Of a stretch of 37,154 nucleotides of DNA, positions 1 to 37,154 are shown in pieces. Origin of the DNA: Dysgonamonadaceae bacterium (GTDB lineage: Bacteria; Bacteroidota; Bacteroidia; Bacteroidales; Dysgonomonadaceae). The stretch lies in assembly GCA_031272205.1 (NCBI GenBank), contig JAISUH010000033.1, positions 1 to 37,154 of the forward strand, written 5' to 3'. The notes under the pieces are model-generated. The model made no database searches. It was given only the letters and a program-made list of their open reading frames with translations, and was not told the DNA's origin. Position 1 is the stretch's first letter; every line of letters starts with the position of its first letter. The translations under genes were made by a program, and so were the position numbers.

Positions 1-73
1 AAAAGGCGGAGGTGTGTCTGACTTGGAGTAGTCCAAGCAATAAAACAAATAGGTTTTCTTTTCTGTTCATCAT
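1..73 (-). CDS. 5' end of a secreted or membrane protein gene, running off the left edge
   Basis: Reading the minus strand from the double ATG at 73-68 gives an open frame to the window edge that starts MMNRKENLFVLLLGLLQV. A short basic stretch followed by a leucine-rich hydrophobic run looks like a signal peptide or first membrane segment. A well-formed promoter (109-140) lies about 30 bp upstream in the same orientation, which is the main reason for believing the frame is real. Only 24 codons are visible, so the family cannot be told. The second ATG is an equally good start. Confidence 0.45.
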   Translation of the reverse strand, partial: MMNRKENLFVLLLGLLQVRHTSAF

Positions 74-108
74 TCACACGTTAATCGGTTTGTCCAAATA
101 ACCGGCGT

Positions 109-140
109 CAAAGATACATACAAAAAAACGAATAAACAAA
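109..140 (-). promoter_or_regulatory. Bacteroidota-type promoter for the left-edge gene
   Basis: On the minus strand TTTG (140-137) is followed after 20 bp by TATCTTTG (116-109), an exact match to the -33 TTTG / -7 TAnnTTTG pattern of this phylum. The predicted transcript starts near 103, about 30 nt before the ATG at 73. Confidence 0.6.
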
Positions 141-414
141 GGAATTTTCGCTTTTTTTTTTTTTTATTAACTTCCATTATATTTACATTTTTTAATAAAT
201 ATGTGAAAATTTGAAAAACCTCGTCATGGCTCTGATGTTTGGCATCGAAAAGTCCTCATAAACTTGGCTGTCAGTTTCAAACAACTGTATGCTCGGCCCA
301 TCAGGTGGTGCCGCGGGGAGTTCCATCCGAAGGCGTCCGTCCGCAAATCTTTATGGCTGCTCCACCTGTTTTCCGCAATACAACTCCCATTTCGGCTAAA
401 AAATTAAAGCGCAA
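141..414. other. Gap between the left-edge promoter and rnhB
   Basis: It contains a T tract around 150-167, AT-rich sequence to about 210, then more balanced sequence up to the rnhB stop. I see no convincing gene, RNA or hairpin terminator. The T tract could stop leftward transcription weakly. Confidence 0.3.
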
Positions 415-1026
415 TTAGAAATCGAGTTTCAACTGTCTCTCGAAAAGTTGAAAACTTTTGCGGTGATGCACCGTGATTCCGTTCGAAAGGATGGCGTCGC
501 GGTGCTTTTGTGTGGGGTAGCCCTTGTTTTGTTTCCAGTCGTAGGCCGGAAATTGGTTGTGCAGACGCGACATGTATTCGTCCCGATATGTCTTGGCCAA
601 TACTGACGCGGCAGCGACGGACAGGTATTTCCCGTCGCCTTTCACTACGCAAGTGTGCGGAATGTTTTGGAAGGGGCGGAACCGATTGCCGTCCACGAGG
701 ATATGTTCCGGTTTTATCGATAATTGGCTCAATGCTTTATGCATGGCTTGTACCGATGCCCAGAGGATGTTCATTTTGTCGATTTCTTCGGGCGTGCATT
801 GTGCAACAGCAAAGCAGAGGGCTTCTTTCTCGATGAGAGGGCGCAGCGTGTCGCGTTGTTGCTCGGTCAGCTGTTTGGAGTCGGTCAGTTGATCGCACGA
901 AAAATTCGGAGGCAAAACGACTGCGGCAGCGAAAACCGGTCCCGCCAGGCAGCCGCGTCCGGCTTCGTCGCAACCTGCTTCAATGCAATCGGGCATCATG
1001 AATGCTAACAAGGGGGCGGTTTTCAT
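415..1026 (-). CDS. rnhB: Ribonuclease HII
   Basis: This 203-residue protein cleaves the RNA strand of RNA-DNA hybrids and starts removal of single ribonucleotides from DNA in the cytoplasm. The family hallmark DEAGRG is at about residues 20-25, where D20 and E21 are metal-binding catalytic residues. Two further conserved aspartates are visible in LVDGNRF (about 113) and TYRDEY (about 149). Length is normal for the family. The ORF start gives ten residues before a Met-Met pair; starting at residue 10 or 11 (MPDCIEAGCDEAGRG) would also give a complete enzyme, so the exact start is uncertain. The metallophosphoesterase gene ends only 11 bp upstream in the same direction, so the two are probably co-transcribed. 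Confidence 0.95.
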   Translation of the reverse strand: MKTAPLLAFMMPDCIEAGCDEAGRGCLAGPVFAAAVVLPPNFSCDQLTDSKQLTEQQRDTLRPLIEKEALCFAVAQCTPEEIDKMNILWASVQAMHKALSQLSIKPEHILVDGNRFRPFQNIPHTCVVKGDGKYLSVAAASVLAKTYRDEYMSRLHNQFPAYDWKQNKGYPTQKHRDAILSNGITVHHRKSFQLFERQLKLDF

Positions 1027-1037
1027 CGCTTACGGAT

Positions 1038-2285
1038 TCATTTCAGTTGGAGCGTCAATTGGTTGTCGGCCGGAGGGAAATCGAGCTGGAAGGATTGGGG
1101 GTCAAATTGATCTTCTCCGGCGGCAGCGGCAAATTGGCTTATCGCTTTCAAGATGTTGTCGTCCAACACTTCGTCGCCGCGGGCATGCAGCAAACTCATC
1201 TGAACAAGCACTTCGGTCAGCGCCTCCCGTGTTTCGTCGGGGATTGGCATGCCGATATTTTTCAGCTTCGATCCGATGGATCTACGGGCAAAGGCTTCCA
1301 TTCTCCGGCGGTATTTTTCCTGCAAATCGGCATTTTCGGGAATGGATTTCACGAAACGGGTGTCGATGTTAAGCGTTTTCCCGGACAGGGTCAATAGTCG
1401 GAACGGGAAAGGATATTGTGCCAAGCTCCCCGTTTCTATATCAAAAATGGGGTTCCCGTTTTCTGAAGTCAGCATTGTGATGTCGTTAGCGTGGAAATGT
1501 CCCGTAAAAACCACTTGCAGTCCGTTATCGGCAAGCATCTGAGCCTTGTTTTTCCAATCGTCAATCAAATAATCGGCGAAGAAAACCGACTGATAGGGCA
1601 AATGTTCGACTAACCCGTGGTGCATCATTCCCAGCACGGTGATCTGTTTTTCGTGCGCTTCGCGCAGAATATCGAGCGCCCATTGCAAGGTTTCCGGCAG
1701 GATGCGTCCTCCCGAAATGGATGAGTTTTTGTATTCGGCGTATCGGTTGGAGTCGAGGCACAACAGCCACAGCGAGTCGTTCAGCGCCGCCAAGTAGCTC
1801 AACGAGGATGCGTCGCGCTTTAATGCGCCGGAATACCCGAAGCGAAAATACAGTTGTTCATACTCTTCCGGCGATATACCCGGCGTGGGTATGGTTTCGT
1901 TTCCCCGATACGCTTTCGCGTTAGGGACGTTGATGTCGTGGTTGCCGGGGATGACAAAAATCTTCATTCCCGCTTTTCTCAACGGCTCTATTTTTTCGAT
2001 AAATTCCTGATGGCTGGCATGTTCTCCGTGGTTGGTCATATCGCCTGTAACGAGCAGCACGTCGGTTTTGGCTTTTGCAATGGAATGGAGTGTCAGGTCG
2101 AGCGCAGCGTGCAATTCGGGAACGTTTCGGTCGGTGGATGCCTCGTATCGGTCTAATGCCTCGCCTTGCTGTGCGAGTTCCGAGGCAAGGAGATGCACGT
2201 CGCTGATCACGGCGATGCGCAGCGAATCGGCCGCGTTGGCGATGGAGAGGATGCACAAAGAGAGCAGTAAAACAAAAATCCGCAT
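1038..2285 (-). CDS. Secreted calcineurin-like metallophosphoesterase
   Basis: The 415-residue protein has a clear signal peptide (MRIFVLLLSLCILSIANA) and so acts outside the cytoplasm. The five metal-binding blocks of the calcineurin-like phosphoesterase fold appear in order: DVH (29-31), GD in VTGDMTNHG (about 81-82), GNHD (114-117), HHG (222-224) and GHFH (262-265). These hold a two-metal centre that hydrolyses phosphomono- or diesters. The substrate cannot be read from sequence. The C-terminal 130 residues lie outside the catalytic core and are not recognised. It sits 87 bp downstream of dnaA and directly before rnhB on the same strand. Confidence 0.88.
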   Translation of the reverse strand: MRIFVLLLSLCILSIANAADSLRIAVISDVHLLASELAQQGEALDRYEASTDRNVPELHAALDLTLHSIAKAKTDVLLVTGDMTNHGEHASHQEFIEKIEPLRKAGMKIFVIPGNHDINVPNAKAYRGNETIPTPGISPEEYEQLYFRFGYSGALKRDASSLSYLAALNDSLWLLCLDSNRYAEYKNSSISGGRILPETLQWALDILREAHEKQITVLGMMHHGLVEHLPYQSVFFADYLIDDWKNKAQMLADNGLQVVFTGHFHANDITMLTSENGNPIFDIETGSLAQYPFPFRLLTLSGKTLNIDTRFVKSIPENADLQEKYRRRMEAFARRSIGSKLKNIGMPIPDETREALTEVLVQMSLLHARGDEVLDDNILKAISQFAAAAGEDQFDPQSFQLDFPPADNQLTLQLK

Positions 2286-2372
2286 AGATCAACGATTAAA
2301 TTGCCCCAAACTCTTTTTGCGAAAGAGATTGAGGCAGGGTAAAACAGATTGCCGTGCGTACACGGCAGAACA

Positions 2373-3773
2373 TCATTTTGTCAAAAGGCGTTCGATCTCT
2401 TCAATATCGGCACGGAAATTTTTATCGACTTCCGAAAGGTCTTTTACGGTGTTACAAGCATGGAGAACCGTTGCGTGATTGCGATTTCCGACGTGCGCCC
2501 CGATTTGCGAGAGCGACAATTCGGTCAGTCTCTTCATGAAAAACATGGTAACTTGGCGTGCCTGCACGATTTCCCGCTTACGTGAAGCGGACTGTATGAG
2601 GTCGTTTTTGATATTGAAAAAATGGCACACCGTATCTTGTATTTTCTGGACGGTGATTCGTTTTTTCTCGAATTTGATGCTCTGTTCCAATACGCGGCGG
2701 GCAAGGCTCATGTCTATATCGCGGTTGTTGATGATGGAATGAGCCATCAACGAAACCACGATGCCTTCGAGGTCGCGCACGTTTTCCGTTACGTTTTCGG
2801 CAATAAAATCGATCACGTTGTCGGGGATGGACAAGCCGTCGGAAAGCACTTTCTGCTTCAATATTTTTTTGCGCAGTTCTTTGTCGGGGCGTTCCAATTT
2901 CGTGGTCAATCCCCAGCGGAAGCGTGTCAATAGCCGTTCTTCCATCCCTTGCATATCCATTGGCGCACAATCGGAGGTCATCACCAATTGCTTGTTGTTT
3001 TGGTGCAGGTGGTTGAAAATATGGAAAAACGTGTTTTGCGTTTTATCCAATCCGGACAATTCTTGAATATCGTCGATAATCAACACGTCGATTCCCTGAT
3101 AAAAGTTGATGAAATCGTTAATGGTATTGAAGCGTCGGGCGTCGGTAAACTGCACCTTAAAAAGATGCGCCGAGATATACAACACTTTTTTATCGGGGTA
3201 GAGTTCCAATATTCGGGAACCGATGGCGTGGCACAAATGGGTTTTCCCAACGCCGGAGCAGCCATATACGAAAAGCGGGTTGAAGGCTGTTTTTGCAGGG
3301 TTCTTCGCTACGGCTTCGGCCGCAGTGCGCGACAGCCGATTGCTTTCCCCTTCAAAAAAGTTATTGAAGGTATATTTGGAATTGATTTGGGAGTCAAATT
3401 CAGGAGTCTCAACCCGTTCGAATGGATTGGGAACTTTCAACGGCAATTTTTGGGGAATGCTCTTATCGGAATGGATGGGTTTGGATTCGCCTCGCATCTC
3501 GATAGCCGTATTTTTTTCCGTTTCCACCAGAATACGGTAATTCAGGATGGTGTTTTCCCCTATTTCCCGATAAAGCGTGCGTTGAATCAAGTCGAGGTAT
3601 TTATCTTCGAGGTATTCGTAGAAAAACTGACTGGGAACCTGCACGGTAAGCACATTATCCTTGTATTTCAACGGGATAATGGGGGCAAACCATGTATTGA
3701 AAGCCGCTTCGGATATATTGTCGCGGATGACAACAAGGCAATTATTCCACAAATGTTTAAAATCGGTCTTCAT
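2373..3773 (-). CDS. dnaA: Chromosomal replication initiator protein DnaA
   Basis: The 466-residue protein has the four DnaA domains. An N-terminal oligomerisation domain (about 1-80) is followed by a short linker, then an AAA+ ATPase with Walker A GCSGVGKTH (171-179) and Walker B LIIDDIQ (231-237). The C-terminal DNA-binding domain contains the signature GNRNHATVLHAC. It binds DnaA boxes and opens the origin. Length is typical. The 354 bp upstream is very AT-rich and carries one near-consensus DnaA box, compatible with autoregulation or an origin. No Shine-Dalgarno sequence is seen, as expected in this phylum. Confidence 0.97.
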   Translation of the reverse strand: MKTDFKHLWNNCLVVIRDNISEAAFNTWFAPIIPLKYKDNVLTVQVPSQFFYEYLEDKYLDLIQRTLYREIGENTILNYRILVETEKNTAIEMRGESKPIHSDKSIPQKLPLKVPNPFERVETPEFDSQINSKYTFNNFFEGESNRLSRTAAEAVAKNPAKTAFNPLFVYGCSGVGKTHLCHAIGSRILELYPDKKVLYISAHLFKVQFTDARRFNTINDFINFYQGIDVLIIDDIQELSGLDKTQNTFFHIFNHLHQNNKQLVMTSDCAPMDMQGMEERLLTRFRWGLTTKLERPDKELRKKILKQKVLSDGLSIPDNVIDFIAENVTENVRDLEGIVVSLMAHSIINNRDIDMSLARRVLEQSIKFEKKRITVQKIQDTVCHFFNIKNDLIQSASRKREIVQARQVTMFFMKRLTELSLSQIGAHVGNRNHATVLHACNTVKDLSEVDKNFRADIEEIERLLTK

Positions 3774-4127
3774 TAATACTTAAATATTCGACTCTTTCTG
3801 ATTAGAACTACAAAATTCAAAAAAAAAAATGAGAAAAAAAAGCCATTTTTTTTTTCGGTTTTTTTGTTAAAAATAGAACTCTAATAATCAATTAAATAGA
3901 GCTAATTAATTAAAAAATAGACACATATATTCTTATCCATAATTTTAATAAATTGATTCTCAAAGCAATGCAAAATCTCCGTATCCGACCCTTTTTTTAC
4001 TCCAAAATCAGGGAAAATTCGGTTTTGACCTCATTTAAGAGGGGGGTAGTCGGAATTATGCATCGGAACCGTTATTTAGAATAATTCTAATTAGCCAAAA
4101 ATTTTGTTATCGATAAAACGAAACTCA
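3774..4127. promoter_or_regulatory. AT-rich dnaA upstream region, possible origin or dnaA control region
   Basis: No gene is present. The region contains long A and T runs (about 3820-3870), an AT-rich stretch to about 3960, and TTATCCATA at 3933-3941, one base from the DnaA box TTATCCACA. A perfect palindrome TTATCGATAA lies at 4107-4116 just past the MCE gene stop. A single near-match box is weak evidence for an origin, because real origins normally carry a cluster. It may only be the dnaA promoter region. Confidence 0.25.
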
Positions 4128-5024
4128 TCAGAACAGGCGCACTTTTACGCTGAGATAGCGTTTGGGGTCTTTCTTGAAGTCTTCCAGCAGTTTGGCCGCC
4201 ATGTTGAGGGTGGTGGTCAAGCTGTCGTGCAATTGCGTATCGTTCATCAATTTTCCGATGGAGCTGTTCTCGTCGCCCAATTTTTCCGACAAATTTTTCA
4301 GGTTGACGAGGGTTTGATCGACGGTCGCAAATGTTTTTGCTATATCCAATGAATTGATCTCGCTCGATATATTTTTGAGGTCTCCCGTAACGTCGTTTAA
4401 GTTTTGTGTGATTGGGGGCAGGCTGGTTTTCAGTTCTGCAAGGATGGCGGTCAGGTTTTGACTGGAGGCGTTCAATTCGGTGATTGTCCCGTCGATTCCG
4501 CCAATGGCATGTTCCCATGCGGGATTCGACATGAGTTTGTGCAGGGCGACTGTGATGGAATCCACATTGACTAAGATGGAATCGACGCCGGGGAGCATTT
4601 TCATAGCCCGGTCCATCATGTTTTCTTCCTTACTTCCGTAAATGGTGTCGCCCGGTTGTAGGTAGGAGGTGGAATTGGCATTCAGGAGAAGTTTCACGAT
4701 GGAGTTGTTGAACAAGTCGAGTCCAAATTCCATCCTGCTGCCTGAGGTCATCCTGAAGTCTTCTTCGAGATTTATTTTGACGGCAAACTGTATCGGGTTA
4801 TCGCTGATCATATCGATGGCATTGACGATACCGATTCGATAGCCGTTTATATATACCGGCGATGAAACGGTGAGCATTGTTACATCGTTGAAGATGGCGG
4901 TGTATGTATTTTTCTTTTTCAGCACGTTCATCCCTTTCAGGTAATTGATGCCGAAATAAATCATGACGAGGCTTGCGACAAACGCTATCCCGATGAGAGT
5001 GTTTTTATTTAAAATCGTTTTCAT
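4128..5024 (-). CDS. MCE (MlaD-like) family lipid-transport protein
   Basis: The 298-residue protein has one N-terminal membrane anchor (about 9-28, LIGIAFVASLVMIYFGINYL) followed by an MCE domain (about 38-115) with the family-like pattern VSSPVYINGYRIGIV. MCE proteins form rings in the periplasm that carry phospholipids between inner and outer membranes. The remaining C-terminal part (about 150-290) is rich in Leu, Asn, Ser and Thr and probably forms the helical region seen in longer MCE proteins. It follows the amidase gene by 41 bp on the same strand, so both envelope genes are likely in one transcript. MlaE and MlaF partner genes are not next to it. Confidence 0.85.
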   Translation of the reverse strand: MKTILNKNTLIGIAFVASLVMIYFGINYLKGMNVLKKKNTYTAIFNDVTMLTVSSPVYINGYRIGIVNAIDMISDNPIQFAVKINLEEDFRMTSGSRMEFGLDLFNNSIVKLLLNANSTSYLQPGDTIYGSKEENMMDRAMKMLPGVDSILVNVDSITVALHKLMSNPAWEHAIGGIDGTITELNASSQNLTAILAELKTSLPPITQNLNDVTGDLKNISSEINSLDIAKTFATVDQTLVNLKNLSEKLGDENSSIGKLMNDTQLHDSLTTTLNMAAKLLEDFKKDPKRYLSVKVRLF

Positions 5025-5065
5025 AATCCTGTTGTAAGTTGTGATGCCGGAATTTGAGCCGCCTC

Positions 5066-6190
5066 CTATCGGATGCGTTTTCCATCCCGAAATTCCACAA
5101 TAAATGCGTCTTTAAAATTGCGCTGTGCTTTTTTGAGCAGCCGCAACGCCTCGTTTTTGTCGGAAGTGCTCCCGTAAGTATATTTATACGTAGATCCATC
5201 TTTATAATAGTCCACCGGCGACAATCCCTTAAAGGCGGAAGCCTTGCTCCCGTATTTTCGCGGGGAGGCTAAGAACTGAATCCTGTATTCGGAGTTTCCT
5301 GCCGCAATGGATTCGGAAGTCGCCGTCGCCGGGGTTGATTCTTCCGGTGTTTCGTCCAACAAAACTTCTTCGCGTTTGTTGGCGGACACTATCAAGCCGC
5401 TTTTTTTATCGTAATCGGCTTTATAAGCGCTGAAAGCCTTGTAGATGGAGTTGGCCATCGAAGACTGTCCGCTCGCGCTCTTCAGAAAAGTTTCGTCTTC
5501 TTTATTGCTGATGTAACCCAATTCGATCAGGATACTCGGCATGGCTACTTCTCTCAAAACCAAAAAACCGGCTTGCCGCACACTGCGGTTGACCCGTTTG
5601 GAGTTCCTTACCAAACTGTGCTGAACCCATGTCGCTAATTGAACGCTTTGGTCGAGGAATTTGTTGGTCATGAACTCAAAAATAATGTACGATTCCGGCT
5701 CGTTAGGGTTAAAACCCTGATATTTTGTCGAATAATCTTTTTCGTACAAGATCACTGCGTTTTCGGCTTTTGCCACATCAAGGTTGTCCTTACTGCGGTG
5801 CAAGCCCAAAACAAACGTTTCTACGCCTTGCGGCGAGCGCTGCTTTTTCGACAAAGCGTTGCAGTGCAGTGAGATAAAGAGGTCGGCATGGGCATTGTTG
5901 GCAATCTGAGCCCGCTGGTTCAGTTCCACGAAAACGTCGCTCTTGCGTGTGTAAATCACGCGGACGTCGTCGTAATTCTCTTCGATAAGCGCTCCCAATT
6001 TTTTGGCTACCTTCAGCGTAATGTCTTTTTCTTTTGCCGTTGCGCCTAAAGCTCCGGGGTCTTTTCCGCCGTGTCCGGCATCGATAACGACCGTGAATTT
6101 GGCGTTTCGCGAAAGGGGCTCAGCGACTATCGACTGCGAAAAAAAATAAAAAAGAGGCAAAAACAGAATCAGGTATCCGTATCGACACAT
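5066..6190 (-). CDS. N-acetylmuramoyl-L-alanine amidase (Amidase_3) with C-terminal SPOR-like domain
   Basis: The 374-residue enzyme cuts the amide bond between muramic acid and the peptide stem of peptidoglycan, usually at division sites. It has an N-terminal hydrophobic export signal (about 5-23). The zinc ligands are visible as H40 in VVIDAGHGG, E54 and H109 in LFISLHCNA; the catalytic glutamate is probably E223 in SILIELGYISN. Residues about 296-374 (EYRIQFLASPRKY to the end) look like a SPOR domain, which binds glycan strands lacking peptides. It is followed by the MCE gene. A -7-like TATTTTTG lies just upstream. Confidence 0.92.
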   Translation of the reverse strand: MCRYGYLILFLPLFYFFSQSIVAEPLSRNAKFTVVIDAGHGGKDPGALGATAKEKDITLKVAKKLGALIEENYDDVRVIYTRKSDVFVELNQRAQIANNAHADLFISLHCNALSKKQRSPQGVETFVLGLHRSKDNLDVAKAENAVILYEKDYSTKYQGFNPNEPESYIIFEFMTNKFLDQSVQLATWVQHSLVRNSKRVNRSVRQAGFLVLREVAMPSILIELGYISNKEDETFLKSASGQSSMANSIYKAFSAYKADYDKKSGLIVSANKREEVLLDETPEESTPATATSESIAAGNSEYRIQFLASPRKYGSKASAFKGLSPVDYYKDGSTYKYTYGSTSDKNEALRLLKKAQRNFKDAFIVEFRDGKRIR

Positions 6191-6212
6191 ATCTATCTCA
6201 CTTTTTTTCTTG

Positions 6213-6220
6213 CAAAAATA
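6213..6220 (-). promoter_or_regulatory. -7 element upstream of the amidase gene
   Basis: The minus strand reads TATTTTTG, an exact TAnnTTTG match 23 bp before the amidase ATG. No good TTTG was found at the usual distance upstream, so the call rests on one element. Confidence 0.35.
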
Positions 6221-6247
6221 ACGATAAAATTTTGAATCGTTTCAATA

Positions 6248-7267
6248 TTAATCCAATATAGTTACCCATCCGTGCGTATCGGGTTCATCTCCGTATTGGA
6301 TGGCACGCAACTTGTTGTAGAGCTTTTCGCTCACAGGCCCCGCCTTGCCGTCTTTTGAAAAACCGTAGGTTTTGTTCTCATCCACATCGTCCACACGCAG
6401 AATGGGGCTGATGACGGCGGCTGTTCCGCACATTCCGGCTTCTTCAAAGGTGGATAATTCTTCCAACGGAATTTGCCGCCGTTCGACCTTCATACCCATA
6501 TCGCTTGCCAATTGCATCAGGCTTTTGTTGGTGATCGACGGTAGGATGGACGATGATTTCGGCGTAACGTAGGTGTTGTTTTTGATGCCGAAGAAATTGG
6601 CCGGGCCACACTCGTCGATGTATTTTTTTTCTTTGGCGTCTAAATAGAGGACGGCCGAATAGCCTTTCTTGTGGGCGATTTCACCGGCGACTAAGCTGGC
6701 CGCATAGTTGCCTCCAACTTTGTAAATACCTGTTCCGAGTGGCGCGGCGCGGTCGTATTCGCGGAAAATGCCCACCGGCGTCGTTTTGAATCCTTCTTTG
6801 AAATAAGGGCCGACCGGCGAAACAAACACCACAAACAGGTATTCCGATGCGGGTTTTACGCCGACCTGAGGCGAGGTGCCTACCAAAAGGGGGCGGATGT
6901 ACAGCGATGCGCCGCTTTCGTAGGGCGGCACAAACCGTTTGTTGCGTTTAACGGCTTCAACGACGGCGCGTTCAAAGAGTTCGACCGGCAGTTGCTCCAT
7001 CAAAATCCCCTGAGCCGACGACTGCATGCGCAAAGCGTTTTCGCGCATGCGGAAGATGCGCACCTTGCCGTCTTTGCCGCGAAAGGCTTTTAAGCCTTCA
7101 AAGGCTTCCTGTCCATAGTGCAGGCAGGTAGCGGCAATGTGTAAGGGGAAATATTCCGAATCGGATATTTCCAAATCACTCCATTGTCCGTTGCGGTAGT
7201 ACGCACGGACATTATAATCGGTTTTCATGTAGCCGAACGACAAGTCCGACCAATTTATTTCGTTCAT
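6248..7267 (-). CDS. ilvE: Branched-chain amino acid aminotransferase
   Basis: The 339-residue, fold-type IV PLP enzyme interconverts Leu, Ile and Val with their 2-oxo acids using glutamate/2-oxoglutarate. Visible family motifs are YGQEAFEGLKAFR (51-63), the PLP-lysine block YKVGGNYAAS with K183, and ECGPANFF. The length and the KVGGNY form match the group that includes eukaryotic BCAT and many Bacteroidota IlvE proteins. It lies upstream of the amidase on the same strand with a 57-bp gap and probably has its own transcript. Start MNEINWSDLSF is the only sensible one. Confidence 0.95.
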   Translation of the reverse strand: MNEINWSDLSFGYMKTDYNVRAYYRNGQWSDLEISDSEYFPLHIAATCLHYGQEAFEGLKAFRGKDGKVRIFRMRENALRMQSSAQGILMEQLPVELFERAVVEAVKRNKRFVPPYESGASLYIRPLLVGTSPQVGVKPASEYLFVVFVSPVGPYFKEGFKTTPVGIFREYDRAAPLGTGIYKVGGNYAASLVAGEIAHKKGYSAVLYLDAKEKKYIDECGPANFFGIKNNTYVTPKSSSILPSITNKSLMQLASDMGMKVERRQIPLEELSTFEEAGMCGTAAVISPILRVDDVDENKTYGFSKDGKAGPVSEKLYNKLRAIQYGDEPDTHGWVTILD

Positions 7268-7305
7268 AATATAAAGAAAATTAAACAGTTCCCTGATTTA
7301 GTTCC

Positions 7306-7334
7306 TTTGGGTGCGATTGTTTTTCGTAACTTCG
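7306..7334 (+). promoter_or_regulatory. Possible promoter for dnaG and the downstream run
   Basis: TTTG (7306-7309), a 17-bp spacer and TAACTTCG (7327-7334) resemble the phylum promoter with one mismatch in the -7 element. It would give a leader of about 110 nt before the dnaG start. Confidence 0.3.
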
Positions 7335-7452
7335 CATCCCGAAAAGACACAGTACAATATTGATTCTCACTCTATTTTTGGCAAAATTACCATTTTATTT
7401 TGAAAAGGTGTTATTTTAACGAAGGAAATCACTAAATTCGTAGTCTGAAGTT

Positions 7453-9474
7453 ATGATCGACAAAGCAACCATAGAACGTATTAAAGATGCCGCACAGATT
7501 GTGGATGTGGTGTCCGACTTTGTTACGCTCAAGCGTGCCGGAGTAAATTATAAGGGGCTCTGTCCTTTCCACGACGACCGCACGCCGTCGTTTGTGGTGT
7601 CGCCGGTAAAAAATATCTGTAAATGCTTTGCCTGCGGCGAATACGGTTCGCCCACGGATTTCATCATGAAGCACGAGCAGCTGTCGTATTATGAAGCGCT
7701 GAAATACCTTGCCAGAAAATACAATATTGAGGTAAAAGAGCGCGAGCTGACCGATGAAGAGAAGGAAACGCAGAATACGCGCGAGAGCATGTTCATCCTG
7801 AACGAGTTTGCCCGCGATTATTTCGTAAAAACCCTGCGTGAAACAACTGAAGGACAATCCGTTGGGCTGAGCTATTTCCGCGAACGCGGTTTCCGCGACG
7901 ATATTGTTCGAAAATTCCAACTGGGTTACAGCCTCGAAAAGCGCGATGCTTTGGTTACGGAAGCGCAAGAAGCGGGATTCAACCGCGATTTCCTGCTCAA
8001 AACCGGACTTGCCACGGGCGGCGAAAACAACCAGCCCATAGTCGATCGTTTCAGGGGACGGGTCATCTTTCCCGTGCACAAATTATCGGGGAAGGTGGTA
8101 GCCTTTGGCGGACGCATCCTCAGGAAAACCGATAAGCTTGCGAAATACGTCAATTCGCCCGATAGCGAGATCTATTCCAAGCACAACGAACTTTACGGCA
8201 TCTTTTTCGCCAAAAAAGCCATTGCGAAAGAAAAACGATGTTTTTTGGTGGAAGGTTACACCGACGTCATTTCGATGCATCAGGCGGGAATCGAAAACGT
8301 GGTGGCCGCGTCGGGAACGGCGTTCAGACCGGAGCAGATAAAGATGATCCGCCCTTTGACCCAAAATATCACTGTGCTTTACGACGGCGATGCGGCGGGA
8401 ATCAAAGCGGCGCTGCGCAGCATCGATATGCTGCTGGAAGCCGGGTTTAACGTGAAAGTGGTGCTGCTGCCCGACGGCGAAGACCCCGATTCTTTTGCCC
8501 GCAAACAAAATGCCGAGAGTTTTCACCGCTTCATCACGGAACATGAGACCGATTTCATTCGTTTCAAAACACAATTGTTGCTGAAAGAGGCGGGCGACGA
8601 CCCCATCAAACGCGCCGGACTTATTTCAAACATCCTCGAAAGCATCTCCATAATTCCGGACCCTGTTACCCGATCGGAATATGTGAAGGCTTGCGCCTCC
8701 TTGCTCGACAGCAGCGAAAGCATGTTGACAAACGAGGTCAAAAAGATGAGGCTGAAGCAATTCGAGAAAAAAGAGCAGGCCGACAAAAAACAATCGGAGA
8801 AGAATCCCGTTTCAACTGAAGAAGGATTTTCTTCGCAACAGTCCGGTTCGGTGGCGGCAAAAAATCCTTTGGACCAATTCGAGAGGGAAATCCTGCGCTA
8901 CGTTATCCGATACGGTATGCAACCCTTGTACATGCGGTATCGGGAAGAGAAAAAAAAGGTTGACGGCAAGGCTGTGGTAGAAATGGTGTTGGAAGAAAAA
9001 GGTCCATCGGTTATCGAGTTTGTATTTTTTGACCTCGACCGAGACCATATATTTTTTCATAACAAACTGTATAAGAATGTGTTCGAAGAAGCCTATTCCC
9101 ATTCCGACGACGAAACATTTATGCCCGACAAATATTTCTCAAATCATGCCGATCTCGAAATCAGCAGGCTCGCCTCCGATTTGCTGAGCGACCGCTATAT
9201 ACTGAGTAAAATCCACGCCAAATCCATTGGGGAAGAAATCGACAGCAAAGATTCGCGGCTCGCAGAGGAAAACATGCTCGAAACGCTGGTTCCCCGCGCG
9301 ACTACCGAGTTGAAGAACGCCTACGTGCAACAAAAAATAAAATCGGTAAAACAGGCTATGAAGACTGCCGAGGGCGACCGGAAGAACGTGTTCCTCCAAG
9401 AGTTCCAGCAATTGCAGGAGGTGAAAAAAGAATTGGCAAAGGTATTGGGTGAACGTATTGTATTGAAATATTGA
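7453..9474 (+). CDS. dnaG: DNA primase
   Basis: The 673-residue protein makes RNA primers at the replication fork. The N-terminal CHC2 zinc-binding domain shows C37, H40, C58 and C61 (KGLCPFH ... CKCFACG). The catalytic TOPRIM core follows, with EGYTDV at about 266 and DGDAAG at about 310, whose acidic residues bind metal. The C-terminal third, preceded by a Lys/Glu/Ser-rich linker near 430-465, is the poorly conserved helicase-binding region. Length is in the normal range. It starts a plus-strand run with the ABC ATPase gene 9 bp behind it. Confidence 0.97.
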   Translation: MIDKATIERIKDAAQIVDVVSDFVTLKRAGVNYKGLCPFHDDRTPSFVVSPVKNICKCFACGEYGSPTDFIMKHEQLSYYEALKYLARKYNIEVKERELTDEEKETQNTRESMFILNEFARDYFVKTLRETTEGQSVGLSYFRERGFRDDIVRKFQLGYSLEKRDALVTEAQEAGFNRDFLLKTGLATGGENNQPIVDRFRGRVIFPVHKLSGKVVAFGGRILRKTDKLAKYVNSPDSEIYSKHNELYGIFFAKKAIAKEKRCFLVEGYTDVISMHQAGIENVVAASGTAFRPEQIKMIRPLTQNITVLYDGDAAGIKAALRSIDMLLEAGFNVKVVLLPDGEDPDSFARKQNAESFHRFITEHETDFIRFKTQLLLKEAGDDPIKRAGLISNILESISIIPDPVTRSEYVKACASLLDSSESMLTNEVKKMRLKQFEKKEQADKKQSEKNPVSTEEGFSSQQSGSVAAKNPLDQFEREILRYVIRYGMQPLYMRYREEKKKVDGKAVVEMVLEEKGPSVIEFVFFDLDRDHIFFHNKLYKNVFEEAYSHSDDETFMPDKYFSNHADLEISRLASDLLSDRYILSKIHAKSIGEEIDSKDSRLAEENMLETLVPRATTELKNAYVQQKIKSVKQAMKTAEGDRKNVFLQEFQQLQEVKKELAKVLGERIVLKY

Positions 9475-9483
9475 CAGAAAACC

Positions 9484-10401
9484 ATGTATTACCTGCAAAC
9501 GAAAGACATCGTGAAACAATATGCCGCCCACCGTGCGTTGGACGGCGTAAGTATCGATGTGCCGAAAGCTTCCGTTTTTGGGCTGCTTGGCCCTAATGGG
9601 GCGGGAAAAACCACACTCATCCGTATCATCACGCGCATCACCGCCCCCGATAGCGGTTGCGTGATTCTTGACGGACGGACGATGGACAAAAACGACGTGT
9701 ATAAAATAGGCTACCTGCCCGAAGAACGTGGCTTGTACAAGAAAATGAAAGTGGGGGAACATGCGCTTTTCTTTGCCCGATTGAGGGGGATGGACAGGGC
9801 GCAGGCACAGGCCGAGATCGATAAATGGTTTCAAAAATTTGAAATGACCGACTGGTACGGCAAAAAAGTGGAGGAACTCTCGAAAGGTATGCAGCAAAAA
9901 GTGCAGTTTATCGCGACCGTCATCCACAATCCCGACCTGTTGATTTTTGACGAGCCCTTCAGCGGTTTCGACCCTGTGAACTCCGAACTGCTGAAAACCG
10001 AAATCCTCAAACTGAAAGCGGAAGGGAAAACCATCATCCTTTCTACGCACAACATGGAGTCGGTGGAAAGCATTTGCGACAATATCACGCTCATCAACCG
10101 TTCCAAAGCTGTGCTGCAAGGCAGCGTGGCGGAAATTCGCAACAGCCACAAATCGGGGATCTTCCGCCTCAAATTGCAGGCCGATACCTTCATCCCTCCC
10201 GCCGATGCACCCTTTGTCTTGCTGTCGTCCGCGCCGTTCGGCGACGGCTTGGATGTGCGCATCAGAAAAAATGTGGACATCAGTCCGGCGGAACTGATCC
10301 GTTGCGTGTTGCAAACGACAGAGATTTTATCGTTCGAAGAAGAAATGCCTTCGATGAACGATATTTTTATAGAAACTGTAAAAACCCCTTTGCCGGTATG
10401 A
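9484..10401 (+). CDS. ABC transporter ATP-binding protein (NatA-type)
   Basis: The 305-residue protein is the ATPase of an ABC-2 type exporter. Walker A is GPNGAGKTT (36-44), the signature is LSKGMQQ (about 134-140), and Walker B is LLIFDEP (about 153-159), followed by a His switch in LSTHNMES. The roughly 80-residue C-terminal extension is typical of NatA-like ATPases. Its stop codon overlaps the permease start by 4 bp (ATGA), indicating translational coupling. The exported substrate is not evident; Na+ export or an antimicrobial are both seen in the family. Confidence 0.9.
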   Translation: MYYLQTKDIVKQYAAHRALDGVSIDVPKASVFGLLGPNGAGKTTLIRIITRITAPDSGCVILDGRTMDKNDVYKIGYLPEERGLYKKMKVGEHALFFARLRGMDRAQAQAEIDKWFQKFEMTDWYGKKVEELSKGMQQKVQFIATVIHNPDLLIFDEPFSGFDPVNSELLKTEILKLKAEGKTIILSTHNMESVESICDNITLINRSKAVLQGSVAEIRNSHKSGIFRLKLQADTFIPPADAPFVLLSSAPFGDGLDVRIRKNVDISPAELIRCVLQTTEILSFEEEMPSMNDIFIETVKTPLPV

Positions 10402-11723
10402 CGCCTTTACAACTCATCATAGAGCGCGAATACCTTGCGCGTGTGAAAAAGAAATCCTTCATTCTGCTCACCATCCTCATGCCTTTCCTGTTTGTGGGCA
10501 TTGCGTTGGTACCGGCTTTCTTGTCGATGGTGAAAGATTCCGGCGAGAAGACCATTGCCGTAATCGACAAAACGGGTTTATATACGACGGAATTGCAATC
10601 GTCGCAAAACTACCGTTTTATCTCTGTAGATCCCGATTCGCCGCTTGTATCGTATATGATGAAGCTCGATACCGATTATTTCGGTATCCTTGATATCAGC
10701 GGCGATTTGAGCCAAGAACCCAAAGCCGTTTCCTTCCTTTCGGAGAAACAGCCGCCTTTGGACTTGCTGTCGATGATTGAGAACCGGCTTTCGGAGAAAG
10801 TAAAAAACCAAAAATTGGAAGGGCTTGCCCATTCGGGAAGCGCCGACAGCGCCGCTATTGCGCAGGTATTGGCGGTAATCGACAGCAAAAGCAACAACAT
10901 CTCGGTTTCTACGCTCCGCAAGGATAAGGAGGGCGAAATGAAAGAATCGTCCACCATTGTGGCGTCGATTGTGGGCGGTGTGTTCACCTTCCTGATTTAC
11001 ATGTTCATCATGGCGTATGGCGCTATGGTGATGCAGGCGGTGGTGGAGGAAAAGAAAAATCGCATTGTGGAAGTGATGGTTTCCACGGTGCGCCCCGTTA
11101 ATTTGCTTGTCGGCAAGATTATCGGGGTGGGCTTGGTCGGTATGACTCAATTGATTATCTGGGGCATTCTGATCGGCGGCCTGATGAGCGTGGCGACTGT
11201 TTTCACGGCCGCGCCGGTATTGCCGGCAAGCGGAGCCGAAGCGATGATAGGCGGAGCCGATTCTTTCGACCCCGCACAGACAATCGCCATTTTGTCGGGC
11301 ATCAACTGGTTAGAAATCATCCTGTTGTTTTTTGTCTATTTTATCGGCGGATATATGATGTATGCTTCGCTGTTTGCCGCGATTGGCGCGGCCGTGGATA
11401 ACGATCAGGATACGCAGCAGTTTATGATGCCGATAACCTTCATCATTCTTTTCGCTTTTTATGCCGGACTTTACAGCATACAAAACCCCGACGGGCCTTT
11501 GGCTTTCTGGTGCTCGCTCTTTCCGCTCTCATCACCCATTGTGATGATGGTGCGGCTTCCGTTTGGCGTGCCGTTGTGGGAAAAATTGCTGTCCCTTGCC
11601 CTGCTTTTCGCTGCGTTTTTGCTGATGGCATGGTTGGCCGCCAAGATCTACCGTGTGGGAATCCTCATGTACGGCAAGAAACCTACTCTGAAAGAAATGA
11701 TACGATGGATAAAATACAAATAA
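10398..11723 (+). CDS. ABC-2 type permease (NatB-like)
   Basis: I place the start at the ATG at 10398 (MTPLQLIIEREYLARVKKKSF), which overlaps the ATPase stop by 4 bp. The ORF track's start at 10074 would read 108 residues through the ATPase gene and is rejected. The 441-residue protein has one N-terminal membrane helix (about 22-43), a large extracytoplasmic domain (about 45-180), and a C-terminal block of about five or six membrane helices (from about 190). That is the usual NatB/ABC2_membrane_3 layout. It pairs with the preceding ATPase. Confidence 0.88.
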   Translation: MTPLQLIIEREYLARVKKKSFILLTILMPFLFVGIALVPAFLSMVKDSGEKTIAVIDKTGLYTTELQSSQNYRFISVDPDSPLVSYMMKLDTDYFGILDISGDLSQEPKAVSFLSEKQPPLDLLSMIENRLSEKVKNQKLEGLAHSGSADSAAIAQVLAVIDSKSNNISVSTLRKDKEGEMKESSTIVASIVGGVFTFLIYMFIMAYGAMVMQAVVEEKKNRIVEVMVSTVRPVNLLVGKIIGVGLVGMTQLIIWGILIGGLMSVATVFTAAPVLPASGAEAMIGGADSFDPAQTIAILSGINWLEIILLFFVYFIGGYMMYASLFAAIGAAVDNDQDTQQFMMPITFIILFAFYAGLYSIQNPDGPLAFWCSLFPLSSPIVMMVRLPFGVPLWEKLLSLALLFAAFLLMAWLAAKIYRVGILMYGKKPTLKEMIRWIKYK

Positions 11724-11737
11724 CCCATTTAAATAAT

Positions 11738-12970
11738 ATGAAATACAAACTATTGGCTTTAGACTTGGATGGTACTTTATTGCGAAGCAATAATACCATT
11801 TCGCCTGCAACCTTGAATGCGTTGATTAAAATTCAACACGCAGGGGTTAAGATTGCGATTGTGTCCGGACGTCCTACTTTCGGGTTGAAATATGCGGAGG
11901 ATAAATTGGAAATCGCCAATTACGGCGGTTATTCCATTTCCTATAACGGCAGCCGGATAAAAGATTTGAAGGAAGACGAGCTGATTTTCGACAAAAGGAT
12001 AGATCCGGGTTTGTTCCCCCTGTTGCAAAAGGAAGCCGATAAGCGGGGGCTGACGCTGTTTACTTACGACAGAAACAACATTTACACCAATCATCCCGAT
12101 AACCGGCACGTGCTGAAAGAGGCTGAGATCTGCAATATGGAAGTGGTGAAAATCCGTGATTTTGCCGACGAAATCACTTTTTCGCCTTGCAAATGTATTA
12201 TCGTGAGCGACGATGCCGACGTGATCACCGAAATGGAACGGAAATGGAAAAAACGCTTGGACGGCGTGAGCAACGTGTTCAGTTCCGAACCCTTCTTCCT
12301 CGAATTTGTGCCTCAGCACGTGGACAAAGCCAATACCCTCTCCTTTTTATTGGACCGACTGTCGATAACCCGCGAAGAAGTGGTGGCCATCGGCGACGGG
12401 AACCTCGATTTCAGTATGATTCAATTGGCCGGTTTCGGTATCGCAATGGGCAACGCGAAAGATTCCATCAAATCCTGCGCCGATTGGGTTACCGATACCA
12501 ACGACAACGACGGCGTGGCCAAGGCGATCGCCAAATTGGCGGAGGCCGAGGCGCAACCCTCCCAAATCCCCTTGGAAGTGATGAACGCACAAGCTCAAAA
12601 CACCTTGATGGGCAATCTGGGCATTCGCTACACGTATATCTCCGACAAACAAATTGTGGCGACCATGCCGGTGGACAAACGCACGCGCCAACCCTTCGGG
12701 ATTCTTCACGGAGGCGCTTCGCTCGCGCTGGCCGAAACTATCGCAGGACTGGGGTCGATGGTGCTTTGCGAACCGGGCGATCACGTAGTGGGAATGCAGG
12801 TGAGCGGCAACCACATCTCGTCGGCGCACGAAGGCGATACGGTGCGCGGCGTGGGAACCTTGGTGCATAAAGGACGCTCATCGCACGTCTGGAACGTGGA
12901 TATCTTCACCTCGACCGACAAATTGATTTCTTCAGTCAGGGTTACAAACGGGGTGATAAAAAAGGGATAA
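11738..12970 (+). CDS. Fusion of a HAD-IIB (Cof-type) phosphatase with a MenI-like hotdog thioesterase
   Basis: The 410-residue protein has two enzymes in one chain. Residues 1-270 form a Cof-type HAD phosphatase with motif I LDLDGTLL (nucleophile D9, acid D11) and motif IV GDGNLDFSM (about 217-225). Residues about 284-410 are a hotdog acyl-CoA thioesterase. FGILHGGASLALAET (from about 320) and VVGMQVSGNHISSAHEGDTVRG closely recall E. coli YdiI/MenI, which releases 1,4-dihydroxy-2-naphthoate from its CoA ester in menaquinone synthesis. The start MKYKLLALDLDGTLL is chosen because the Asp motif then sits at the usual position; an in-frame ATG at 11705 overlaps the permease. The ORF-track start at 11510 is too early. 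Menaquinone function is inferred from similarity only. Confidence 0.88.
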   Translation: MKYKLLALDLDGTLLRSNNTISPATLNALIKIQHAGVKIAIVSGRPTFGLKYAEDKLEIANYGGYSISYNGSRIKDLKEDELIFDKRIDPGLFPLLQKEADKRGLTLFTYDRNNIYTNHPDNRHVLKEAEICNMEVVKIRDFADEITFSPCKCIIVSDDADVITEMERKWKKRLDGVSNVFSSEPFFLEFVPQHVDKANTLSFLLDRLSITREEVVAIGDGNLDFSMIQLAGFGIAMGNAKDSIKSCADWVTDTNDNDGVAKAIAKLAEAEAQPSQIPLEVMNAQAQNTLMGNLGIRYTYISDKQIVATMPVDKRTRQPFGILHGGASLALAETIAGLGSMVLCEPGDHVVGMQVSGNHISSAHEGDTVRGVGTLVHKGRSSHVWNVDIFTSTDKLISSVRVTNGVIKKG

Positions 12971-12989
12971 ACGACAAAATATGTCGTTT
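12969..12989 (+). terminator. Small hairpin after the HAD-thioesterase gene
   Basis: AAACGAC and GTCGTTT pair perfectly around a 7-base loop, starting within the stop codon and followed by TATA. The tail is not T-rich enough to be sure. It may act together with the stronger hairpin at 13007. Confidence 0.35.
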
Positions 12990-13006
12990 TATACTTGAAG
13001 ATAGAA

Positions 13007-13052
13007 ACAATCAGGAGGAAAATAAGGCTGTTTTTCCTTCTGATTGATTTTA
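13007..13052 (+). terminator. Hairpin terminator of the dnaG-ABC-HAD run
   Basis: CAATCAGGAGGAAAA and TTTTTCCTTCTGATTG form a 15-bp stem with one G-T pair and a short loop, followed by ATTTTA. It lies 37 bp past the last plus-strand gene of the run, so a terminator role is likely. Confidence 0.5.
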
Positions 13053-13278
13053 CTCCCCCCTGCTTGGCACAGGCTCCCCCCTTGCAGCAGCGCATCGTTA
13101 TCCCTGCTAAGGGATGCATATCAACAGGAAAACCAACGCCCACCCGACACCCAACCGCGTAGCGGGTGCACATTTCTTTATCGGGTGCAACCCCGAACGG
13201 GGTTGAAAGGTCGTTGTTATTCCTTGGTTTCTATTGATATGGATGGCCTGCGGCCAAATTCTTAATACCTGCATCTTC

Positions 13279-13309
13279 AACCTGTTAGGTTTTCAAAACC
13301 TAACAGGTT
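13279..13309. repeat. Perfect 15-bp inverted repeat (AACCTGTTAGGTTTT type)
   Basis: AACCTGTTAGGTTTT, one C, then its exact reverse complement. A near copy with one mismatch occurs at 15828-15864. It could form a cruciform or RNA hairpin. It is not followed by a T tract, so it is not a classical terminator. Confidence 0.8.
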
Positions 13310-13336
13310 TGATTGGGGCGCTTACACATACATTTC

Positions 13337-13369
13337 AAACATTCCAAATTTTCGAAATTTGGAATGTTT
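13337..13369. repeat. Perfect 15-bp inverted repeat (AAACATTCCAAATTT type)
   Basis: AAACATTCCAAATTT, loop TCG, then AAATTTGGAATGTTT. The layout (AAAC, variable core, TTT, tiny loop) matches the other palindromes at 13279, 15591 and 15828, but the core sequence differs. Confidence 0.8.
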
Positions 13370-13472
13370 AGCTGCCCCCCTAAGAACTATAAACTACCCA
13401 CTAAAACCCCCTCCTTCGCGCCTTCGTGGCAAAACCATCCGGTTGAGGATAGAAACAAAAATTTTAAGATGT

Positions 13473-13513
13473 TAAAAAAAAACTGTCCGGAAACGTATAG
13501 CGTCCGGACAGTT
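13473..13513 (-). terminator. Rho-independent terminator of the GH18 remnant gene
   Basis: On the minus strand AACTGTCCGGA and TCCGGACAGTT form a perfect 11-bp stem around an 11-base loop, followed directly by nine T. It lies 22 bp after the stop of the 13535-13966 gene and has the form of a strong intrinsic terminator. Confidence 0.85.
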
Positions 13514-13534
13514 ATTTCAACACATATTAAAAAA

Positions 13535-13966
13535 TTAATTTCCCAATTCGGTATTGATTTTTTTCATCAGCGACTTTGTTTCGTCGCGACTGTCGCTATC
13601 AACCGACCACAGCGCCATTCCGGCGAGGTTGTTGTTCTTCACAAAGGCTGCTTTTTCCGTTATCGCGGGGAACCCGTCGTAATACAGCCCGTTGTCCGTC
13701 GCCTGAGTATTGACGTTTGGCGCATCCGGATAGGTTGAGCAGATTGTCCTGTACGGGATGTATTCGGTATATTCCCAAAGGTTGCCCCATGTATAATCGG
13801 TAACTACACTGTTCTGAGCGTTTTTTACACTGACAAATGCACTATAAACGGGACTGCCGTCTTCTGCATCGGTAACGGTGCCGCTTATCTGTATATTCTG
13901 CGCAAAAAGCGCATCGACAGCGGTAAACAGCACACAAATCAAACAAACTAATTTTTTCTTGCTCAT
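13535..13966 (-). CDS. Chimeric remnant: TonB-receptor-like N-terminus joined to a GH18 C-terminus
   Basis: The 143-residue product starts with a signal peptide (MSKKKLVCLICVLFTAVDALFAQ) and about 30 residues like the carboxypeptidase-regulatory-like domain that opens SusC-type receptors (ISGTVTDAEDGSPVYSAFVSVKNA). At about residue 55 it changes to sequence like the last 85 residues of a GH18 enzyme, ending NNLAGMALWSVDSDSRDETKSLMKKINTEL. The intact neighbour ends GLGGIMIWELTQDTDDQEKSLLNVIHSEL. There is no DxxDxDxE catalytic motif, so it cannot be a working GH18 enzyme. The simplest reading is a deletion that joined the 5' end of a susC-like gene to the 3' end of a GH18 gene. It follows the GH18 gene by 24 bp and ends at a strong terminator. 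Confidence 0.65.
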   Translation of the reverse strand: MSKKKLVCLICVLFTAVDALFAQNIQISGTVTDAEDGSPVYSAFVSVKNAQNSVVTDYTWGNLWEYTEYIPYRTICSTYPDAPNVNTQATDNGLYYDGFPAITEKAAFVKNNNLAGMALWSVDSDSRDETKSLMKKINTELGN

Positions 13967-13990
13967 ACATTGTCGGTTTATATAATTAAT

Positions 13991-15022
13991 TTATCTCCAC
14001 AGTTCGCTGTGAATCACATTCAGAAGGCTTTTCTCCTGATCGTCGGTGTCTTGGGTCAGTTCCCAAATCATGATGCCGCCCAATCCGTGTTCTCTGATGT
14101 ATGTCGCTTTTCGAGCCATTGTTACTGTTCCGTCGTAATACGTAAGCCCGACTTGGTCTTTTTTATAGGCTTCCAAATCGGACGACAGAACGATGATGTC
14201 CTTAAAAGCGATGCTTGTTGCGCCCGTGGCATCGCCTTCTTTCAGAAAGGTATATCCGTAAAACGGAACGCCGGCAACCAATTTTTCAAGAGGCAACTTC
14301 CTGTTGTTCAGCCAATGGTCGATCGCTTTTTCGAAAAACGACCATGAAGAATGAGCCCCGGTAGTATTGCCCGACCAGGGGCCTGTCTCGTCATAAATCA
14401 TGATGCTGATAAAATCGAGGTATTGGTGCATGGAGTTGGTGTAGCAGTTGTAAAAACCCCATCCCCCGTCATCGTAGCTGCCGCTTACGGCCGCCGTGAT
14501 GAGTTTATCGGCGCCCAGCGCCGTGCGCAAATCCTTGTACAATTCTTCCAATGCCGCTCGTTTGGGAATGTCTTCTGCGCCAATGCCGCCCTGGCCGCCC
14601 GTCCATTCCTCGTAGTCGAGGTCAATACCGTCCAAATCGTAGTCGCTAACGCATTTTTGAAGGTCATCCCTGAGTTTTTTCCGAAGATCCGGATCGAGCA
14701 GAGCCGTAGTAAAATACTTGGCTTCGCCTCCTCCTCCTACCGATAACAACACCTTGACCCCATGCCCGTGAGCCTGCCCGATGGTGTTGCGAAAACCATC
14801 GAGAATGCTGGCGTTTAATGTCCCCTCCTGCGTTATTGTCCCAAATGCAAGATTCAAATGGGTGATTTTATCCCATTGCGGCGTAAACCCGCTTTTCCAC
14901 GAAGGCAGATATCCTACAACAAACGCTTTTCTACCCGAAGGTTCCAAAGTTTTTAATTTTTCCGTTCCGCATGACGTTAGTAAACAAACTACACAAATTA
15001 GAAAAAAACTCTTTTTTTTCAT
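13991..15022 (-). CDS. GH18 family glycosidase lipoprotein (chitinase or endo-beta-N-acetylglucosaminidase type)
   Basis: The 343-residue protein has a lipoprotein signal ending LLTSC with C18 as the lipidated residue, so it is anchored to a membrane, often the cell surface in Bacteroidota. The GH18 catalytic motif DGIDLDYEEW (131-140) is intact: D131, D134, D136 and the catalytic acid E138. SVGGGG (95-100) and the FISIMIYD block also fit the TIM-barrel family. It should cut beta-1,4-linked N-acetylglucosamine in chitin, peptidoglycan-like glycans or N-glycans; the exact substrate cannot be told. A -7 element lies 25 bp upstream, and a truncated GH18 remnant follows. Confidence 0.9.
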   Translation of the reverse strand: MKKKSFFLICVVCLLTSCGTEKLKTLEPSGRKAFVVGYLPSWKSGFTPQWDKITHLNLAFGTITQEGTLNASILDGFRNTIGQAHGHGVKVLLSVGGGGEAKYFTTALLDPDLRKKLRDDLQKCVSDYDLDGIDLDYEEWTGGQGGIGAEDIPKRAALEELYKDLRTALGADKLITAAVSGSYDDGGWGFYNCYTNSMHQYLDFISIMIYDETGPWSGNTTGAHSSWSFFEKAIDHWLNNRKLPLEKLVAGVPFYGYTFLKEGDATGATSIAFKDIIVLSSDLEAYKKDQVGLTYYDGTVTMARKATYIREHGLGGIMIWELTQDTDDQEKSLLNVIHSELWR

Positions 15023-15046
15023 CGCTCTAAATGCTAAAAATTTTTA

Positions 15047-15078
15047 CAAATTTAATTACTTTTTTATATGAAATGCAA
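15047..15078 (-). promoter_or_regulatory. Promoter of the GH18 gene
   Basis: The minus strand reads TTG (15078-15076), a 21-bp spacer, and TAAATTTG (15054-15047), an exact -7 match. The predicted leader is about 20 nt before the ATG at 15022. Confidence 0.45.
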
Positions 15079-15463
15079 CGAATGGGATATTATTTTATGA
15101 TTTATTGTTTTTTAACTATTCAAACATCTTCTTTGTGTTGTTTGCAAGCCGCCACAAGCGGCGAAGCAATCCGGCATGGAAGCACGAAAGTGCGGCTTAG
15201 TTGGTAGTTTATAGTTCTTAGTTCTTAGTTCTTAGTCTTTAGTTCTTCGGGGTGAAGCAACCCGGAAAAAAAATGAGGTTTTCCCTTTCATGCCTTTGTG
15301 GTTCATATTTCGCTTTTTGGCGCGAAGGCGCAAAGCCCCAAAGAAATCGATGGATTTAGACCCTTATCTATCAAAATCACCCTTAGTAGCCCAAGGCCAC
15401 ACACCCCCGCTCAGCTTATTTTTCTGATAAATAATGGAATAAGGGAGAAAATGGGGGGGAGTT

Positions 15464-15519
15464 GAGAATTGAGAATTAAGAATTAAGAATTAAGAATTAA
15501 GAATTAAGAATTAAGAGTT
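15464..15519. repeat. Heptamer array GAGAATT/AAGAATT, 8 units
   Basis: Two GAGAATT units, five AAGAATT units and one AAGAGTT follow without interruption. Similar arrays occur at 22334, 27047, 27312 and 30680. Confidence 0.9.
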
Positions 15520-15590
15520 GGGAAGGTAGAAGGAGCGAAAGAGGGTGTCTTAGTGGGTAGTTTATAGTTTATAGTTCTTGGGGGCAGCTA

Positions 15591-15623
15591 AAACTTTCAA
15601 AGTTTTGAAAACTTGGAAAGTTT
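15591..15623. repeat. 16-bp inverted repeat with one mismatch
   Basis: AAACTTTCAAAGTTTT, G, AAAACTTGGAAAGTTT. It has the same layout as the palindromes at 13279 and 13337 but another core. It is followed by a T run and could stop rightward transcription. Confidence 0.7.
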
Positions 15624-15827
15624 TTTTAAAAAAAGTGATGCAAGTGTCGTCGATTGTAGAGACGCGGCATGCCACGTCTCTACTGCCAATGCAACCCCAT
15701 ACGGGGTTGAACGGCATTTATACGCTTGTTTTCTATTGATATGGATGACCTGCGGCCAAGAACCTTCCTCAAAATTCCCTTAGTAGCCCAAGGCGCCACC
15801 CACCGCCCATACCTTATTTTTATGTCA

Positions 15828-15864
15828 TTAAACCTGTTAGGTTTTTTAAATCTAACAGGTTTAA
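15828..15864. repeat. 17-bp inverted repeat, second copy of the AACCTGTTAGGTTT type
   Basis: TTAAACCTGTTAGGTTT, loop TTT, AAATCTAACAGGTTTAA: one position would be a G-T pair in RNA. It lies 40 bp past the GH127 stop and may act as that gene's transcription end. Confidence 0.75.
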
Positions 15865-15903
15865 TAACAGGTTATTGACATGTTGTCTGTCCGCAGGTAA
15901 CGC

Positions 15904-18195
15904 CTAATACGGCGTGATTTCGCCGAAGTAACACCATGGATAGCTCCGGTAATGGGAACCTATCTCTACTTTCAGGTAACGTCCGCCGGCTTGCCGGGTG
16001 GTCGGATAGTCTAATTCGGTTTCCCACGATTGCGACATTTCGGGGATTTCGAGAACGGTAGTCCAGTCGTTGTTGTTGCTGCTGACAGAGAAACGAACAT
16101 GCCGGGGTTCGTTGCCGTGGTCGTCCTGACGGTTCCATATTTTGAACCCCTTGATAGCCGGACGTTCTTTGCGCATGTCCATGACGAAGGTTATCGGCAT
16201 CATTACGCCGATCTTGCTGTGCCAGCAGGTGTTTTTATTGTCGTCGAAGGCGTTCCGTAACGATGCGTCGTGCCCGTCTCCCCAGACGCCGCCGCTGTTT
16301 GAAACCTCTATCCATGACGATTTCTCCCAGATCGTTTCAAGCGTCGGAACATCGGTCATCCATGTGCATAGGTACGTATCGTTCCAGTTGTTGACCGAGG
16401 CGTAATCGATCATGCGGATGCTGCCCGTCGTCGATGGAACCACAAACTCCATGCGGGTAGAGGCAAGGGTCGGCTTCGTTTTCACCGCCTTAACGATATG
16501 GTTGATGTCGGCCTTTATTTTTACGGGCTGATTGTAATGTTCATCCGTATTCTCGTCGCGCGAAAGGACGATAGGGCCGTAAACGACGGCCTGACGGTTA
16601 TTGCCCTGTGGATTAGAACATTGCGACGAAAGCAAAAGGCGGCACCGCATCTCAAGGACTATTTCAATCGTATCACCCGCTTTCCATTGCCGCTTTATCG
16701 AGGCATAAGTTCCTGCCGTTACAGGCTGTGCGGCGCCGTTCACTTTTACGGAGGTGCGGGCGCTCCACGACGGGATACGCAGTTTTACATCGAACGATTC
16801 CGGCTTTTCGGGATTGACCTTGACAGACACTTTGCCCGATTGCGGGAAATCGGTTTCTATCGACAGGTTCAACGGATTGCCGGAAGGGGTTGTCATACCG
16901 ACCGTTGCCGCATTGTACAGGTTGATGACCGGCCCGTTTTTCGTTGTTGTTACGGCAACAAAAGGGATATAGGCCAAGCCCATCGGCCCGTTGAGGTTGC
17001 AGCAAGTAACGCGCAAATCGCCGAAATCCCAGCCCCATCCGGTATTATTCGTCTTATGCCCGTTCAGCAGGTTGCAGTAGCTGAACCCGTCGCCGTGGGG
17101 TTTCATAGCGCCGATAAGTCCGTTATAGACATAACGTTCGATCTCATCCATTGCGGCGGGGTCGCCGGTCAACCGCATCATCTGGCTGCAAAATTTCATC
17201 CATGTAACGCCCACGCAAGTTTCCATCATGCGTACAATATCGGGATCCGACTGTTCAAAAGCCATATTGTTCCAGCCTTCGCCGCCGATGCCGTGCCCCC
17301 CGCCGTTTCCCACAATCGTTATTTCTCTGTTTTTCACGTTGTTGAAATAATTTTGTATGGCCTGTTTGTATTTCGGGTCGCCCGTAGCACGGTAATACTC
17401 CACCAATCCTTCAAAAACGGAAGTCATCTCGTAGGCTTTGGGATACGGCAGTCCCATTTTTGCAGGCTCGACGTTGTTGATCGCCTGTTGAAAAATATTG
17501 CTTCCCTTCGATGCGCCGTTGTCAACGATGTATGTGGCAAATTCAAGGTAGCGTTTTTCGCCCGTCCGGTTGTAAAGTCGCATAAACGGTTCGAGCAAGC
17601 TACTCGATTCTATGCCCGTTTCGCTCCATCCCTGCTCCGTTATAGGCGCTTTGGGAGCGTCGCCTATTTGCGAGATGATGCAATCGGCCTGCCGTTTGAG
17701 ACTTTCAAGCACGCGCGGGTCGGGGTTTACCCATTGGTAATACTCTTCCAATCCGAGCATAGCGTATTTGCGTTCCCATAGGTCGCCGTTCGGGTCGTCG
17801 GGTTGCTGGTTGATGCGCACGCAACTGATGCTGCCGTTTTTTTGCTGCGTAGAGAGCAGGTCGTTAACGGTTGCATCGATCATCCGCTTCAATTCGGGAT
17901 CCTGTGTATAGCGGTAGAACATACAGGCCGAGCGCACCGCTTTTCCCCACATCTCGCCGAGCGCAAACTGTCGTCGGCCGTTGCGGAAGAAATCGGCCAT
18001 TTCGGCGTAGGGCACAACGCCTTTGTTCCAGTGTTCAATGAAATTTTGGATGTCGTTTTCGAGGAAGCCCGACAGCCGGATTGAGCCGGGCGGCAAAGGA
18101 AACTGTTGATCTTCAACCTTTAACGTTGCCTGCGCCAACAAACGGTTCGGCATCATAGCCAGAACAATAACAAGGAGTAAATAAATGTTTTTCAT
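15904..18195 (-). CDS. GH127-type (DUF1680) glycosidase with C-terminal F5/8 C (discoidin-like) domain
   Basis: The 763-residue secreted protein has a signal peptide (about 1-21). The (alpha/alpha)6-barrel region is recognisable from about 35 to 560. The zinc site of beta-L-arabinofuranosidases in this family (one Glu, three Cys) is present as E325 and C327 in METCVG and C398-C399 in VTCCN. A C-terminal module from about 625 to 763 (SWIEVSN ... AFDDNKNTCWHS ... FGEITPY) is an F5/8 C carbohydrate-binding fold. It probably removes terminal L-arabinofuranose or a related sugar from plant glycans; not all DUF1680 proteins share that activity. It starts 13 bp after the tex stop, so it may be read from the tex transcript. 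Confidence 0.87.
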   Translation of the reverse strand: MKNIYLLLVIVLAMMPNRLLAQATLKVEDQQFPLPPGSIRLSGFLENDIQNFIEHWNKGVVPYAEMADFFRNGRRQFALGEMWGKAVRSACMFYRYTQDPELKRMIDATVNDLLSTQQKNGSISCVRINQQPDDPNGDLWERKYAMLGLEEYYQWVNPDPRVLESLKRQADCIISQIGDAPKAPITEQGWSETGIESSSLLEPFMRLYNRTGEKRYLEFATYIVDNGASKGSNIFQQAINNVEPAKMGLPYPKAYEMTSVFEGLVEYYRATGDPKYKQAIQNYFNNVKNREITIVGNGGGHGIGGEGWNNMAFEQSDPDIVRMMETCVGVTWMKFCSQMMRLTGDPAAMDEIERYVYNGLIGAMKPHGDGFSYCNLLNGHKTNNTGWGWDFGDLRVTCCNLNGPMGLAYIPFVAVTTTKNGPVINLYNAATVGMTTPSGNPLNLSIETDFPQSGKVSVKVNPEKPESFDVKLRIPSWSARTSVKVNGAAQPVTAGTYASIKRQWKAGDTIEIVLEMRCRLLLSSQCSNPQGNNRQAVVYGPIVLSRDENTDEHYNQPVKIKADINHIVKAVKTKPTLASTRMEFVVPSTTGSIRMIDYASVNNWNDTYLCTWMTDVPTLETIWEKSSWIEVSNSGGVWGDGHDASLRNAFDDNKNTCWHSKIGVMMPITFVMDMRKERPAIKGFKIWNRQDDHGNEPRHVRFSVSSNNNDWTTVLEIPEMSQSWETELDYPTTRQAGGRYLKVEIGSHYRSYPWCYFGEITPY

Positions 18196-18208
18196 ACGGT
18201 TCGTTTTT

Positions 18209-20338
18209 TTATATCATACTCAATTGAATCCGTTTCCGGTTCAGATCCACCGAAAGCACGGTTACCTGCACGTGCTGGTGCAGCGAAACCACGTCCGTGG
18301 GGTTCGACACAAAGCGGTTGGCCAATTTCGAGATGTGTACCATCCCGTTTTCCTTGATGCCGATATCCACAAAGCAACCGAAATCGGTGATATTGGTAAC
18401 GATTCCGGGCAAAATCATGCCCTCTTTCAAATCGGTGATGTTGTGCACGTTGGCATCAAATTCCAAGACTTGCACTTTCGTGCGCGGGTCGCGGCCGGGT
18501 TTTTCGAGTTCCTGAAGAATATCCGAAAGGGTTTCCTGACCCACGGCTCCGCCGATGTATTTTTTGATGTTTATTTGCCTAATCAGCGCTTTGTTCCGGA
18601 TCAGCTCTTTCACCGAGCATTGCAGATCTTTGGCCATCTGTTCCACCACGGGATAGCTTTCGGGGTGCACAGCCGAGTTGTCGAGCGGGTTCTCGGCATC
18701 GGAGATGCGGAGGAATCCCGCACATTGCTCGAAAGCCTTTTCGCCCAATCGCGGCACTTTTTTCAGTTCTTTCCGCGAAGCGAAAGGCCCGTGTTCGGCG
18801 CGGTAATCCACGATATGTTGCGCCAGAGACTCGCCCAATCCCGAAACATAAGTCAGCAGGTGCTTGCTCGCCGTGTTGAGGTTCACGCCGACGAGGTTTA
18901 CGCAGCTTTCCACCGTTTGGTCGAGCGAGCGTTTCAACTTCGATTGATCCACATCGTGCTGGTATTGCCCCACGCCGATAGCTTTGGGGTCTATTTTCAC
19001 GAGTTCCGCCAACGGATCGCCCAGCCGACGGCCGATGGAAACCGCTCCGCGTACCGTTACGTCGTACTGGGGAAACTCTTCGCGTGCCGTTTTTGACGCC
19101 GAATAGACCGAAGCGCCGTTCTCGCTGACCACAAACACATCCACCTTGCGGTTGTAATGCAGGTTGGCGATGAAATACTCTGTTTCGCGACTGGCTGTGC
19201 CGTTGCCTATCGCGATGGCTTCGATGCGGTAGGTCGATACTAAGGCGCTGATTTTCGAAGCCGCTTTGCTTCGCTCGTTCTGCGGCGGATGCGGATAGAT
19301 GGTCTCGTTGTGCAACAGAGTTCCCTGCTCGTCAAGGCAAACCACCTTGCAGCCGGTGCGGTAGCCGGGGTCGATACCCAAAATGCGTTTTTGTCCCAAT
19401 GGCGGAGCCAGCAACAGTTGACGCAGGTTTTCCGAAAAGATGGCGATAGCCGATTCGTCGGCTTTTTCTTTCGATAAATGGGCAAATTCGGTTTCTATGG
19501 AAGGTTTCAACAGTCGTTTATAGGCGTCTTCCACTGCTTCGGCGACATATTTTGTCGTTTTGCCATTGTTTTTCAGGAATCTTTTCGAGAGGTGTTCGAT
19601 GCATGTTTCATCGTCGGGCGAAATGGAAACGCGCAGAAAACCTTCGTTTTCACCCCGCCGCACGGCCAAAATGCGGTGCGAGGGACAGCGCGACAGGGGT
19701 GCGGAAAAATCGAAATAATCGGCGTATTTCTCGCCCTCTTGCTCTTTGCCTTTCACCACTTTAGAAGTTAACAGGGCTTCGTGAGCGAAGCGGGTGCGTA
19801 CAATTTGTCGCGCCACAACATCTTCGTTCACCCATTCGGCAATGATGTCGCAGGCTCCTTTCAAGGCCTCGCCGGCGTCGGCTACCTCGCCTTTCACAAA
19901 AGACTGCGCTTTTGTTTCGGGCGAGCCGGACTGTTGTGTCATCAGCCATTTTGCCAAGCCCTCCAACCCGCGTTTGCGGGCAATCTCGGCGCGGGTTTGG
20001 CGTTTGGGTTTATAGGGAAGGTAAATGTCTTCCAATTCTGTTGAGTCCCAACAATCCGCAATCTTTTTTTCGAGTTCGGGCGTGAGTTTTTCCTGTTCGC
20101 CAATCGATTTCAGGACAAACTCTTTCCGTTTGTTTAACTCCATGAATTTCTCATTCCATTCTTTGATGTTGCCGACCGCCACTTCATCCAATCCGCCCGT
20201 GGCTTCTTTCCGGTAACGGCTGATGAAGGGTATGCTAGCTCCATCAGACAACAACGCGACGGTGTTTTCTACATTTCTTGCATTGATGCCGAGCGAGTTG
20301 GCTATCAACGATACGATAACAGACCTATTTATTTCCAT
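18209..20338 (-). CDS. tex: Tex family RNA-binding transcription accessory protein
   Basis: The 709-residue cytoplasmic protein has the Tex layout: an N-terminal helical region, a YqgF/RNase H-like domain (about 325-455, ILGIDPGYRTGCKV), helix-hairpin-helix repeats (about 490-560, ALLTYVSGLGESLAQHIVDYR type), and a C-terminal S1 RNA-binding domain (about 641-709, GIVTNITDFGCFVDIG). Tex is a broadly conserved nucleic-acid-binding factor linked to transcription and stress survival. Its length is somewhat below the usual 720-780. It diverges from radA across a 101-bp gap, and a GH127 gene follows 13 bp downstream. Confidence 0.94.
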   Translation of the reverse strand: MEINRSVIVSLIANSLGINARNVENTVALLSDGASIPFISRYRKEATGGLDEVAVGNIKEWNEKFMELNKRKEFVLKSIGEQEKLTPELEKKIADCWDSTELEDIYLPYKPKRQTRAEIARKRGLEGLAKWLMTQQSGSPETKAQSFVKGEVADAGEALKGACDIIAEWVNEDVVARQIVRTRFAHEALLTSKVVKGKEQEGEKYADYFDFSAPLSRCPSHRILAVRRGENEGFLRVSISPDDETCIEHLSKRFLKNNGKTTKYVAEAVEDAYKRLLKPSIETEFAHLSKEKADESAIAIFSENLRQLLLAPPLGQKRILGIDPGYRTGCKVVCLDEQGTLLHNETIYPHPPQNERSKAASKISALVSTYRIEAIAIGNGTASRETEYFIANLHYNRKVDVFVVSENGASVYSASKTAREEFPQYDVTVRGAVSIGRRLGDPLAELVKIDPKAIGVGQYQHDVDQSKLKRSLDQTVESCVNLVGVNLNTASKHLLTYVSGLGESLAQHIVDYRAEHGPFASRKELKKVPRLGEKAFEQCAGFLRISDAENPLDNSAVHPESYPVVEQMAKDLQCSVKELIRNKALIRQINIKKYIGGAVGQETLSDILQELEKPGRDPRTKVQVLEFDANVHNITDLKEGMILPGIVTNITDFGCFVDIGIKENGMVHISKLANRFVSNPTDVVSLHQHVQVTVLSVDLNRKRIQLSMI

Positions 20339-20390
20339 TTTCCGTTTCAGTCATCTCATGACCTTTAATATTTCCTTTGATCAGAAAACA

Positions 20391-20398
20391 CAAAAATA
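20391..20398 (-). promoter_or_regulatory. -7 element for tex
   Basis: The minus strand reads TATTTTTG, an exact TAnnTTTG match about 53 bp before the tex ATG. The nearest upstream TTTG is at an unusually long 26-bp distance. Confidence 0.35.
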
Positions 20399-20411
20399 CA
20401 AGAATAATCCG

Positions 20412-20419
20412 TATCTTTA
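20412..20419 (+). promoter_or_regulatory. -7-like element for radA
   Basis: TATCTTTA differs from TAnnTTTG in the last base and lies 20 bp before the chosen radA start. This supports the ATG at 20440, since the track's start at 20377 would lie upstream of it. Confidence 0.35.
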
Positions 20420-20439
20420 CTCATCAAAACAAGTTAAAT

Positions 20440-21807
20440 ATGGCAAAGTTGAAATCGGTCTATTTTTGCAACAATTGCGGTTACGAATCGCCCAAATGGA
20501 TGGGTAAATGCCCTTCGTGCGGTGAATGGGGGTCGTTTTCCGAAGAGTTGGTGGGGAATAAAGCCTCATCGAAACACGAAGATACGCGCTCGTTTACCGG
20601 CATTAAGAGCGATCCGCTCCCGCTGATAAATGTCCGCGCCGACGAAGAACCCCGCATCGATTTGCACGACGCCGAACTGAACCGCGTGCTCGGCGGCGGA
20701 TTGGTTCCTGCCTCTTTGGTATTGATTGGAGGCGAGCCCGGCATCGGGAAATCGACCTTGGTACTGCAAACCATATTGAAGTCAGGCAACATCAAAACCC
20801 TTTACGTTTCGGGCGAAGAGAGCGCCCGTCAATTGAAACTCCGTGCCGACCGCATCGGCATCGAAAACGATCATTGCCTGATTGTCTGCGAAACGAACCT
20901 CGACGAGATTTTCAAGCACATCAAAAACACGCTCCCGCAATTGGTCATCGTCGATTCCATACAAACCCTGTTTATGGACTCGCTCGAATCGTCGCCGGGC
21001 AGCATCTCGCAAATCCGCGAATGTTCGTCGGCTATTCTGAAATTCGCCAAACAGTCGGGCATCCCGGTCATCCTTATCGGGCACATCACGAAAGAAGGCA
21101 GCATTGCCGGCCCAAAAGTCTTGGAACATATTGTTGATGTCGTCTTGCAGTTCGAAGGCGACCAGCATTACATGTACCGCATCTTGCGCAGCATCAAAAA
21201 CCGTTTCGGCAGTACGGCCGAACTGGGGATTTATGAAATGTGCCAATCGGGGCTGCGCGAAGTGAACAATCCTTCGGAACTGCTGCTCGCTCAAAACCAC
21301 GACGGATTGAGCGGCGTCGCCATTGCTGCGGCTATCGAAGGCATCCGCCCCTTCCTCATCGAAACGCAATCGCTCGTCAGTACTGCGGCTTACGGCACGC
21401 CGCAACGCTCGTCAACGGGATTCGATATCCGCCGCATGAACATGTTGCTGGCCGTGCTCGAAAAACGCGCCGGATTTAAATTAGCTCAAAAAGACGTCTT
21501 TTTGAATATCGCCGGGGGCTTGCGCATCAACGATCCGGCCATAGACCTGTCGGTCATCAGCGCCGTGTTATCGTCGAATCTCGATATCGCTATCGACCGC
21601 GAGACCTGCCTCGCCGGAGAAGTGGGTCTGTCGGGCGAAATTCGTCCCGTGAACCGTGTGGAACAGCGCATATTGGAAGCCGAGAAACTGGGCTTCTCGC
21701 GCATCCTCATTCCGGCGAACAACCTGAAAGGCTTTACTTCGAAGGTGAAAATAAAAATCGAAACGGTGAAGAAAGTGGAAGAAGCCTTCCGGTTGTTGTT
21801 TTCGTAA
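20440..21807 (+). CDS. radA: DNA repair protein RadA
   Basis: The 455-residue protein helps process recombination intermediates and drives branch migration. The start MAKLKSVYFCNNCG is chosen because it places the family's N-terminal zinc finger (C10, C13, C24, C27) at its usual position; the track's start adds 21 residues upstream of the promoter-like element. Walker A is GGEPGIGKS (97-105), the RadA-specific KNRFGS motif is at about 252-257, and the C-terminal Lon-like domain follows (LNIAGGLRINDPAIDL, CLAGEVGLSGEIRPV). It diverges from tex. Confidence 0.96.
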   Translation: MAKLKSVYFCNNCGYESPKWMGKCPSCGEWGSFSEELVGNKASSKHEDTRSFTGIKSDPLPLINVRADEEPRIDLHDAELNRVLGGGLVPASLVLIGGEPGIGKSTLVLQTILKSGNIKTLYVSGEESARQLKLRADRIGIENDHCLIVCETNLDEIFKHIKNTLPQLVIVDSIQTLFMDSLESSPGSISQIRECSSAILKFAKQSGIPVILIGHITKEGSIAGPKVLEHIVDVVLQFEGDQHYMYRILRSIKNRFGSTAELGIYEMCQSGLREVNNPSELLLAQNHDGLSGVAIAAAIEGIRPFLIETQSLVSTAAYGTPQRSSTGFDIRRMNMLLAVLEKRAGFKLAQKDVFLNIAGGLRINDPAIDLSVISAVLSSNLDIAIDRETCLAGEVGLSGEIRPVNRVEQRILEAEKLGFSRILIPANNLKGFTSKVKIKIETVKKVEEAFRLLFS

Positions 21808-21837
21808 GTGCGCGCGTAAAAAAAACGAAGGCGCTCT

Positions 21838-21867
21838 TTTGCAACTCAAAAAAATATACTATCTTTG
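21838..21867 (+). promoter_or_regulatory. Promoter of the tRNA-Cys gene
   Basis: TTTG (21838-21841), an 18-bp spacer and TATCTTTG (21860-21867) match the phylum's vegetative promoter. Transcription should start about 15 nt before the mature tRNA. Confidence 0.7.
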
Positions 21868-21887
21868 CATCCACTTCCGTCAAAAAT

Positions 21888-21958
21888 GGTACCTTGACCG
21901 AGTGGTTAGGTAACGGTCTGCAAAACCGCTTACGGCGGTTCGAATCCGCCAGGTACCT
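21888..21958 (+). tRNA. tRNA-Cys (anticodon GCA)
   Basis: The 71-nt sequence folds by eye into a cloverleaf: acceptor GGTACCT/AGGTACC, a 3-bp D stem (ACC/GGT), anticodon loop CTGCAAA with GCA, and T arm GGCGG-TTCGAAT-CCGCC. The discriminator is T. The 27-43 pair at the base of the anticodon stem is an A-C mismatch. CCA is not encoded (CTT follows), so it must be added by nucleotidyltransferase. Repeat-rich accessory DNA begins directly after it. Confidence 0.93.
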
Positions 21959-22067
21959 CTTAACCGGTGTCTTGTTTCATTCGGATACTTTCTCCCTTAT
22001 TCCCTTATTTTTCTGATAAATAAGTTTACAAGTCCCGCCGAGGGGTGGCGCTTGGTTCGGGATAAGA

Positions 22068-22253
22068 GGCTGTCTCAAAAGCCCCGTCATTGCGTCCCGT
22101 GCTACGACACGGGATCTCACCCGCAATCTCATAAAATCTGTAATACTAAATAATTGTATATTAATCTTTAACAATTAGAAGGGGATTCCTGCTTTGGCTC
22201 CGCCGATTTTGCAATTCGCAGGAATGACGCAGTTTTCTACTTTTGAGACAGCC
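22068..22253 (+). mobile_element. MITE-like element, copy 1 (186 bp, 14-bp terminal inverted repeats)
   Basis: It is bounded by GGCTGTCTCAAAAG (22068-22081) and its exact reverse complement CTTTTGAGACAGCC (22240-22253), and encodes no transposase. A near-identical copy lies in the same orientation at 23388-23574, differing at a handful of positions. The ends look like those of insertion sequences, suggesting a non-autonomous element moved by a transposase encoded elsewhere. Similarity continues outside both ends, so the mobile or duplicated unit may be larger. Confidence 0.7.
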
Positions 22254-22333
22254 CCTTTAGCTGCCCCCGAAGAACTAAAAACTAAGAACTAAGAACTATA
22301 AACTATAAACTATAAACTATAAACTACCCACTC

Positions 22334-22368
22334 TTAATTCTCAATTCTCAATTCTCAATTCTCAATTC
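22334..22368. repeat. Heptamer array TCAATTC, 5 units
   Basis: It is the reverse complement of the GAGAATT/AAGAATT family, here inverted with the rest of the module. Confidence 0.85.
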
Positions 22369-22569
22369 TCACCCCCCCATTTTCTCCCTTATTCCATTAT
22401 TTATCAGAAAAATAAGCTGAGCGGGGGTGTATAGCCTTGGGCTACTAAGGGAATTTTGAGGAAGGTTCTTGGCCGCAGGCCATCCATATCCATAGAAAGC
22501 ACGGGGTTAAACACCGTTCAACCCCGTACGGGGGTGCATTGGTGGGGCGCCTTGCTTTCTATTGATATG

Positions 22570-22586
22570 AAAATCCCACGGATTTT
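22570..22586 (-). terminator. Possible terminator of the higBA pair
   Basis: A 7-bp perfect stem (AAAATCC/GGATTTT, loop CAC) lies 31 bp past the antitoxin stop. The T run on the minus strand is only four long, so the call is weak. Confidence 0.3.
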
Positions 22587-22616
22587 ATGAACTTGATTAA
22601 AAGGGATAAGCAATGA

Positions 22617-22922
22617 TCAAAATATCATTGAGTATTCAATACGGCAGCCTAAAGCATTCATAATTCGATAGAATGTTGAAATTTTAGGTTCTGTCTGACC
22701 ATGTTCCACTTTTGATATGTAAGAACGGTCAGAACCTATTCTCCTTGCTAATTCCGCTTGAGTGATTTTAGCCCTTTTTCTAGCATCTTCAATAATTTGA
22801 CCGGTATAGAACGCATAAGCCTTTTCTTCTGCATCCATCCGGCTTTCTGTTCCTTTTGCTCCGAAGCGTTCTTCAATGAGTGCACTTACATTGAAATAAT
22901 CATTATTTTCCTTTGCTATCAT
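22617..22922 (-). CDS. HigA-type antitoxin, XRE-family HTH protein
   Basis: The 101-residue protein has an XRE-type helix-turn-helix from about 45 to 95: ARKRAKITQAELARRIGSDRSYISKVEHGQTEPKISTFYRIMNALG. It should bind DNA and the upstream-encoded toxin, silencing both. The first 45 residues are acidic and have no recognised domain. Its start overlaps the toxin stop by 20 bp, typical of coupled translation in higBA modules where the toxin comes first. The pair sits between two direct copies of a MITE-like element. Confidence 0.85.
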   Translation of the reverse strand: MIAKENNDYFNVSALIEERFGAKGTESRMDAEEKAYAFYTGQIIEDARKRAKITQAELARRIGSDRSYISKVEHGQTEPKISTFYRIMNALGCRIEYSMIF

Positions 22923-23235
22923 AATATTCTTTTTTTAATTTTTTTGCTTTTTCTATTTCCGAAACGGGCGTTTTCTGTGTTTTTTTTTGAAATCCATTGA
23001 ATAGTATAACGATATATCCCTTATCAAAACAGAAAAAAATACGATATATATTACCCTCATATTCAATTCTCAATTCATATAAACCATCCTCTATTATCCG
23101 CATAAATTTTAAAGGCATTCGATCTTGTGTTTCCAATAACATAAGTATGTACAAAATTTTATTTTGTACTCCTTCATCCAAGCTGTCGAAAAACTCTTTA
23201 AAGTAATTTTTATATGAAATAATAGTCCTCTCCAT
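22903..23235 (-). CDS. HigB/Gp49-like toxin of the RelE superfamily
   Basis: The 110-residue protein fits the phage Gp49-like/HigB family: a central LYELRIEYEGNIYRIFFCFDKGYIVILFNGFQKKTQKTP segment and a basic C-terminus (EIEKAKKLKKEYY). Members are ribosome-dependent mRNA endonucleases that slow growth when the antitoxin is lost. Catalytic residues vary in this family and cannot be fixed by eye, but no truncation is evident. The ATG lies only four bases after a perfect -7 element, so the mRNA may have almost no leader. Confidence 0.83.
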   Translation of the reverse strand: MERTIISYKNYFKEFFDSLDEGVQNKILYILMLLETQDRMPLKFMRIIEDGLYELRIEYEGNIYRIFFCFDKGYIVILFNGFQKKTQKTPVSEIEKAKKLKKEYYDSKGK

Positions 23236-23239
23236 CGCA

Positions 23240-23272
23240 CAAAGATATAAAATGTTGTCAAACTATACAACA
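23240..23272 (-). promoter_or_regulatory. higBA promoter with probable operator
   Basis: The minus strand has TATCTTTG (23247-23240). Between it and an upstream TTTG lies a perfect inverted repeat TGTTGT-N8-ACAACA (23253-23272). That is a fitting place and size for an HTH dimer site, so self-repression by the antitoxin is likely. The -7 element nearly touches the toxin ATG (23235). Confidence 0.5.
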
Positions 23273-23387
23273 AAATGATCTGTTTTTTTAATTGTTCCTC
23301 ATTTATCCCGGTTATCCGAGTATCGTCGCCTTATTTTGACAGGGAAAAATAAGGGGAGAGGGTGGTGGCGTTTGGTTCGGGATAAGA

Positions 23388-23574
23388 GGCTGTCTCAAAA
23401 GCCCCGTCATTGCGCCCCGTGCTACGACACGGGATCTCACCCGCAATCTCATAAAATCTGTAATACTAAATAATTGTATATTAATCTTTAACAATCAGAA
23501 GGGGATTCCTGCTTTGGCTCCGCCGATTTTGCAATTCGCAGGAATGACGCGGCTTTTCTACTTTTGAGACAGCC
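23388..23574 (+). mobile_element. MITE-like element, copy 2 (187 bp)
   Basis: It has the same ends and same orientation as copy 1, exactly 1320 bp further on. The match includes about 20-30 bp of left flank (GGCG-TTGGTTCGGGATAAGA) and the right-hand GCCCCCGAAGAACTAAA block. Few differences are seen across about 240 bp, pointing to a recent duplication or recent insertion of the same element twice. It encloses higBA together with copy 1. The ORF 23312-23494 inside it is not a gene. Confidence 0.7.
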
Positions 23575-23690
23575 CCTTTAGCAGCCCCCGAAGAACTAAA
23601 GACTATAAACTAAAGACTATAAACTATAAACTATAAACTATAAACTATAAACTATAAACTACCCACTAAAACACCCTCTTTTGCACTTTC
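23575..23690. repeat. GCAGCCCCCGAAG block with ACTATAA heptamers
   Basis: After copy 2 come TTTAGCAGCCCCCGAAGAACTAAAG and a long run of ACTATAA heptamers to about 23660, closed by ACTACCCACTAAAACACCCTCTTTTGCACTTTCTA. The same closing sequence occurs at 29690-29730. Confidence 0.8.
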
Positions 23691-23711
23691 TACCTTCTAA
23701 TTTCTTAATTG

Positions 23712-23747
23712 AAAAAAAAGCCCCGCTGGTTTCACAACCTGCGGGGA
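23712..23747 (-). terminator. Rho-independent terminator of the fimbrillin-like gene
   Basis: The minus strand reads CCCCGC, AGGTTGTGAAACCA (which itself pairs GGTT/AACC), GCGGGG, then a C and a run of eight T. It lies about 88 bp past the stop of the 23835-26252 gene. Confidence 0.8.
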
Positions 23748-23834
23748 CTTGTAGCTTTGAAATAAACTTTAACGCCAGCTAAAAACTATATAAACTCTAT
23801 TAAACATCTTATTCTTTTATGTATTCTCTTTTTT

Positions 23835-26252
23835 TTACTTGTTGCGGGCATCCCAGGCGGTGGACTGCTCGAGCACGTAGTACAGCGCATTCATCTCCAT
23901 CTTGGCATTGTCGCTCAGTGGAACGCCTGTGTTGCTGTATCGAGCCGGGTCGCTGCTGGAGTGGCTTGCCGATGCGTTTTTGGCAATCACAAGGATACCG
24001 CCTTTCGATACCGGATTTTGGCAGGAGAAAATCACCGGTTTGCTCCCCCCGCTCCCGTTCCCGTAGGATGCGATGGTTTCGCAGACCAAAGGCAGGTTAT
24101 TAACGCCTACTAAATAATGGCGCGATGTTATTATTGCAGGCCCATTTCCGGTGTAAGTGATGCTCGAAATCGTTCCGAAAGGCCCGCTCTTTAGAGCAGT
24201 GGCTGCAGTGCCTGTGCCGGTCAACGATATCGACGATGGGTTTCTATCATTAGCACTGCCGTCGAGTTGATTGGATGTTATTGTTCCCCAAGTCGTGCTC
24301 CAGCCTGAAGCTGTGCCCACAGCGGTCATCACCTTTCCCAAATCCTCTTCTCGGTTACCCAAGGCTGAAGAATATTTGGTGGTATAGAGAATCCAGCTGC
24401 CGCCGTTTATCAACGCTTTCAGCGCCGGAGCAATATTAGCGTTGTAATCCTCGGTAGCATACACCATTACGTTGGGGTTGGGGGTGCCGGGATTGGTACA
24501 CACCGCCGAAATTTGCGCTGCATCGCTACCGTTATTGGCCCGCAAGTCGAAGCCGCCGTTATAGATCTGTCCTTCGGTATAGGGTATCCACCGGGTTTTT
24601 ACCGTGCCCGAAGGCCCGAAGTTGACCGAACCGGTAACGCTTGATCCGCTAAATCCACCGATAATGGCTTCTGAACGGGTACTCTGGACGGGCGTGCCTA
24701 AGAAACCGTTGGGCCCCCACGCCTGTTCGTCAACCGGGCCGCTGTTGTCGGCAAAGAGGATGCGCACGGCGCCCAAGCCGTATGGTATGGCCACGCACTG
24801 CGTCAAGTCCGTTGGAGTTGTAATCGAAAATCCGCTAGCGCTCAGCGTAAGAGGTATATCGTTCCCGTTTTCGCTCACGGAGGTAGAGATCTCGTCGCCA
24901 GCAGTGTGATGGAGGACTATAGTAGTGGTGTTGGAATGGCCGGCAGCAATCGAACCGGTTGTGCCCGTAAAGGTAACCGTGCCATGCGCCGCGTTTGTGA
25001 GGGTTGCCGTAATAGTGCCGCTGATAGCGCTACTACCACCATTGTAAAGTCCGCCGGGTTCTATCTCAACGGTTTGGCCGTTGAGGGTGCGTGCCGTGCT
25101 GCGGAGTATCTTTCCGTTGTTCCAGAACTTAACCAAATCGCAGTCTAATATAACTGAGCCCGCTGCTCTGAATTTTACGGTTAGCGTATATTTTGTACCG
25201 GTCAACAGCGGCCCTTGGAAACGTATGGTGCCAAGGGAAACGTCTTTATGTGCGCCGGTACCGCTATGTCTAACTGTTATCGGAGCGCTGAACGTTACGT
25301 CTATATTCGAAGCGCCGCCCGTAAATATGGGGCGTCCGCCATATTCGCTTTCGGTTGCTATCTGATCACTGCTGCTCATTGTCCATTGCCGAGCTACCGC
25401 ATTTGCGTTAATGGTTGTTATAGTGGGAGGCCCGTTAACCGCAAAGGTTTGCATCCCGGCCTTATTGGGGTCAACCGTATAGGTAAACCCTGAGGGTATA
25501 GTTAATGTATAACCCGGTATGCTGGTTATATCGATGATGTTTTGTACGTGCGTAAACTGATGATGGAAAGTGAGAGTCAGCGCCTTCGCATCCGGATAGA
25601 CGGACTGATGACCGTACCCCCAGATCTGTACGGTATCGGTAACAGCATAGAGAAAATCCCAGCCGGGATCGAGCGTATAGGTGTTGGGGGACGTATCTAA
25701 CTCGCGTCCGTCGGGATCCTGAGAGTCGCTGGTGGAATAGGCTACTGCCCTGACATAATAGTCGGCACTCGTCGGATCGTTGCTCCACCATGGTACCATC
25801 AACCGCACATCACTATCACCGACTGTCCTCAGAAAAGACTGATTAGTCCCGGAGGTGCCTGTTACATTGCCGGCATTTGTCCGTTTGCTGAAATCCGCAT
25901 TAAAAAGGATAGCTCGGTATTTCAAGTCGCTGCCCATTGGATGAACGGCGGCGCGTGTAGCCGCCGCGGGTTCGGGGGCTAAGGTACACTCAACAACGAA
26001 GCCCTCGTCTGTTGTTACGGCAACGGTTTGGGGTTCTATCTGTGCGCGGGTTATACCCTCGTAAAAGTCAGATACACCGGCCACCTTAAGCACTAATCCG
26101 ACGCCCGACGAGTTTTCGTCGCTGTCGCCGTTATTCAGCTTGTCGTCGCAGGCGGGAAACGAAGTTGCCATCGAGCCGATAAGGCAGTATGCCAATAAGC
26201 GACCGGTGCAGTGCCGGAAGCTTTTTCTTTTTATTATCGTTTTGACGTCCAT
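23835..26252 (-). CDS. Fimbrillin-like surface lipoprotein with an unusual C-terminal half
   Basis: The 805-residue protein has a basic N-terminus, a hydrophobic stretch and a lipobox-like end SFPAC with C35 as lipidation site. Residues about 50-250 look like a fimbrillin-family N-domain (GITRAQIEPQTVAV, TRAAVHPMGSDLKYRAILFNADF). The middle (about 250-480) is rich in Thr, Gly, Ser and beta-strands. The last 300 residues differ: NVMVYATEDYNANIAPALKALINGGSWILYTTKYS and GGILVIAKNASASHSS...MNALYYVLEQ have an alternating strand/helix pattern like class I glutamine-amidotransferase-like folds. I infer a cell-surface protein, perhaps a tip adhesin or pilus-related. Family assignment is from general appearance. 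A strong terminator follows; a 68-residue gene precedes it on the same strand. Confidence 0.7.
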   Translation of the reverse strand: MDVKTIIKRKSFRHCTGRLLAYCLIGSMATSFPACDDKLNNGDSDENSSGVGLVLKVAGVSDFYEGITRAQIEPQTVAVTTDEGFVVECTLAPEPAAATRAAVHPMGSDLKYRAILFNADFSKRTNAGNVTGTSGTNQSFLRTVGDSDVRLMVPWWSNDPTSADYYVRAVAYSTSDSQDPDGRELDTSPNTYTLDPGWDFLYAVTDTVQIWGYGHQSVYPDAKALTLTFHHQFTHVQNIIDITSIPGYTLTIPSGFTYTVDPNKAGMQTFAVNGPPTITTINANAVARQWTMSSSDQIATESEYGGRPIFTGGASNIDVTFSAPITVRHSGTGAHKDVSLGTIRFQGPLLTGTKYTLTVKFRAAGSVILDCDLVKFWNNGKILRSTARTLNGQTVEIEPGGLYNGGSSAISGTITATLTNAAHGTVTFTGTTGSIAAGHSNTTTIVLHHTAGDEISTSVSENGNDIPLTLSASGFSITTPTDLTQCVAIPYGLGAVRILFADNSGPVDEQAWGPNGFLGTPVQSTRSEAIIGGFSGSSVTGSVNFGPSGTVKTRWIPYTEGQIYNGGFDLRANNGSDAAQISAVCTNPGTPNPNVMVYATEDYNANIAPALKALINGGSWILYTTKYSSALGNREEDLGKVMTAVGTASGWSTTWGTITSNQLDGSANDRNPSSISLTGTGTAATALKSGPFGTISSITYTGNGPAIITSRHYLVGVNNLPLVCETIASYGNGSGGSKPVIFSCQNPVSKGGILVIAKNASASHSSSDPARYSNTGVPLSDNAKMEMNALYYVLEQSTAWDARNK

Positions 26253-26359
26253 AATTTTTTGTATTTTGGTTTGTTGTTTTTTTATTGTTGATTCATTGAG
26301 ATTTGTTGAGCCAAGCTGTTGCGGGTTTCAGCCTTTTACGCATCGCTTGCCAACCAAAT

Positions 26360-26566
26360 TTAGTAACTAAAGCCGCCCAGATCAAGATCGATATACTCGG
26401 TTAAGTCGCCACCGTCTTCCCAATCTTCCAAATCAGCGCCGGATTTCAGTTTTACCGAAGCCGTCCCCATCAGATTGCCTTCCAATTCAATGTAGTTTAC
26501 CCCTATGGCGGTTGGTGTGTAGGGCAGCCGACCGGCGGGAAGTTTGTCTTTTCTCTTCTTGTCCAT
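26360..26566 (-). CDS. Small acidic protein of 68 residues upstream of the fimbrillin-like gene
   Basis: The product starts with a basic segment (MDKKRKDKLPAGRLPYTP), then IGVNYIELEGNLMGTAS, then an acidic tail (DLEDWEDGGDLTEYIDLDLGG). I do not know a named family. The layout Tyr-x-Pro, a beta-like ELEG-LM-S block and an acidic Trp-containing end recalls many short uncharacterised Bacteroidales proteins. There is no signal peptide. It is 107 bp upstream of the fimbrillin-like gene in the same direction and could be co-transcribed. Confidence 0.55.
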   Translation of the reverse strand: MDKKRKDKLPAGRLPYTPTAIGVNYIELEGNLMGTASVKLKSGADLEDWEDGGDLTEYIDLDLGGFSY

Positions 26567-26638
26567 AGTCCTTTTTATTATTGGTTTTTAATCATGTTTT
26601 TATTTCCGTTGTTTATGGCGCGGATACTGTTTTGTTTT

Positions 26639-26646
26639 TATCTTTG
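26639..26646 (+). promoter_or_regulatory. Orphan plus-strand -7 element
   Basis: TATCTTTG is an exact -7 match, but no TTTG stands at the right distance and no convincing gene follows. It faces away from the small gene and toward the 33-bp repeats. Confidence 0.25.
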
Positions 26647-26796
26647 CCTTTTTGTTTCGCATCTCTTGAAAACCGATGTCCATACAGGTTGCGGCCTTTG
26701 GATAAAAATATCCGCGAAACAAAGCTGCTGCGCCGCCGTTCATTCAAACAGATTGCAAAAGTCCGCATAAAAAATTCCTGCAACAAATTTAGTGTC

Positions 26797-26921
26797 GATA
26801 CAAATTGGGTTACTCTTGCAAAAATCGGGGGTACAAATTGGGATACAGGCGCAAAATCAATAGGTACAAAATTGGGTATTCCGAAAAAAATTATGGGTAC
26901 AAATTTGGGTACTCCGATTTA
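26797..26921 (+). repeat. 33-bp tandem repeat, about 4 units
   Basis: Units start at 26797, 26830, 26863 and 26896, exactly 33 bp apart, with consensus near GGTACAAATTGGGTA-TC--G-AAAAAT. The last unit is incomplete. Because 33 is a multiple of three, two plus-strand frames stay open and would encode 11-residue repeats (GTNW-T-AK type, or GYKLGY--KN type). I judge it a degenerate coding remnant or a simple tandem duplication. Confidence 0.8.
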
Positions 26922-27005
26922 TTAAAACAGTGTAAATCAATATATTGTAAAAACATCTGTTCAACAACATGTTTTTACTCCCCATTTTTGCTTGGGGAAA
27001 ATGAG

Positions 27006-27013
27006 TATCTTTG
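27006..27013 (+). promoter_or_regulatory. Orphan plus-strand -7 element before a heptamer array
   Basis: TATCTTTG with a TTTG 15 bp upstream (26987-26990), shorter than the usual spacing. It would transcribe into the repeat mosaic. No gene follows for 770 bp. Confidence 0.25.
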
Positions 27014-27046
27014 TGAGAACGAAGGGAATGGAGAACGAAGGGAATT

Positions 27047-27088
27047 GAGAATTGAGAATTGAGAATTAAGAATTGAGAATTAAGAGTG
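27047..27088. repeat. Heptamer array GAGAATT/AAGAATT, about 6 units
   Basis: Three GAGAATT, one AAGAATT, one GAGAATT and a closing AAGAGTG that leads into the GGGTAGTTTATAG block. Confidence 0.85.
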
Positions 27089-27136
27089 GGTAGTTTATAG
27101 TTTATAGTTCTTAGTTCTTAGTTTTTCGAGGGCAGC

Positions 27137-27180
27137 TAAAGGGGCTGTCTCAAAAGTAGAAAAGCCGCGTCATTGCGAAA
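27137..27180 (-). mobile_element. Inverted end fragment of the MITE-like element
   Basis: TAAAGGGGCTGTCTCAAAAGTAGAAAAGCCGCGTCATT is the reverse complement of the right end of the copy at 23388-23574. After about 40 bp the match stops, so it is a truncated copy or a related element. Confidence 0.6.
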
Positions 27181-27311
27181 GTTTAGCTTGAAGCAATTCG
27201 GAAAACAGCCCTTATCTGTTATTGCGCAACCCTTAGTAGCCCAAGAACGCCACACCTATCATGCCCTTATTTTCTTGATAAATAATGGAATAAGGGAGAA
27301 AATGGGGGGGT

Positions 27312-27402
27312 GAGAATTGAGAATTGAGAATTGAGAATTGAGAATTGAGAATTGAGAATTAAGAATTAAGAATTAAGAATTGAGAATTGAGAATTGAGAA
27401 TT
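27312..27402. repeat. Heptamer array GAGAATT/AAGAATT, 13 units
   Basis: Seven GAGAATT, three AAGAATT and three GAGAATT units in unbroken 7-bp register, closed by GAGAGTG. It is the longest array of this family in the window. Confidence 0.92.
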
Positions 27403-27778
27403 GAGAGTGGGGAGGGTAGAAGGCGCGAAAGGAAAGTCTCGCAGGAGACGACACTTGCATCACCTTTTTTTAAATTCATCAATTCCTTTGTGTCATAGTG
27501 GCAAAAAAACTAAAAAACTAAAAAACTGAACAACTAAAAACTGAAGAATTACGAACCGTTAGCGGTCGGCTTGGACAGAAAAAAAATTATGGATATCAAA
27601 AACGACGGGGAGGACATGGAGTTCCGCTTCGTGTCGGCCTCGTTTTTATTCATCTCCACATCCACCACTTTAACGATCCGCCATTCTGTAAGCCTTTTTT
27701 TATGGATTGTCAGGCTTAAAATACTTAAAATACGATTTTTAACGAAAAATAAACAGCACGAAATTAACCAATAACACA

Positions 27779-29575
27779 ATGAGTACGCTATTTAAAACTA
27801 TCGTCCTGCTTGCGATTTTTACGCGCATCAGCTCTGCTTCGGCTCAGTTCCGCGAACAGCAAGAGATTGATTCGCTCTTGCAGATTGTCGAATCCGGCGT
27901 TGACGAAAGCGCTAAAACAGGGCCGATGGCGCGGCTTTCGTTTCTGTATTTCGCCGGCGGCGACAGCCTTACGTCCGAAAAATACCTGCGGGAAGCGACA
28001 ACCCTTGCGCAGGCACAGAACGACGGCAAGTATAAAATCCGCGTCCTGATTCAGGAACTCAAGACCTGCACCGCCGCCCGCCCGCGTCGGATAAAACGCG
28101 CCTACGAGATAGTGGGCGAGCTTTACCGCCTGATCGGATCGACCGGCGATCGGCTCTCAAAAGCGCAGGCTTACGACTGTATCGCCGCAGCCAAACAGGT
28201 GCTGGAGCAGGATTACGACAACAAGGACTATTATCAGGCCGTCGGCATAGCCGAGAAACTGTCGTCCAATGACCGTGAAGCGCGGCAAATCATCTTCAAC
28301 ATGCAGTATGCGCGAATACAGCGGATTATCGCTTCGGAGGGCTACGGCAGCAAGGCCTTGGACTATCAGGTGAAGCTCGCTACCGAAACCGCAAGGGATA
28401 CGGGCGACAAGACCAATATCTGCTGCATGATGACCGTTCACTTAGAACAGATGCTCAATGCCGACTATCCCGACGGGAAAGCCATCGAGACAGAAGCGGG
28501 CCGGCTCTTGGATTTTATCGGCAACAACGTGATTGCTACCGCTCCCTACAATGCGGCGATAGAACGATTGATTCTCTGCAGCCTGTCCTTCCCCGAAAGC
28601 GTCGATATGACCAAAATAGAAGAAGCAGCGGAGAAACTGCAATACGCCAGCACGGGCGACAAGATTTTGCAGCGCGACATCTCGAAAACCCTTATGACGC
28701 TCGCTTACGCACAGGGACAATGTGGTGAGGCCATCAACCGTACATGGGATCTGATCCGCGTTGATTCGCTGAGCGAGAATCCGGCAAAGCTGCTGGCCGT
28801 CGATTATTCGGCTTTGGCGGTATTGTATGACGAAGTGAAGGATCAGGGCCGGCGTGCCGATGCGCTCGATAAAAGCCTGAAATACTACCGGCAGGCCTAT
28901 AACGAGCGGGCGCAGGAACAGCGGCTGATCTCCGAAATACGCTACAATACCCAAAAAGAAGCGGCGCAGAGACGGCAAATGGGCTATATCCTGACCGGCG
29001 TGATGGTGATTACGGTGGTTATCGGCTTTGCCGTTATCATGTATCAGCGGAAAGCCGCAGCGGAAAAGGCGCTTCTCGAACTCGCCTTGGAAAATGCCGA
29101 ACAAAAAGAAAAAATCATGGAGATGGAAATCCAAAGTATCCAAAAAGAAAATATGGCCGCCAAATTGCGCATCGAACAGAAAAATAAGCTGATAGAAACT
29201 ATTGTGCAGATAGTCAGCGAGATAGACAACAGCGAGTTGCGGAGGCTGATCGAAAAAGAGAAGATTATGGATAGAAATTTCAATAATAACTCGCGGATTT
29301 TTATCGAATCGGATCCCGAATTTTTCAGGAAATTGCAGGAGCGAGCCGCACCGGAGGTCCTTACCCCGCTCAACCTGCGCTATTGCGCGTATCTGCTGAC
29401 GGGGATGGGCAGCAAGGAGATTATGGAGCTCCTCAACGTGAGCGAAAACACGTTTTGGATCAACAAAAAACGGCTGCGCCAGAAACTGAAACTTCCCAAA
29501 GGCGAAAGCCTCGAATCGTTTCTGCACAACCTGAGTTTGCCGCCTCATGCGAATAATGGGGGAGTTGAGAGTTGA
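27779..29575 (+). CDS. TPR-membrane-HTH transcriptional regulator
   Basis: The 598-residue protein has an N-terminal signal sequence (about 1-22), a periplasmic helical region like tetratricopeptide repeats (about 25-390), one membrane helix (about 401-422, YILTGVMVITVVIGFAVIMY), a charged coiled coil (about 425-490), and a LuxR-like helix-turn-helix (about 530-580, LRYCAYLLTGMGSKEIMELLNVSENTFWINKKRLRQKL). Such one-component sensors are common in Bacteroidota; the ligand is unknown. It is divergent from the small gene and fimbrillin-like gene across the repeat gap and may control them, but this is inferred only from position. Its last few residues (NNGGVES) are encoded by sequence that belongs to the repeat family. 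Confidence 0.85.
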   Translation: MSTLFKTIVLLAIFTRISSASAQFREQQEIDSLLQIVESGVDESAKTGPMARLSFLYFAGGDSLTSEKYLREATTLAQAQNDGKYKIRVLIQELKTCTAARPRRIKRAYEIVGELYRLIGSTGDRLSKAQAYDCIAAAKQVLEQDYDNKDYYQAVGIAEKLSSNDREARQIIFNMQYARIQRIIASEGYGSKALDYQVKLATETARDTGDKTNICCMMTVHLEQMLNADYPDGKAIETEAGRLLDFIGNNVIATAPYNAAIERLILCSLSFPESVDMTKIEEAAEKLQYASTGDKILQRDISKTLMTLAYAQGQCGEAINRTWDLIRVDSLSENPAKLLAVDYSALAVLYDEVKDQGRRADALDKSLKYYRQAYNERAQEQRLISEIRYNTQKEAAQRRQMGYILTGVMVITVVIGFAVIMYQRKAAAEKALLELALENAEQKEKIMEMEIQSIQKENMAAKLRIEQKNKLIETIVQIVSEIDNSELRRLIEKEKIMDRNFNNNSRIFIESDPEFFRKLQERAAPEVLTPLNLRYCAYLLTGMGSKEIMELLNVSENTFWINKKRLRQKLKLPKGESLESFLHNLSLPPHANNGGVES

Positions 29576-29592
29576 GAATGAAGAGTGGGTAG

Positions 29593-29648
29593 TTTATAGT
29601 TTATAGTTTATAGTTTATAGTTTATAGTTTATAGTTTATAGTTTATAG
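29593..29648. repeat. Perfect TTTATAG array, 8 units
   Basis: Eight identical 7-bp units in a row starting 18 bp after the regulator's stop codon. Confidence 0.95.
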
Positions 29649-29899
29649 TTCTTAGTCTTTAGCTGCCCCCGAAAAACTAAGAACTAAGAACTACCCACTA
29701 AAACACCCTCTTTTGCACTTTCTAACTTCTAATTTCTAATTTTTGCCTTCTTCATTCTTAATTGGCTACCGCCGAACGTTGTTTCTCCATTCTCAACTGT
29801 CGGGCGATGGTTTGTTTTGGGCGACGAACTCGTTCTGTATGAAGAAAAATAGGATACTTTTCACAAGTTAAAAAAATAGTTGAATTGAAAAATAAATTG

Positions 29900-29907
29900 T
29901 ACCTTTA
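29900..29907 (+). promoter_or_regulatory. -7-like element of the DUF433 gene
   Basis: TACCTTTA fits TAnnTTT with the last base changed, and TTG lies about 17 bp upstream. The ATG follows at 29932, preceded by GGAGAAAAATT, one of the few purine-rich stretches in the window that could act as a ribosome site. Confidence 0.35.
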
Positions 29908-29931
29908 CAGCGATATTAATGGAGAAAAATT

Positions 29932-30153
29932 ATGACTGCTTATCAAGAACTTATTCGGATCAATCCGGCCAAGAGGTTTGGGAGACCTTGTGTCAGAGAT
30001 ACGCGCATCACAGTTTACGATGTGCTGGGATGGTTGTCGGCAGGAATGAGTTACGAGGAAATCATTAACGACTTCCCTGAACTGACCAAACAAGACATCC
30101 TTGCTTGCCTTGCGTTTGCTTCGCAAAGGGAACGAACGGTTCAATACGTTTAA
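29932..30153 (+). CDS. DUF433 antitoxin-like protein
   Basis: The 73-residue protein matches the DUF433 family: RINPAKRFGRPCVRDTRITVYDVLGWLSAGMSYEEIINDFPELTKQDILACLAFA. These are small helical, HTH-like proteins, typically encoded just before a DUF5615 (Mut7-C-like, PIN-related) partner and treated as VapB-like antitoxins. The frame is complete. The partner starts 1 bp after its stop but is broken, so this is an antitoxin without a functional toxin. Confidence 0.9.
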   Translation: MTAYQELIRINPAKRFGRPCVRDTRITVYDVLGWLSAGMSYEEIINDFPELTKQDILACLAFASQRERTVQYV

Positions 30154-30154
30154 A

Positions 30155-30489
30155 ATGAAACTGCTGTTTGACCAGAACATTTCGATCGTATAGAACGATT
30201 GTTGCCGGAACAGACTTTCGGGGGAAGTCGGCATGTTAAGTCGGTAGGTTTATACAACAAAGACGATGCCGATATTTGGCAATAAGCACAACGAAACGGG
30301 TTTACAATAGTAACGTTTGACGCTGATTTTTTTGATATTCTGGTTGTAAAAGGATTCCCCCCGAAAATTATTTGGTTACGCACCGGAAATTTGACTACAT
30401 CGGCCATTTCCGAATACTTCATAAATAACTTTCTTAAAATCAATACTTTTATTGATGATCCGGACAAAGGGCGTTTGGAATTGTTCTGA
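30155..30489 (+). pseudogene. Broken DUF5615 (PIN-like) toxin gene
   Basis: The frame opens MKLLFDQNIS, the typical start of DUF5615 proteins, then hits TAG at 30191. From 30187 a second frame reads RIERLLPEQTFGGSRHVKSVGLYNKDDADIWQ, a TAA stop (30283-30285), then AQRNGFTIVTFDADFFDILVVKGFPPKIIWLRTGN and on to TGA at 30489. The family hallmarks (DQNIS, HV-S-GL, IVTFDADF, PPKIIWLRTGN) are all still readable. It has thus suffered one frameshift (consistent with a one-base loss near 30185) and one nonsense change. The ORF track misses it because no frame is long enough. Confidence 0.9.
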
Positions 30490-30919
30490 ATCCTCGTCTC
30501 TACTGCCAATGCAACCCCGTACGGGGTTGAACGGCATTTATACGCTTGCTTTCTATTGATATGGATGGACTGCGGCCAAGGAACCTTCCTCAAAATTCCC
30601 TTAATGGCCCACGGCGCCACCCACCGATCATGCCCTTATTTTTCTGGTTAAGAATGGAATAAGGGCAAAATGGGGGGGTGAGAATTGAGAATTAAGAATT
30701 AAGAATTAAGAATTAAGAGTGGGGAGGGTAGAAGGCGCGAAAGGAAAGTCTCGCAGGAGACGACACTTGCATCACCTTTTTTTAAATTCATCGATTCCTT
30801 TGTGTCATAGTGGCAAAAAAACTAAGAACTAAAAACTAAAAACTATAAACTAAGAACTATAAACTACCCACTCTTAATTCTCAATTCTCAAGTCCCTTCG
30901 TTCTCCATTCTCAACTCTT
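30490..30919. repeat. Repeat mosaic between the broken toxin and the DUF1080 gene
   Basis: It begins at the toxin remnant's stop: CGTCTCTACTGCCAATGCAACCCCGTACGGGGTTGAACGGCATTTATACGCTTG (also at 15672), the TTGATATGGATGGACTGCGGCC block, the CCCTTATTTTTCTGG...GGAATAAGGG block, five GAGAATT/AAGAATT units (30680-30714), the 100-bp block shared with 27409-27512, then ACTATAA/ACTAAGA heptamers and TCAATTC. No gene is seen. Confidence 0.75.
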
Positions 30920-32281
30920 TCAGGGTAATTCTTTGATTTTTATATTTTGAAACCAGACTTCGTCGCCGTGATCCTGCAAGAGGATATTGCCTTCGGCCGC
31001 ATTGCCGAAGTTGGGCCAGTCTTTGTATTTGCTGTAAGCCACGAGCGCATTCCACTCTTGATTATTTCGCTCATACTCAATTATTTTCACTCCGTTCAGC
31101 CAATGTTCTACATGATTGTCTTTCACGACAATCATCGCCGTATTGAAAAAACCGGGGCGGAAAGGTTTGTTGTCCGGCGCGGGGATCAGGTCGTACAGCG
31201 AGCCGAGGGTGCGGTTGCCCTTAACCCCCAGTTTTGCGTCGGGATGCCGCCAGTCGTCCAATAGTTGAAATTCGCAGCCGATAGCCGAGCCCTCGCCTTT
31301 GTTGAGCGCGGGATCCACAAAATATTTGACGCCGCTGTTGGCGCCGTCGGTGATTTTGAAATCGACCTTGAGGATAAAATTCCGGTAAGGTTTCACAGTA
31401 ACGATATCGCCGCCGTTGGCCGATTCTCCGCCGCCGCTTTTCATCACTTTCAGCATCCCGTTTTCGATAGACCATCCTTTCGAGGGGAAGGCCTCTAATT
31501 TTGCTCCACGCCATCCGGCGGTGGTTTTGCCGTCCCAGAGCAACCGCCATCCGTCGCGCCGTTCCCGTTCGGAGATGCTGTTGGGGATGGTGTTGATTTG
31601 GGCAATTGCCGTGTCGTCGGGTGTTTTAAAACGCTCTAAGTGTTCTGTCAGGATGCGAATATTCCGCCACGAGACTGTTTTACCGGCCATGGCTTCGTTG
31701 TTGCCAATGTCGTGCACCTGCAAGGCGATAAATCCCGAAAGGGTGGTATCGTCTAACAGATCGACGCAAGGGACACCGTTGACCCAGGTGCGGATAGAGC
31801 TTCCGATCGCTTCGATGCGAGCCTTGTTCCATTCGCCTTTTTTGAAGGCCTTAACGCCGGTTGGATTATCGTTCATCGGATAGAGCCAGCCGCGGCGTTC
31901 CTCGTCATAGATACCGCCCGTCCAAGCCCCTTCTGCGGGGTCGATCTCGAACTGGTAGCCATATACGTGCCCGTTGTGGTAATTTTTGTCGCTCAGGCTG
32001 CGGAACTGCACGCCCGAATTCATTCCCTGATCTACTTTGAAGTCAAATTCGAGGATGAAATCGCCGTAATATTTGTCGGTAGCCAAAAAGGAGTTGGGCG
32101 AATTGGTTTTCGCTATGCCGACGATGGTTTTGTCCACCACTTTGTATTCGGCCGACCCGTTGACTTTTGTCCAGCCTTTCAGGTTTTTCCCGTTAAAGAG
32201 GTTCTGCCATGCGGCATCCTGAGCCGAAGCGGAGAGCGTGAAAACCGCAGCCATCATAAGAAAGATATTTTTTGTCATCAT
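30920..32281 (-). CDS. Secreted protein with two DUF1080 (3-keto-disaccharide hydrolase) domains
   Basis: The 453-residue protein has a signal peptide (about 1-20, ending SASA). Two DUF1080 concanavalin-like domains follow at about 24-215 ([16 protein letters not shown] ... ILTEHL) and about 240-452 ([16 protein letters not shown] ... IKIKELP); each has the family's opening and a NSGVQF or NSGVKYF segment. DUF1080 members are known to cleave 3-keto-glycosides. It lies 23 bp downstream of a Gfo/Idh/MocA oxidoreductase gene, a pairing in which the oxidoreductase could act at sugar C3 to make or reduce the keto-sugar. The exact sugar is not evident. Confidence 0.87.
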
Positions 32282-32304
32282 TTTTTTTCGGATTTTTTCG
32301 GAAT

Positions 32305-33726
32305 TTATAAGTTATAAAATTGTTCCCATCCTTTGCGGGGCGGAAGACCGGTAAGGAAAGCATTGGCGAAAGCGTCGTTTTTCACGCATTTTTTGTCGCG
32401 GTCGAAAACGATTTTCCGGTTCAGGCGTTGCGCCATGACCCCAAGGCAGAAGACCTGACTCAATGGGCCGGATATGGCGAAGGGAGAGCGCGTTTTTTCT
32501 TTGCCTTGGCAGGCCAGCAGGAAATTTGCGAAGTGATTTGAAGGGCTTTTGGGCACTTCGGGCAGTTTTTTTGCCATTTCGCGGGCTTTCTCTTCGGGGA
32601 TGATGCTCAGGGTACTTCCGTGCGAACCGCCTTTGAAGGTCAGTTCTTTGCCGTAGAGCTCTTTTCCGGGGTTCAGCTGGGCGGGCTGTATCTTGCCGCC
32701 GCCGACGGAGGGTATATTGGGGTCGATTTCCGAAACGCCGTATCCGTCGGGCACAGCGGGGATATTGTTGAGTCCGTCGTACCACGTGATGGTTAGCGGG
32801 GGCATCTTTCCCCGTTTAGGGAACTTAAATTCGATGGTGCTCGACATCGGGTAGAAATAGTCATTGTGCCCTTCCAGTTTGACGGGATTCACTTCTTCGG
32901 GCAGCCCCAGATCGAGAAATTCGTGGGCGGTGTCGAGAATGTGAGCGCCCCAATCGCCCAGAGCGCCCATGCCGAAATCGTACCAGCAGCGCCACTGTCC
33001 GTTGTGGTAGTCGTGGTTGTATTCGTGGTAGAACTGCGCCATCGTCCACGTGTCCCAGTCGAGGGTTTCGGGAATCGGCTCTGCGGCGGGATATTTTTTG
33101 ATATGGGGATCCCAGCCGTGCCAACGCCGCGAACTGTTCATGTGGGCGGTGATGGCGGTGATGTCTTTGATGATGCCGGCCTCTTTCCAAGCTTTAAATT
33201 GGAAGTAGTTGGCTTCGGAATGGCCTTGGTTTCCCATTTGAGTTACGATATGGGGATGCCTTTTGGCCATGCCGATCAGCAGTTCGGATTCGTGGAAGGT
33301 GCGTGTGAGCGGTTTTTCCACATAAACGTGTTTGCCGAGATGAATGGCGAGCATGCAGATGGGGAAGTGCGAAAAATCGGGAGTTGCGACCACGACGGCT
33401 TCGATTTCGTTTCCTGCCTTGTCAAACATTTCCCGGAAATCCTTAAATCGTTTGGCGTTGGGGAATTTTTTCAATGCGTTTTGGGTGTGTTCGGCGCCCA
33501 AATCGACATCGCAGAGCGCCACAAAATTGGCCAATCCGGTTTTGTCGAACTCGCTGAGTACTTCCCAACCCCGGTTGCCGATGCCGATCATAGCAACGTT
33601 CACTTTTTGGTTTGCACCGACAACACGGCTGTAGCTTGCCGCGTTGAGTTTCGAAGAAACGCCTCCGAAAGCGATTCCTGCGGAAGCTAAGGCCGCGTTT
33701 TTGATAAATTCTCTTCTTGTAGTCAT
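32305..33726 (-). CDS. Tat-exported Gfo/Idh/MocA family oxidoreductase
   Basis: I start at [22 protein letters not shown] (33726) since the twin-arginine signal then sits at the N-terminus; the track's start at 33759 adds 11 residues. The 473-residue protein has a Rossmann NAD(P) site AMIGIGNRG (45-53), the family motif HVYVEKPL (133-140), and a C-terminal alpha/beta domain. The Tat signal implies it is exported folded with its cofactor to the periplasm. It probably oxidises or reduces a sugar ring carbon. It is the middle gene of a minus-strand trio with the GH76 fusion upstream and DUF1080 downstream. Confidence 0.88.
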
Positions 33727-33815
33727 GATGAGATTATTTTGAATTTGAATATTTTTCAATCTGTCGTATCAAAAATAGAATTAAATCGGCGAATTAGAAA
33801 ATCATTTTTGTTTTT

Positions 33816-35984
33816 TTACAAAAATCCTTCTTTTTCGAGCAAGGCAGCCGCTTCGATGAGCATGCAGCCGCTAATCTGTCCGCGGAGGAAGGAATCGTGA
33901 GGTTTGAAATACCATCCGTAATTGTAGATCAGAATGTTGCTGTCGGTTGTTGCGCTCGCATAAGTGATCAGCGCCTTGGCATTGTACTCGATAAATTTCC
34001 TGAACGTTTCTTTTTTATCCGGCGGCAGATCGGGGTGCATGGCCAATCGGGCGAAATATCGGATAAAGATGCCTTTAAAGAGGTTCACATCGTGATCCTG
34101 CTGTTCGGCCCAGTCGCTCAATATCCGGTTGTTTTCGGCTTTGACCGACAGATTTTCCAGCGTCCAGTCGGCCGTTCGTATGGCATCTTCCAAATAGTGG
34201 TTTTCGCCCGTTACGTCGTACAATTCCATGGCTGCGCCAAGAAAGGTGCCGGTATTGTATGTCCACGCGCCCGATTTGTTTGCGAAATCATCATAAACGG
34301 CTCCGGTTGCGGGGTCGTGCCTCTTTTCCCTCATCCATTCGTACATTTTTTTTGCCCAGTCCAAGTCGTTCAGTCCTCCGTTTGTTTCGGTATTCCCGTA
34401 TTTAACCCATCGACGAACGGCAATGATGGTTGCCGGGCCGGTAGAGGGCACGCCGGGGGTGCTGTTGGCATCGGTATTCCATTTGATACCCCCGTTCACG
34501 TTGTCCCATCCTTCTAATATCCAGTTCCATAAATCGCGGGCAGAGTTTTCGTAACGCGAATCGTTGGTGGCTTCGAAAGCCCGCAGATGAGCCAAGCCGT
34601 GCCAGGCCATATCATCGTAATAAGCGTTTTTGAATGTGCCGCCGTTTTTCGCTTTTACGCCTTCGTAGAAGTCGTAAATAACCTGCTGATACTTGCTGTC
34701 GTTGGTTCTCAAATAGGCGTCGATAACGACGTCGAGCGCGTGCGCTTCGGGCCAGTAATCATAAGGGTTGACTGTTCCGGTGAGGCTGTTATTGAAGTGT
34801 TTTTTGCTCGTATTCCAATAGCCGACGACAAAATCGGACGAGCTTTGGTTTGCGATATTCGCCCACGATGAGCCTGCAGCGCTAAAATCTTCGGTAGTAA
34901 CCTTAAAATCATGCGAATACTTCGACATGTCCACCGAAACTTCCACCCATCGGTCTTTCAAATTGTCGGCATAACCCCACACCCCGTTCCACAGCTGGTC
35001 GCCTTGATTGGTGATCACGCTTTCTTTCATCGAAAAGGATCCTCCGTCGGATTTTTCCAAAAACTTGTCCACACCCCCTTCGGTCATTTTAAATTTATAG
35101 CGTTTCTCGTCCCCCCACGATTCTTTCGAAAAAGAGATGAGACAGACGTCTTTCCATATTCCCCGACCTTCGTATTCGAGCTTCATCGCTCTCGATCGGA
35201 TGGCGTAAAACAGCGAAATATCGGTAACTTCTTTCATCACGACCGAGCCGGAAGAGAAATTGACGCGAATGCTGTAAACGCCGCTTTTTGTAACTTGAGC
35301 TTCCGAGCCGTCTTCAACCAATTTGCCGTCTTTTACCGAGAAAGAGCGTATATTACTCCCTTCGATATTGTTTGTAAACTTGAAAGGCTGTCCGGCCGTC
35401 AGTTTTGAATAGATGACAAATTCGGCGTCCGAAATTTTTGTAAATCCCATAGCGTCCGAAAGATTCTCTCCAAACTCGCTCCCCCGGCCGGTTAAAAACA
35501 ATTTGGCAATGTCTTCTTGCGCGAAAGGACGTTTAATGACCAATCGGAACGTTTCCTTCGACATGACCTTGGTCGCTTCGTGGTAGGCCTGCACAGCCCA
35601 GCACAATACGCCGGTACTGCCGGTGCTGATACCCGCCTTGGCGGCGATTTCGTTCAGCAGGTTGTAGGTGATGTAGGCGCTGTTTTTCGTGGTTTCGACC
35701 GTATATGCCGGATTGGAGGCAGACCCGTTTTCTCCAAAAAACTTGATTTCGTACTTCGGGGTTATGCCGTTATTGGCCGTGGCTTTCTCCCATTCGAAAA
35801 GAAGGTTGAGTTGCATATTTTCCGAAAATTCGATCTCCTTGTTGTTGGCCGGAGAAATCAGTCGTGCCACAGCATTGATGACGAGAAGATCCTCTGTCTG
35901 GGTCGGGTTTTCAACCGGGTCGGAACACGACGAAAGGATGCCCGTTATAGCAAATGAAAACAGGAAATAAACAATTTTTTTCAT
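33816..35984 (-). CDS. SusE-like / GH76 fusion lipoprotein (alpha-1,6-mannanase type)
   Basis: I start at MKKIVYFLFSFAITGILSSC (35984), which gives a clean lipoprotein signal with C20; the track's start adds 11 residues. Residues about 25-150 resemble the SusE N-domain (LISPANNKEIEFSENMQLNLLFEWEKA), and about 150-370 resemble SusE/SusF glycan-binding modules. The C-terminal half (about 400-722) is a GH76 (alpha/alpha)6 barrel with the catalytic Asp pair in NAYYDDMAWHG (D457, D458). GH76 enzymes cut alpha-1,6-mannan backbones, as in yeast or mycobacterial mannans. A surface lipoprotein that both binds and cuts is implied. It is the first gene of the trio with Gfo/Idh/MocA and DUF1080. Confidence 0.85.
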   Translation of the reverse strand: MKKIVYFLFSFAITGILSSCSDPVENPTQTEDLLVINAVARLISPANNKEIEFSENMQLNLLFEWEKATANNGITPKYEIKFFGENGSASNPAYTVETTKNSAYITYNLLNEIAAKAGISTGSTGVLCWAVQAYHEATKVMSKETFRLVIKRPFAQEDIAKLFLTGRGSEFGENLSDAMGFTKISDAEFVIYSKLTAGQPFKFTNNIEGSNIRSFSVKDGKLVEDGSEAQVTKSGVYSIRVNFSSGSVVMKEVTDISLFYAIRSRAMKLEYEGRGIWKDVCLISFSKESWGDEKRYKFKMTEGGVDKFLEKSDGGSFSMKESVITNQGDQLWNGVWGYADNLKDRWVEVSVDMSKYSHDFKVTTEDFSAAGSSWANIANQSSSDFVVGYWNTSKKHFNNSLTGTVNPYDYWPEAHALDVVIDAYLRTNDSKYQQVIYDFYEGVKAKNGGTFKNAYYDDMAWHGLAHLRAFEATNDSRYENSARDLWNWILEGWDNVNGGIKWNTDANSTPGVPSTGPATIIAVRRWVKYGNTETNGGLNDLDWAKKMYEWMREKRHDPATGAVYDDFANKSGAWTYNTGTFLGAAMELYDVTGENHYLEDAIRTADWTLENLSVKAENNRILSDWAEQQDHDVNLFKGIFIRYFARLAMHPDLPPDKKETFRKFIEYNAKALITYASATTDSNILIYNYGWYFKPHDSFLRGQISGCMLIEAAALLEKEGFL

Positions 35985-36126
35985 GACGTTCAATTTTTCA
36001 GTTCGTAAAAGTAGCAATTATTTTTCAGAAAGACCGAATGTTCCGTGAAAAACAGATGCTTTTCTTTTTCAGCATGTTCAGGCTGTTTGCGAAATTTTGA
36101 TTTTTCGTAATTCATGTATTTATTTT

Positions 36127-36134
36127 TATCTTTG
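36127..36134 (+). promoter_or_regulatory. -7 element for the right-edge ABC exporter gene
   Basis: TATCTTTG is an exact match about 42 bp before the ATG at 36176. The nearest TTTG (36096-36099) is 27 bp upstream, longer than usual. Confidence 0.45.
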
Positions 36135-36175
36135 CATCTGTAACAAAAAACCAAGTATTAAAACCGGATAACAAG

Positions 36176-37154
36176 ATGAACCTTTTTCAACTTTTCCAAA
36201 AAATCCTCCCCTACGTCAAGCCCTACAAATGGCTCGTCGTCCTCGCACTGGGGCTGACTTTCATCGGCGCTCTCACGGCGCAGGTCAATGCTTATGTGCT
36301 GCAATATACCGTCAATTCGATTACCGAACTGCTTGAACAGCACAAGGCGCTGAAAGACGGATTGCATATCGTAGGCATTATCGCTATTGTACTTCTTTCC
36401 AAAGAGTCAGTCAATATTTTTATCTCTTTCGGACAAAAGTTTTTCGGCGAGAAAATACGGATTATGATTTCGCAAGACCTTGCGCAAAAAGTTATAGAAA
36501 AGGTTTTGACCTACCGAATGGCGTTTTTTACGTCCGACGAAAGCGGTTCGGGCAAACTGCAAACCCGCATCGACCAAGGGGTCTCGAGTTTGACGCGCAC
36601 GGTGCAGAGTTTCTTTATCGACATCTTTCCGCTGTTCACGTCGGCAATCGTGGCGCTGATAGGAATGTTTCACGCCAATTTCTACGTCGGACTTGTTGGG
36701 CTGTGCATCGTGCCGATTTATTTTGTCATCAGTCAGCGGCAGGCGCAAAAATTGAAGGGCTGGCGGCGGAATATCCGCCAATATCGCGAAAACAAGTCGG
36801 GCGGAATCATCAATATCATCGAGTCGATAAATGTCATCAAATCCTTTAACAGAGAGGAAATCGAGGCACAAAAACAACTCGAACTGCAAACCGCGCTGAC
36901 CGACACGCAGATGCGCACCCGCTCGACCAATTTCAAGTTCGACGGACTGAAAACGTTTACCGAACAGTTCGGCGTGGTGATTATCATTATCCTGACGGCT
37001 TACTTAGTTCTGACCGGACAAATGCAAATCGGCGCAATTATGCTGCACATAATGCTTTTCAACAACGTTACCGCCCCGATTCGCCAACTTCACCGCATTT
37101 ACGACGACGTGAACGACGCCCTGATTTATGCCGAAGGATTTTTCGATATTATGC
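36176..37154 (+). CDS. ABC exporter, fused permease-ATPase (MsbA-like), cut by the window edge
   Basis: The first 326 codons are present, starting MNLFQLFQKILPYVKPYKWLVVLALG. This part is the exporter membrane domain: helices at about 18-45, 60-85, 135-160, 162-180 and 265-290, with cytoplasmic loops such as YRMAFFTSDESGSGKLQTRIDQ and NIIESINVIKSFNREE that are characteristic of type IV (MsbA/LmrA-like) exporters. The ATPase domain would follow beyond the edge, so its motifs cannot be checked. It is absent from the ORF track because it has no stop in the window. Substrate is unknown; lipid, peptide or drug export are possible. Confidence 0.9.
   Translation, partial: MNLFQLFQKILPYVKPYKWLVVLALGLTFIGALTAQVNAYVLQYTVNSITELLEQHKALKDGLHIVGIIAIVLLSKESVNIFISFGQKFFGEKIRIMISQDLAQKVIEKVLTYRMAFFTSDESGSGKLQTRIDQGVSSLTRTVQSFFIDIFPLFTSAIVALIGMFHANFYVGLVGLCIVPIYFVISQRQAQKLKGWRRNIRQYRENKSGGIINIIESINVIKSFNREEIEAQKQLELQTALTDTQMRTRSTNFKFDGLKTFTEQFGVVIIIILTAYLVLTGQMQIGAIMLHIMLFNNVTAPIRQLHRIYDDVNDALIYAEGFFDIM

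Follow-up and report, generated by a model that had tools for sequence, protein, structure and literature searches.

An open reading frame of 143 codons on the reverse strand of a Dysgonamonadaceae contig is very probably a scar left when a single deletion removed about 5.7 kb from a polysaccharide-utilisation operon of the order susC-susD-GH18a(-GH18b). The frame lies in a stretch of 37,154 nucleotides, here called the window. The basis of the deletion reading is that the parent operon is intact in relatives, and that the two halves of the frame map, in order, to its first and third genes. An earlier sequence-only reading had described the frame as a SusC-like N-terminus passing into a GH18 C-terminus and had proposed that the halves be aligned separately; matches of both halves confirm the description. 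The frame and its surroundings comprise the following features.

13535 to 13966, reverse strand: chimeric open reading frame (P0001, 143 aa), SusC N-terminus in frame with the GH18a C-terminus.
13796 to 13966, reverse strand: SusC-derived part, codons 1-57, 57% identical to residues 3-56 of the parent-locus SusC.
13535 to 13795, reverse strand: GH18a-derived part, the last 86 codons and the stop, 72-78% identical to the GH18a ends of the eight closest loci.
13796 to 13804, reverse strand: putative deletion junction GTTACCGAT, for which an intact relative has GTTACGGAT in SusC and GTTTCCGAT in GH18a.
13474 to 13513 (approximate), reverse strand: intrinsic terminator, an 11-bp GC-rich stem and then a T-run, 21 bases past the chimera's stop codon.
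13991 to 15022, reverse strand: intact GH18b gene (P0002, 343 aa) with a lipoprotein-type signal and the catalytic motif DGIDLDYE.
15047 to 15079, reverse strand: possible Bacteroidota-type promoter, GTTG-N21-TAAATTTG, upstream of GH18b, weak and near chance level in the window.

The SusC-derived codons encode an export signal peptide (approximately residues 1-22) and the first third of a CarboxypepD_reg domain. Residues 4-57 of the chimera align to the SusC of the closest intact locus (L138, in genome G125) with E = 5e-18, and residues 1-62 matched a SusC homologue in a PDB search (E = 1.5e-7). Residues 55-143 align to residues 363-451 of GH18a from the same locus at 78% identity (E = 3e-51). 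Both Pfam matches to the chimera fall below cut-off and are partial, CarboxypepD_reg being matched at profile positions 1-35 of 82 (or 1-31 of 88) and Glyco_hydro_18 at positions 240-317 of 317. The chimera is accordingly a member of neither parent family. A SusC/RagA protein has a signal peptide followed by a complete CarboxypepD_reg-like domain, which is only partial here, and the plug domain and beta-barrel are absent from the 143 residues, the plug being present in the intact relative's SusC. From the (beta/alpha)8 barrel of a GH18 protein the end alone is retained, corresponding to three short strands and four helices in a model of GH18a, and the region of the DGxDxDxE motif is deleted. 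AlphaFold2 gave the chimera no confident fold (mean pLDDT 41), a result for which the shallow alignment lacking SusC rows is partly responsible.

Other donors for the two halves fit less well. The intact GH18 gene noticed next to the chimera in the sequence-only reading is indeed there, but it is a different gene, GH18b, and as a source of the chimera's tail it can be rejected, matching at 36% over 47 residues against 78% for GH18a. An unrelated SusC is an unlikely donor of the first half, since the parent-operon SusC is the top match among the 14-27 matching N-termini per genome in G125, G128, G130 and G131; in G127 and G008 the parent-locus SusC is not the best match.

The parent operon itself was traced by scanning 84,980 species genomes with the tail at close-relative sensitivity. 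This search returned eight close relatives, every alignment starting at residue 55 or 57 of the chimera; seven belong to complete GH18a frames, each about 450 aa long, and the eighth to a GH18a fragment where its contig ends. More distant copies (51-57% identity) occur in two genomes of the window's own family. As the sequence-only reading had anticipated, a complete locus exists in relatives: the order susC-susD-GH18a-GH18b is conserved in seven assemblies (G125 to G130 and G008), the contigs of G126 and G129 carrying the upstream genes in part only. Of the remaining assemblies, a short contig of G132 carries the end of GH18a and GH18b, in G131 susC-susD-GH18a lie together and GH18b is on a separate contig, and G013 has GH18a without an adjacent GH18b. 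The closest intact locus belongs to the Dysgonamonadaceae MAG Md513_bin73 (JAISUK010000031.1), and it and the other six hold homologues of the intact GH18b and of the genes from which the chimera's halves derive. Whereas loci of the Md513_bin73 type are intact, the window lacks susC, susD and GH18a save for two ends, and has GH18b on the opposite side. The 143-residue architecture was absent from 101 genomes of the family, from the 84,980 species genomes at close-relative sensitivity and from plasmids. A conserved family of small secreted proteins, which would have told against a deletion, is thus rejected, as no relative has the same architecture, and the deletion reading stands.

At the junction, the window reads GTT ACC GAT TAT ACA, where the SusC of G125 has GTT ACG GAT AGC and its GH18a GTT TCC GAT TAT ACC. 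Immediately before the switch the two G125 genes agree at 7 of 9 bases. Among random in-frame junctions of the G125 locus, 0.3% match 7 of 9 bases at the exact position and 2.5% do so when a 9-base slide is allowed, which is consistent with a deletion between short near-repeats but no proof of it. Such a deletion would have removed most of susC, all of susD and most of GH18a and joined the ends in frame, and we infer that it proceeded between the near-repeats of about 9 bp by replication slippage or end-joining. The missing stretch, as measured in G125, is 5,710 bp. Orthologues of the lost SusC body, SusD and the N-terminal part of GH18a were not found in the window's genome assembly (101 contigs, about 2.3 Mb, 83% complete, 3% contamination); its paralogues of these parts reach at most 51% identity over part of the length for SusC and at most 40% for SusD. 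Relocation of the lost parts by inversion or a shufflon is rejected on the same absence of orthologous pieces. Despite the 83% completeness, a true deletion is the plain reading because the ends are joined.

A counterpoint to the deletion reading is that the frame is still open, as the sequence-only reading had noted, and decay is not visible. At all 27 positions where the other ten copies are invariant the tail is unchanged, and it lies as far from outgroups as the intact G125 copy does, indicating no faster evolution than in intact copies; dN/dS of the tail is uninformative, as synonymous sites are saturated. The absence of decay can mean that the deletion is recent or that selection has continued. 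Since the tail is a barrel end that has lost the rest of the barrel, a recent event is the likelier of the two, and on these sequence comparisons the deletion was probably recent.

The surroundings suggest what may become of the scar. GH18b, upstream of the chimera, ends 24 bases before it starts. The strong terminator that had been proposed to close the chimera holds up: a 101-nt stretch folds at -28.1 kcal/mol (z = -6.6). If functional, the candidate promoter could possibly drive GH18b and the chimera jointly. Transcripts of GH18b probably still run on through the scar as far as the terminator. The SusC signal peptide would take the product to the periplasm, exported rather than lipoprotein-anchored, where, lacking both the full regulatory domain and the (beta/alpha)8 barrel, it would probably be degraded. 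GH18b remains intact with its catalytic residues kept; having lost SusC, SusD and the GH18-like protein, the locus would be predicted to keep hydrolysis and lose dedicated uptake. Also upstream of GH18b, between genes, is a tandem 7-bp repeat, GAATTAA, in about 8 copies (15459-15521).

One arrangement in the window does not follow from the deletion. GH18b follows GH18a in every relative with both on one contig; in the window it stands ahead of what is left of susC. Because GH18b sits opposite to the side on which a simple deletion would have left it, a single deletion is insufficient for the gene order observed, and on this comparison a second rearrangement is needed. The earlier proposal of a deletion across a susC...GH18 locus therefore survives in its core, with an intact parent operon and both halves mapped in frame, but not as a single event. 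That GH18b does move follows from G131, where it is detached from GH18a.

A possible, though on balance doubtful, variant traces the chimera to recombination within operon copies that were tandem or permuted; the loss of the segment and the upstream position of GH18b would then belong to one compound history. This would explain why GH18b comes before the susC start here and after GH18a elsewhere, and on either side of the module lie dispersed repeats that share one orientation (13186-13313 and 15690-15865). Against this, neither flank of the module shows traces of a second susC, susD or GH18a, none of six relatives has a GH18b remnant upstream of susC in the 0.4 to 3.8 kb available for each, and one of the repeats is so widespread that its presence here may be chance. 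That repeat, TTTCTATTGATATGGATGNCCTGCGGCC, occurs at 13223-13257, at 15725-15759 and at 20 more sites, 22 copies in 2.3 Mb, a reversed control pattern giving 0 copies in the same 2.3 Mb. Palindromic AACCTGTTAGGTTTT and CAACCCC-GGGGTTG repeats lie beside its copies here.

The same-genus genome G037 has no GH18b match at E <= 1e-20, and its contig stops 335 bases past a gene that in the window (11738-12970, forward strand) encodes a Cof-type HAD phosphatase fused to a hotdog thioesterase. The fusion gene is 91% identical in G037, and six other genomes gave no match to it at E <= 1e-40; the GH127 side was not found in the roughly 1.0 of 2.4 Mb of G037 that was read.

The sequence-only reading had left a choice between plain debris and a new role such as glycan binding. 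Debris is the part that stands: the chimera is most likely a gene remnant without a function of its own, and we found nothing supporting a new role. It is improbable that the chimera now serves as a small secreted protein with its own role, glycan binding for example, translated together with GH18b. The open frame, the retained export signal, the short distance behind GH18b, the terminator directly after it and a tail with no excess of changes would all suit such a protein; but the chimera is in no other genome, consists of a third of a regulatory domain and pieces of a barrel end, and has no confident predicted fold, and the conservation of its tail is inherited from GH18a, making selection after the deletion unnecessary. 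Slightly less probable again is a gene newly born from the ends of the lost operon, the in-frame stump being kept as a small periplasmic protein made with GH18b. There is similarly little chance that the junction was created by misassembly or by a chimeric contig in the metagenome bin, as a fragmented assembly and a gene order unlike that of all relatives might suggest, given that the stretch shared at the junction is at most 9 bp, far under usual assembly k-mers, that the join is in frame at homologous-looking bases, that the spacing of GH18b and chimera is typical of neighbouring genes, and that the remainder of either parent gene is missing from the bin.

In-frame deletion fusions and gene remnants occur in bacteria generally. 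The deletion scar resembles these in that two gene ends are joined at a short near-repeat with the frame kept, and differs from them in the particular genes alone; literature searches on bacterial deletion fusions and SusC pseudogenes found no paper on a SusC::GH18 scar. It is an ordinary gene-loss remnant whose ancestry is unusually clear. It would give a clear view of the loss of a polysaccharide-utilisation locus from a Bacteroidota genome, the transporter, its lipoprotein partner and a GH18-like protein going in one step while the catalytic GH18 stays, and it warns annotators that a frame with two real domain hits and a signal peptide may still be debris.

The GH18 parent differs from what was first supposed. 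The chimera's tail had been read as the last 85 residues of a GH18 enzyme; it is a GH18 end, of 86 residues, but GH18a is not an evident enzyme. GH18b proteins carry DG[IV]D[LIF]D[YF]E, and the DGIDLDYE of the window's GH18b conforms to the catalytic motif DGxDxDxE, whereas GH18a proteins carry DGIN[IV]YMD and lack the catalytic Glu in all nine copies that hold the motif (DGINxYMD in place of DGxDxDxE). Judged by this motif, the chimera's GH18 half derives from a pseudoenzyme and not from an active one. The GH18a protein combines a lipoprotein-type N-terminus with a PKD-like domain (PF16820) and a GH18 domain, and its model (mean pLDDT 79) matches chitinase-type GH18 structures, including the pseudo-chitinase YKL-39. 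Proteins of the GH18a type may be glycan-binding surface proteins.

In Bacteroides thetaiotaomicron PUL16, the catalytically impaired GH18-like protein BT1284 adjoins the active BT1285 (PMC11180146). The likeness is that the gene of a motif-less GH18-like protein stands beside an active GH18 in a SusC/SusD locus (PMC11180146). The two differ in that BT1284-type proteins carry DUF1735 and GH18a the PKD-like domain, and in that sequence and fold searches with GH18a point to chitinase-type GH18 structures. The conserved GH18-like pseudoenzyme and an active-looking GH18 recur in SusC/SusD operons at L138:6008-7363, L034:1719-3065, L039:3915-5261 and other loci. This parent family, a conserved operon pairing a motif-less GH18-like lipoprotein with an active-looking GH18, is perhaps more interesting than the scar.

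GH18b of the window (P0002) is 66% identical to GH18b of the G125 locus. Its closest solved relative by sequence is FjChiB (6xyz, E = 2e-39), which belongs to a chitin utilisation locus of Flavobacterium johnsoniae with SusC/SusD (PMC7426924). Both proteins belong to a SusC/SusD locus (GH18b doing so in relatives), although the relationship is distant. Since FjChiB of a chitin utilisation locus is the closest relative, chitin or N-glycans are plausible substrates of GH18b.

Elsewhere in the window, on the reverse strand, an 805-aa lipoprotein-like frame (23835-26252) has no Pfam match at E <= 0.001, overlapping genes for a Gp49/HigB-like protein and an HTH regulator resemble a toxin-antitoxin pair (22617-23235), and one protein combines a SusE-like domain with a GH76 domain (33816-36017).
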